DNA from: Balamuthia mandrillaris
Lineage: Eukaryota; Discosea; Longamoebia; Balamuthiidae
Assembly: GCA_031835245.1 (NCBI GenBank)
Contig: JAVKOQ010000050.1
Span: forward strand, 192,066 to 256,065
Length of the DNA: 64,000 nucleotides
Direction of reading: 5' to 3'
Below the pieces are notes generated by a model. That model searched no databases. It saw nothing but the letters and a program-made list of their open reading frames with translations, and was not told the origin of the DNA. Numbering within the stretch: the first letter of the stretch is position 1; every line of letters begins with the position of its first letter. The translations under genes and the position numbers were made by a program. Positions 1-64,000 of the stretch are shown here, in pieces.

Positions 1-35
1 GCTCAGATAGAGAGAAAAAAAAAAGAGGGCCGAAG

Positions 36-621
36 ATGACGACGCCTGCTTCTCCCACCACCACCGCCGCCAAGACCGTGGAAGGTGCGTTTGTTCTTTG
101 TTCAAATCACCCCTTATGCACTTTATCACTCCATACATTATAACAAATGTGCGCACGTGTTGACTGATCGATTCTTTTTTACTCGTACTTTACTTTCAAG
201 ACTTTATGAAAGATGGCAAAGGTTTGTTGTTACTTCCTTCTCTTATCTCTCGCCTCTCTCTTCTCTTTTTCTCTCTCTCCCAATGCTGATTTGTATGTGG
301 GTGACAGTGGTAATACGGTTCAAGTCAGCAGGGGACGCTCCCGCGCTGAAGCAAACAAAGTTCAAGCTGCAAGCCAAAGCTAGCTTTCAAAACGTAATCG
401 ACTTTTTGAGAAAGCAGCTACGGTTAAAGCCTACTGACCCACTCGTACGTACCTGCTTCCCTGCCTCCTCAGCTGAGTTTAGTTTATTGGTCAGGACTGC
501 TGCTAACAAAAAATACAAAATAATAATGGGACTGCCGTGTAGTTTTTGTTCATCAATTGTGCTTTCCAGCCACACCCTGAGGAAACCATTGCTGACCTCT
601 TTAAGGTTTTTTCTCTTGCTC

Positions 622-655
<34 letters not shown>

Positions 656-768
656 ACGGGTGTTGTTTTTGGTTTGCTTGGGATTAATGGTTATATGCGC
701 AACAGTGTTTTCACAACGCGAGCGGGCATCTGGTGGTGCATTACTGCACAACGGCGGCATGGGGATGA
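36..768 (+). CDS. ATG12: ATG12, ubiquitin-like autophagy protein
   Basis: Ubiquitin-like modifier that is conjugated to ATG5 and drives ATG8/LC3 lipidation in autophagosome formation. Four exons: 36-84, 308-444, 543-605 and 706-768, giving about 103 residues. The short Pro/Thr-rich N-terminus is followed by the ATG12 fold: a first beta strand ending in KSAGDAPALKQTKFKL, the helix FQNVIDFLRKQLRL, then TDPLFLFINCAFQPHPEETI. The end is diagnostic: LVVHYCTTAAWG and a stop, that is the exposed C-terminal Trp-Gly whose glycine is activated by ATG7. Splice phases agree at all three junctions (1, 0, 0). The upstream ATG at 36 gives a normal length for the compact protist form. It is convergent with the J-domain gene, only about 100 bp away. 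Confidence 0.93.
625..652 (+). repeat. (TC)n microsatellite in ATG12 intron 3
   Basis: An uninterrupted CT dinucleotide run lies between the donor at 606 and the accept site at 705. It reads as pyrimidine on the coding strand and could serve as part of the polypyrimidine tract. Confidence 0.9.
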
Positions 769-873
769 CCATGGAACTTTTACCACCACACCACTAACGT
801 TTTTTGGGCTGTACATGGTTGAGTTTTCAAGAAATGATGTATTTACAAATAGGTACATTTGCAGAAGAAACTA

Positions 874-3823
874 TCATTCGTTAACGGGAAGGGATGACGA
901 TATAGATGAAGCAGAGGAAGAGGAAGCAGAACCAATAGAAAGAGGGGTTTGTTGCTCGGAGGAAGAGCGAAGTTGCAACAGCAGTTGCTTCTTGCCTTGA
1001 ATATCCCGAAGCTTGCGCTGCAGCGCATCTCTGTAGGCAGCATCTTCTTTACGGCTATCCACCTGCCAATTTACTTGCTCTTCTTCCCTTTGTTGTTGCA
1101 ACTCTACATTGAAGAGGGAGAAAGAACGTTAATGACAAGCAACAACCAAATGAAGGATGTTGTGAGGTACCTTGAAGATCCATGGCATCGCCGTGCATTG
1201 TGAACAAATCATCTTCTTCATCAACGCCATAGTCAGGAAAGTCGAGAGCGTCAGATATGGTCTGCTCTGCAAAGCCCTTCTCCTTGCCCTTGTACACATT
1301 CTCATTGTCCTGCAAGTACTCATCTTCCTCCTCTTTCGTTGGATCTAACGTAAGGTGCGGTTGTCGCAGCTGTTGTCGCAGCTCTTTCAACTTTCTGGAG
1401 TTGGTGGCTTGTCTCTCCTCTACCATTGCAGGGCTGTGGCTAAGCATCTCGTTGACATGCTGAAGGTATTGCGCACGATGTTGATCCTCCTGCGGAACGT
1501 CCACAAAGGAAGTGTGCTTAAGGTAGACAGCACCGTAGGTGTGGGCCCTATCTTTGGCTGTCTTATGTTTGCGTTCCTCTTGCTTTCGAAGGCTTTCTCG
1601 GTGCTGGAAGAGCAGCCTGGAATAGTCTTTCTTATCTTCTTTCAATTCCTGCTCGAGCTTTTCAACAAGGACGAGCTTGTTCTCGTCCTCCGTTGCTTTA
1701 TCCCCACCGTCAACTTGTACTGGAGCTACAGTCATGCGCTCTTCTTGAGAGATTTCCTTTTCTAGTCCAAGACTCTCCGAGAGTGGCAGGAGCTTGGCCT
1801 GCGGCCTGCGCTTTGTGGTTTTTCGTGGCTTGCGCTCTTGATGTGCATTTTCAGACGCGGAGGAAGGTAGGCCCACCATGTCTTGTTCCTTGCTGACCTG
1901 TTCCATCTCTTCTAAATTGTCTTGCAACTTTTCCTCCGTCTTTTCCTGTTCTTCTTGTTCCTCTGCGCTTTGTCCCTCCGCCGAAGTAGATAGCTTCAAG
2001 CCAATTGGCACTTCAATTATCTGCTCGATGGTTCTTCCAGACCGGCCACTCACATAACGTATCCTCCGCTTTTCCGTGCTAAAGTCACCTTCATCCCCGC
2101 CACCAACCACAGCGTTCATCATGGCTTCTCCCAACTTTACTTCCGTGAACGGTGCAGTAGATTGTATCAGCGAGTCAACACCGCCCATCACCAGCTGATT
2201 GCTGCCCAATAGGCCAGCTATATTGTTGTGGGGCGAGGCCTGCTCCTCGAGGGGCTCCGGTGGTTCTTGTCCCGTGCCGATACCCCACAAGTTGCGCCAC
2301 TCTTCGGCGGTAAGATGGGTCTGCGTAGGATATCTAAATTGTCTGCCAGTAGCCCAGCATTCCACGCTGCCATTGCTGCGGAAACCTGACCAGTTACACT
2401 GAAGCTCCGTGCATACATGAGGCCTCTTATGAGTTCGGCATATCCACACGTTCTTGCTTAGTCGCTCAAAATTGGGTGGGGGACATGTCTCGGGGCTGCA
2501 TTCCCCGTCAGTTCCGGCTTTTCTTCCACTGGCACAGTCGTCAACACCTCTCTTGTTCTTGCGGTTATTTGTTGCCTGTCGTGGCCTCTCCTCTTTCTTT
2601 CTCTTTTTCAGCGCCTGTTCGCGTCTGGAGGCAGCGATGGGCTCTCTCTTCCTCTTGACTGGACCTTCCGCTTTCGTTATTGCCTCCTCGTTAGTGGGAG
2701 TAGTCGCAGCAAGGGTTGTATCTTGGATGACATCCGGAAGAGGTCTGCCAGTAAAGGACTGAAACAGCGAACGCACTCCTCTGGCAACGAGACCAGACAG
2801 ACCAGATACCACATTGAATAGCCCAGCTCCCTCCTCTTCTTGTTTGGCGGGAATGATGGCGCTGGCCTGCTCCGCTGTTGAGGTAGACGTCACATAAGAT
2901 GGTTCTTGTCCTTCTTCCTGTCGCAAGAACTGAGGAGCCCGCCATGACTTTTCTCCTGTGCGATGGTTGAACCAAAACATGTGTCCCGGGAACTTCTCGC
3001 TCTCATACATCCTCCAGTCAGCAGCATCAGGGTTGGTAACAGCTTCATGGTGCTGAAAGTGGTTGTCATGTTCTTCGTTTGCCTGCTCTTGCTCGATAGC
3101 CTGTTGCTCGGCAACAAGGGCAGCGTTCCACTTGCTGACGAGCCATCCCACAAAGACGGGGCATTCCTCCTGATTCTCGTTGGTGCATCTCTCATCACAG
3201 ACGTGAAGATAGCAATGGTTCCTGCAGAGGATGGCCCTTGGCAGGCAATCTGGTGGCAGTTCGTTTGCCTGACCGCCGCCTTCTTGTGTGTTGGGTGGTT
3301 GGTCCGGCAGTAACCGTTTCACCAAGTTCTGGTTGAGACGATAAAGCGGCTGACAGGCGGGACCGCCGTCGCAGGGCGGTCCTGAGAGGAAGCGCAGCTT
3401 GCCCTTCTCCAACTCAAACAGCTGTTCCAGCTCGGGAAGCTGTTTGTAGAGCGCTCCAAACTTGGCCATCTTTTTGCCTTTCTCAAAAGCCCTAAAGTAG
3501 ACATCCGGTTTGATGGCGAGCAGCTTCTCCGCGGCAGGCGTCGTGGCGGCAGCAGAGGAGTCGTACTGGGCTCGGAGCTCAGGATCCATCAGCGTTTGGT
3601 AGGCCAGATAGAGCAGGTTGAAGTCGGCGGCGGTGTCTTTGGTAGGGTTCTTGTCAGGGTGGAAGAGAAGGCATTTGGCGCGGTAAGCCGCGCGGATGTC
3701 GTCCGGATGGGCATCTCTGGAAAGGCCTAACACGTCATAAAAGTTTTTGTGCCGTCTTCGATGGAGGGAAGACGTGCCAGTCTCCTCGTAGAAACTAAAG
3801 TTGGACTTCCTTTTGGCGTTCAT
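874..3823 (-). CDS. J-domain protein with WW domain and duplicated Cys/His motifs
   Basis: Putative Hsp40-type co-chaperone. Two exons: 3823-1171 and 1103-874 (67-nt intron, phase 1), about 960 residues. A J domain occupies roughly residues 27-88 with an intact HPD (about 55-57) that stimulates Hsp70 ATPase. There is a WW-like domain at about 270-297 (W..., ending KSWRAP). Two copies of a Cys/His pattern, C-x2-H-x3-H-x-C-x3/4-C-x(7-12)-C, lie near residues 200-221 and 462-489 and look zinc-binding. Between and after them are basic and Glu/Lys-rich stretches, some probably coiled coil. No signal peptide is evident with this start. The frame stays open upstream to 3982 but without an ATG, so the ATG at 3823 is chosen. 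I do not recognise the full architecture; only the J domain is certain. Confidence 0.85.
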
Positions 3824-4343
3824 GTTGTTGAAGAAGATGGGGGATCTCCTCTTGCTTGCTTGCTTGCTGCCTTCTTTGCTGGCAGTGGACAAGTTCTGCT
3901 TGACTAAGCCCACATCCAGAACCACCCAGCACAAAAGAAGGCAGAAAAAAGAGAGAACTTTCTTTCGTGTGGCCACAAGCAAGACCAGCTGACCTGCCCC
4001 TTTTAATGTGCGTTGTTGCTAAATTTCCAGCAGCAGCAGCAGGCCACGAAAGGGCTCCGTGGGCCACGCGGCAAAGGCAGGCCGCGAGGCACAAGCAACC
4101 CGCCCCCCTCCCTTCAAGAGGAAAAGCACACCACACAAAGGGGGGGGGGGGAACGGAGAGAAAACCCGAAGCCCACTGATGGAAAATTCCCTTCTTACTT
4201 GGTGGTGGGGATGAATGACTCATGGAGGAAGGGTGGCAAAGCGAGCGGGCCGAGTGCGTTCACGTGAACACAAACAAAAAAAAACCATAAATAACTTAAG
4301 CTCAACCCAACAAATAATACAAAAAGGGCATCAGCAGCGCCTT
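3824..4343. other. Intergenic, presumed promoter of the J-domain gene
   Basis: About 520 bp between the minus-strand J-domain gene and the 3' end of the next minus-strand gene. It contains a GCA/CAG-rich segment near 4028-4045 and a run of 12 G at 4140-4151. No credible coding exon is seen. Confidence 0.5.
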
Positions 4344-5305
4344 CTACTTTTTAATGAGAGGCTTTGCCTGCTTCGGCGGCGGCTGAATGACTAACTTCTT
4401 TGGCACTTCCACTTCCTTGAGGAGAGCAGCAAGCTCCTTATCGGAGGGGACCCCGGAGGAAGGGTCGGGTAACAAATGCCGATACCGCTGTTTTTGTAGA
4501 TGCCACATGCAGTCTCCTAGCCGATAGAGGTAGTTGTCATACTTGACCAATGGCTTGGCCGCTTCCAATACCTCTCGTGGCTGTTTCTTGTTCTCGTTCT
4601 TGTGTTTGCCTGTTCTAGAATTGTTAGTACCCTTACTTCGTCGTATTTATAGTCATTACAGTTGGGAACTGAAAAGAAAGCAGAGAAGAGAGAGAGGAAC
4701 AAAGCAGAGCAAACAGAGAGGAGCAGAAAGAGAGTCACCGTTATTCAATGTGGGGCGATCTACCACTTGCGTGGCATAAGGCCACAGAAAGGTGGTACGC
4801 ATGACTTGAATGGAGGCGTCGTATCTGTCCGTAAACAGGACCATTGAATAGTTGAGCAGGTGTTGCATGGCACAGTACATGTGACGATAGGTCAGTTTGC
4901 CACGCGGAGTTAGATAAGCCTCTCTCCCGCAGAGCACCCTTGTCATCAAATTGTCTTTATGTGCTGCTTGCTGTCGTTATAGTAGCGTGGGCGAAGAAAG
5001 GATCAACTTGTTGGCGAGACAGAGACAGAGACAGAGACAGAGACAGAGAGAGACAGAGAGAGAGAGAGAGAGCTACAAACCGGTTTTGTGGTGCTAGTCA
5101 AAAAGTCGACCAAGTCGTCTCCATAGGTCGTGTTGTAAAGCTTCCTCCAGAAATAGTACTGGGAGACCAACCGGTCGAGCGGCTCTCTCATCATGGTGAC
5201 GTACATATAAGGCCTCTCTGCTGTTATTTCGTGAATGCCATGCACGTAATGCCCGATGATCACCCGCGCTGGTAGCATTATGTCCTGTAGCACGTTGTTA
5301 TGAAA

Positions 5306-5349
<44 letters not shown>

Positions 5350-5963
5350 ACAAAGAAAGAGTGGGGGAGGAAACCAACTCTAGCTCTAACTAACTCCCTC
5401 GGAGACAGGGAGTGAGAATCGTTGAAGGCTAAATCAAAGCCACCCAACCGCCAGGGAAACCTCAGGTTAATTGCCTTAACGCCCTCGTTCTTCCTGATAA
5501 AGTTCCACATGGAACTTCCTCCGCATTTCTCAATATGGAGGAAATAGATGGCAGTATCGTCTTTGGCAATGGTGGCAGCATCCTCCTGTAGTAAGTGCCC
5601 CACACAAACAAACCTCAGTACAAATACATCGTGGCAACACCCATCCATTGAAAGTTAACGCACGTTGGCGGAACGAAGCCTAGAGCCTGCAAAGCTCTCC
5701 AGTGTTGCTGCGTTGCACTCTGCAATCATCGCTTCCGCTTTGACCCGGAAGCAAACGTCAGGCAACGAATTTTCGTCCACTTGGTCACATCCCAACGATT
5801 CGATAAAGGCTTGCTGGTTGTTGCGAGGTAGCCAGTCTTCTTCTTCCTCGTCCCTACTGAGTAAAGAATTGAACAGAAAGGAGAAACTTGCGCAAACAAC
5901 AATGGCCACGAATAGCCACAAGAGATACGACCGCCGCATGGACTGCCCGTTCTCTTCTACCAT
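4344..5963 (-). CDS. Golgi-type carbohydrate sulfotransferase, copy A
   Basis: Predicted type II membrane enzyme transferring sulfate from PAPS to a glycan in the Golgi lumen. Five exons: 5963-5664, 5585-5379, 5284-5081, 4970-4739 and 4609-4344, about 402 residues. A short basic cytosolic tail precedes one hydrophobic anchor (LLWLFVAIVVCASFSFLF). The 5'-phosphosulfate loop is FLHIEKCGGSSMW near residue 115. The 3'-phosphate motif REPLDRLVSQYYFW is near 202, with the Arg and Ser expected of the Sulfotransfer_2 (heparan 2-O/6-O-type) family. Conserved cysteines follow in LCGREAY and MYCAMQ. The C-terminal exon is Lys/Pro-rich. It is a tandem paralogue of the next gene: internal exons 2, 3 and 4 are exactly 207, 204 and 232 nt in both. 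Acceptor glycan is unknown. Confidence 0.88.
5016..5072 (-). repeat. (GACAGA)n/(GA)n in intron 3 of sulfotransferase A
   Basis: Hexamer run passing into GA repeats; on the coding (minus) strand it is pyrimidine-rich and lies just downstream of the donor at 5080-5079. Confidence 0.85.
5309..5345 (-). repeat. (GA)n in intron 2 of sulfotransferase A
   Basis: About 18 GA units on the plus strand, hence CT on the coding strand, between exons 2 and 3. Confidence 0.9.
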
Positions 5964-6129
5964 GAGGACAAAAGAGCCGCTTCCTTATTGTCTATTGTTT
6001 CGATCGGACTCCGATGACGTCACTGTATCCAAAAGAAAAAGAAAACCAAGATCGTGGGGGAAAAAAGAAGGGAGGAAGACCACCCTTGATATTTTTTAAC
6101 TCTCTAACTCGCATCAAAAAACACAACAA

Positions 6130-7855
6130 TCAGCTTACTCCTAAAGTTGGGAGAAATGCCAGGTCAATGCGATGAAATCCGGTTGAAAAAAAACAAGGCT
6201 TACAAACCTCTGCTTCAGGTCCTAGCTGAGGAGGACGAGGTGGCGCCACGAACGGTATAACCTTCTTCTCTGGCACTCTCACCCCTTTCAGCTTGGCTAG
6301 AAGAGCCTCATCAGAAGGCGGCGCGGGGGTCCTCGATGTGTCATAAAACCGTTGTTTTTGCAGCTCCCACATGCAGTTTCCCAAGCGATACAAGTAATTG
6401 TCATACTTTGTCAATGGTTTTGCTGCTTCCAGCACCTCTTGCGGTTGTTTCTTGCCCTCTTCCTGGTGTTTGCCTTTGGTTGACATTGCACATGACATAA
6501 AACTTTGTTAGACTGCATGTCACGTTTAAAACGGGCAAAGGGCTACAGAGGAAGAAAGCGATACCATTATTCAGAGTAGGGCGCTCAGCTACTTGAGTGG
6601 CATAAGGCCAGTTGAATGTGGTGCGAAGGATCTGAATGGACATGTCGTATCTATCCGTGAATAAAACTACTGAGTAGTTTCGCAGATTTTGCATGGCACA
6701 GTACATGTGACGATAAGTAAGTTTACCGCGAGGGGTTTCGTAGGCCTCCCTTCCACAAAGTACCCTTGTCATCAAGTTATCTTTGTGTGCTGCTTGCTAG
6801 ATATTGCGAAAACAAACAATGAGACATGTTGATTCAACAAAAAAACGTGGAAGCATCATCAGAAAGGTAACCAACCGGTTTTGTGGTGTTGGTCAAAAAG
6901 TCGACCAAGTTGTCTCCATAGGTTTTGTCGTAAAGCTTCTTCCAAAAGTAATACTGGGAGACCAACCGGTCGAGTGGTTCTCTCATCATGGTGACGTACA
7001 TATAAGGTCGTTCTGGCGTTATTTCATGGATGCCGTGCACGTAATGTCCGATGATCACCCGCGCTGGTAGCATTAGCTCCTGCAACATTAGAATTGATAA
7101 GTAATTAGTAAAGGAAAAATGAAGAATAACAAAAGAAGCAGAAGCAGAAGCAGAAGCAGAAGCAGAAGCAGAAGCAGAAGCAGAAGCAGAAGCAGAAGCA
7201 GAAGCAGAAGCAGAAGCAGAAGCAGAAGCAGAAGCAGAAGAACAAGACGAAGAAGAAGAAGAACAAAGACAAGAAGCAGAAGCATACCCTGGCTCTTTCC
7301 AATTCCTCTTCAGGGAGGGAGTGAGCATCATGAAAGCCTAGGTCAAAGCCTCCTAGCTGCCATGGAAAGCGTGTGTTCATGGCTTTGATGCCCTCATTCT
7401 TTTTGAGAAAGTTCCACATGGAGCTTCCGCCGCACTTTTCAATGTGCAAGAAGTAGATGGCGAGGTCGTCGTCCTCAACCTTTCGTCCATTTTCCTGTGA
7501 AGTATAACTGGTCGGTGGTGCAGACAGAAGAAAGGAAGGAGAGGAAGGGTCTAAAAACCGTTGCAAAACGCAATGACGCTCCCCCAAAAGTCTCGAGAGT
7601 GGAATCTTGACATTCCTGGATCATCTGATCGGCCTTGAAGCGGTAGCAAATGTCGGGCCAACTGTCTTCATCCCCTGGAGTGCAGCCAAAGACTTGAAGC
7701 CTGCGCTGTGTCTCTCCTCGTTGGGCGTTCATCAGACTCTTTTTTAGAAGCTCCTCCGTCGCTCCGGTTCGCACGCTGAACCCAAACATGTAGGAGAGGC
7801 AAACGCACGCGGCCAGCGCCATCGCGAGCCACTTCAAGCGAGCCCATCGTAACAT
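6130..7855 (-). CDS. Golgi-type carbohydrate sulfotransferase, copy B
   Basis: Second tandem PAPS-dependent sulfotransferase. Exons: 7855-7559, 7494-7288, 7079-6876, 6796-6565 and 6473 to about 6130. The N-terminal anchor (LAMALAACVCLSYMFGF) follows a short basic tail. The 5'-PSB loop FLHIEKCGGSSMW and the 3'-PSB motif REPLDRLVSQYYFWKKLY are identical in key residues to copy A. Exon phases and internal exon lengths match copy A exactly, so duplication was recent enough to keep structure but the N- and C-terminal exons have diverged. The last exon either reads through to a stop at 6130 or is cut by a final small intron (donor GTTTGTAAG near 6231, acceptor just before 6140, giving a stop two codons later). 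The frame is open further upstream of 7855 but through AT-rich sequence that looks like promoter. Confidence 0.87.
7134..7240 (-). repeat. (AGAAGC)n hexanucleotide repeat, about 17 copies
   Basis: Near-perfect hexamer array filling most of intron 2 of sulfotransferase B. On the coding strand it reads GCTTCT. Leucine-, serine/arginine- and phenylalanine/cysteine-only reading frames through it are artefacts. Confidence 0.95.
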
Positions 7856-8450
7856 CCCCCTAGCTTCTCCTTGGCCGTACTTTCTCAACTTCCCTCTTTT
7901 CTTTGGTGCTGGCAGCAGCAGGCAAGCCACGTCCTCAACCGTCTCTCTCTCTTTAAAAAAAATTTTCTTCTCTTTTCTTTTATTTTCGTTTCGAAACAAA
8001 CAAAAAATGAAAGGGGTGACGTGCACGTCAAAATTAATCATTATGGTTAATTAATTTGTCCGGGCGGGTAATCGGCCGCCTCTATTCCCACAATGGAAAT
8101 TTTGGCCCATTATGATCGATCAAGGATCATCCAGGGGAAACTGACGGAAAAATCCCACCACTCAGAAAACAAACAAATAGGGGCACGAAAAAGAAAAGGA
8201 AGGAAAAAGGTAGGAGGAGCATAAGCGAGAGGCTGCCGCCAGCACACGAGGAACACAGCAGCTCCCCCCACAATACACAGACCCACGCAAGGGACGAAAG
8301 TTACCAGAAAAGCTGGTGAAGCTCCTCTGCTGCCTGAGTTAAACAGTTCTTGAGGCCTTTTTTTGAGACCCCTCATTTCTTCTTAGCTCTACGGTTCAAC
8401 GCTGGAGGAGGTGGAGTTGCTGCCACCTGAGATTAGAAAACATCACAACC
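7856..8450. promoter_or_regulatory. Divergent intergenic region, sulfotransferase B / CDC50
   Basis: About 595 bp between two divergently transcribed genes, so both promoters should be here. Contains AT-rich palindromic TTAATTAATT near 8047 and a GC-rich patch just after it. No exon with family support is visible. Confidence 0.5.
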
Positions 8451-10051
8451 ATGACTGCTCTCTCGAATGTGCTCAACTACTTTCGTTGCTGCTGTTGCGC
8501 AAAGCCAAGCGCCAACTCTATCAACAAATCTAAACGGCCCTCAAGTATGTACTTTCATTCCTCATCCCCCCCCTTTTATGCCCTTTTTTTCCCTTTGCAA
8601 ATCCTCATCCTCGTCCTCTCGTGCTCTATCCCCTTTAGACAGCGCTTTCAAACAACAAAGGCTGAGAGCATGCCAACCAATCCTTACCCCCATGCCCGTC
8701 ATCACAACCTTCTTTTTGCTGGGTCTCATATTTATTCCTATTGGCATCGTTATGCTCGTAACCTCTGCTCAGGTTTGTGGTTCTTTTCTTTTTTGTTATT
8801 TTTCAATCCTCCTTCCCCTTGCTACTTGTTGTTTATTATTTTTGTTGTTGGTTGTTACTATGGTGCCTGTTTCAACACGCTCAATCTCGTTTGTTTAGAT
8901 AGTGGAGGTGGAAGTAAGGTACGATAACAAATGTCGCAGCCAAAACGGAACCGTCTGTACGGTGACTTTGCACGTTGATGAGAAGATGGAGGAACCTGTT
9001 TATCTCTACTACAAGCTCTCCAACTACTACCAAAACCACCGCAAGTACGTGCGCTCCAGGAATGATGCCCAGCTGAGAGGCGAAAAAGTGACCAGTTACT
9101 CTGCCCTGGAGGTACGTTCCTCTGCTACAGTTTTTTTTTTGTTCTCCACCACTTTCACTACCCTTAAGGCTCACTTTCGTTCCTTTTTCTCCAAAAATAC
9201 TGCCAGAACTGTGATCCTATAAAGTCTGTTAACGGATCGCATAACTCACAAAACTTCTACTTGCCTTGCGGTTTGATTGCTCATAGCATCTTCAATGGTG
9301 TGTTGAAGACATCCTCTTCCTACCTTTGTTGTTATTAATTAGCATTACTGATATTTTAAACGTTGCTACTTTCAAAAGATACGTTCGTATTGAAGGCTCC
9401 CAACGGCGATGTTGTTCCCCTTCGTAAAGAGGGCATTGCCTGGCAATCCGATCTCGACCACAAGTTCTTCAACCCGCCGGCCGATGCTCCGGGCGTTCGG
9501 ATTATCCCCGACTTTACCGACGAGGACTTTGTTGTTTGGATGCGTACTGCTGCCCTCCCCACCTTTAAGAAACTTCACAGGATCATCGACGATGACCTGC
9601 CCGCTGGCGACTACACTGTTGAAATCCAAGACAGTACCGTTTTCCTCACAGTTTCTCTAAGTTTTTTTTTCTTTTCGTTTGTTACTTTCATGCTTGTCTT
9701 TTCATTCCTGTCTATTCTTTCTTTTTCTTCTTGCTTGCCTTTTGCTTTCACTGACTTTTGTGCATCGAATAGACTACCCAGTGGATGAGTTTGATGGCGA
9801 AAAACATGTTGTGCTGACCACCATTTCGTGGATGGGCGGCAAGAACAACTTTTTGGGGGTGGCGTACACCACTGTTGGCAGTATTTGTGTGTTGTTGGGA
9901 GTTGCCTTTGGTCTGCGACACTTTATTGCTCCTCGGTATACACTCTCTCACTTTCTTTACTGTTTGTCCTTTTTTTCCTACTTCTCCTTTCTGACAATCA
10001 TCACTGTGCAGCAAACTGGGTGACATCTCATACTTGGATTGGAACAGATAA
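8451..10051 (+). CDS. CDC50/LEM3/TMEM30 P4-ATPase subunit
   Basis: Beta subunit of P4-ATPase phospholipid flippases, needed for their exit from the ER and for activity. Seven exons: 8451-8544, 8639-8772, 8899-9111, 9207-9297, 9379-9633, 9773-9935 and 10012-10051; 329 residues. After a cysteine-rich N-terminus comes the family signature [16 protein letters not shown] and the first membrane helix ([21 protein letters not shown]). The lumenal domain has the conserved Cys in DNKC and NC, the [15 protein letters not shown] segment and an NYPV motif. [14 protein letters not shown] precedes the second helix and a short cytosolic tail. Joined frame and length match the family (about 300-400 residues). 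All junction phases agree. Confidence 0.95.
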
Positions 10052-10261
10052 AAGTGAGAGGGATAGAGAGGAAAAGATTTGCTCCCTTTTCTTATATTTT
10101 TTTTAAAAACCCCACCACCAGTTATCATTTGCACTCGCGGCGCCCTGTTTGTACAGACATAATTGTGCTTTTCTGCTCCCATCCTTTCTCTCCTTCTTAG
10201 TTTCTTTTTGGTTGCATGAGTTACGTAACTGTAACTTGCTAAAGACTCGTATGCTTGAGGT

Positions 10262-10771
10262 TTATGCAAATGACTTGGGTTGAATGCGAGAAGGGGCCAA
10301 CCACAACCAGTACACCCGCAGAGGGGCGTAAAGGATAGGGAAGAGGGCAGACAAGGCAAAGGACCAGCGGTTCCACTGGCCGTGCCTCTCCACGAACACG
10401 TAAAAAGCCAGCAGGTAGAGCACGTCGGCGATCAGCCAGGCCTCCACCATGGGTCGCAGCATTCGTCCCCAACAACGAGTCTCCACCCACCCCATCAGCA
10501 CCACCAGAGCGCCGAACCAGGGGACCACGTCGGCGGCCACCGCCGCTCCCACCACCTGCGGAGAGACGGCGTAGAGGGAGAGCACCAGCTGAGGGAAGAG
10601 CATCAGGATCGGGCCGGTGATCAGCATGGCGATGCCTTCGAAGAGGTGTATCCAGTGGATGATTTTGAGCGTGGCGGGCCGCTCATCCTGCCTTGCTTTA
10701 CCGCCCCTGGCGGGAGCGTTACTCTTGGTGGCGGCCACTGCTGCTGCTGCTGCTGCTCTGCTATTCCTCAT
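10262..10771 (-). CDS. Small four-helix membrane protein, unknown
   Basis: Single-exon gene of 169 residues. A basic Ala/Lys-rich N-terminus is followed by about four hydrophobic segments: around residues 40-70 (ending LVLSLYAV), 75-95, 110-125 and 138-155. The loops are short. I do not recognise a family; the layout resembles small DoxX-like or TMEM-type proteins, but no motif supports that. It is convergent with CDC50, about 210 bp away. The GC content and codon use are higher than in the neighbours. The encoded hydrophobic pattern over the whole length makes a real gene likely. Confidence 0.6.
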   Translation of the reverse strand: MRNSRAAAAAAVAATKSNAPARGGKARQDERPATLKIIHWIHLFEGIAMLITGPILMLFPQLVLSLYAVSPQVVGAAVAADVVPWFGALVVLMGWVETRCWGRMLRPMVEAWLIADVLYLLAFYVFVERHGQWNRWSFALSALFPILYAPLRVYWLWLAPSRIQPKSFA

Positions 10772-10902
10772 CTTGCCTTTGGCGGGTTTTTATTTTTTAT
10801 TTTTTTGTAGTCCTGCCCTTGAGCAAATATTTTGTGCAGCAGCAGCAGCAGCAGAACAGGAGCAACAATTGGTTGGGGGGCAAAACAACAGTGACCGTTG
10901 CA

Positions 10903-10947
10903 ACAAGAACAAGAACAAGAACAAGAACAAGAACAAGAACAAGAACA
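10903..10947. repeat. (AAGAAC)n hexanucleotide repeat
   Basis: About seven copies just upstream of the coiled-coil gene start. If the upstream frame were used it would encode a Gln/Glu tract, but no ATG lies there. Confidence 0.85.
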
Positions 10948-10981
10948 GGAGGAAGAAGAAAGGGGAGAACAAGGATCACCA

Positions 10982-11581
10982 ATGGAGGCTGCCCGATGGG
11001 ACCGGCGAGGTCCCTATGATGGAGCTGAAGCGGAAGCGGAAGCAGAACAGGCCAACACTGAGATGGAACACAAAATAGAAAGGGAGCTGGAGAGGATAGG
11101 TGCTCCAGTGGAGGCACCGCTTACCAACGACCCTTTTCTGTGGGAGAACTGCCTGCTTCGGTTAATCGTGTGTGCTGCTGTCCTCCCTTTACTCTGTGCA
11201 TCCATCCTCTCCTTCTGATATGCCTTTGTTTGTTTGTTTTTTGTTTTTGAAAACGAGCAGACTATGTACAAAGAGCTCGAAAAGGAAGAGCAGGACTGTA
11301 AAAGTCTACTCCAGGAGAGCTTCTCCTTGGCACCACCAGCCTCGGAATTGACGGCGGAGGAGCTGATGCGGAAGAACGAGTTAGATAAACAGCAGCTCAT
11401 GTTTTGTAAGCAAGAGAACAAGCACCTCAAGCGAGACATCTTTCGGCTGGGCAAACGACGGCGCAAACTGGAAGCAGCACTCAACGCGGAGCATCGTAAA
11501 GTACCTAACGCACCGCACAGCTTGCCTGGTACCCTCTTTCTCTCCACTCTCAACCGCAACAAAAAGCAGTCCCAGCGTTGA
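10982..11581 (+). CDS. Small charged coiled-coil protein, unknown
   Basis: Two exons, 10982-11167 and 11261-11581 (phase 0), giving 168 residues. The start ATG is preceded by CACCA. The N-terminal part is acidic (EAEAEAEQ). The join yields the continuous stretch LWENCLLRLI then TMYKELEKEEQDCKSLL, followed by a long charged helix rich in Lys/Glu (ELTAEELMRKNELDKQQL and KRDIFRLGKRRRKLEAAL). Coiled coil is likely. The tail is basic. The splice model is supported by a GTGTGT donor and a pyrimidine-rich acceptor ending GAGCAG. No family recognised; structural or scaffold role is only a guess. Confidence 0.6.
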
Positions 11582-11856
11582 CTAATGAGCCGGCATACCT
11601 ACTCCTAGAACTCCTGGCCTTTATGCGAGAGCTGCAGCGGGCACTGCACGGGGCTCCCTCCCTGCGTTCCTGCTTTGGCGATTTTTCGGGTCGACCCGAA
11701 TAAATTCAGGTCGTCATGATGTTTTACAGAGAAAATTCTGTGTGTGCATAGAAAACGGGAAGGAGGACAGCCCCTTGTTGTTGGGACCATACCAATACAA
11801 AAGAAACCAGTGCCACCACCACCCAACTGAGTTTTCGATAAGGGAGGAGCCTCGCC

Positions 11857-12235
11857 ATGCAGCCGTCCGTGCTTCCAACCTCTGAAATGTTGTTTGTGCC
11901 TTACAAGACGTCGGACAAGGTCAACATGGTGAAGGCTTTGAAAAAGTACATGACCAAACACTTCTCAGCGGACCTCGTGGAGCAGCATAAGGAGGCGCTC
12001 GATCGATTACAAAGCACAAGGGAGAGTTTACGCTCTACCACAGAGAAAACTGAGCATGCCAAAGACTTATATTTATAGTAGGAACCACCACCACCTAGAG
12101 GCTTTGCACTGCCTTTCCTTCTAACTTGAATTTTCTGCTTTACCTTCTCCACAAAGTTACTATGGGCTGTTGGGGTGCTTGGACAAGCGTTTTCCTATCA
12201 AAGACTCTGGAGAAGTACACTATTCCTCTTATCAA

Positions 12236-12280
<45 letters not shown>

Positions 12281-15200
12281 TCCCTCTCCCTCTCTTTAGC
12301 TCTTTTACCATGCAACAAAGGTTCGCCTGCAGTTTGCTTGGTATGACGCTTTCAAACAGAAAAAGAACAGTACGAACATGCTCTCCTCCTCTTTTGTTAC
12401 CCTCGCTACCCTCGCTCTTTTTTATAATCCATTTGTCACTCATTTCTCGTTTATTTTAATCCTGATCTTAACAACAGCCCAAGCGAACCTCGAGTATGAG
12501 AAAGCGTGTGTTCTGTTTAACATAGGGGCAGTCTACAGTCAAATAGCCCACATACAAAATAGGAACACAGTGGAGGGCATCAAGAAGGCCTGTCACTATT
12601 TCCAACTATCTGCCGGCTGCTTCGAGAAGTTGAGAGAGAACCTTCAGAAGTATCCGCTGCAGCCTTCCACTCCCGACCTTACCGATGAATTTTTGCACAT
12701 GATAGTAACGTTGTTGCTGGCTCAAGCCCAGGAATGCTTTTGTGAGAAGGTTTGTTTGTTGGAGTACATTAGCATTCTCTCTCGTTCTATTTCATTGATG
12801 GTAACGATGACTACAGGCTATCAAAGACAACATGAGTGCAACGATTGTGGCAATGGTGACACAACAAGCGGCTGATTTTTATGACAACGCCTATAATATG
12901 ATGATTGGCGGCATCATTAAGGACAACTTAGACAAAAACTGGAGCAAATACGCTTATCTCAAGAGCATGTACTTCAAGTCTCTTAGCTGTCACCGGTCAG
13001 CTGAGGCGGCTCATACTAAGGACCAATATGGTTTGCAAGTTGGATATCTTCAACTTGCTCTGTCATGCCTCAACAACGAATCCGTTAAATCTCAGCTCAA
13101 AAAGAGCTCCTCCGAGTTTCAATCATGGATGAATGCACTTATTACGGTATTATTACTCATTCTTCCTTCGTCTTCTCCGCTATCTCTCTTTTACTGATGG
13201 TCCCACGATACTAAACAATTAAAGCTTGTGGAAAAGTCTTTTGTTGTAGCTGAGAAAGATAACGACTCAATTTATCACGAACGCGTGCCGAAGTTTACGG
13301 AAATACCTCCAGCCACTAAAAAAGCAATGGTACAACCCCTACCAATGCCTGACACCACCCTTGTCGGCGAAAGAGATCCCTTCCGCAGCCTAGTTCCTTT
13401 TGCTACCTTGCAAAGCGTTACTATTTACAACGTAAGCTATACCATTTGTGCCAGTGATATCTCTATCCTAGTTGCTTTTGCTTGCTTCTAATTCCTTTTC
13501 TTTCTGTTCGTTTCTTGACTTGATAGGAAAAAAAGGCAGAACTGCTCCGAGACTCCATGCAACAAATCAACGAGCATAATGACATGGCGAAAGGGTACTT
13601 CCCCCCGTTTCTATAGACCCTTAGCCACTATTGCTCACATCAAACAATAATGAAACTTAGTTCTTTGAGCTCCATGAACTTGCCAGCAGCAATAGAGAGC
13701 TTAGAAACGCCTGAAGGCATTCCGGAGAGCTTACGTTTACAAATGGAAGTTGTACGCAAGGACGGCGGAGCCGATTATTTGAGCGAGCTTATGGAAACTT
13801 TGCAAAATCTCAGTGCAGAAGATCAACGTATCCTTACGGAGGCTATCAAATACCTCGATGAGGAGGAAGCAGAAGATACTGAAGTACGAAGGCAATTTGG
13901 TGATCGCTGGGATCGGTTCGTATTATCTCTCTTTTCTTCATAACCGCTCTTTCGTGTTACTGAATGGTTTCTTTTCAGCCCCCTATCTCACAACTTGGCC
14001 AAAAATTTGAGAGAAGACTCGGCCAAATATAAAAGCAATATGGAGCATGCTCTTAAGTCAGACGAAATCGTGCGCACCAAGTTCCTAAAACACCGTGAGG
14101 CTATTGATATACTTTGTAAACCAGAGGCAAGCACTCTCACTCTAACCTTTTTTCTGTCGAACAATTTTTTTAAAAAAAAAAACAACGCTCTACAAACAGA
14201 AAGAGCTTGCAGCAATGATGCCACCAGACAAAGAACCAAGCCAGCCTGCCAAGGAGGCTATTGCAGCACTCAGGCAAAGCCTAGGTCACCTTGATAGTTG
14301 CATTGCCGAAAGAGGAGAACTTGAATCAGAGCTCAAAGCACTCGTTGAGGCGGTGCGTAACGCCCAGCCCATATATAGTTTATGTTGTTGTAGGTTCCTA
14401 ACCAAAACATCCTTTTCCTGTAGGATGATATCGCATCCGTACTACTGTCTTCGGACAAAGCTCCAGAACTCATTTATCAAGAAGAGCTGCGAAAGTATGA
14501 AGACATTCAGCGCCGGTTGCAGGCTAACTTTCAACAACAAAAGCATCTCTTGGATAATATTAGCGTGAGTACCAACATTACCACTGCCACAATTGAGCCT
14601 TATCACAATCTCACCCTTTTTTACAGAGCGAAAACGCGGCATTTGAGGCAACCAAGGATTTGAACGAGCACTCTCGCAGACGAGAAGAGCTTGTCAGACA
14701 CCTTTCTCTTGCCTATTCTGCCTTCAAGGAAACCAAGGCAAATCTCCAGGAAGGGATCGAATTTTATACTAACTTCCAGGACCTACTCAAAAATCTAAGA
14801 ACCAAGTGTAAAGACTTTGCCTGGGCAAGATCCTCTGAGAAACGGGACCTCCTTAAGTATGCATCTGATACTTTATACCCTGAAAATTCTTTTCTGACAT
14901 TTGCTTTATGCTGGCTTTGTCCCGATTCTTACTAGTCGTATTCAAATGAGCGCAACTGGATTTAGTTTGCCACAGAGCCAATCTCAACATTCTTACTCCC
15001 CTCAACAGCAACAAACACAACCGCCTGTGCAATCGCATCCGCATCCACATCCACAGGCAGGCTATTCCATGCCAGGCTCATGGCAACCACACATTGCACC
15101 TGTTTATGATCGTAATCCTGCCTCCTTTGGCGGAGGGTCTCTTCAACACCAGCAGGCTTATCAAGCATCTGCCCCCCATCCATACTCACCATACGCCTCA

Positions 15201-15392
15201 CCACAATCAGGTAAGTGATCGAGTTTTTGATTGTTCATTATTCCTCTCCTTCCCTCCCTTTTCTTCCTTACTCCTTGTAGTGGGATCCTAACCTGTAGTT
15301 GCTTGCATAACAAAGGTTATCATGGACAACCTCAACAAGGCAGCCATTCGCCATCCTCCCCGTACTATGGCGGTAGCTATCAGCAACACTGA
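11857..15392 (+). CDS. ALIX/PDCD6IP-like BRO1-domain ESCRT protein
   Basis: ESCRT-associated adaptor acting in multivesicular body sorting, membrane repair and abscission. Fourteen exons (11857-12077, 12157-12214, 12300-12369, 12478-12749, 12817-13146, 13225-13431, 13527-13594, 13661-13915, 13979-14126, 14200-14352, 14424-14564, 14627-14856, 14936-15210, 15316-15392) give 834 residues, close to human ALIX (868). The BRO1 domain covers about the first 385 residues (LEYEKACVLFNIGAVYSQIA is typical). A V-shaped helical domain follows from LPAAIESLETPEGIPESL. The last about 110 residues are Pro/Gln/Ser/Tyr-rich, ending YYGGSYQQH, the usual disordered adaptor tail. The intron after exon 9 appears to start with GC (AG|GCAAGC) rather than GT, because this alone keeps the frame. 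All other introns are GT-AG. Confidence 0.94.
12237..12297 (+). repeat. (CT)n tract abutting the ALIX exon 3 acceptor
   Basis: About 60 nt of CT and CCCTCT repeats running directly into the acceptor TTTAG at 12299. This appears to be a microsatellite-expanded polypyrimidine tract. Confidence 0.9.
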
Positions 15393-15656
15393 AGTTAAAT
15401 AAGAAACACCAAACAACAACGCCCCTTGTTTCCGCATTTCTTGTGTTTTTAAACAAACTCTTTTCCGTCCTGTTATTGTTCTTCCTTTCTTCAAGAAGAA
15501 GAAGATTGTTATTTCTTCAAGAAGAAGAAGATTGTTATTCAATTTAAGTTGACGTACGGTCAGACGAGCATGGCAAACAAACAAAAAGGAAATTGGAAAT
15601 AAAGCAGCAGCAGCAGCAGCAGAAGTAGGAGGTAAGGAGAACAGAAAAACCTAAAG

Positions 15657-17397
15657 ATGAACGAGGGAGGCGCACCACCGCCCAAAGCAGAAGGAGGAGT
15701 TCCCAATGGAGGCTTTGGGGAGGGACGGTCCAACAAGCCAGAGCTTGTCGTTAAGGTGCAGGAAGAAGAAGGAAGGGTTGGTGTTGGTGGGTTACGCGCC
15801 AAGGCTGCTCTCTTGAGGTTCGTATTACCGACTGCTCCTTCCTCATCGCTGCAATCGCCAGCACCAAAAAGGAGTGCAGCGTTCACCCTCTGAAATGCCA
15901 CAGGGCAAGGTTGCGAGGGCGGCGGCGCTTGCCTCTTGCTGCAGATAGGGCGGTCATTCGATCAGCGTGGCAGGAGTTCACCCCTGTCACAAAGGTTTGC
16001 TGCCTTGCTGGTTTCGCTGGAGGATAGGAGAGCTCACCCCACTTCTCGCAACCACAACACCCATTAGGGAGCAGTAACGTCACTGGCTCCGATGGCGCTT
16101 TGGTGCCTCTTTCACATCCGGAAGAACTCGAAGCCTGGAGAGATTACCACCCGTCTCTTGGTGTGGTACAGCCAGGTTACGCCCTTAAGCTTCTCCTCTC
16201 TCCTCTCTTCTTCTATCACTTGTGTCGCCTTTGTTTCTTGGTTTATGTCCTCTATGTTCGCCTCTGTTCTCTGCTTCTTTGCTTCTTCCGTCACGCTCTC
16301 TTCTCTGCTTCTGTTCTCTGTTCTCTTCCCTGCTTGAGCTGATCTGCTCTTTGCAGACGATAGCATTGTATGCCCTCAGGAATATGTATATAGAACAGCA
16401 GAAGAACATTGGTGTGAGACGTACTTTTACCAGGAGCTTTGAACGGTCTTCCTTGGTCGGCTCTCTCATCTACACGACTTCTCTATGGAAGACCATTCAT
16501 ACGCTGTTTGGCAAGACTTATTTTCTGTTCAACCTGTTGCACTCCCTTCTCTACGCTTTCTTCGTGTGGCTTAGCCTAAACTACAACCGGGGTTTGCCTC
16601 ATCCTTGCCATAAGCGAGAGTACTTTGTTCTCCTCTGTCCTTCTGTGTTTGCATTTCTCTAAAATACCTGCCCTTTGTTGGCTTTAAAAGGAGAGGCATT
16701 ATCCATTGGCCGGCCTTTGTTGGATTTATGTTCGTTATGAGCTTGACGAGCTTTGTTTGGGGCAAAGAGCTAAAGATAGCAGTGCTTAAGGGTGATAGGT
16801 GATCGCTGGCTATCTACGTTGGAACATCTCTTTGGCTGCAGCTCACATAATCGTTTAAAAAACACAGGTACAATTTTTTGTCAATAGTGGGCTTCTTGAT
16901 GAACTCGTTTGGCATCCTTCGGGCAGGCCTACAAACCGCAAAGACATCTTCTCCTGGTATGTTTATGTTTGCTTTATTTTATTTTTTCATTTTTTTGCTC
17001 TGAGTACGCGCAACTCACAACCAGTGTTCATTCTTTTTGAATCACCTTCTTCTTTCCAAGCCATATCTCCGTTTTCAGCAGCATCACCAATGGCAGTGGC
17101 CAATACGTTTGCTGCTTTGATACATATACCCTCTTTTGCCTCTTCTCCCATTGCACGGGTGTACATCATGGGCTACATGGCCATGACCTACTGCCTTGTC
17201 ATCATCGCTTATTTGTGCCTCCGACAAGAAAGAGCCAAAGGTGCGTCTTCTTTTGTCACGACCTCCCTTTATTTTGCAAAACCACTGATATGTCCTTCTG
17301 TACTTTTTTAAACATTCTGCTCTCTGCTCTCTGCTTTCTGCTCTCTTCTCTCTTCCGTCCTCGCTCAGCATTGCGGAAGGTGCGAGCAAAGCTCTGA
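15657..17397 (+). CDS. Multipass membrane protein, unknown family
   Basis: Eight exons: 15657-15817, 15904-15994, 16068-16175, 16357-16591, 16696-16798, 16868-16956, 17025-17240 and 17369-17397; 343 residues. The Gly/Pro-rich N-terminus and an Arg-rich segment look cytosolic. About five or six hydrophobic segments follow: around SLAPMALWCLF, YFLFNLLHSLLYAFFVWLSL, HWPAFVGFMFVMSLTSFVW, FLSIVGFLMNSF, AVANTFAALIHI and YIMGYMAMTYCLVIIAYLCL. The C-terminus is short and basic (ALRKVRAKL). Every junction keeps one open frame, which would be unlikely by chance. I do not recognise the family; a transporter or organelle membrane protein is possible. It runs in the same direction as its neighbours ALIX and XMAP215. 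Confidence 0.65.
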
Positions 17398-17793
17398 ATA
17401 AAAAATTTGTACAGAGGAAAGTTCCCCTCTTTTATGGGGGGGGGAAGGGATTTTCCCGCCATTTTTAACGTTCCTTCCCCAAACAAAAAATTTGGCGGCA
17501 GAAGAGCAGAGAATAGGGCTACAAAGACTTTTTTTCCGTATTACACACAAAAATAAACAAACAAGAAAGAAAGGAGAGAGAGGGAACTCACTGTGCCTTT
17601 TTTTTTTACTGCCTTCCTTCTACCCCTCCTACCCGTTTGAGAAGGAAGCCAGCAGTTGACGTTATTTCCTTGGAGGGAGTAATCCACTGCGCCGCAAAGT
17701 TTTCGTGCAAACAACAACCCTTTTTTTTTTAAATTGCATTTTGTTGGGGGAGCTTGATAAGGAGAGCAAGGGAAGAAGGACATTTTATACCAG
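17398..17793. promoter_or_regulatory. Intergenic, presumed XMAP215 promoter
   Basis: About 400 bp. Contains an imperfect inverted repeat around a G-run (AAAGTTCCCCTC... GGGGGGGGAAGGGA, 17418-17454). No exon supported. Confidence 0.4.
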
Positions 17794-20700
17794 ATGGCGG
17801 ATGATGACAAGCTTGATGATGGACCCCTGCCCGACCGCTTGGAAAGCGCCAAGTGGAAGGTCAGGAAGGCTGCCTATGAGGAGCTGGAACAAAAATTCAA
17901 AGAGTCGCTAGACAACAGGATTTTCGAGGAGTATGGTACTGATTTTTTGCCACCACTGCTTTAAACACTCACTTTTTGTTGCTTTGTCTGACGTTCTATT
18001 ATTGCAGGTCCTAAATTCAAAAAGATCGTTGCTGACAAGAACGCAGCAGCCCAAGAGAAGGGCTTGGAGGCGCTTGCAGTGTGGATAGACCGTGCAGAGA
18101 ACCCAACCAGATTGAACTCTCTGTGCCCTGTCTTGGTGGACAAGTGCTTTAGTGGGCGCCCCAAAACCAAGGAAAAGGCCATTGAATGTCTTCTTCTCTT
18201 TGTGGAAGTAGATGAGACAGCAGAGACTGTTGCGGTATGTGCTTGTGTCCTTCTCCCTGCACTTTTGTCTCTGTTTCTAAAACTAGTTGCTATTCTAACT
18301 GAGTACTCACCCACCAATCCAGAATGCCTTGCTGGAAGGAGCGAATCATAAAGTGGCCAAGATAGCTTCTCTTTGCCTCACCACCTTGAAGCGGGTGCTG
18401 CAAGAGTTTGGCACAAAGATCGTGCCTATTAAGCCGATCGTCAAGCAGCTCCCCAAGTACTTTGAACACAGCGACAAGGTATTCAGGGAGGAAGCCCAGG
18501 CACTGGTTGTGGAGATATATCGCTGGGTTGGCGCTGCCATCAAGTCCCAATTGGACAGCTTGCGACCTGCTCAATTGAAAGACCTGGAATCGGCCTTTGA
18601 GGCGCTGCCAAAGCAAAAGGCCACGCCATTGAAATACGTGCGATCACAACAACCGGAAGAGGAAACAGAAGAAACTGGAGGAGGAACTGGCGGAGCCTCT
18701 TCTTCCCAGAGGGGAGCAGAGGAAGACGAAGAAGAGGACGGAGAGATGGATCCTTATGACTTGGCAGAACCGGCTGAAGTTCTGTCTCAAATCAACGGAG
18801 CCTGGTTTGAAGGACTTGTATGTCATCTCTCTTAACGCGCTCTGACCCAGAAATCGGTTCTTAACATCAGTTACCACTGCAGGAGTCAAGCAAGTGGAAA
18901 GACAGAAAAGAGCAAATGGAGAAGCTGGTCACCCTTGTAGACAAACCGCGCCTTAAACCAGGGGATTATCGCGAAGTGGCTTCTGCTCTCAAAAAGGTTT
19001 GTGTTTGCGTTGGATCACTCAAACATAGCGTCATGAAATGTGTTTGCTCATTCTTCAATGCGTGCAGGCCATTACCAAGGATGCCAACATTATAGTGGCT
19101 ACCCTAGCAATCAAAGCAGCTGGGCTGTTGGCCAGAGGTCTTCGGCAAGATTTTGCCATGCATGGCAAGATGCTGCTGTCGTCATTGTTGGCCAAGTTTA
19201 AGGAAAAGAAAGCGAACGTTGTGGAAGGCATTCACGAGGCTCTGGGCCATATGATGAACACTTGTTTTTCCCTCACAGAGGTGGTGGACGATGTTTTGGA
19301 CGCGATGAAAGACAAACTGGCTCAAATCAAACAGCAAACGCTGGTGTTTGTCATAGCTTTTATGCAAAAGTCCAAGAGAGCAACGGTGGGCCAAATTATC
19401 AAGACCCTCGGTCCAGTCTTCATTGCCACGTTGGAGGATGCCAGTCCCGAAGTGAGAGAGGCTGCCTACAAGGCCTTTGGCGCTTTGGTTGGCAAGGTTG
19501 GTGAGCGACCGGTTGCGCCGTTGGTGGCCAAGCTTGATCCTGCCAAGGAGAAGAAAATACGTGAATACTATCCCGAGAAAATCCCAACTGCTCCTTTGCC
19601 TTCAGAAAATCGCTCCAAGGCTACCAAGGGCAATGCAACCGCCTCTAGCAAGAGCACGAAAGCTGCGCCACGCGCTAAAGCGGCACCAAAATCCGCTGCT
19701 CCAAACACGACAAATGTACCCTGTTCTACCCCTGCCTCTGTCGCTGTCTCTCTGTTTATCTTCCGTTGCTAACTTGTCTACATGATAGGCGGCAACTCCT
19801 GCGCCAAAACCGGCAGCTCCCGCACCAAAACCAAAGCCCAAAAAAGTAGAGCCTGTTCCGTTGATGCCCCCTGAGGAAGCCTTGGCTAAGGCCGTCGAGG
19901 AGTTTCCCGCTGAAGTCTTAGTTCTTCTTGGAGACGCATCATGGAAACAACGCTTAGCGGGTATGGAGGCTTTCTCCCAAGCTGCTGAGCAATTGATTCA
20001 GCAGAAGAAAGGACGAGCCGCATTAGAGATTATTTTCCGGAAGTTGGAGCATCAACCTGGATGGAATGAGTCCAATTTCCAGGTGGCCTCAGCGATGTAC
20101 ACACTCCTTGACAAGCTTGCCGGGTCGCCATTCTTTGATGGCTTTTTGGCACAAGTCGCGGTGGCTCCCCTTGTCCCCAAAATTCCCGAGCTCAAATTAC
20201 GGCGGCACGTTACGCAGTGCCTTGGCACTATCTCCGAAGCAGTGGGCCTGCCTTATGTGCTGCTTCAAATCTATAAGCATAGCACCGATAGCAAGAACCC
20301 CAAGGTGCTCACCGAGAGCCTCCTTTGGGTCACCACCGCCATTGAGGAGTTTGGCATGAAGGACGTCGATGTCAAAGCTCTCGTTGACTGGGCGAAGAGT
20401 TCTTTGGAGTCAAGCAACGCAATGACGCGATCGAACGGTGTCAAACTCTTTGGCAAGCTTTACGTGTATATTGGCGAGTCTATCCAAGAGTACCTGGCCA
20501 ACGTGAAACCAGCCCTACTCACTACTATCCAGAAGGAGTTCGAGCGAGTTGCTACCGCCAAGCCAGAGCCACCAACTAGATTCAAGCGTGAAGTGCCTCA
20601 AGAAGAGGTTGCCACCCAAGAAGAGCCTGAAGCTACAGCAGACGACGTTCCGGAAATCAAGGTAACGCCTAGCCGGCATGTCTCTCCTCGCGAACCCCCC

Positions 20701-23700
20701 AAGGACGATGGACCACAGGACGTTTCTGCCAAGCTTACCACCCAGCTGATTGCAAACCTGTCCCATGCCGACTGGAAAGTTCGTAAAACGGCCCTGGACG
20801 AAGTAGAAAAGATACTCAAGGAAGCCAACATGAAGATTCAGTGCGCCAAGGGATTGGATTCCCTCGTCCAGATCCTCAAAGTTCGTCTGAAGGACTCGAA
20901 CGGGAACGTCGCCTTGCTTGCCACCAAGCTTGTGGGCTCTATGGCAACAGCGGCGGGTGCTCCCTTCGAACGCTATCTCAAGTTCTTGGCGCCAACAATC
21001 TTTTCCCTATTGACCGACTCTAGGAAAGCTTTGCGAGACTATGCGATTGCAAGCCTTGATGCTTGGTCGGCAGCCGTAGGAATTGATGCCTTTGTGCCTT
21101 ATTTGGTGGATGCGATTGCCGTAAACAGTCCCACTTCACGTAAGGAGAGTTTGGGATGGTTCATCAAGTACCGGGCAAACCTTTCGAAGGATGTGGACAC
21201 TCAACCCCTCGTAAAACCCGCCATACAGGCCCTTCTGGACAGAAATGTGGAGGTTAGGCAGCTAGCTGAGACAGCGCTTGCAGATCTCATCCCTAAGACC
21301 CCTACCGCTACCCTGCAGGCTGCACTCGTTGGGCTTCCTCCCGCCTCCAAGAAGGATGTGCAAACTGTGTTGAAACGTTACTTAGCCCCTCCTGTTAGCG
21401 ACACCGCAGCAACCAGCTCTGGCTCTCTTGCTAGAGCTGTTAAGACAAGCCTTGCTCAACAACAACAGGGACGAGGAAGGAGCACTGGCACTCTGCAACC
21501 CAGAGCAATTGAGCGTGGTCGAAGTCGTCCCGGAACTCCTGGCGGATCGTCCACGCCGGGCAGTCGCACCTCTAGTCGCCCCAGCAGCCGTGCTGGAAGT
21601 CGTGCTGGAAGTCGCGCCGGAAGCCGCGCCGGCTCTCGTGCTTCTTCGCCCTCGCCCACGCGCAGATCTTCTGCTGCACGCACTCCCGGCAGTGCAAAAC
21701 AAACCACAACATCCGCTTCTCGCTCGTCATCGGGAGCTGTCAAGAGAGTTGCTGCCAATCTCCCTCTCTCCAAGAACGATGATAAGGAAATGCGAGCGCA
21801 GATGGATGAGCGGTTGGATGGTGGACACTGGCGCTTCAAGGTGCCTACGCCAGAGCATTTGCAATTCTTGGCCGACCAGATGAAGCCTTGTGTTTCTGCT
21901 GAACTGCATGGCTTGTTGTTCTCCAAGGACTTTAGACAACACCGAGAAGCTATTCGGTTGTTGGAGACTTACCTGCAACAGTACTTTGCAGAGACTTATT
22001 GCAATTTGGATGTCATTCTCAAGTGGTGCACTCTGCGGTTCTTTGACACCAACACCACCACCCAAGGCAAGACCTTGGCTTACCTGCTGCAGCTCCTGGA
22101 GGCATTAGACCAGAACGACTGTCGCCTCAGCGACTATGAGGCTTCCGTTCTTCTGCCTGCGTTGATAGAACTTGCCGGACAAGGAGAAACTCACGCTCAG
22201 CCGATTCGGGAGCTTTTCAAGGTCATTCCAAGGGTGTATCCCGCTAGCAAGTTGCTGGACTACTTGGTGGACGCTATCGCAAGTTCTAAGAGCCCCCGCA
22301 GCCGTGCTGAGTGCCTCCAACAAATGGCCTCACTGGTACGGCGACAGGGTTTGACGGCTTGCAGCAGTCCTTCTACCGTTCTCCCTACTGTTCTTCGCTT
22401 CGTTACGGATAAGGTGGCCCCGGTGAGACAGGCCGCCTTGGCCTTCATGCAGCAAGCTCACCTTCACGTTGGCGACGATATCTGGGCCTATTTGGGCTCT
22501 GTAACTGAGACTCAGAAGGCTCTCATCATTCAGACGTTGGGAACTGACGCCCCTCCCTCCCCCGCTCCAGCCACCTCTGTTTCACGTTTGTTTGAAGCCG
22601 CCGCCTCGCCTGATGTTCCGCTTTCCACAACCAAGACTGCCAGTAGTCAGAGAATCGCTGCATCTGTGCCTCGCACCCAATCAACTCCCAACATGAAGCA
22701 TGTGGAGACAAACTCTGGCCTAACCCCAAGCAAACCCACTCCGCAGAAGAAATCCTTCAGCTTAGGGCTGGACGAACTGGAACCTACAACAGTCGCTGCT
22801 CCAGCACCCAAGAAGAGTATAGAGATGCCAGCGCTGGCCTCCACCACGCTTTCTTCCGAGTTCTCGGATATGCCGACTCCCTCTTTGCCCTCTCGCTTCG
22901 TTGCCAAAACTCAGCCATCGTCTGTTCAAAAGGAAACTAAGACGGAAGCCGCTTCTCCGGCTGCTGACAGTGACCAAAGCAAGTCCTCTGTGCGCACCAT
23001 CATTAACTCGTGGTCCCAATTAATCATGAGCGGGGACGCCAACGCCATTGTCTCTACCACCATGCTCATCGGCAAAAAGGTGGAAGAAAACCAGGCTCCC
23101 TTCATCGGCACTAGCGACGCATTGGTGCAGGCCATGCACATCCAGCTTCAGAAGAACCTAAGCAGCCAGACAACTTTGACGAGAGACACCAACCGTCAGT
23201 GTAAATATATTCTGAATGCGTTGCTCAAGATCTTCCAGCACAGCAGCATTGCCTCCGTTCTCTCCCTTCAGTCCATCAAGCCATTGCTACAGCTGCTGTT
23301 GGAATCTATGCTTGACTCACGGGTGCCGGAGCAGGAGAAGGGCGCCATCTACAAAGGCATTCAAACTTTAGTGGCTAAGATGCTCCGCAACTCGGATCAG
23401 ACCGTCATGTTTGCCACTTTGTTGCAGAGTCTCTCTCAATCTTTGAGCGAACCGGGCAACTACCCCAAGACCATCCCTCAGATTATCACCAAGGGCTTGT
23501 TAAAGGTCACTCAAGTCCTAAAGACCACTATCGACAACATCGATCTTGACCAGTTGCTCTACGAAATCCATTGCTTCCTCCAGCTGCACGCCCACCACCA
23601 GGAATATTCTAAGCTAATCCGCAGTCTCCTGAAGGAGATTGTTAACCTAAAGGGCAGGACCGTCTCAAACCATCTAAGCCGTGTGCCTGTGAGGCAGTAT

Positions 23701-24560
23701 CCTACTCCTCATCTTGTCTCCATCCTCAACGACCTCCAGAAAGAGCAGTACGGCATGGAGGCACCCTCCCCATCATCCCTTCCAGGTGAAGCAACCAACC
23801 AAGCCAAGTTGGAGCTTGCTTCCATCTTCCGGTTGTTGGGCCAGAAGGATCGTGTGGAAGAGGGACTGCAAAAGCTCTACCAGTACAAGCAGGACCATCC
23901 TGACATTGACATCCAGCCCCATCTCAGCGAGGCTACTCCCCAGTTCCAGGCCTACATCCGCACTGGCCTCTGCAAGCTAGCCGAAAAGAACCAAGATCCC
24001 CAACAAGAAAACAAAGGTAGGTTTTTCTTCTCTACTTCTCGTCTATCCCTCTCTTGATGCTATTTCTCACCACGAAGGGAGGTACCACAGATCCCATGCT
24101 GACTGGTGATTCACTTAAACACAAAGAAGATGGTTCTTCCTACATGGAAAAGCTACGTTCCTTGCAAAAGAAATATGGATTGTCCACTCGCCCAGCGGCC
24201 TCCTCTGCAACATCGGTGATAGCTCCCTTGCAGCCAGCCAACGGAGCCACTAAGAGCAGCATACTTTCTGCTCCTTCCGCAACGACCACCAACCAAACAA
24301 GCGATGCCATCTCTAGCATTCGTCAGAGACTGCAGCAAGCCACCCAAAGCACTTCTTTACGCTCCACCGCCGGTTCTCAGCTGGATATCGCACAGGGAAT
24401 CAGCTCTACCACCCCATCCTCGTTCTCTACCGCTGCCCCTTCCACCTCCGCCACAACATCAGACAGCATAAGCCACCTACGGAGTCGCCTCGAGTCCATC
24501 AAGAAGGGTGCCCTCAGCAACAGCCCTTCTTCAAACACTCTTTCATCAACACCATCTTAA
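17794..24560 (+). CDS. XMAP215/ch-TOG/Dis1 microtubule polymerase
   Basis: Processive microtubule plus-end polymerase of centrosomes and spindles. Exons: 17794-17935, 18008-18234, 18323-18817, 18883-18996, 19068-19715, 19789-24016 and 24082-24560; 2110 residues, near the human ch-TOG length (2032). Repeated HEAT-type TOG arrays are visible: TOG1 starting at LESAKWKVRKAAYEEL, TOG2 at ESSKWKDRKEQMEKL, TOG3 at LLGDASWKQRLAGMEAF, TOG4 at LSHADWKVRKTALDEV, and a TOG5-like array after the basic linker. The W-K/R signature binds tubulin. The linker near residues 1120-1200 is Ser/Arg/Gly-rich with SRAG repeats (21580-21640), typical of lattice-binding linkers. The C-terminal exon has a helix (YMEKLRSLQKKYGL) and a Ser/Thr-rich tail, as in TACC-interacting ends. 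The last junction uses phase 1. Confidence 0.95.
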
Positions 24561-24784
24561 ATTTCCAGCCGAAATTGTTGTATTTTGTTTCTTGGAAAAA
24601 ATGTCTACAAAAATCGCGATTTTTCCCGCCTTGTTTTTTTCGTTGCCCGCCTTTTTCTTCTCTTTCCCCTTTTCTTTCCCCCTTTTTTTTTTCAAGTGCG
24701 ACACCCGTCTTCTTCTTCGAAGGGGGGAAAAAGAAAGAAACAGCAAGAGGAACAAGAGGAAGAACAACAGGAAGGCACAACACC

Positions 24785-27700
24785 ATGAAGAGAGGAGCTG
24801 ACTGGGAGGAGGAGTTCGAAGAAGAGGACGACATAGAGGAAGAGGAGGACGCGTGGGAGGAGGACGACACGGAACATGAAGAACCCCTTTTGGAGGAAAA
24901 CGAATCGGAGGAAGGTGGCCCTAGTAGCATGGCCTTGGCCGCACCCCAAACTAACAAACGCAAGCGTGGCAGGGCGGAACCGCGCAAAGGCTTGGAGGCC
25001 AAGCCTGACACTCTTGAGCTGGAATGGGCTGACCCAAGAGATACAAAAGGACCCAACGGCCGGTGGCCTCGCCTGCCTTTGCCACGACAAGTGGATCCCT
25101 CCAGAGATGTCTTGAGTATGTTATTTGCCTTCTTCTTTGCCCCCTTTTCTTCCTGATCTGCTTGCTCCATGTTTACCTTGGTTGCCTCCTTCAAGCTTTC
25201 CAACAAATGGACATCGACTACACATTGGGGGATCCCGTGGCAGGCATGTCCAGCATAACGGTTGGTACGGTGCCCATCATCCGCCTTTTTGGGCTGACGC
25301 AAGAGGGACACAGCGTTATGGCCAACATACACGGCTTCATGCCCTACTTTTTCATACCCGCCCCAGAAGGCTTTCGCCAGAACCATTGTACTGCTCTCAG
25401 AATTGCTCTTAACGTTAGTTCCAACTCTCTTGTTCTTTCTCTTTTCTCTTTTCTCTTTTCTCTTTGCTCTTTTTTCTCTTTGCTCTTTTTTCTCTTTTCT
25501 CTTTTCTCTTTCTCTTTCTCTTTTCTCTTTTCTCTTTCTCTTTCTCTTTCTTTTTGTTTTGTTTCCTCTTCTAAAACAACAACAGAAACGGTTAGATCAG
25601 AAGGCTCAGGCACGAGACAAAAGACAGGACTACGTATTGGAAGTCGAGATAGAACAGAAAGAGTCCATCTACGGCTTTCACGCGGGCAGAAAAAAACCCT
25701 TTCTACGGATAACGTTGGCCTCTCCTAGGCTCGTTCCTTCGTGCAGAGACATTGTGGAGATGGGCATTTTTATCGATGGGGTTGGTGATCGGGCGTTTAC
25801 CACCTACGAGTCCAATATTGCCTTTGTGTTACGCTTCATGATTGACCGAAACATCGTGGGAGCCGACTGGGTCGCCCTCCAACCAGGCACCTATAACCTT
25901 GCTTCGAAACCCTCCTCTAACTGCCAAATTGAGGTCGACGTCCCGTATCCTTTTTTAACTGTGTAACAACTGCTACTTTCCTCCTTTCTTGTAGTTTTTC
26001 CCTTCACTTGAACCAACATCTAGATTTAATTTGGTTTCCAGTCATCCTCCCAATACCGAAGAGTGGCAAAAGATAGCGCCCCTACGCATTCTTAGTTTCG
26101 GTACTGCCTTCTCTATGATCCTTCCCCAAACCTACTCCCTACTTTCTACTCTCTCTCTCTCTCTCTCTTCCTTCCTTCCTTAAGAAAGTTCACATTGCGG
26201 CTCTCCTTCCACAAATGCAGACATTGAATGTGCAGGCCGAAAAGGAGTTTTCCCAGAACCAGAGAACGATCCCGTCATTCAAATAGCGAATATAGTGACG
26301 ATACAAGGCCAGTCCAAGCCCTTCATTCGTAACATTTTCACCGTCAACCAATGCAGCCCTATTGTCGGCACAGATGTACGCTGTTACAAAACAGAGGCTG
26401 AGATGTTGCTTGCTTGGCGCAATTTTGTGCGTGCCTGTGACCCCGACATCATGACTGGCTATAACACGGTTAACTTCGACACATGGTACCTCATCAAGCG
26501 AGCCAGTCAGTTGAAGGTTCTTTTATTTCTCGTTGTTATTGTTTATTCATTGTGTCAGTCTATTTATGCCCTCTCCTCTTTTGTCTGAAACCAGATTTCA
26601 GAGTTTCCCTTCCTTGGACGATTGAATGACCAACGATCTGTTATCAAGGAAACTACGTTTTCGTCCAAAGCCTTTGGCAAGAGAGACACCAAGGAAATTC
26701 GCATCAGTGGACGTGTGCAATTCGACATGCTAATGGTTATACAACGAAACTACAAGTTGCGGTCGTATACGTTGAACTCCGTCTCGGCTGAGTTCCTGAA
26801 TGAGCAGAAGGAAGATGTGCACCACTCTATTATTTCAGATCTCTTTAATGGTTCTAATGAAGATCGTCATCGCTTAGCCGTTTATTGTCTGAAGGTTGGC
26901 TTCTCTATAAGCACTTTTCTTTTTCTTTTTTTTAATAACCTCTCTCTCTCTCTCTTTCTCCCTGTGGTATATCAGGATGCATATTTGCCTCAAAGGTTGA
27001 TGGATAAGCTCATGTGCATATTTGACTACATAGAGATGGCACGTGTGACGGGCGTGCCTATCAGCTATCTTCTTACACGTGGTCAGCAAATTAAAGTCTT
27101 GTCACAACTGTACAGAATGGCCATGACAGAAGACCTCCTTATCCCTGCCTTGAAAGTAAATCGTAAGTAGAAAAGGCCAGTTCTTTCATAGTCTCTTCTT
27201 CTAAATCGACTTCATATCTGTTTGCTTGATTCACTTTTATCAGGCCCCAAGACGGATGATAAAGGCCAAAAGGGATATGAAGGAGCCATCGTTATCTCTC
27301 CTAAAACTGGCTTTTATGAGCAACCCATTGCCACTCTGGATTTCTCTTCGCTGTATCCATCCATAATGATTGCGCACAATCTTTGCTACTCCACCCTCAT
27401 CAACCCGGCCACAATTTCTCAACTATCACCCGATTCCTACGAGCGCAGTCCCACTGGCGGTACGTCCATGATAACAAAGCCTCAGTTCGCCATGTGCTAA
27501 ATTACCCCTCCAAAGATTACTTTGTCAAGTCAACAGTAAAGCCAGGCATCTTGCCTCGTATCTTGGAAACCCTTCTTGAAGCTCGCGCCAGAGCCAAGGC
27601 CGCACTGAAGAATGAGACTGATCCATTCAAGAAAGCAGTGTTGAATGGCAGACAACTTGCCCTTAAGGTCAGTGCCAACTCCGTGTATGGCTTCACAGGA

Positions 27701-29293
27701 GCTACCATTGGCAAACTCCCATGCTTGGAAATATCAGCTAGCGTAACGGCCTATGGCAGAGAAATGATTTTGTTGACTCAGCAGGTACATATGGGTCCTG
27801 TCTGATTTTCCTTTGCTAGGAGAGTAACATTTTTTTCTGGTTTTGTATTGCAGAAAGTGTTGGAGAAATACACGGTGGAAAACGGTTATGCCCATGACGC
27901 CGATGTCATCTATGGTGACACTGACTCAGTGATGGTCAAGTTTGGTGTGGACAGCGTGCCGGAAGCAATGAAACTCGGCAGAGAGGCAGCTCAATTTGTT
28001 ACAGGCTTCTTCAGGCGCCCCATTCAGCTCGAATTCGAAAAGGTGTACTGCCCTTACCTTCTCATCAACAAAAAACGCTACGCTGGGCTCTTTTGGACTA
28101 AACCCAACAAATACGATCACATGGATGCCAAGGGTATTGAGGTATTATTGTCGTTACATACCACACTACGCCACGCCACATTTCCTTCATCGTTTTCTCT
28201 GAGAGGGTCTTAACAAGCTTCCTTTTCAATTCTTCAGACCATACGCCGAGATAATTGCCCCCTCGTTAAAAACGTTATTCAAACTTCACTTGACAAGATT
28301 CTGATTGACCGCGACCTACAAGGGGCTGTTGAGTATGGATTGCACCTTGTTTACCTCATGCCAAATACTTACTTTTATTCTCTTATGACGGATTCAGTTA
28401 TGTGAAGCAAATCATATCGGACTTGTTGTGCAACAAGCTCGATGTATCGCTCCTGGTGATAACCAAGGCTTTGTCTCGTAAGTCGGATGAATATACAGCC
28501 AAACAGGCTCATGTGGAACTTGCATTGCGGATGAGAAAACGTGATCCCGGAAGCGCGCCCGTTGTTGGTGATCGTGTCCCTTATGTTATTGTCAAGGCCG
28601 CCAAGGGAGCGCGAGCCTATGAAAAGGCAGAAGATCCATTGTGGGTTTTGGAAAACAACATTCCGCTTGATGCTCAGTATTATCTTCACCAGCAGTTGGC
28701 CAATCCGCTGATGCGCATCTTCCGGCCCATTCTTCCCAACCCGGAAAGTCTCCTGCAAGGAGAACACACCCGCAGCATGTCTTTGCCTACTCCCACCGTT
28801 GGTGGTATAGTGCGATTTGCGCAGAAAACGCTGAGCTGCATTGGCTGCAAGTCGCCCTTACCTCATGGAGGTGCGCTCCTATCTCCTTTTTTAAGCTTCG
28901 TGTTGTTGTCTGTTTTTGCTTGCATGCCCTTCCCAGTTACTAAAAGCCCCAAATCAGAGAAAACGGTTTGCAAGTATTGCAAACATCATGAACCTGAAAT
29001 ATTCCAGGAGCAACTGGGCAAAGTTCAAACGCTGGAAAAAGAATTTTCAGCTGCTTGGACACAGTGCCAAAGGTGCCAAGGCAGTTTCCACCAAACCGTT
29101 CTTTGCACGAGGTACGTGAACGCTTCTTTTGATTGTCTTCCTGGAAACATCCCAAAGCCATTGACTGACTGTTACCATTTCCTCAACCCAATTAAGCCGA
29201 GATTGCCCCATATTCTACATGCGCAAAAAGATTCAGAAAGACCTGGACGATGCCCACAAGCTAGTTGAACGATTTGATGAGTTGAGCTGGTGA
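24785..29293 (+). CDS. POLD1: DNA polymerase delta catalytic subunit
   Basis: Lagging-strand B-family replicative polymerase with 3'-5' proofreading. Fourteen exons (24785-25115, 25196-25413, 25586-25944, 26042-26100, 26221-26516, 26595-26894, 26976-27162, 27244-27459, 27516-27784, 27854-28141, 28238-28332, 28398-28870, 28937-29111, 29197-29293) give 1120 residues (human 1107). Acidic N-terminus. Exonuclease motif I is [10 protein letters not shown] (D about 323, E about 325) and motif II is NTVNFD. Polymerase motif A is LDFSSLYPS (D about 616), motif [10 protein letters not shown], and motif C YGDTDS (about 765-770). The C-terminal zinc/FeS modules are CIGCKSP...CKYC (CysA) and CQRC...[14 protein letters not shown] (CysB, which carries a 4Fe-4S cluster in the family). 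All catalytic residues are present. Convergent with CARMIL. Confidence 0.97.
25436..25556 (+). repeat. Polypyrimidine (CTTTT/CTCTT)n in POLD1 intron 2
   Basis: About 120 nt of pure C/T on the coding strand, built of CTTTTCTCTT-like units. Confidence 0.9.
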
Positions 29294-29413
29294 ACAGGCT
29301 TTTTAGCTCCTCACCTCAAAATGCAATGAATTTATGTATCATCTTTATTTTTTTTTTCAAAAAAAAAAATGCAACATTTAATGGCACAGAGTTTGGCGCT
29401 TTTTCAGCCTAAG

Positions 29414-31810
29414 TTAGTACCCCTCTTCGTATTCATGTTCAGCATCGCGCTGAGGGGGGGGAGGAGGGGGCAAGCAACTCTCCATCTCTTGGTACTGCGT
29501 AGTTTGAGGAGGCGGGGTGCTTGGTAGAGGGGGAGGAGCACGCGGGCTTGTTGCGGGAGGAATAGGGGGAGGTGCACGTGGGCTGGGCGCCGGGGATAGA
29601 GTTCGAGGAGGAGGTTTCATAGTGCTGGCCCCGCTGTGCATAGCAACGGGTGGTGGTTTGGAGATGGCTTGACGACGAACATTTGAAGCCGAGTAAGATT
29701 TGGTGAGGGTGGGCGCAGCGTTGCCCTCCTCACTTTCTTCGTCGTAGGAAACCGTTGCGTGTTCTCCACTGGAGGAAAGCCTTCGCATGGTAGAGACATT
29801 TGGCGAGTAGCCATCCTGCGAGCTATCATATCCACCGCCGCGTGGTGAGACAGGCCGAGCTCCCTCGCTAAAGGCTCTGCTTCTATCGTCGCCACCTATC
29901 CTATCTGTATTTCGGCGCCCAATGATGTTGGAAGCAGGCAAAGCTGCCGAGCGGTGAGAGTTGAGGGCAACCGAGATCTCCGTCATAAGTTCCTGGAGTC
30001 GTGGCTTTAACTTGGCACCATCTTTGGAAGAGGCAATCATTTTTTCAATGTCAATGGCGGGATTTGGGATGTCAAAAAGGGTCTGGTTGCTGGTGCTAAG
30101 GCAACCCTTCAGGGCTTGCAAAACTCCAATGTTGCTACCGTTGTTGTCTAAGTTGAGGTAAGTAAGAGAGCGATTGTTTCGCAATTGTTCACACACCGCT
30201 AACATATCCTTGAGGTGGCAGCAAAATTAGTTAATGGGCTCGTCCGAACGAACAAATAATAACAAGGACAAGGAGACATACTTTGGAACCAATCTTATTG
30301 CCGCTGATGTCCAACTCGGTAAGTGTACGATTCTCCACAAGTGCTTCGAATATTTTGGCGAGTTGCGATCCGTAAAAGAAATGCTTGCCATCACCAGCAA
30401 TGAGCAGTGTTTGGAGTGAAGGCGTAGAGCTCAAGAGCTGACACAGGCTTTCAGTGAGGGGCTTGAGTGGCTTCTTGGAGGAGGCTAAATTAAAGGAGAG
30501 ATCCAAGCACCCCAAAGGAAGGACGGAGGAATGTTGAACTAAGCCATCAACGATCTTCTGAACACCCGTTGCCTTAAGCTTGTTGTCCCGCAATATCAAG
30601 GTGTGCAAATTGTTCTCATTGGCCTTGATGCCCATGAAGGCACGAGCTACATTTTCGGCTCCAACTGCAGTTAGGTCGTTTCCGGAGAAGTCGAATTTTA
30701 GTCCCACTGCATGACCATCTTCGTATCTTTGGACATTGGGCGTAACCTTCGGCAAGTGTGCGTTGTTAAAAGCAGATACCATGAGCGCCTCGATGCCGTC
30801 CGGGTCCAGTTTGGTATAGCTCAGGTTAAGGTAGTCCAGGCATTTGCTCTGCGAGAGGAACAAACTGAGAGCCTGCGTGCCATTTTTGTCCATTTTGTTG
30901 AAGGAGAGATCGAGGTGGCTGAGGGTGCCCATTGGACCCAATCTAAGGGATGTGACAATGGGGGCAACGCCTAGATCCATGTCGGAGAGGTACAAGCGAG
31001 CAAGGTTTCCTTTGCCCTCCTTCAGCTCTATCAACCAATCAGCTAAAGCCTTGGTGCCCGCAGTCCCGCAATGGTTCTTGGAGAGATCCAACTCTTCAAG
31101 GGCTGATGAGAGGAAGGCATTGTCTCTGCAGGGATGAAGGGACAAGGCAACACCCTTATCAGCCTTCGTGGATCATCAAGCCGAACAGCAAGAAAGCAAT
31201 ATTTACCTTAGCGCTTGGCACAAGGCAGCGATGCCTTTTGAGCCAATGGCGTTATCCGCAAGGTAGAGCTTGGTCAAGCCGTGCTGCAAAGAAGTTAAGC
31301 CAGCAGCAAGCCCCGCCACACCTTTGTCACCCATTTTGTTGGCTGAGAAATCGAGTTCGAGTAGTTTGTTCATTGTGTTCGTTTTGATTGACTCTCCTAT
31401 AAGCACAAATCCCTCAGGTGGAGCGTCTAGGTTACGCAGAACCACACGAGTCAGTGTTTTGTTGTGCGCCAAAGGATCTGCAAATCCTTCCACGGCCTCC
31501 TTCCTGCCAGCCACACCCCTCAGTTCGAAAGCCGTGAAGTAAGGGTTGTAGCGCAGAGCAGCCAATGCCGGGGTCAGAGAAAACGAGAACTCGGTCTTGG
31601 CTTCTATACCAGGGCAGCTAGAAAGGTCTAAGACAGTCTTTCCGCCGCTAGAACTATCTGCTATAAATGTCATAAAATCGTTGCTTTCAGGCAGTAGATG
31701 GAAAGCACACCAGCCCTTATATACCGACACCAAACCAGCCGCTGGTCCTTCCTCGGCCAGCTCTCCCTCTGGCATGCTGTGTTACCATCATCAGCACTTG
31801 AGGCTTGTGG

Positions 31811-31853
<43 letters not shown>

Positions 31854-32658
31854 CGCATAACGAAAGTACCTAGTCGCAGGACCAGAAATAACAGCACGAG
31901 CAGTTGAGGGGAAATGGTGGCTAATTCTGTTGATTTGAGTACGAATAATCTTCACAGTAGAAGGTATGTCCAGAGCCATACATTCTATGTGAAACGACGG
32001 CCATTTGAGGACAAGCTATGCAAGTAGAGAGTAGTCACAACAAAGCCGAGTCAATCAACAGTTACTCTGATGCAAAGCAATAAGGATTGTAACAAAGGTA
32101 CCCTCTCTACCGCATCGTCAACGATAATGCTTCTAAGGTCGAAGAGATGGCCTTGCCGTTGCACCTGTTCAAATGGTAAGAGGGACGAGTGCTTAGCAGG
32201 TGGGCGAAGCGGGGAAAAAGGGCAACACCACAGAGAAGCAACTTACACTTTTTGAGAACTTGCTAAACTTGAGGGAATAAATGCGATACTCTCCTACCAC
32301 CAAAAGCCTGTCTTGAATCTTTAACCGCTTCTTTTTGAGAACCCAGGTCATCCATTGTATGTTGTCATTGTGCTGGGCCGCTATTTGCTCTGCAAACTCT
32401 GAAATAAAATTGTGAATCACACGTTTTTTCATCGAGGAAAAAAAAATAGTGTCAATCCTCCGCAAAGTGATCACTTCGTTGCAAGTGGTATTGTGTGGTG
32501 GTGATAGGGAGTGTGGTTGGCTTCCGGCTGTCCACTACCGCCGAGGGAGAAGAAAGAGGAGAAGGGGCAACCGGAAGAAAACAAAAACTAACGGGGGAAA
32601 GGGTGAACTTACTTTGCTCAGCAGGAAGCACCTTTTTCTCTTTTTCGGCAGACTGCAT
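29414..32658 (-). CDS. CARMIL-like leucine-rich actin regulator
   Basis: CARMIL proteins bind capping protein, Arp2/3 and class I myosins at the leading edge. Six exons: 32658-32613, 32398-32247, 32015-31870, 31776-31207, 31125-30282 and 30208-29414; 850 residues. The N-terminal non-canonical PH domain is visible (KKKRLKIQDRLLVVGEYRIY, then SFHIECMALDI). A long leucine-rich repeat array follows (LLELDFSANKMGDKG, LEELDLSKNHCGTAG, LSHLDLSFNKMDKNG, LDISGNKIGSK). A helical dimerisation stretch and a proline-rich tail (RAPPPIPPATSPRAPPPLP, SCLPPPPPPQ) suit SH3 binding. I cannot see the canonical capping-protein-interaction motif (LxHxTxxRPK). The family is absent from plants and fungi, supporting an amoebozoan or holozoan host. 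The start is the only in-frame ATG in exon 1. Confidence 0.9.
31816..31850 (-). repeat. (GA)n in CARMIL intron 3
   Basis: About 17 GA units on plus, CT on the coding strand, a little upstream of the exon 4 acceptor at 31778. Confidence 0.9.
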
Positions 32659-33063
32659 TGTGAACTTTTTCTCTTTTTCGGCAGACTGCTGATACACCAA
32701 CAACCTGCTGCTGGCCAGCAGTGAACCCAAGAATGTAACAAGCGGGTGGTTGGGGGTCCTTGGCGGCAACTTAGCTGCAGTGGAAGGAAAACCTTGGCTC
32801 TCTCTCTGTCACACACCAAACCGCCAATAATAATAATAAAAAATTAAAAGAGGGGTCTTTCCTTCGCTGGGGGGGGCAAAGCAAGCGATGAAAAGTCCAT
32901 TATTATTGTCGATATAAATAATAATGACAATAATAGGAAGGCGCCCTCATCATTAATTAATTAATAGTGGAGCCCACAATAGCAAAAGTGCCCCCGTTGT
33001 TCGCGTTTTTGGTTATTCTTACGCCGATCGGCGCTGGCGTGAAAACTTAGCGTAAGGAATGGC
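32659..33063. other. Intergenic with hairpin, CARMIL / NUP88
   Basis: About 405 bp between the CARMIL start and the NUP88 end (both minus). Holds an ATTATTGTC...GACAATAAT stem (32902-32910 with 32925-32933), an (AAT)n patch, and TTAATTAATTAATTA near 32953. The CARMIL promoter is presumably here. Confidence 0.45.
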
Positions 33064-35872
33064 TCATGGTAGGTCTGGGAAATCTTGCTTCATTCGCAGT
33101 TGCAACTTTTTCATGCCGTCCACTGTTTCTGCAATCATGGCAACCCTGCGCGTACACAAGCGGGAATGAGCAATGACAAAGGAAAAAAAAAACAGAACGC
33201 AAACGGGAGAAATTGCACACTCGTTTTGGAGGATTGGTTCTATCTTCTTCAGTTGGCTATCGCTGATGGTATACGCTGCTTGTTGTTGCTCTTGTTCATG
33301 AAGAAGTTTTTCCGTTTGTGTTCGCAACTGCAGGAATGAGCAATGATAAGATGATAAAGAAAAAAAAAAGGAGAAGAAAGAGGGTTTTAAAAACAGGAAA
33401 GTAGCGTGCCTTTTCTATCTTCGCGCGATAGAACTGTAGAGCGTCTTTCTTAGCTCTGAGTACCCTGTAGTAGTCCTTTTCGGCAGCGGATAGAGTTGGT
33501 TTAGAGCTGTTGATTTTGTTAAGGAGGGCCTCGGATTGGGCAGTTAATCTCTCTTGCGTCTCTGCAATCTCTTCAAGTTTGGCTTGAATGGCGGCCTCCT
33601 TCTCTCTTTGTGCCTCTAGCTTGTTGTGGAGCTTGCCTATGTCTTTGTCTTGGCGTTCCTTCAGGTTACACAGCATCTCAATTCTGAAGAGCAAAAAAAA
33701 AAAATAGTTTTAGAGGAATCAGAGGGGACGTTGTGAGGAGTTGTGGTACCTCTTCGTAATCAAGGTGTGGATATGGTGGATATGCAAAACATGGTGTTGT
33801 CGCAGCTTGGAACATGCTTCCACTAAAAAGTCTAGTGCTTGAGGCGACGAAAAACTAAAGACGGATGGATCAGGTGTGGAAATCTTGGGCATGCTTGGAA
33901 GTGTTTTGGATAACAAGGGCTCTATCTGGCTGAGAAAAGATCCTAGCCGTTGTTGTTCTTCACCCTCTCGCTGTGGTATAAGCTTTTCCTGAAGTGGTGC
34001 AAAATATGAAGAAAAGATGGGACGTGGTAGGCAGACACACTGATAACTACACGTTAAGGCGAGGAGAAAGTGCCCCAAAGAAGGATCGTTCACAACAGCT
34101 ACACCGATTACTGGTGCTGGTTCAGAAGCGCCTGCAATAGAAATGCCATTAGAACCACAACAAATGTCCCGACAACTATCGCTAATGCAACACTACCTTC
34201 AGAAAGGGGCATTGTTTGAAGAAGAGGATGCACCATGGAACGTGGTAAGTCTGGCAAAGACTCTTGATCTAAGGCTAGCGCTTGTGCAGCTTTATCGTTG
34301 GAGATGTCGGGACAATATGTCTCTAGCCGAGGTAACCACTCGAGCTTAACGCAGTGCATGCCGGAAATGTGAGTAATATAAAGACTATCAGAGTGAACCT
34401 TGTCCACAAAAATCAAGGGATGAAAAAAGTTGAAGTATTTCTCTGGAAAGCCCAAGTCACTACCTTTCCATTCCTCCACATGGATCCCACTGTATAGGTC
34501 GGGGAGTCTGAGGTTTAGCCGCTCGTACAGTAAAAGCATATGAGATTCTTCGACTTCTTCAAAAAACGAGCTAGTCTTGTCCCATTCGGCTTCGATTTCG
34601 TCAAATGAAAGGAAAATCTCCAACCAGCCGCTAGCATACGCTTTAACCAAAACTAATGGCGAAGAGTAGGTGGTGGAAGAAGATGAGGAGGAGGTGCTCT
34701 GAATAGAGGCTAAGCAACAAGCACGGTCCTTTTTAGGGTCGATGGGAGAAGCATCATCTACAGGGTTCAGCGGCCCTAAAAACAAACCAACGAGGTAATT
34801 TGAATAAGACAATCCAGATGAGAGAATATTTAAGGGTAACATACCTTGAAGTACAGGAACGAAAGCAAAGGCGCCAAAGGGTTTTCTTGTGACAATCCAT
34901 CCCTTGGTTGCCAGATTTTCATTTCGTTGCCGGTCTTTGTCTGTGGTGTTATGAACAGCACCAGGTGCAGTTCCAGCAATTGTGCGCCCCTTGACTTGGT
35001 CCAGCCACTTTAGTTGAACATGATAACGCTTTGAAAGGGGAAGTAAGTCATCAAATCCATCCGATTCATCTTCTAACAGTTGCTGCTCCCTGCGTGCAGT
35101 CTCAACTTGCTCTAGCTTTACTTTGGTTGCGGTTTTTAACTCAGATAGGATCTCCTCAGGCAGAATGCTATAGTTAGTGAGCGGATAGAACATTACGTGA
35201 GTTTTCATGCTCAGCAATCGATCCCTGGAACAGCAGGTACCAGTTGTATGGAAGAACCGGACATAGCCCATAAATGCCTCCGTCTTCCATTAAAAAGTAG
35301 ATGGTAAAGCGATCCCACGTCAGTTTTGATGAACCGAAGCAAAGGTCAATGGCATTGCTGGGCTTGGATGAGACGGATGCAAAAGATAGTGATGGAATGA
35401 GAGAATACAGACGGAACGTTTGTTCTGGTTCTTCAATATCGGTCGCGAGGTCGTAGATGCGCAGTGTGTTATCTGATGTGAGCACTACTACGTGCGAGTT
35501 GCTCAGTGGGTGCCATGCCGCTTTCAAAATGCACAACGACGGCTGGGTTGAGTGGAAGAAATTTCCTATAGGAAATGATCTTCTCGCTTGTATAAGTGTG
35601 TTTCTTTTAATGTTTAAACTCGAGAGAGTCGAGAGATAGAGACAGAGAAAGGGAAGCAGATGATGCATTCAAAGGAAATACCTGCATTCCACTTCCTGTG
35701 GCTGCTTATCTTGAAGTATTTCTCTTCTGGTGCGTTCTGTTATCTGCACAACAGCGCAGGAACTCTTTCCCACTGCTAACAAAAAGTCGCCACCCGCGTT
35801 GAAGCTGAGGGACCGCACCTCAAAACCAAGCGGTGGACTTAAACAAAGCGTCTGTAGTAATCCAGTTAAGAG

Positions 35873-35903
<31 letters not shown>

Positions 35904-36187
35904 GGTCAGAGGATTACGGTGCTGTGTTGTGGTTGGTAGTCCTTCTCCAGTTTGAGTCGTTTGAGGCTAACGACATTGAGGTCATTGTGTACATCGCAAA
36001 GGAAGAGAAGAGAAAAAGAGTCAATGGCCATGAGGCTGTGTCGTTCTCCTAATCTCTCGCGAGAGATTAAGTAAGCATCCTCGCCCTCTAGAGCCATGCG
36101 CCGTAAAAGGGTATGCTGCTGTATCCGCTGCATGAAGGAGGGAGAAGGGCGAGAGGTCGAAGGGCTGCCAGGTGTGGCATAATCCAT
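33064..36187 (-). CDS. NUP88: Nucleoporin NUP88
   Basis: Cytoplasmic-face nuclear pore protein that anchors NUP214/NUP62 and takes part in mRNA and CRM1 export. Nine exons: 36187-35918, 35851-35682, about 35582-35241, 35167-34845, 34775-34197, 34131-33750, 33683-33395 (or 33410), 33327-33221 and 33145-33064; about 847 residues (human 741). The N-terminal beta-propeller is evident (LGFEVRSLSFNAGGDFLLA; AAWHPLSNSHVVVLTSDNTL). Late conserved pieces include HMLLLYERLNL and MHCVKLEWLPRL. The C-terminal third is coiled coil (LKERQDKDIGKLHNKLEAQ; SQLKKIEPILQNE). The intron after exon 7 either uses a GT donor at 33394 or a GC donor at 33409; both keep frame. A perfect 18-bp palindrome with TCTCGCGAGA lies in exon 1. 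Confidence 0.88.
35866..35903 (-). repeat. (GA)n in NUP88 intron 1
   Basis: GA repeat on plus, CT on the coding strand, between the donor at 35917 and acceptor at 35852. Confidence 0.9.
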
Positions 36188-36466
36188 TGGTCTTGGCAGG
36201 AGCCGAGGGAAGGCTTTCTCCGTGCATGTTTTTGCTTTGCATGTTGCACTGAAATAACGTGAGGCTCGGAAGACCGCTCAGCGAGGTTCCTTCCTCCTCC
36301 CTTTCTTTTTTTTTTTCTCTTCCCGCCTGAGGGGTTAGCTCCTCCACTTTCCCGCCAAAACCACCACCACCCGTTTGCCCCCCCGTAACAGCACCCCTAA
36401 ACTTTGCGGCAAATGAGTTCCAAAAGAAATTCTTCTTCTCAGTGAGTCATTGCGGGGGAGAGCGAG
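36188..36466. promoter_or_regulatory. Divergent promoter region, NUP88 / SANT gene
   Basis: 279 bp shared by two divergent starts; includes a T-tract at 36304-36316. No TATA box that I would defend. Confidence 0.5.
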
Positions 36467-38310
36467 ATGCAGATGGAAGAAGAAGAAGAAGAAGAAGTAG
36501 AACAAGGTCCACAGCAAGGACTACCACTTGCAGTGGCAGCCAGCCACAAGCGAAAACGACCCATCCCATTCACGCCACCTACTACCGAACCAGGCACTAC
36601 CAACAGGAATGGTGGCGGTGGCTTTGACGGTGGTAGCACCTCAACAAGCATCGGCTGTTCTCCTGAAGCTACGCCTCCTTTGCAAAAGCGGAGAAAAGAG
36701 CAGGTATCAACAGCAGGCATGGAAGCCCACGCCCGTAACGAGGATGGCGCCACAGCCAAACGAATCCAAGAACCAACAAGTACATCACCCCTCGGAAAAG
36801 TAAGAGAGGACCCAACCGCAGCTGCTGCGACCCCGAAAAGAAGAAGGAAGCATTTAGACGGGCTGGACGGCAAGTACTGGGAACTTAAAGACCAAAAGAG
36901 ACAAAGCTCTGCTTTTGCCTTTTTGGTCGCCTTCTCAGACCCTATGGAGGAAGAGGGACAAAGCCTTGACCCCGATTTCAAGCCCCACAATGACTTGTCT
37001 GGGAGTTCAGATGGAGAAGAGGAAGAAGAGGAGGGAGAAGGAGAGGAGGAGGGGAGGAGGGGAGGAGGAGGAAGAGGAATATGAGGAAGATAGCCAAGAG
37101 CCTTGCGATTGGGAGGAAGATGGCGAAGGTTTGATGGTTGTACACTTGGTGCATTATGCACCAAGTCGGTCATCTAGCTACCATTTTAACACAACACCAA
37201 CCGCAACAAATGAAGAAAGACACAGAAGAAAGAGAGGGGGCGAGATAAATCGTTTCTCAGAACAAGAGATAAAGCGCTGGTCGAAGGCGCGGGTCAGAGC
37301 TTGGCTGGGAAGGCGAACCAACCCTGACCAATACTACTATCGTTTTCCTGGTGGGTCCTTCAACTCTACTTTTCTCTTTGTTCATTGTAACTAACGAGAC
37401 GACAATAACTACGGAACGGATCTTCGACTAAGACTTGGGAGTAAGGCAACGCATGGGTAAATGGAGCAAGGATGAATATGAAGTTTTTCTAAAACGGCAT
37501 CACGAGTTTAAGCTGAAGGGATGGTGGGTGGGCAGCCGTTGGGGCATTTTTAGTGCCACTCCGGGCTTGGAGCATCGAGTTGGCTACCAGTGCAGCAACC
37601 TCTACCGCAGACTAGTCAAGGAGAACATTTTGCATGACCCTAGCTACGGCCTTGACAGCACTGGGAAGTTTGGTCTTATAGGTGGCATACCAGATGGAGC
37701 TTCCGATGTCCCTCCTGTACTTTGCACTGCTCTTTCGTCCCCCTTTTTTTTCTGTTTCGCACGCTCTTATTTTTCGACACTACAGGAAATGCATGTGCTC
37801 AATACTGAGGTATGGAATGCACAATCAGCTGCACTTGAACAAAAAGTGGATAGATGGGTGCGTCTCTACCACCCAGGTGAGGCCCCAATCGGATTCGTTC
37901 GTTTTATGCGGCATCGAAATGCTACAAGGAGAAACGGGAGAGGCAGTAGATGCCCGCCTACGAACTTGCCACCTTTCCTTCACCATTTTTCCTCCACTGC
38001 TGAAAAGTCGCCAGACATTGAAGAGGGTTGGCAAACCCCAAGCCCAACCGGTCCACAAAGAAAGAGCACCACAACGACCACCAAAAGCCCAAACACTAAA
38101 AGGAGCCCAACCCGCCAACTAACTCCAACAAGCACTGCAAGCACCACCCCAAAGAGAAATTCTCCAAGCCGGCCCCCCTTCGCACAAATAAACTTTAGTA
38201 CTGAGGAAGCCCCGTATCAGTTACAACGCGACCTTGTCCATGCGCTCAGCATAAAATATCCTTTTCCATTCCCAGACCCACAGGCGGGGAAGCTTTTCCC
38301 TCCTTGCTAA
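36467..38310 (+). CDS. SANT/Myb-like nuclear protein
   Basis: Probable DNA- or chromatin-binding protein. Model: exons 36467-36799, 36939-37350, 37433-37716 and 37786-38310. The first part is disordered, basic and acidic, with NLS-like KRKRP and QKRRK. The folded part begins at RFSEQEIKRWSKARVRAWLG and continues with a Myb/SANT-type module: GKWSKDEYEVFLKRH, GWWVGSRWGIFSATPG and VGYQCSNLYRRL. Regularly spaced tryptophans and the VGYQCSN turn are typical of SANT-like modules in protists. The first intron is inferred because it lets the acidic tail and the SANT frame join (donor AAAA|GTAAGA, acceptor TTCTCAG, both phase 0). The alternative is an unexplained frame change in the GAG-rich region near 37040-37075. 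The Thr/Ser/Pro-rich C-terminus may hold another intron (CAG|GTGAGG at 37877). Confidence 0.65.
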
Positions 38311-38438
38311 GCATACATAATGACGTATGTTCATCGTACGATTTGCTATACCTTAACTCTTTCCGTTTCGCAAGGATTGTCTACCAAGCTACCCCCTCAA
38401 TCTCCAATGCTTGACAACCCCGGTGTTTAACCGTGCAG

Positions 38439-40283
38439 ACAGCAATCCAACAGTCTTTTTTGGGAAATATCCTGTATCTTCTGCAATGGTTTGAAGGCGG
38501 CTTGCGTGTTTGTGTGCTCTGTTATTTCCAAACTAACCGTACAACTAGGATTTTATCCTTCAAGGCGATTTTCAGCCCTATTTTACTGCTCTACAACAGA
38601 GGTTGGCAATTCTCTACTCAAGCGAACTGAAGGGATCATCAGGGTATGTGCCTCCTCCGATTGGCTGATGTAGAGAAAAATTAACAGTTTACTAGCAGGG
38701 AAGATGAGACAGAAATTCTAAGCTTCCTTTGGTTTTTATTGGGCAGCATACGGTCAAGTTTTACCAAAGAAATTGAACTTGATTCACGCATTTCGTGCTT
38801 TGAGCGACTGGCTGTTTGCTTGAATCACCTCTTTGAGAGCTTAGGTTTGTTGACATTGCAAGCCCTATGAACATTGCAATTGATGCTTTGTTGTATCTTT
38901 TCTCTTGTTCGCTACAGGTACATTACAGCCAGAATGGTACCATGATAATCACAACACTTGGATGCACCAAAGTTTCAAAATTGTCTCCTTTTGTAAAAGC
39001 GCTGTGCTAGAGTGCTACTTCTGGATCTGTCGCTCATGTGCAAAGGAGGAAGTACGTGCTCACCTCAGTAGTGTTGATCACGAGCAAGAAATACGTTTAT
39101 TCCAGGACGCTATGAATATGCTCAAGGGCCATGCGCTCAGTCTAATGGAGGAGCTGCTGAAACTTGTAGGGGACTGTCCCACTTTAATGGCTCTGCCGTC
39201 ATTCTGTTCAGGCACTGACGGCAGCCGACTTGAACCGAACACTGTGGTGCTGGGCTTGTGGCGAAAGGTAATGCACATATTTGATGACTTCCCTCATCAA
39301 GCCGCTGGTTCTGAGAAGCAAGTCAAAGACTTTTGGGCAACCTTCAACGACACTATTTTGGGGCTAACAAGTCTACCATCCTTCCAAGAAAACGCAGAAG
39401 AAAAGCCAGACGAGGTGACTTCTCGCAGTTCGGAAGGCACAAAGCCCCTTGGTACGCAGCCATATATAGAGTGCCTCACCACTGAATTATCGTAACGTTG
39501 TCTTACTCTTTCTTCTTCTTCTTCTTCTTCTCTCTCCACACAGTGCTAAATGAGTTTCGATGGGAGATGCTCTTCAGGCTGATTCCCCTTCATTTGTTTG
39601 ACGAGGAGGGAAAATTCAAGCAACAATCCTCTACCAGCTCAAACCAATCCCAATGGCTCTTCAATTACGATTGGGCAACCACCAAAAACTGGCTGCTAGT
39701 GGAAGCACTAATAGAGCGTTCCCCCTTGGGGTTGCGAGCGGACGGAGACGAGCTAAACTTCCAAGCCACAAAAATGATGACGACGAGCCTAAAATGGGAT
39801 ATCTCCAGGCTAAAGGGAGCAATTCTAATGCGGTGCATTGAGTTAGCCGAGTTTTGGGGAACGAACGAGCATTTAGTTGCTCTTTTGTGGCAGTATTTCC
39901 GTGTGCATTACCAGCCAATGAACCAGGAAGACAGCTTTTCTGAACTGGTAGTGCAACACGTGCTGGAATGTCCTGTCTCCGTGGCGTACAAGTTCTACCC
40001 GATTGGCCAGTACTCTTCTGAGTTTGAGCTTTTCCTGAAGCTTCTCCTTACCGAGTTAAAGAAGACTGGATGTCCCAAGCGCATTCACAGAGTGAGAAAA
40101 CGTTTGTTGGAAGGTTTATCGACTCCCATAACCAACCCTACCACTCTACAGCACGTACTCGCCCTTGAATTGGTCTTTGCGCGTTTTATGAACCACGAAT
40201 ACAAGCTTGCTCAGTTGCCTCACGCCATACAACGTATTATTGGTTTTTTCCTTTACTATTCAGAGTTTTGGAACCCGTTATTC

Positions 40284-40321
<38 letters not shown>

Positions 40322-43300
40322 ATATTCATCAGGTTCCAATACTGAATGCCAACGAATAGTCACAAGAGCATTGTTCATTGCTGCGTTGATGCTACTCCAA
40401 ACCTCTCAAGATATCAAGGTGGGTGTCTTCCTCCGTGAATATTGGCTCCTTGACCTGTTTGACGCTTGTCATTGACTGAATTATTATTACGACGATAGAA
40501 CTGGGCCGAACGATATCTACTGGAGCCCTTCGAAACGGTTTGCAAGGATTACGTGGACCTACAGATGCGCCTCAAAAGCCTAAACAGAGAAAACAAAGGT
40601 ATCCCTTCTCATCTGGAGGATGAGCTCCAGAAAACGGAATCCCTTTTATACAAGTTGCTTCATCACATGGAAATGATGTTTCGCTTGCGCCACTCGAGGG
40701 ATTCACTCTGTTCTGACTACGTGTTGATTTCACCTTCCCTGAAACACTTGGTCCAACACCTCGACCTGCTGTCGGAGTCAATCGCTATTAGATTGTTGGA
40801 TATGATTCATTATTCTATGCAGTTGAAGAACGAGCAATCGAGCCCTGATCTCAGCACCACACAACCACCGATCATCACATCGTCTTCTACTGTTGACAAT
40901 GGCTCGGAGGAAGATGACCCTTTCTCTTTCATGGATGGTATCGCCTTCGAGGACCTCGATCGTATGGTTGAGGAGCATCGCAGCAAGCAACAAAACTATC
41001 CCATTGCCAATCAGATTTACGCGCATTTATTCGATCCCCTGATATCAGCCATAACAAGGAGGCTTCCCGTCCACATACTCGAGCGTTCTGTAACATGTTT
41101 GGCCAGCATGGCGCCACTGCTCGTCCATTTCAAGTTTTGCGTAAAACCTTTTCCCATTAACTTTTTGCTCGTCGACTCTCTGACTCTCTTATTCACTTTC
41201 TCTAGCAATGGTCACACCTTAAGGCATTGTACAGTAATTCTTTTATGGTAAGAAGCAACGCTGATGTGTCGCAACGAAGCATTCCGATATGGTTCTGGCT
41301 GCATATATTGCGGGCCCAACATGCTGAATCACTGTGCATCAAACCATGCATCAAGGAATTTATACTGGTTTGTTGAGCCACCCCTCTTTATGAAAGTCGT
41401 TCTCTGATTACCGCACCATTGGATTTTATGCCTTTAGGAACACAAGTTCTTTTTGCTGAACATATGGCTGCTGTCAACAATTGAGCGGTCGCACTACGAG
41501 CCACCGCTTAACAAGCAGCTTCAAAATACTCCCACCATTCCCTACTTTCAGAACATGCATGGTGTGAAGAAAGTAACCTATATCGTCAAACGTACGTACT
41601 GCAAGTACTGTGCTCTTTGCTTTTGCTGACAGCATCTGGCGGTTTTGTTCTCATGTCACAGACGTAATGGAGTGTCTCTCAGAGGAATGGCAGCAAGCCA
41701 ATAAAGCCTGTGGTGAGACGCCTACATCCGTTGCAGCTGTGAAGCAACAGTTTATGGAAGTCACCTCTCAGGTTCACCTTGTCATTCACCGGTCGGTTGC
41801 AGACCGCTTGGAGCAAAAGGAGGAACCACAATTGCAGCGCTTCATTGCACTGATGTATAGCATTATTGGAAACCTCTTCGTTTATCTGCCCGAACTGCTA
41901 TATACGAAAGGGAATGCCAACCACAACACTCTCGCTGCCTTGTTGAATGGCTATTTCTTTGGGCCTTTTCACTCCGCGGCACCGGTTGGTGGAATGGCTC
42001 TTCCCCTTAGGGAGCGAAATACCATGTTGTTGCGGCAGCAACATGTTGGAAGGAGTTTTGGCAGATACAGGGGGAGTAGTCCACAATCAGTCTTCTCTCA
42101 AGCTCGCTCACAAGAAGACATTTCTCTGCTTAATGCGCAGCGTCAACTTCTCACTAATCTATACCAGAACGCTGTATGGGGATTTGTGCAGGCCATACCG
42201 GTGTGTCTTGCTCATTTTGACCTTCACGGGGATGGATATATGAGTCGCAGCTTAGCTCAGTTCTTTGCATGTTTCTACGAAGGACTCTACCAACAATTTG
42301 CCTTGCACTTTGACTACAAAGAGCTTGACGGGCTTGACATCACAAAAAGGCCATCTGTACCAGCACGTTTGGATGAGCTAGTGAAAGGCATGCTCATTCG
42401 TGGAGACAGGACTCAAAGGTAACGTTGCCTATCTTGAGCTGCTGCTTTTGTGTTCTAATGCTTGTAACACTGCTTCTTATGTATTCTTTCCGTATATTTA
42501 TCTATCTGTATCCCAGAAAAGGATTGGGGTCTCTGCGACGGTTTGTCATGGGAACAGTTGTCCCAATGTTTCTGCGCATACCTTTAGATAAAAACCTTGA
42601 TGGCCATGGGACTCAGGCTGTCTTTGCTGCACTCCAAAGTCCGCTCTTTGTGATATTTACAATTCGGTTTGTGGAAAGATTAGAGTGCCTGTCTCTGAGC
42701 AGTGAATCAACCCCCGCTAAAACCGACGAAGTGCAAAATGATGATGTTGTTTTAGCAACAACATGGCACGGGTGGCACCATCTCTTTCTCGACTTTTTGC
42801 CGATCATGCTTCCTCTGTTGGAGGTATTCACCTTCACATCCTCGTCCTTCGACCGGGCTCCAGTGCACCTCATGAAAAGCGAGGCCTACCATCTTGCAGC
42901 CTTGCTGTTCCGTACATTGGGAGAGGCTGATGCGAAAGAACTACAACAGCAACAAGAAGGTAACCAAACTCATGCAATACGCTGTCATGCATTCCGCAAC
43001 AAGCAATCACAGTTCTACTCACCTCCAATTGGCGTTTGTAGGCTGCATAGGTATGGACGGAAAGACCAATGCCCACTGGCAAATTCTGCAACACTTTGCC
43101 TGTTGCCTGCTGTTGCACATAGTTCGGGACGTGTACCTTTTGTGGAAAGGCGAACAGTTCTTTCAGAACTGCCAGAGCCTTGAGTCCCTCAGAATGAGAT
43201 TGGATGACGAGAAAGAGCAACTTGCAAGGCTGCTGAGCAGTTCCTGCTCACCCGGTTGCTCCTCTTTCGCCCAGCAGTACGCAGACATAAGGAAGGGCAT

Positions 43301-43722
43301 TCAAGGAGACGCCAACCAGCGACAACTTTCGTTATCAAGCCCTCTGTTTGGCCCACATTCCTACTATCAGTACACTCAGCCGGTTTGTTAAGTGCTTAAA
43401 TTTTCTTTCTATCTTTCAACCTCTGCTGCCGCCGTGAAGGTGGTCCACTGCTAATTCCCTTATGACACATGAATAGATCTGGTCAGAGAAGCTGTTGGCA
43501 ACAATGATTGCAGAACTATTGCCACGTTTAAACGTGGATTGGCTTGGCTCTACTGTAGTGGAAACCTACCATCACATAAAGATCATGCTAGAGGAATGTG
43601 CAGGCGAGAGTCAACAAACTGCTGCAGCTGGAGGTGCTCATGGTGGTAGGAGTAGTGGTGGATGTGGCGGGCGGAGGATTCCCTTCCAGTTGGCCCAAGT
43701 CTTGGCCGATGCCGACACGTGA
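38439..43722 (+). CDS. Large helical protein resembling MMS22L
   Basis: MMS22L with TONSL stabilises stalled forks and loads RAD51; I assign this by general resemblance only. Exons: about 38439-38503, 38549-38643, 38747-38844, 38918-39451, 39544-40242, 40333-40418, 40499-41140, 41206-41367, 41438-41591, 41662-42418, 42517-42959, 43042-43382 and 43477-43722. Their phases agree throughout. The 5' end before 38439 is unresolved. The protein is all-helical with W/L-rich blocks, such as FRWEMLFRLIPLHLFDEEG, then LGLRADGDEL with CIELAEFWGTNEHLVALLW, and late LRRFVMGTVVPMFLR. That order (FGW..., then a ..LALLW block, then RRFV...P.FL near the end) is what I associate with the MMS22/MMS22L family. 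Exportin- or HEAT-type proteins are the main alternative. Confidence 0.5.
40288..40319 (+). repeat. (CT)n in intron of the MMS22L-like gene
   Basis: Pure CT repeat on the coding strand inside the intron 40243-40332. Together with another pyrimidine (TTC)n run at 39508-39529 it follows the window-wide pattern of sense-strand pyrimidine microsatellites. Confidence 0.9.
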
Positions 43723-43779
43723 GACTATCTACCCACCAACAAACAAGAACAGATTTCCTCCGGCGGCGCAAAGATCATT

Positions 43780-46055
43780 CTATTTATTTTCGTTCAGCCC
43801 CTTAGCTTTTTGTTGCTGCCGAGCTTTTTGAATCTTTTGGGGCAGAGTGCGAAAATACTCTTCGACTGCAGAGAAAGGCGGTAGTGTAGCTAAAGCGGCC
43901 TCGGGTGCAAATGCGATGAGGCAGGGCTTGCTGGCCACCAGCCGCCCTGCCACCCGCAGAAGATCTTCTTCAGTTAGCGAGTCTATTTTTTGGCAAATAT
44001 TTTCTGCAGAGTGCCTCGTGTTGTACGAAATTATTTGTCTGCCAATGTCATCAAACATCACAGAGCGGGACTCCAGATTGGTGAAGATGCCTTTTGGTCA
44101 CATGAATATGAGTTAGCACAGTTGTTTTTATAGGCAGCCAGCAGAATCACAAAAAAAGTACTGCACGCCACGAGAATGCGAAGACGAAGACGAAGAAGAA
44201 GAAGAAGAAGAAGAAGAAGAAGAAGAAGAAGAAGAAGAAGAAGAAGAAGAAGAAGAAGAAGAAGAAGAAGAAGAAGAAGAAGAAGAAGAAGAAGAACAGG
44301 AGGAACAAGAACAGAAACAACATACTGGATTTGAGCTGATTTTTTGCTCGCGTGACTTCTTCCTCTTGCAAACGGTGGGCCATCTCGGCTAATTGCAAGC
44401 ACATGACTTGAACCATATCTCCGAGGTGGGAATGGTCCGCTTTAGCGTAGATGCCAAACATCCCGGTATCTTCATAAAAGGTATTGAAGGCGCTGGCGGC
44501 ATCAACGTAGTGAAATTGGTTGAGGACATTGCGGTAGAGGCGAGAGTACATGCCTTTGCCAGGGCCACCAGGACTGAAAGAGCTTCCACCACCCATTAAT
44601 GTTTGCAGCACGCAAGCCCCATAGAGGTCCTCGTCTTGCAAGCTCACGCCCTCAAAGGCTAGAACCACGTGGCTGGGATAGGGCTTGTCCAGTTGAGACA
44701 TGGCGTGCAGTTTGTCTTCCACTTCAGGAGTCATGACCTCCAGATGTTCACCTCCCTTGTAGATTGGGTGAGTAGGAGGACTCACCACCGGTGATGATGT
44801 AGAGCTTTTTCTCACATCCGCAAAGTGCTTTTCTGCCATCCCCACAAATTGCGCATGTTCCACACCTACTGCAGCAACAACTACACGGGGACCCACATAA
44901 AACCGCTCTACGAACTGCAAGAGGTGTTCTCGGGTGATGGCCGAGATGTTGCTTGGAGGTACTAATTGACTCAAGCCTAGGCCTTCCTTGCCGTAGGCTA
45001 GCTCGTGCAGAACCTCCGATATCCATGTATCTGGGTCATATTGTATCTCCTCTAATTTCTGGGCCAACACTTGTCTCTGTTCTTCCATGTCCTCTTCCAA
45101 GAATTGCGGCGACTTGATGTTGTTGGCAAGTATCTCCAACACCTCTGGTAGATGGTCTTGGATAGTATCCACCTGGTAGACCATCAGCTCTCTCATGCTT
45201 GATGAGAAAGCTCCTGTGCCAAGTTCTTCTAAGCGTTGCACTATGTGTTGTGTAGTGTTTGTGGCGGTAGCCTGGGATAAGACCCAACATTCGTTATACA
45301 GAAAGCACGAAACAGCCACCTTGCAATCAACCAAGAAACAAACACAACAATACCTAGATACAAACCTTGTAGGCCATTCGCTGAAGGAAGTCTGTAACAC
45401 CATTGGTAGCAGGGGTTTCATATCTGGATCCAGCATTCACAAAGACGCCGACGGTGCTGACCTGGCCGTAACATTCCTCGCTGGCAACGCGAAGGCCGTT
45501 AGGCATGGTAGTCACCCGTGTAACCGGCCGTTTGAGTGCAGAGAGAGGAAGCGGCTCTGGTGTTCCTGGGAACGGCTCACGCATTGAGACAGTGGGTTGC
45601 CGTTGCGAAGTGAGATTCTTCGACTCTTCTTGCAGCCTCTGTTTTTTTTCCGCCCTTCGCTTGGCAACAGCAGGATCCAAGGGTGGCGCTGCAAAGTATG
45701 TCACTGGGAGGTGCGGTGTTGCTGTCACTGGTTGGCTGTGCGGTTGCCGCAGCTCCTCCCTAAAGGTCATGCTGCCGCGGAACCAACGCCGAGACATGCC
45801 TGTGTCACAGGGGTCATTGTCATTGTAAGATGAGTGAAACGCTGTTTTTCTCTCACTCAACCACTGAAGAAACAAAGCAGTACCTGGAAGGAGGCCCCCC
45901 ACCCCTCCACCGTCGCCACGGGGACTCACCAAGGCAGAGCCGTGTTGGCTGAAGTGCCGCAAGGTCGGGTCCCAAGGAAGAAACCGTGCTCCCAGTAACC
46001 GATGAATGGTTGATGGTCGTGAAAGGTTTTGGCGAAGCCCTCTGATCCCCTCCAT
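43780..46055 (-). CDS. Mitochondrial processing peptidase alpha subunit
   Basis: Non-catalytic, substrate-binding subunit of the matrix protease that removes mitochondrial presequences. Exons: 46055-45884, 45799-45366, 45271-44326 and 44090-43780; 620 residues. The N-terminus is Arg-rich with few acids (LRQNLSRPSTIHRLLGARF), a plausible presequence. The M16 fold starts at VTTMPNGLRVASEE. The zinc site HxxEH of the beta subunit is absent (position reads DFLQRMAYK), as expected for alpha. The flexible glycine-rich loop that binds presequences is intact (GGGSSFSPGGPGKG) before MYSRLY. The C-terminal domain includes FDDIGRQIISY. The long loop near residues 60-140 is an insertion compared with typical alpha subunits. 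Intron 3 carries a (GAA)n array. Divergent from the ZC3H11A-like gene. Confidence 0.93.
44192..44296 (-). repeat. (GAA)35 triplet repeat in MPP-alpha intron 3
   Basis: About 35 uninterrupted GAA units on plus (TTC on the coding strand), preceded by GAAGAC units. It lies between the donor at 44325 and the acceptor at 44091. Confidence 0.95.
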
Positions 46056-46228
46056 GTTGTTGTTGCTGCTGCTGCTGCTGCTGTTTTTTGTCGTTCTTTT
46101 TCCTTTTGCGATTTCTTCTTCTGTTCTCTCTCTCTCTCCCTCCCTGCCGCTCCCCTCTTAGTGCCAGGAAAAGAGAGGAGCACGAGGGGTAGAAAGGTGC
46201 CCACCCACTTTTTGGGGCAACACCCTTT

Positions 46229-46259
<31 letters not shown>

Positions 46260-46293
46260 CAACAGGACAAGAAGGAACAAGTACCACCCAACC
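46056..46293. promoter_or_regulatory. Divergent promoter region with (GCT)n and (AGC)n
   Basis: 238 bp between two divergent starts. Carries a GCT run at 46066-46083 and an AGC run at 46229-46252, which are near-complementary and could pair. No exon supported. Confidence 0.5.
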
Positions 46294-47664
46294 ATGCTGG
46301 AGAGCGGCGAGCTGGCAACCTCCTCCTCTTCTGGTGGCGAGGTGCCCCAAACCCTGCAGGCCTATAACCGTCTTGTTGATTGCCACTTTTTTGTGGCGGG
46401 GGAACACGGCTGTTCCAAAGGCCAGGAGTGTGAGTTCAGGCACTCACAGGCGGCCAAAGACAACCCCAAAGTTTGCAAGTTCTGGTTGCAGGAGGATTGC
46501 CTCAACCCCGACTGCAAGTTCCGTCATCCTACCCTCCCTCGCCAGGTTTTTTCCTTCCCTTCCTTCTTCTCTTCCTTGGCTTGCTGCCGTGGTGCGCAGA
46601 GCTAACGAACGCTTCACTGGCAAACCACACAGAAAGATGGCAGCAGGACATTTTGCTACTACCAGTCAACAGGGCAGTGCACACGGCGTGCTGTCTGCGC
46701 ATTTTACCATGGGGATGAGCCTCCGGGCAAGCTGGTGTATGCTGCTTTGTTGCAGCCAGAGTCAGTCGAACTGCCAACCCAGCTGCCCTTACAAAGACAA
46801 TCAGCTCGAGGCGCAGCAGCAACACTGACTCCCTTGCCATCCACACAGAGCTCCTCCTCTTCCACGTCAACAACTCCAGCAGCAGAGAGCACGAACAATA
46901 ATCCCTCCAAGAAACGTAAATTTGTAAAGTCGCTAGAAGAGCTCTTACAAGAAAAAGGTGAAGCTCAAACCACTGCCCCCACTTCACCTTCACCGTCCCC
47001 CAAAGAGGATCGGAAGGGGAAGGCCAAAGCTGACACTGAAATAATGACCCAGAGCACTGCCAAAACCGAGGAGTCGCAATCCAACAAAAAGCCTAGACTC
47101 GCACAGCAACAGCGAGAACAAGCGGCTACTGGACAGAATGCTGCCTCCACTTCTGGTGGTGGCCGTAAAGCCGACGGGAGAGTTGCCCGTCGTGCCAAAT
47201 CGCCTGCTACAAATGGCGGCGGTACGCGCCCTTCCTTTGGTGTAAAGTCTTTGAACGAGATACTGAAGGAGAGGGATCAAACCAGCACGCCTTCCTCCGC
47301 TTCCTCTTCCTCTTCTTCATCTCTCCCTTCAAATAACCGGATAGCAGAAGCCTATTCGAAAGCAGATGAGACACGAAAGGGAGTTCCAAGGCCAGCACCC
47401 TCAGATCCAATATCACCTGATACATCAGAGCTCGCATTACCGTCGTCGACATCGAGTGCAGTGGAACGGAAAGGAATTGGTATTAGGGCAGAGCAGCAGC
47501 ACAAGGAAGAGAAAGATGAAAGTGTAGATATTGATGTGGATGTAGACTTGGAAGTGGACGTGGATGGAGTGGAGGTGGACGTGGATGGAGATATTGACGA
47601 CGCAGAGTTGCAAGAGATCCTTGGCGCTGATGTGACATCTAGCGGCGGTGGTGCTGATATGTAA
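46294..47664 (+). CDS. ZC3H11A-like triple CCCH zinc-finger protein
   Basis: RNA-binding protein; the animal relative ZC3H11A works in nuclear mRNA export. Two exons, 46294-46545 and 46633-47664 (phase 0), 427 residues. Three CCCH fingers are consecutive: CHFF-x7-C-x5-CEFRH (about residues 30-50), CKFW-x5-C-x4-CKFRH (about 61-78), and after the intron CYYQ-x4-C-x5-CAFYH. This spacing and order match the N-terminus of ZC3H11A. Two short helices, KFVKSLEELLQEKGE and FGVKSLNEILKERD, resemble the repeated K-[ST]-[LF]-x-E-[IL]-L-x-E motifs of that family. The rest is disordered and Ser/Lys-rich, with an acidic Asp/Val repeat end (DVDVDLEVDVDGVEVDVDG). The join restores the third finger, which supports the splice. 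Confidence 0.85.
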
Positions 47665-48337
47665 CAGTGGCGATAGGACTCTTGCCAGGTTTTTCCAGAA
47701 AAAAAGTTTAAAATTACAGAGATCATCTTGGATGGTTGGTTATAGTCTGAACTTAAATTTTTATGATATATAATAGCCATGTACTACGTCCTTGAGTAAG
47801 TAGGTGAAGCGGCTGGCCAGTGGGCTAGTTGACCAGTTTAACCATGCGAATAATCACGCGGGTACGTGGAATTCTTGAGTTTGGGGAAAGGGGAGATAAA
47901 AAAATTCATTGCCATGAATTTTTGTCGACGAACATCTCCTCGCGAGAGATGAGAAGTTGGACAAGCAAATACCACATTCCACTAACCCCTGTCTCTTAGG
48001 GTAGGTCTTTTTGAAACGCATAGCCTCTGTGCGTTACAACTCTGCTATGAATGACTCCGCCTTGCGTCGTGCTCTCCTTTCGAACGACAACGACATTCTT
48101 CACGGTGGCCTGCTCCCTTGTTTTTGGGGGGGGTTCAAAGATAGAAAGTTGGGCCTGTCCATGGCAGCCTTGCTGACCAATGTCGCCCTTCAGAAGGGGA
48201 CTCCATCCTTGTACTTTCGACAACCATCCCACCAAAAAGTTTACTTAGTACTACTCTAGTGGTGACAATTGTCTTTCTGTTCACTTGAAAGTGTTCCTAC
48301 TAAACACCATAAACACATTGTTCGATGTGGCAGCCTT
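47665..48337. other. Convergent intergenic region with inverted repeats
   Basis: About 670 bp between two convergent genes. Contains a copy of a C1D coding fragment in inverted orientation (47804-47836), a perfect 10-bp hairpin AAAAATTCAT-TGCC-ATGAATTTTT (47901-47924), and a near-palindrome CATCTCCTCGCGAGAGATG (47934-47952). A reading frame at 48011-48259 has no family support. Confidence 0.5.
47804..47836 (+). repeat. Inverted copy of a C1D coding fragment
   Basis: GTGAAGCGGCTGGCCAGTGG and the following 13 bases repeat the C1D coding strand at about 48719-48684, with one substitution and a 3-nt deletion. It lies on the opposite strand about 0.85 kb away, so a transcript spanning both could fold back. 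Confidence 0.8.
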
Positions 48338-49167
48338 TTACGTCCTTTGCTTCTTCTTAGGGGAGCGGGATTCCTTGTGACGGTCATGGCCGTTATGTGA
48401 TGGTTGTTGAGGATGGTTGCTTTTGCTGACGGCGGCTGTTGTCGGCGCTAAAGAAGGGGAAGAAGGACGGCCCTTCCCTGGCTTTTTGCTGCTATTATTT
48501 TTTGCAAGGGCTTTGCGCTTGGTGGACGCACCGCTTTGTGGCTGATCACCTTGTTCGTTCTGGTCGCTGGGCCGAGTCTTCTCAGTGGAACTGGGTGCAC
48601 GAAGGGAGTGTCGTATGAACCTCTCAGCAGCCTCTTGGTTTAACCGGAGGTTGGGTTTGTAGTCCTCGTTGGTGGACTGGTCAACTGTTAGCCCACTGGC
48701 CAGCCGCTTGACCTTCTGGATGTAGCTCTTCACTCTGTCCTGGTGGAAAGGGGATACCCCCGAGTGTGAAAAAAACAAACACAAGAGGAGGGCAAACAAA
48801 AACAAAAACAAAAAAGAAAAGGGTTTTTGCTGAGCAAATGCCTGCCTCTTACCAATTCAGCTTTGACAGGGTGACCTTGTGGGCTCACCCCCTGAGTTTT
48901 TAAATAGACTGGTTGCAGGAGGTGGTGGTTAGTACGCAAGCGCGGAGCCAACAAAATAAAGGGGGCAGGTGCCCTACCATAGTACAGCGAGTTGAGGGTA
49001 TAGCTGAGCATGACGTGCAGCTTGGCCCTTTCAACTTCGGAGAGACCAGCGTGGACGTCCTCTTGCGTGGCTCTAAGAAACGAACCCACCAATTCCTGCA
49101 ATGTTTGTACAGTTTGCTCCAGCGCCTCAACCGTAGAGTACACTTCCAACGGAACCTCGTCTGCCAT
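48338..49167 (-). CDS. C1D/Rrp47/Lrp1 nuclear exosome cofactor
   Basis: Sas10/Utp3/C1D-family protein that partners Rrp6 at the nuclear exosome in rRNA and snoRNA maturation. Exons: 49167-48978, 48908-48853 and 48739-48338; 215 residues. The N-terminal helical domain begins MADEVPLEVYSTVEALEQ. The family core is LNSLYYVYLKTQGVSPQGHP followed by VKAEL and RVKSYIQKVKRL. The conserved NQEAAERFIRHSL helix leads into a Lys/Ser/Pro-rich basic tail (RSPKKKQRT). Both junctions fall in the conserved core and restore it, confirming the splicing. The 5' flank carries the Fanzor remnant. Confidence 0.92.
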
Positions 49168-49344
49168 TCTGCCGAATATAGCTGCTTTGAGGTGCTTAGT
49201 TTCTTCCTTCGTTTTCTTTTCTCCCTGTCGACAATAAATTTACTCACGGGGCGCTTGATCTTTCTTGACAACGGTGCCGGCACCCAAGCAACCTTACCGC
49301 CTACCGCCCCCCGCCCCCTCAGAGAGGAGGAGGAGGTGGTGGTA

Positions 49345-49959
49345 AGTGCTTGCAACGTGAAAAAGCGGATCAAGATGTTTCGGGCGGCGTTGGCACTCGA
49401 TCGGCCTATTGGTAGCCACACTCGGGTTGAGGGCACCGAAAGGTCTTGTTTCCCCCCAACCGGTGGTGGACTTGGCCGCACTTGCCGCAGGTCTTGGAGG
49501 TGCATTCCTCATCGCAGAGGCAGACCGTACAGGACGGAAATTGCTTGGCCTTGTTGAGGAGCCTCTGCCTGAAGCGATAGTGAACCAGGTGAGCATGGCT
49601 CTGGCCGTTCGCGAGCCAATGCGGCGGTGGCCTCGCCGCACCATCTGCTGGCTCCTGAACTCTGGCAGAAGGATGAGGGAGAAGTTCCTGACCAACCAAG
49701 ACACAAGCTTCTTGTGGAGGTCCTCCACCAGGTTGCGGATCCTCTGGCGAAGCTGAGCAGCGGCCCTTCGGAGACGGCGCCGTTGCCTGTGGTTGCCCTT
49801 GGTGCCCTTACTCTGCATGCGATCCAGGCGGCGGCACAGCTTGCCTATCTCGTTGATGTCCGCTTTGCCCCACTCGGTGACCTCCCCGCAGCCGTTGTAG
49901 GTGGTCATGAATGTGCGCACTCCTGGATCCAAAGCGATGATGCCTGCCTCTCTCCTTCG
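49345..49959 (-). pseudogene. Fanzor (eukaryotic TnpB-like RNA-guided nuclease) remnant
   Basis: C-terminal RuvC half of a Fanzor/OrfB-type nuclease, decayed. Reading minus: RuvC-I GIIALDPGVRTFMTTY (catalytic Asp in the codon at about 49929), the Arg/Lys-rich helix hairpin, and RuvC-II LILLPEFRSQQMVRR (Glu at 49662-49660). Then come HYRFRQRLL, the zinc finger with ECTSKTCGKCG and FRCPQPECGYQ, and RuvC-III with the ANAARNILIRFF signature. These pieces lie in order and contiguously but in three frames. One frame change is near 49585, one near 49395 (beside the third catalytic Asp), and a TAG at 49408-49406. The region upstream of RuvC-I is missing: an in-frame stop precedes it. No splice pattern fixes this. 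It sits between the divergent C1D and PARN promoters. Functional nuclease is ruled out unless the sequence is wrong. Confidence 0.9.
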
Positions 49960-50301
49960 GTGCTTAAACTATTGGACTATTTTTTTCTAACCCTTCTTTT
50001 CTTTCTTTACACCATTCAAGGAAGCATCATTCCTACATTTATTTAACTACATTAGGATATGAGTGGCAATCCTCCTCCCCGCCACCTTGCCCTCACAGAC
50101 GTGGGAGAAGGAAGGGTTGTTTTGGCGGGAATCATGCTCATTGGCCCAAAAGACTAATTCGTGGTTTCTTTTTTTTGTGTCCTTAGATCTTATGATCTTG
50201 GCGCCGCCTGGATCCAGCACTTCACTGTCAAGTGTGAGAAGAGAGAAAGACCGAGAAGAAAGAAGCAGAGTACTGGTCCCCCCCCCCCCGTCCGCTGAAA
50301 G
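49960..50301. promoter_or_regulatory. Upstream region of PARN
   Basis: About 340 bp upstream of the PARN start, with a C-run at 50278-50289 immediately before the 5' end of the gene. No exon supported. Confidence 0.45.
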
Positions 50302-52759
50302 ATGGAAATCACCAAAGAGAACCTCCAGGCGCAACTTCCGTCCTTGGAAGAGGCGATAGAGCGCTGCGAGTTTTTGAGTTTTGACGGTGAAATGACGGGA
50401 ATCACGCTGGACTACAAAGAGGAACGCCTCCATGCATTGGACACAGTGGAGCAACGATATCAAAAGTTGTGTGCCTCTGCGCAAAACTTCCTCACAATAC
50501 AGTGGGGTCTTTGTGCGTTCATACCAGAGGGGGATGGGTAGGTAACACAGTTAAAAACTGGAACAACAACCAAACGGAGACTAAAGCTAGCTTCTTCCCA
50601 AAAGGTACAAAGCAGAGCCTTTTAACTTTTATCTTTTCCCAAAACCATTTCGCAAGGGAGCGGAGCAATATTTTCTGTCTCAAGTCTCTTCTATTCACTT
50701 TTTAGCCTCAAATGGCTTTGACTTTAACAAGCTGATATACCACGGTAAGCCCCTTGAAGAGACTTATCTTTGTTGCTTCCCAAGGTCACTCAAACAGTAA
50801 TACTTCTTCTTTGTTCCCTTGACAAGGTATCCCTTGGCTAACACGCGAGGAAGAAGAACGACAACGACCAAAACAGGAGCCCACTTCACCATTGCCTCCT
50901 AGTGATATTGTTTTAAACGAGAAAGATAAAGAGTTCCTGAAGCCAATTCATACTATGATAGAGGAATGGTTGCAATCCTCAACAGAGCAAGCTCTCCAGC
51001 TTGCTCCTTGCAACTCCTATCAACGGCGTTTGCTCTACCAAGAAATAGGAAAGCGGTAAAAGAAGTCGTCTATTCTGTTTCAGTTTCTGTTTACAAACCC
51101 GTTCTTCACTTAAAGCTTCGCTGACTTGTTACTACATTTTAATTTTGCCTCTGTCAGCTATAATAACCGTTTGCATGTGGAGGCTCACAGTGTTGAAAAC
51201 ACTCACCTTCGTAGCGTGAGTATCAGTCGCATGACGGAGGAAGAGAAAAGCCAACGGCAAAGGGAACAACTACAGCACTCAATGGTTTGTTTAGCCACAT
51301 GAAATCTATTCCTCTGCCTTAACCGTCATTCTCACAACTTGAAGGATGAGCTAGAGGAAGCAATTGGCTTTCGCAAAGTCTTGGAGATGCTCATCAGGCA
51401 TCACAAACCTCTTGTTGGGTATTTCTTCCTTATTGTTCCCTTCCCCAACGTTTTGTTTCTTGCTTTTGGTTTTTCCTGTATTGAATAGTTTTCTTTGCCA
51501 CTATGGAACAGGCATAATATGCTTCTTGATCTACTTCACCTCTTTTCCTTTATTTATCAACTGCCTTCAACTGTGTTTGATTTCAAGGCGAAGGCTACTG
51601 AGCTCTTTCCTTGGTATGTGCACATTCTACGAAGGGACACTAGGTCGTTTTTTTGTAGTTATTAATTGTTTCTCATGAAATATTTTTGACAGCATTCTGG
51701 ATACTAAGTACCTAGCTACTGCTTCTAACCATTTTAAAGTAAGAAGCACAGCCCCTTAAACCCTTAAATTCTGAAGCCTTCAGAATAATTCAATTTTTGT
51801 AATACATAGGATTTATTGCCTTCCACCTCATTGGAAGATTTATATCGAACCTTCAATAGTCTAGAGTATCAGTCCAAACCGACTGTTGAATTATCGGATA
51901 GGTGTGCTGAATTTAATACCTACAGCATTGACACATCTCGATTCCATGAAGCAGGCTTTGATGCCTTTATCACAGGATTATCTTATATTAGAATGCTGCA
52001 TAAAATAGGTAGACAGTTAATAATCCTTTTTTTTTGGTACTCATTAACATGAATGGATCAATAGCATTGGAAGAGAATTGGCAAAGTCCTTTTACTCCAG
52101 CTTCTGGTAGGGTTTAAGTATTGTCCATATCACTTCAATATTAACTCACCATTTCAATTTATAACATTGCAGGGTTATTAGATCAGTATGTCAACAAATT
52201 ATATTTAATGCGTTCTGATATCCCATATTTTCAGATGAATGGTCTTCAAGGTAACATTATTTTATTTTTCACCAATTTAGCTTTCTTTTCACATCAATCC
52301 ACAGAACCACCAGATAGATCCAATGTTTTTTATGTTTTTGGCTTTGATAGTGCATTACAGACAACAGACATTGTGAGACACTTTGAGGACTTCAGCAGAG
52401 TATTTGTTACCTGGCTGGATAGCACATCCTTATTAGTTGCTTTAGAAGATAAAGAACAAAGCCAGCAGGTTATACCACATTTTCAGACCCTTCCCAGTCC
52501 TCCTTTTCATATTCTTGATTATGACACCTATCAACACATGTTTGCTCAGCATTCTGCTAGCCACTCCTCTTTCATGTCTATAACTAATGAAGTGAAACAG
52601 CATTTAAACTACAAAAGAAAAAGAAACACATTGTCTACAAATGAAAAAACAGAATTTGCACAGCCAATAAGGAAAAAAGTAACTTCAAACATTAATGAAG
52701 AAAAGGAAGAAGGAGAAATTGTTGAAGAACAACAACATAATGATGTTAAAGAAAAATAA
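50302..52759 (+). CDS. PARN: Poly(A)-specific ribonuclease PARN
   Basis: DEDD-family 3' exonuclease that trims poly(A) tails of mRNAs and maturing ncRNAs. Eleven exons: 50302-50537, 50605-50744, 50827-51055, 51158-51284, 51345-51418, 51512-51613, 51693-51738, 51810-52008, 52065-52106, 52173-52250 and 52305-52759; 575 residues. Catalytic residues are visible: D and E of FLSFDGEMTG near residues 27-31, D in GHNMLLDLLH, and H/D in FHEAGFDAFITG. Other landmarks are FNFYLFPKPF, NGFDFNKL and GIPWLTREEE. The C-terminus holds an RRM-like piece (SNVFYVFGFD) and a basic/acidic tail. All phases match. Base composition changes along the gene: early exons are GC-balanced, exons from about 51.7 kb on are strongly AT-rich. 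Confidence 0.95.
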
Positions 52760-52968
52760 ACAAAATACCTTTAATATTCAGTCTCAATACCTATCTTTTT
52801 CTTTCTTCTTTTCTATTTTTTACATCACTTCAAAAGATTGATGGAATATAAAAAATAGTTTTGAATACAACATGGTCTAAACTTATAATATTTTAAAAAA
52901 ATGATTTATAATAATTAAAAAACCTATAAATAAAATAAAAAATAACCCTAATTAACTTTACTTTTTTC

Positions 52969-53080
52969 TATTACCGTGCACAATCAAGTTTTTCCAAATT
53001 TCTGGGTTTATCCGTATTTTCTCACACAGAACAAGTGGGAAAAAAAGTATTTTGGAAAAACTTGAAAGTGCTGGGTAATA
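52969..53080. mobile_element. Short hairpin / MITE-like inverted repeat
   Basis: Two arms of about 31 bp (52969-53000 and 53050-53080) are inverted copies: TATTACC...TCAAGTTTTTCCAAA against its reverse complement, roughly 85% matched, with about 50 nt between. Ends read TATTACC/GGTAATA. No coding capacity. It could be a MITE or simply a foldback. Confidence 0.55.
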
Positions 53081-53974
53081 TTCCTTAAACTCTATTTTTT
53101 ATTTATTTTATAATATACTACTTTATTATAAGGGAAAAAAAACAAATATATTTTATAATTAATTACTTTTTTTAAGGGAGCATACTTGTTTTTGTCCCAT
53201 AATTCGAGGGTATTTTGTTTTGCCCTCTTTCTGCACAAAAAAAGCATTACATCAAAAAAAAAAAAAAAAACAAAAAACAAAAAACAAAGAACCTCTTCAA
53301 AACAAAAAAGGGTGTTCCTTTTTGGAAATTATTTTTGATAAATAATGAATAAACATTTTTCTATTGAATATAAAACATTTGAAATTAATTTTGTTCATAG
53401 TTATTGACAATCAAATATCTGTAATGGAAATAAAAAAATGAAAAAATTAAGGAAAAAAAAAACAGAAAAAAGAAACTATTATACTTGAGTAGAAATAGTA
53501 AATTCTAGCAAAGTTAAAAAAACGTTTATGAAGCTTGATCTAATAGAAAAACAAAAAAGTGACCAAACCAAAGTGTATTTTAAATGAAAAAAAGAAAACA
53601 ATAAAGAATCTTTAGTGTTGCTTAAAAAACACTTTATAGCTTTATGAAGTTGGTAACAGGTTAGATCAACCAGGTATTATCCCTTTTGATAACATTTGTG
53701 TATACATAACACTGAGTTGGGCCAAAATACCTGTTTTTATAACATTGCCTAGAAAGCAATTTGTAAAACCTTCAAATATAATACTACCAGTGTAGTTCTT
53801 TACAAAAGCAGTTTTTCACTGGGATGTTGGCCAGAATCAGAAGTCCTGGTCTGTGTTGTACTAGCTGATAGGACAAGGACCTGTCCTGAGAGAGCAAAAG
53901 GCCTGAGTCTCCAAGGGCCTTGCTAACAGGAAGGAGAGGGTAGGAAGAGGCTAGTCAAGGCCTTGTTGATAGCT

Positions 53975-54027
53975 ACCAGGAGATAAGCAGTGACTTACAT
54001 TTTTTTTAAGTGCAGTGATCTCCTGGT
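53975..54027. repeat. Inverted repeat ACCAGGAGAT...ATCTCCTGGT
   Basis: Perfect 10-bp arms (53975-53984, 54018-54027) with further imperfect pairing (AGCAGTGACTTA against TAAGTGCAGTGA) inside. Confidence 0.6.
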
Positions 54028-55459
54028 CATGGACAGGGAAAACTAGTAAATGCCTGAGATGTGGAAAAGAATATGGCAAGAGCACAAAAACGAGAGAAAG
54101 AGAGAGAGAGAGAAAGAAAAAAGAGAAAGAGAAGAGAAGAGAGAATAAGAGAGAAAAGAAAGAGAAAATAACACAAACTATAAAAAGAATGAGGAGTGCT
54201 GGTTCTATCATCAGCGCCATAGCCATGAAGCCACTGATGAATGTCATCAGGAAAAAATAAAGGATTGGCAGGTCGCTACATGCTTCCATTGATAAGTGGG
54301 CCTGTTGGATTTTTGTTGACATAAGCAAAAGAAAAAAACATGCTTCAGTTGTCTGCTGTCCACTGCAAATTTCAAGTTAGTGAGGTGATCTTTTTCTGCA
54401 AGCTATATATGTGCACTTTCGTTTATCTTCAAGCTGCACACATGTGTGCACTTCTAATACTTTTTTTTTTCATCAGTCTGTACATATGTGCTCATGTTGA
54501 TCATTGTCTTTTCCCATCTTTTTGTTTTTCTTCTTTCTTCTAATAAATCATTTTCTTTCAATCTGTACCTACAAAGAGAGATGATTAAGCAACCATTCTA
54601 CACCATTATATAGTCTCTTTTATCACTATCATCAACTATGATGATAGTTTTTCTGTGTAGGTCTTTGCTTGCTTACTGGCCAAGTAGTAGTAGTAATAAG
54701 AAGTTTATTTGCTCTAAGAGCAACACCTGTCTATATAAAAAGTAAGCATTGTACATACATAGTACTGGCCAAGTATTTTTTTGTAATCCTTTCAAAAATT
54801 TTTCTTTATATGGCTGAGATCATGCACCACCTTCACTGAACTAAGCCTTGGATCTTCTTGTTGTTGGGAGATGTTAGAAAGGGAATAGGACCAAGAAAAA
54901 AGACAACAGAGTGATGAGAGCCCAATGTAATTTAATGCATAAAAAGAAAAAAGTGTGTGAGTGTGTGTATATTTGTCCTCTTGTTTTGTGAACTGCAACC
55001 TTAGTGAGGAAAATGAAAGAAGAACCCAATTTATAGTTAGGAAGGGAACCTTAAGAGCCAGAGATTGAGGGTTCGTCAGTAAAATTGCCAATTCTCAATT
55101 TCTGAACTTGAAGAAACTTCACAGGAAATGACCAGGAACAACAAGTTGATCTTTGGTGTCAAAAAGATTAATTAACAGAGTGATATCAGTTGTCAGCAGA
55201 AAAAGATCAAGGAGAAAGAAGGAAGAAGGGAGGAGAAAAGAGTTGATTATGTTGGCAGTTGCCCACAGAGATATAAACCCTGCAAATCAAGAAAGGATGG
55301 CATGTAGGTGACTCTTCCTTTTGTTTATTTTCCCCTTCTCTTTGTTTAAAAGCTCATTCAACACCTTTCACTTGTAAACAAAAAACAATTAGGAAGGCAT
55401 TGAGGATAAGTGAGTAAGAAATTTTCCTCTTTTCTTGCAACATATTCAAAGCACACACT

Positions 55460-57071
55460 TTGGTTCACCCAAAGATGACTGTAACATGTTTGACAAAGAT
55501 CTGTGTGTTAAGCTTCCTCTCAACATTGCTCAAGATTGCTGAAGGCATCCACAATACACTCCAACACAACCAGCAAGTGCCTCATGGTCCCAGCAGTACT
55601 CTTCCAGAGAGTGTTATCTACCTTAATGCTGGTGATGCTAAACCTGTTTTTCATAAGCAATATACCATTCCTCACGTGTATCATAGCCCTCTCTTCACTG
55701 TTCGCTCCTTTAGCAACTGAATTTCACTGTAGACATGGAGTTGTCAACCAAAGCAAAATCACATCCCTTCTTTCTCTGAACAAAAACGCCTCCTGCAGCT
55801 GTTTCACACAAAAGGACATCATGGAGCAGAAACCTTGTTCATCAAGATCTGAAATAAAGGCTATTATGGCCTACTTTCCATGCTGACTGTTCTCACACTT
55901 GCCTGCAACAACTGCCTTAAGCATAACATTACCAAACACAGCTTTCATCCCCTGAAAACTATCCATGCTACTTACTCCTTCATCACAACATCACCATCAA
56001 TCTGTTTGGCCCACTTCCCACTTCCTCCAAAGGCTTCAACTATGTTCTGATTACCACAGACATTGCTACCTGGTTCACTTTTCTCTTCCCAGTCCACGTC
56101 AAGACTTCCAAAGATGTGACCTCTACTTTCTATCACTTTGTCTCTGATTTTGGTCTTCCTAAGATCCTTCAGTAAGACAATGAGCACTGAGTTTGTCAAC
56201 ACAGTCATCAAAGCTCTTGACCCACTCTCTGGCTTTGAGCACCAATTCATCTTGGCCTATCATCCTGAAGCTGACAGAGCTGCAAAAAGCCACGGTAAGC
56301 TGGCCTGCAACACTCTTGATATACATTGTGAACAAAATTGCAAACTGCCTCAAGTATTTTATGCTCAACAGTGGTCTTAGCTCAAAGGCAACAACACACC
56401 AAGCCTGAAAAGGTCAAAGAAGGCAAAAAGAGCCTCTTTTTTGACAGTACACCTCATGTAACAGACACCCCCTACTGTGTAGCTGGTCTATCATTTATAG
56501 AGCACCCATTACTTCTCCAGACTCTGTTTTCCTCTAAGATTCCAACTGGTCTACTTGCTCACAACCCTGAATGTGATGGCCACCTGGAATCCTTTTGTTG
56601 GCAACTGGAGAACAACTAGCATTCCAACTTGTGGAATATGGCCCTAGCAAAGTACACACATGTAAAACTACTTCCAGTGGAACAATATAGTTGTACCTTG
56701 CTATGGTATCAGGCCAGAGATTTCTACACCGCCCACTTCAGCAGTAATGCAGAACTTCAGACTTGTCTCTATGACGACTTCTTCAAGCTGAATGTTCTTA
56801 TTTCACAACAAAGCAAAGTGTTATTACAATAAACTAAACAGTGAATTCATTGTTGTTAACCATTGTAATGATAAGTGTTGGTGATTTTTACCATAATGCT
56901 CCTTCTCTTAACACTATTATCAGACTTGCCAACAAGACATTGGAGGAAGAAGCAAAGAAATACCTTGATTCCTCAGATGAGGAGCTTGTCTTAGGCAGTG
57001 ATGGAGTATGGAGTCAACAAAGAAATGCCAGCTTGATTGGCTGCAAGAGATGGACTTACTCTCCTAAGTGA
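55460..57071 (+). mobile_element. Degraded Ty3/gypsy-type retrotransposon pol remnant
   Basis: Fragments of pol in order. First is NAGDAKPVFHKQYTIP (from about 55625), the segment that leads into reverse transcriptase. Next is an integrase H2C2 zinc finger: H at 55805, H at 55817, Cys codons at 55904 and 55913, with GYYGLLSM between them and a TGA at 55850. The integrase core comes last: NLFGPLPTSSKGFNYVLITT, FGLPKILQ then TAA before DNE, and LAYHPEADRAAKSHGKL. The RT and RNase H that should lie between the first and second fragments are gone, so the element has an internal deletion. The first catalytic Asp appears as Asn. Several stops are present. No long terminal repeats could be recognised, so the limits are approximate. 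Confidence 0.8.
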
Positions 57072-58307
57072 CAATGTTTGTCTATGACCAAGACTCCTCA
57101 GTGCTAAAAATACTGCAAGGTCTATTCATACATAAAAGCAAATAATAAAATGGTGTATACAGCTTTTATAAAGTCAGTGAAAGTTGAAGAAGCCAACACA
57201 GCTGCCAAAGAAGATGATAGAGGTTTGTAGGGAAAAGCTCTCATTGTTAGAAACAAAAAGTTCCATATAAGAGCTAGGAAGAGCAGAAGATTTCTTGTGA
57301 AAAGAACATAGCTTCTTGTGTCATCAACCAGAAGAATGTTAGAAAGGGTGAATAACATAAACAGACAGGGTCAAAACGTATTATTCAAAGAGGGAACAAG
57401 GAACAAATGGTGTCAAGAGAGAAAGGTGGGATATGAATGAAACAAAACTAATTAACTAAAAGAAAGAAAAAAGGAAGCAACAGAATAAAAGAAAGAAGTC
57501 TGGCCAATACTTTTGGAACCTGTTGACTGACATAGCAAAAGTCAACTTATTTTAGCTATTCATTAAAAACATATATCCATAAATTTAAATGTCTATTTCT
57601 TAATCTTGGTCATTTATAAAGACATACTGCAAAATTTTATGTTGGATTTTTTGTGTTGCTAAAGACATAATTCACTAATGTCTAGAAAACAAAAAAGGAG
57701 ATTCTCCTTTTAGAAAGTTGAAAAGGCAAAAGATATTTTTTTTTCTCTGAATTTTATTATTTTTATAAAAAGCAAAATCATTTAACCAAAAAGAACAAAT
57801 AATTAATTATTATTATCTTTTTAACCAAAGTTAATTTGCTCACACACTGGGCTCTCATGATTCTCCATTATGACTTCAAAGTTTTCCACTAGCCTGGAAT
57901 TCACCATATCCTAAAGGACTCCCTTTCACAGTGTACCCACTTAACAAATATTAACAAATCTTGGAGCAACTTCACTTCAGCCAAAACAAAGGTGCTGAAA
58001 GCCTTCTTCATAAAGTTCTCAAGGAAGGTTACAGTTAACTTGTGGAAGATTTCTTCCCTGGATTTGTTTTAACCACTAGTTCATCTTTTCAGATTACCTA
58101 TGAGCCAACATAATTTTTTTTTCAAATTTTATTAATAAGGAAAATCATAAATTATTTTTTATATGAATGGAATAGTATTTTATAATATTAAAGAAAACAT
58201 TTTTATTATTGTTATTTGAAAGTTGATATTTCAAAAACAGAATTTAATTGTCTAATTTGTCTTTTCCTTTATCTTTTTTTGATTTAGTTGATTGAGAAGA
58301 TGTGTTG
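57072..58307. other. AT-rich gene-free stretch
   Basis: About 1.2 kb, strongly AT-rich, no protein-like frame. May include decayed ends of the retroelement. Confidence 0.55.
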
Positions 58308-61300
58308 CTATAAAAATCTGAAAAATCCTAAATCACTATTATTATTGTTCTTTTTACTTTCTGTATCTTCTTGTTCTTCTTCTTCTCTTTCTTCTTCTTC
58401 TTCTTCTTTTTCTTCTTCTTCTTCTACTTCTTTACTTTTATCTTTTTCATTTTGTTGTGCTTTTGATTTTTTGTGGTTTTTGGAGGTAAGCTTTGGAAGT
58501 TCTTCATCTTCCTCTTCAGATTGATTATTATCTTTTGGAACTTCATCATCTTCATCATCTGCATTTTTTGGTACTAAATCTTCTTTCAGAACTTTTTGTT
58601 TTTTCTTCCAAGCAACTAAGCCTTTTTGCACCTTGTTTCTATCCAACACAGTGGTTGCTAATAATTTTGCATGCTCTGCTAAGTTTGTGGCTCCAGAACC
58701 AGGAAACAAGGCCACAAAATGACGCATTGCTAACATTTATAAATGTTTTAGTTCATTACCAAAAGAAACAAGGAAAGGAAAAACAAAAGGATGAACTTAC
58801 TTTCCAAACAAACAGGCAAACAACCTGTTGTGGGATTAAAGGCCAACACCACATCTTTAGGCTCTGTGAATGTGTTCAGCAAATAACGATACACATTTAA
58901 AGGAGGAACAGGAGAAGAAGAGAGATTCGCCTGATCAGCCACTTGTCCTTCCTGAGCTTGAGGTCCCTTGATTGGAATCACCACTGAAGTTGGTTGCCAT
59001 GTCTCCAAGGCCAACAGAGAAGAAGTAATCGAACTAGAATCATCCTGCAACTGTGTTTGGCCTTTGTTCCACACTGCCACAAAGATGCCATTCTCACACC
59101 ATTGTGGTTTGTTGTTATGGTTGGAATGGTGAGGTTTGTACCCAAAAACAAGAACTGTTTCTAGCTTCAAGTTAATCAAAAGCTGACGTTGCTTTTGTTT
59201 ATAGGCATTGATTTGATTCATGGCCAAGTGCAAGTGATTATAACGGGTAGTTATCAACAAAACCCTTTCCACATGATGATCTGGGAAGAATGAGAGAAAA
59301 TTAGACAGACAGCAATCTGAGTTCTTTGGAAAAAATAACCCAAAAAAGACTTACTTTGGCAGTGTACTCCCAAGGAATCAAGCATCAAGGGAGCATGTGT
59401 TGGTAAATTATCATAAATGATCACTTTGAACTTGGTAGGAGGGGAATGAGAAGCAAGCACGTCCTTTCCCCATTTGTTGAGTTGGTGGGCCAATTGTTTG
59501 GAGGGTTGAGGAGGAGTGTTGAGTTTGGGTCTGCCACGATGATGGTTTTTTGCTTTTTTGGCCTGGTGTTTGGAAGAGGTCTTTGGTTGTTGTTTTTTGC
59601 TTTTTCTTTTTTTTTTCCTTTCAATATCATGAGATGGTTTTGGTGAAGGAGGTGGAGAGGGTTGAGGTGTAGTGGTGTTTGAGTGGAATGGAGGAGAAGC
59701 TGGTTCATCGGAGGGTATGTGTTGCTAGCAGCAAGGAATGAATAAATGAATGAAAGATAGCAAAAGGAAATGTTAACTAAACTTCAATGCCATAGAAATC
59801 AATACACTTTAGAAAAGGCATACTTGAATTGCCTGGTGAAAAGCAGTATCTCCAGATAAGCCTTGTTTCTCAAAGAACTCTTCATCATACTCGCCACTGT
59901 TCACCTGATCTTGGACTTCCTCCAAGTGGGCTAAAGGAATCTCTTTTTCAGTATGATACAATTCCAGTTCTTCATGCATAGCTTTTCGACCAATGTGTTT
60001 CCACATCTGCATGTATGCACGTTTCATGAGGAAAAGTAGTAGTGACAAGATAGAGAAAGAAAAGATTGCAATGCAGCTTACCAATCTTTTGAAGTTGGTT
60101 ACAGAACATTCTTCCTTGGGATCCTCGAGGTGCCTTGCCCATATCTCTTTCAAGGCTGCCAACAAGGTTTCATCTGATAAGGAGCTTGGCATTTTCTCTC
60201 TGAAGTGGTAAGGAGTAAACACCCAGCCCCCCTTCTCTTTGTCCTTCTCCTGAATATAACTCCAAGACTCTGGGAATTTCTGCATTTTGTTTGCCACTGT
60301 TTTCAAACGTCAAACACGATCAAAGGTAAGAGCATTATGGGCATCTTGGGAGGCAGTTTTTGAATTCTAAAATACAAAACCCACCCAACACAAAAGAGAA
60401 AAAATGAGCAATCATTTTAGAAAGCTTGCCTGCAACCAAAGAAGGCCTACCAGATAATGGAACAGCTCCTCTGGTGTTTTCGTGAGATGATTGTACACAA
60501 AACGGACCATATCCCATTCTGTCTCTTGATTGACTCCTTCGAACAACACCAGGTTGTCCCAGGCAGACAACTTCCAAGAAATATAAGTAAGTCACCTTGT
60601 TAAAAAACAGAAAAAGCAACAGAAAACTCCAAGGTATTGTACCTTGTCCAAGACAGCCACACTTGGAAGTTGTTTGCCATCAAATGGCAGCACTTTGGCC
60701 CTCCAAGTTAACTCCTTCAGCTTTGGGGAGTTTTCACAGTACAATACGTGGGCTGCTGCACATCGATGGTTACCTCCAAGACATACATATTCTTGTTGAT
60801 TGCTTTCTGGATGCACCCACAGAGCTGAAGGCAGTTCCATCAATAATAAAGAAGAGCGTTCATCAAAAGACAAAATGCCGCCTGAGTTGAATGTGGCCAG
60901 CAGCTTGTTCAACCCCTCTGGTTTTAGAGGTTGATGCCAACCTGATAAAACAAACGAAGTTAATGACAGTACAAAGTTAAAAGAAGGCATGAAAAACTGT
61001 GGAGGGTATTCGCTGCACCATATGGCGCAGCCAATGCCCTTCAACTAGTCAACAAGAGAGAAAAAGGCCAAAGGCATGAGCTGTGCCGTACGGCGCAGCC
61101 TATAACCTTTTCTTGCCAGCCAAACAAGAAATTAAGGCAGCAGTTGTGATCTGCGCCATATGGCGCAATCATTACCCGAACTATAAAAGGAAAGTGTTGA
61201 TCTGAAGGGCAGATCTGCGCCATATGGCGCAGCCAACACCCTTCCTTCAAAAATACCAGAGGATTTGAAGGGCTGAACTGTGCCGTCCGGCGCAGCAAAT

Positions 61301-61924
61301 GAGCTGAAGGGCTGATCTGCGCTGTACGGCACAGTCAACACCATCCCTTCAAATAATAATTTGGATGAGAGAAGAGAAAGGGCAAAAGTAGGATGGAGCT
61401 GGACTGGCCCTTCTCCCTTGAGGAAGAAAGAAGCAAGGCGAATAGTGGCCGTTCAGCTGTTGACTATAACACAAAAATAAAAGCACAAACCTTTCATAGT
61501 GATAGCTTTCAACGGAACCAAACGAGTCCCCTCCTGAAGCCGAGTTTTACAAAGTTCTGCCACCTCTTTGGTTTCCTTGTCTGCGCCATCCGGTGCACAA
61601 AATAGACGCACAGCTTCCAAGTCGCTCTCGCGCAAAATCCAATCATTTCTTGTTGGAGTGCTATCATAAAAAACCTCAATCACTCACCAGAAAAACCAAA
61701 ATGGAGAGCAAGTTGTTTTACCTGTTGGATGGGGAGGAAGATGAGCCTTCATCTGTTTCCGAGAGGTCCAATGGTTGGTTGGAAGAAGGATTCAACGTAG
61801 GAGTTTGTAGCATTTGCAATTTGTGCGACAAGACAGATTTGGAGTCCTTGGTGGTCCATTGTCCACTGAGGTCATCGATCCTTTGCCGCAGTTCTTTCAC
61901 TGTCAATCTCTTGTTGTCCGACAT
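58308..61924 (-). CDS. ParB-like / AT-hook / degenerate DNA methyltransferase-like protein
   Basis: Exons: 61924-61722, 61660-61491, 60941-60643, 60570-60451, 60279-60082, 60006-59824, 59724-59355, 59280-58801 and 58729-58308; 814 residues in one frame. A short SAP-like helix pair (RLTVKELRQRIDDLSGQW) is followed by a ParB/sulfiredoxin-like domain: VPLKAITMKGWHQPLKPEGL, then VCLGGNHRCAAAHVL, the GxHR core of that fold. A Lys-rich linker holds an AT-hook (HHRGRPKL). Next comes an arrangement like beta-class adenine methyltransferases: FKVIIYDNLP in place of the DPPY motif, then DVVLAFNPTTGCLPVCLE with RHFVALF in place of the D-x-F-x-GxG SAM motif and its following strand. Both are altered, so catalysis is doubtful. 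The tail is a long acidic/basic low-complexity run. ParB plus methyltransferase fusions are mainly phage/prophage; origin by transfer is an inference. Confidence 0.6.
61005..61345 (-). repeat. Palindromic repeat array 1 (about 65-bp units), intron 2 of the ParB-like gene
   Basis: Six cores of the form CTGCGCCATATGGCGCAG at 61013, 61081, 61151, 61215, 61278 and 61317, spaced 63-70 bp except the last (39). Two copies (61151 and 61215) are perfect or nearly perfect palindromes. Flanks share GGGC(A/T)GATC on the left and CCAACACCC on the right. The unit orientation is opposite to that of array 2. The array makes this intron (60942-61490) unusually long. Confidence 0.95.
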
Positions 61925-62359
61925 AACCACAACAGCAAAAATAAAAAGCAAGGAATATGTGTGAACGGTGTGAATGGTTGTGCACTTTTGTGACAAACTA
62001 AAATTTTGGGAGTTTGTTTTGCTTTTGGCCCTCTTTTTTTTCTTTCAAATTTCGTTTAATTGGTAGTCAAATCGTTGTGGTTTGCTGCAGACTTTGTGGA
62101 GGGCAACCAATGACAGAGAGCATCGCTGATATGGTGCTGGAAGAAGTGACAGCAAGTTGAAGGAAATTCAAAAGCGTTTTGTTCCCATGATTCTTTCTTT
62201 TGAGTTCAACTTGTGAAAGGACTGTGAGGCATAACGGTTTGTATTGTTCTCAGTTGTCAAATCTGTTCAGCCTGCATTTTGTTTGAAAGAGAGACCAGCA
62301 TTGCTATGCCATTATCCCTTTTTCTTTTGTTTTTTTGCTTGCATTCAATTTTCGAGACT
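61925..62359. promoter_or_regulatory. Upstream region of the ParB-like gene
   Basis: About 430 bp between the ATG at 61924 and array 2; should contain the promoter of the minus-strand gene. No exon supported. Confidence 0.4.
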
Positions 62360-62960
62360 AGCGCGTTGGCTGCACCATACAGCGCAGATCAGCCCTTTCC
62401 CACTCTCTTTTCTTTTGTATGGCTGGCATTGGCTATGCCGTGCAGCGCAGATCAGCCCTCTTCTGCTTTCTTTTCTTTTGTATGGCAGGCATGGGCTGTG
62501 CTGTACGGTGCAGATCAGCCCTTTTCTGCTCTCTTTTCTTTTGTATGGCAGGCATGGGCTGTGCTGTACAGCGCAGATCAGCCCTTTTCTGCTCTCTTTT
62601 CTTTTGTATGGCAGGCATGGGCTGCACTATATGGCGCAGATCAGCCCTTTTACTCAATTTTTTTCTTTTGTTTGGCAGGCATTGGCTGCGCCATATAGTG
62701 CAGATCAGCCCTTTCCAGCTCTCTTTTCTTTTGTATGAGAGGCATGGGCTGCGCCATACGGCACAGATCAGCCTTTTTCCGCAATTTTTTCTTTGATAGG
62801 CAGGCATGAGCTGCACCATACGGTGCAGATCAGCCCTTTTCTGCTCTCTTTTCTTTTGTATGGCTGGCATTGGCTACGCCATACAGTGCAGATCAGCCCT
62901 CTTCAGCTTTCTCTACTGTTGTATGAAAGGCATTGGCTATCCTTCCTATCCAATGAAAAG
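62360..62960 (+). repeat. Palindromic tandem repeat array 2 (63-bp units)
   Basis: Nine cores start at 62370, 62433, 62496, 62559, 62622, 62686, 62749, 62811 and 62874, an almost exact 63-bp period. The unit is GGC(A/T)..GGCTG-core-ATCAGCCCTTTTCTG followed by TCTTTTCTTTTGTATGG. The cores are diverged palindromes. A decayed tenth unit ends near 62960, and a lone core in the other orientation lies near 63073. Same repeat family as array 1. Confidence 0.97.
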
Positions 62961-63196
62961 CAAATTTTTTCAAATTTTTCTAGCAAGCAAGAATGTTGAG
63001 TGTGTCATATGATGCAAAAGCGCCCTTTCCTTTCAACAAAGAATTTAGCAACCTTCATTGTGAAGGGCAGATCTTGTGTCATACAGCACAGCCAATACCC
63101 TCTTATACCCTTTTGATTATTTATCTATTCTGCCACCATTTTTTTTCTTGTAAAGTGTTGATTCTTCTGCCTGACTTATGAGGTTTCTTTAGATAG

Positions 63197-64000
63197 GACA
63201 TCATTGCAGTAGAAAAAGAGCACCATGGCCTTCCAACCACCATCCAAACTGAAAAGCACTGCACGTCGGTTTTTTTCAGAGTAACATATCCAGACTTCAA
63301 AGCACAGTTACTGCTGTCAACAATACTGTCTTTCCAGCATTTCATCAGAGGATTTCAAGAGATGCGCACCTATTATTGGACACTGGACTCAGAACAAGCC
63401 AGAACCAAATTTCTTGGGGATTGCTTGCTTTTTTCTTATGGTCCTTATCAAGAGACCAGAGCTGTCAGGCCCTCCAAGCAACGATTGCTTTTGGCTGGTC
63501 ATCTGGTTTGTTACAAAGCAATCCAATTATGGCTGGCCCTTTCCAATAAGAAGTTTTATGCCTGCATGGACTTGTGGAAAACGGGAGTCACTTTACCTCT
63601 TCATCGCAATCATGGCCTGGTTTGGCACTTCACCACCTATTTGCAAACCAAAGCCTGGCTTACAGTGTACTTTGCCAATATGGGAGAATCCTTGCCAAAC
63701 TCTGAAGTCATTCAGATTCCAATGATATTGAATCGAAAAGCCTTGTATCAAGAAATGGTATTAAGCCTGGGACATGATCAAAGCATCAGTTATGCACGCT
63801 TTTTGCAAATGTTGCATGAAGATTTCTCTTATGTTCATTTTTTCCAAGGTAAGCTTTGTTTGTTGAGAGAGTTTGTCAAAAGAAAGGAATGATTCATTGT
63901 TTTTATTCTAACAACCTGTTGATGAATAATTGTTATTGCTTTCTGTATTAGCAAACCAGATTAGGAAAATGTGATCAATGTGCTCAGCTTCTAGTTCGTT
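63197..64000 (+). CDS. Partial protein, transposon-like, CxxC at window edge
   Basis: Exon from about 63197 (acceptor GATAG) to 63848, then an exon from 63952 that runs off the window; phases agree (1). More than 230 residues are seen. Upstream exons are unknown. Recognisable features are only local: AVEKEHHGLPTTIQTEKHC, a conserved-looking segment IQIPMILNRKALYQEM, then SISYARFLQMLHEDFSYVHF, and after the intron a CxxC (RKCDQCAQLL). The latter order (helix, H..F.HV.F, then KCD.C) is what I have seen in transposon-encoded protist proteins, but I cannot name the family. The AT-rich, repeat-rich surroundings fit a mobile origin. Incomplete at the right edge. Confidence 0.55.

Follow-up and report, generated by a model that had tools for sequence, protein, structure and literature searches.

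A degraded Fanzor2-type transposon copy in Balamuthia mandrillaris and its family with terminal inverted repeats

Identity and anatomy of the degraded copy

The feature lying between a C1D-family and a CAF1-family gene in the window (the whole stretch of 64,000 nucleotides of Balamuthia mandrillaris DNA analysed here, which sits in contig C49 of a 64.8-Mb assembly) is most probably a dead, internally deleted and 3'-truncated copy of a Fanzor2-type transposon, an identity and anatomy to which we assign a probability of about 0.93. The initial annotation had placed a Fanzor pseudogene at 49345..49959; this proposal is supported in its core and is refined here to a Fanzor2-type protein within a transposon bearing terminal inverted repeats (TIRs), but the limits of the feature lie further out, at 49269 on the 3' side and, by way of a 5' leader and the left TIR, at 50209 on the other (Table 1).

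In the minus-strand frame pieces the Fanzor signatures follow one another as originally described, from RuvC-I (ALDPG) through the RuvC-II region, the alternative Glu and the C4 zinc finger to RuvC-III, with both DPG and the alternative Glu kept in translation, and the Pfam matches agree with this order. OrfB_IS605 was detected at E 2.1e-6 in the frame 49968-49294 (28.4 bits, just under the cut-off of 30.5) and Cas12f1-like_TNB at E 1.6e-7 in the frame 49807-49406 (31.8 bits, above the cut-off of 26.3), while a genome-wide PF07282 scan matched the site at 35.4 bits with one TAG inside. With 40 of 232 candidates scored, the stretch 49269-49964 matches at least 38 other places in the genome at 92-97% identity, and 32 of these matches span all of it at 93-96%; it is therefore not a chance resemblance.

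The two frame changes and the TAG reported initially are confirmed. One frame change lies near 49586 and the other just ahead of the last catalytic Asp (~49396), where it had been placed before, and the TAG occupies 49405-49403 of the minus strand; the zinc finger is kept, and the RD that follows it is split by the frame change. The N-terminal half is indeed gone, but not by mere 5' truncation, since the leader and left TIR survive at 50074-50209 and the homologous 3' side continues to 49269, which points to an internal deletion of about 1.5 kb. In comparison with intact copies, the ~1.53 kb absent from the window copy comprise the remaining leader and the first ~360 codons, and the ~109 nt found in their place have no other genome match among the matches listed (40 of 232 candidates scored). 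The last ~140 nt present in the 2.5-kb relatives, including the right TIR, are missing as well. The left TIR is flanked by GGATC, and a target duplication is absent there because the right end is gone. Having lost its N-terminal half, its frame and its 3' end with the right TIR, the window copy should yield no nuclease, no guide and no movement, and by itself it is ordinary transposon debris. Judged from its substitutions, the copy is young; relative to the majority of 13 copies it carries 17 substitutions in 684 aligned sites, and the 13 copies themselves show 1-10 differences from that majority in 688-700 sites.

Table 1. Features of the window copy and its neighbours (window positions), and the two kinds of IS607-Fanzor2 element in the same genome
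Feature	Position or loci	Strand	Evidence or remark
Degraded Fanzor transposon copy	49269-50209	minus	~2.5-kb family; between C1D and CAF1/PARN-type gene
Left TIR, 19 bp, outermost bases diverged	50191..50209	minus	match to family left end
5' leader including left TIR	50074..50209	minus	85-92% identity to listed copies (blastn, genome search)
~109-nt stretch replacing ~1.53 kb of intact copies	49965..50073	.	blastn, genome search
Fanzor2 C-terminal part and ~30 nt past stop	49269..49964	minus	frames, Pfam, blastn
RuvC-I catalytic Asp codon (DPG, in ALDPG)	49927..49929	minus	translation; invariant D374 of alignment
Alternative RuvC-II Glu codon (DEECTSKTC)	49505..49507	minus	translation; invariant E514 of alignment
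C4 zinc finger (CxxC ... CxxxxC)	49418..49489	minus	PF07282
C1D-family gene (Sas10/Utp3/C1D)	48338..49167, approximate extent	minus	PF04000, E 1.7e-13, first exon frame
CAF1-family ribonuclease ("PARN" of the initial annotation)	50302..52759, end approximate	plus	PF04857 in 3/3 pieces
IS607-Fanzor2, kind 1	C27, C71, C774, C622, C57 (L009-L011, L013, L014)		right end ...GTTTAATGTAGGCG
IS607-Fanzor2, kind 2	C598, C11, C39/C43, C73, C718 (L046-L048, L147-L151)		right end ...TTTTTAATCCATCAG

The protein and its classification

The nearest protein is the NCBI entry 'Transposase [Balamuthia mandrillaris]', to which 92% of the query aligns at 95% identity. In intact relatives the ORF of ~580 aa comprises an N-terminal C2H2-like finger, a charged repeat, HTH_OrfB_IS605, OrfB_IS605 (just under its cut-off) and TNB; on an intact paralogue PF07282 scored 60 bits and PF12323 (HTH_OrfB_IS605) 39 bits. 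The N-terminal finger scored 16 bits where the Pfam cut-off is 25, and a regular expression found it in the query and in one of the 120 homologues listed, that one also being from Balamuthia. Residues D374, E514 and D551 are invariant in all 21 aligned proteins, as are P375, G376 and R550; DPG occurs in 121 of 121 proteins and the pattern E-x(1,2)-T[ST]-x2-CxxC fits 116 of them, while the Glu of 'LLPEF' is not invariant, being Lys in P0009 and P0054. By these motifs, namely DPG, the alternative Glu and a C4 finger followed by RD, the family belongs to the Fanzor/pro-Fanzor clade; E514 is called the alternative Glu on the basis of the accessible text of PMC10711439 and of general background, not of a structure.

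Among solved structures the family profile matched mimivirus L79 (PDB 9b0l) best, at E 4.2e-45, which we take to be the ISvMimi Fanzor2 protein, and the PDB search at E up to 1 returned no entry named Fanzor. With its HTH_OrfB_IS605 domain and L79 as the nearest structure by sequence, the protein is classified as Fanzor2-type. In a tree of 76 rows, which holds no Fanzor1 and whose bootstrap is unsettled, it groups with the metagenomic protein P0006 (96/83) and stands apart from both IS607-Fanzor2 clades of its own genome. A scan of viral contigs gave 36 loci, the best at 36% identity, which is lower than for the top homologues from eukaryotes and metagenomes.

The family in the genome

The window fragment has at least 149 matches in the genome (150 of 178 candidates scored), and PF07282 has 99, other Fanzor families included. 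Among the 35 matches covering query residues 75-133, the zinc-finger end, 20 fall in open frames of 568 aa or more. Intact members are about 2.5 kb long, with 19-bp TIRs and one intronless ORF of ~580 aa as their only gene; in 11 of the 13 members fetched, which were picked by best PF07282 score, this ORF measures 568-585 aa and starts at the same Met. The paralogues of more than 60% identity that the initial annotation had expected are thus present with open frames, the window pieces sharing 94-98% protein identity with the majority of the fetched ~580-aa frames, and the comparison of flanks for terminal repeats that it had suggested reveals the 19-bp TIRs of these relatives. The dN/dS values of 0.09-0.47 in 10 listed comparisons, each against one member, suggest that the Fanzor2 frame was probably under selection until recently.

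Miniature derivatives also occur. Three of them (L051, L052 and L053, 187-322 bp) retain 78-257 nt at the left and 82-114 nt at the right and are comparable to the 'ghost' loci of Spizellomyces punctatus, and each of the seven short TIR pairs read is an internally deleted element.

Element ends, target duplications and transposase search

The 19-bp TIR of the family reads TAAGGCGGCGC[A/C]AAGATCA and was found with up to two mismatches at 126+126 places, against 0+0 for a reversed control; exact TIRs occupy 73 A-type and 61 C-type places and form 22 close pairs, 0.19-4.9 kb apart. The 10 bases outside both ends agree at nine or more positions in 8 of 25 end pairs, whereas shuffled pairs gave a mean of 0.32 and a maximum of 3 in 2000 shuffles, and a freer matching, for which chance was not controlled separately, detects a shared stretch of 7-10 bp in 13 of the 25. 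The 12 pairs without a duplication may stem from recombination between copies or from some other mode of copying; the left motif C[A/G]G still stands at -12 or -11 in 10 of them, while 9 keep the right-flank G described below. The 4.9-kb TIR pair (C290) was considered as an autonomous partner and rejected, as its ORFs are by eye not transposase-like, one being thiolase-like, and as it encloses further ends that resemble those of the element; its two TIRs therefore appear unrelated. At L014:4720-4752 a right TIR of the family lies ~320 bp past an IS607-Fanzor2 copy, either as a nested element or as a solo end.

Searches for DDE_3, resolvase and MULE domains, with the exact TIRs listed in full, found no transposase within the TIRs of the family. 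None of the nine DDE_3 matches in the genome lies beside an exact TIR, and the family TIRs are absent from all four loci read among the 68 MULE matches; the ~10-bp duplication falls within the 9-11 bp of MuDr/MULE. Elements with the MULE domain PF10551 (for example at C45:1294, C473:1290, C612:1288, C725:1291 and C738:1288) are 95-98% alike in the four read, and 12 of the 68 places begin 1279-1314 bp from a contig start, as if contigs broke at this element or chromosomes ended in it. The 15 resolvase matches reveal two kinds of IS607-Fanzor2 with serine recombinase genes that coexist in the genome (Table 1). Their right ends, ...TAGGCG in 7 of 7 loci and ...CATCAG in 4 of the 6 loci matched, both finish in G, and for the first kind a three-stem 3' RNA is predicted, with both partners altered in 4 of its 37 pairs.

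Fanzor2 proteins within TIR transposons are already known as Fanzor2* in the accessible text of PMC10711439. The Balamuthia element is a Fanzor2* in this sense, a Fanzor2-type nuclease whose element is not IS607 but has TIRs and ~10-bp target duplications, and no resolvase match stands beside its copies.

Neighbouring genes and alternative explanations of the element

Both flanking families named at the outset stand, C1D by PF04000 and CAF1 by PF04857, PARN being the initial annotation's own name for the latter gene. The ATG of the C1D-family gene, at 49167, is 102 bp from the element, and that of the CAF1-family gene, at 50302, is 93 bp from the left TIR; further ORFs of the window resemble, by eye, a mitochondrial processing peptidase (45354-46157, minus strand) and a CCCH zinc-finger protein (46231-46605, plus strand). 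A second C1D-PARN locus (L049, C537:12200-14900) has two sides 93% and 99% identical to these, and its spacer, read by eye, holds just a ~35-nt piece resembling the left end of the element, the rest of which is absent; this locus may be the other haplotype, with the same insertion. The position of the remnant in so short a divergent spacer, close to two start codons, would suit a domesticated Fanzor-derived gene or a promoter part for C1D and PARN instead of debris. However, the frames of the window copy are broken, its N-terminal half is absent, and the second locus does without the element body, which is therefore dispensable there, and domestication is considered very unlikely.

Two other origins of the element as a whole are more improbable still. 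Most aligned copies end in TA...TA, as would be expected of a Mariner-like element with TA target duplications such as those given for SPu-1, and a TA duplication was the first reading of these ends; it was dropped once the ends were paired and is refuted for the pairs seen, the TA being part of the TIR and the detectable duplications, of ~10 bp, lying outside it. Neither TA duplications nor a DDE transposase with the same TIRs, the marks of Tc1/mariner, were found among the paired ends and the nine DDE_3 matches, and this origin has hardly any probability left. A canonical IS607-Fanzor2 that had lost TnpA would account for the Fanzor2-type protein, and IS607 elements with TnpA do exist in the same genome. 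However, the family has TIRs and ~10-bp duplications, both of which IS607 elements lack according to the accessible text of PMC3627910; moreover, none of the 15 resolvase matches lies beside a ~580-aa frame of the family, and the tree sets it apart from both IS607 clades of the genome. This derivation is likewise exceedingly improbable, and the Fanzor2* assignment is preferred.

The C[A/G]G flank motif and a possible mechanism

Of 65 distinct left flanks, 52 have a C[A/G]G that begins at -13 to -10 (28 at -12 and 18 at -11), a range that was picked after the flanks had been seen; shuffles gave a mean of 8.2 and a maximum of 18, and equal ranges elsewhere 2, 7, 9 and 6. The 65 include one or more right ends with A-type letters, the second L028 entry being such a case. 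The right flanks have no mirror peak of C[A/G]G, and of 40 distinct ones 36 begin with G. Among the 13 pairs in which a duplication is detectable by the freer matching without chance control, C[A/G] directly precedes it in 11, with the duplication starting once at -8 and once at -11. The signature is TAM-like and asymmetric.

Possibly the C[A/G]G that borders the duplication on its outer side serves the Fanzor itself as TAM, and the ~10-nt duplication forms the first part of the guide, a tentative reading with a little less than an even chance. If it holds, the duplication would separate the nuclease motif from the transposon edge in a natural case, and the copies of one genome would read out nuclease-driven retention, or nuclease-directed insertion, apart from transposase preference. 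The same motif and the first-base G could instead reflect the insertion preference of an asymmetric transposase, with no part for the Fanzor in the choice or retention of sites. This explanation is a serious one, if somewhat below even odds, as the miniatures L051, L052 and L053 carry the motif without a complete 3' region, the upstream part being absent, and most of the pairs lacking a detectable duplication (10 of 12) have it at -12 or -11. The one-sidedness of the motif argues against a transposase preference, since a symmetric transposase dimer is not expected to produce it, as does the final G shared by both IS607-Fanzor2 families of the genome. A further point against it is the similar layout of SPu-1, with CA before the left repeat in the available sections of PMC10432273 and a CATA TAM in those of PMC11423790; in one sentence the latter source, by the order of its list, assigns CATA to GtFz1 and TTAA to SpuFz1 but later uses TTAA for GtFz1, so that CATA is taken here as the TAM of SpuFz1.

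On the reading of C[A/G]G as a TAM, a mechanism may be outlined in which RNA loading and the use of the flank as guide are modelled on TnpB and Fanzor work. The element would be moved in trans by a cut-and-paste transposase, and the Fanzor protein would load an RNA transcribed from the 3' end and extending over the right TIR, the flanking target copy serving as guide; this candidate RNA would run through the right end ...GCCGCCTTA into the flank. The complex would then cut the empty donor site beside 5'-C[A/G]G, and repair would restore the element. A scaffold ending at ...CCTTA(G) would start the guide inside the duplication, and at the empty donor site C[A/G](G) would precede the guide sequence, where the TAM must be. 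According to the accessible text of PMC10711439, the scaffold of an IS607 TnpB includes a nucleotide from the right flank. Trans transposition, 3'-end guide and donor-site cleavage taken together seem to us to have an even chance of being correct, and the putative guide RNA that the initial annotation had supposed is plausible.

In the predicted fold of the 3' region the right TIR is paired with sequence close to the ORF end. None of its 44 predicted pairs changes on both sides, a result that is uninformative in this family because the copies are too alike; diversity is low at element positions 2301-2400 (0.33%), with two other 100-nt segments lower. Rfam found nothing within the L028, L010 and L148 elements. 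Flanks of Fanzor elements hold an RNase MRP RNA (92 bits, L010:5225-5580) and a tRNA (55 bits, L028:1834-1917).

Significance and comparison with known systems

Fanzors occur in many eukaryotic transposons. In the open-licence literature searched, no paper combines Fanzor and Balamuthia, and the TIR-Fanzor2 family of this amoeba appears to be undescribed there. Here one genome contains IS607-Fanzor2 together with TIR-borne Fanzor2, about 20 copies of the latter kind being open, and the target signature sets a possible nuclease motif apart from the element edge, which would allow a cheap test of whether a Fanzor aids the persistence of its transposon. The family also offers a predicted TAM and a compact putative nuclease with an extra zinc finger.

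The following comparisons are confined to the accessible text of the papers cited. The closest counterparts are the Fanzor2* elements of Chloropicon primus and molluscs (Yoon et al. 2023, PMC10711439), which are likewise Fanzor2-type, cut-and-paste elements with TIRs and duplications and not IS607. The Balamuthia family differs from them in its organism, its TIRs and its N-terminal C2H2-like finger, as well as in sharing the genome with canonical IS607-Fanzor2; its ~10-bp duplication has a C[A/G] outer edge, the duplication lengths of the former being unavailable for comparison. SPu-1 (SpuFz1) of Spizellomyces punctatus (PMC3627910, PMC10432273) is also a TIR element in many copies with a Fanzor as sole gene, short ORF-less derivatives, no transposase found between the repeats and a conserved CA before the left repeat, but its protein is a Fanzor1, its TIRs measure 30-33 bp and its putative duplications are TA. 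The MuDr-type Fanzor1 elements of Mucorales fungi (PMC3627910) similarly combine TIRs and 9-bp duplications with the lack of a transposase gene; in contrast to the Balamuthia family they encode a Fanzor1, and their TIRs match known MuDr, whereas the Balamuthia TIRs occur in none of the four MULE loci read out of 68. The ISvMimi Fanzor2 of mimivirus (L79), the nearest solved structure, differs in belonging to an IS607-type viral element without TIRs (PMC3627910).
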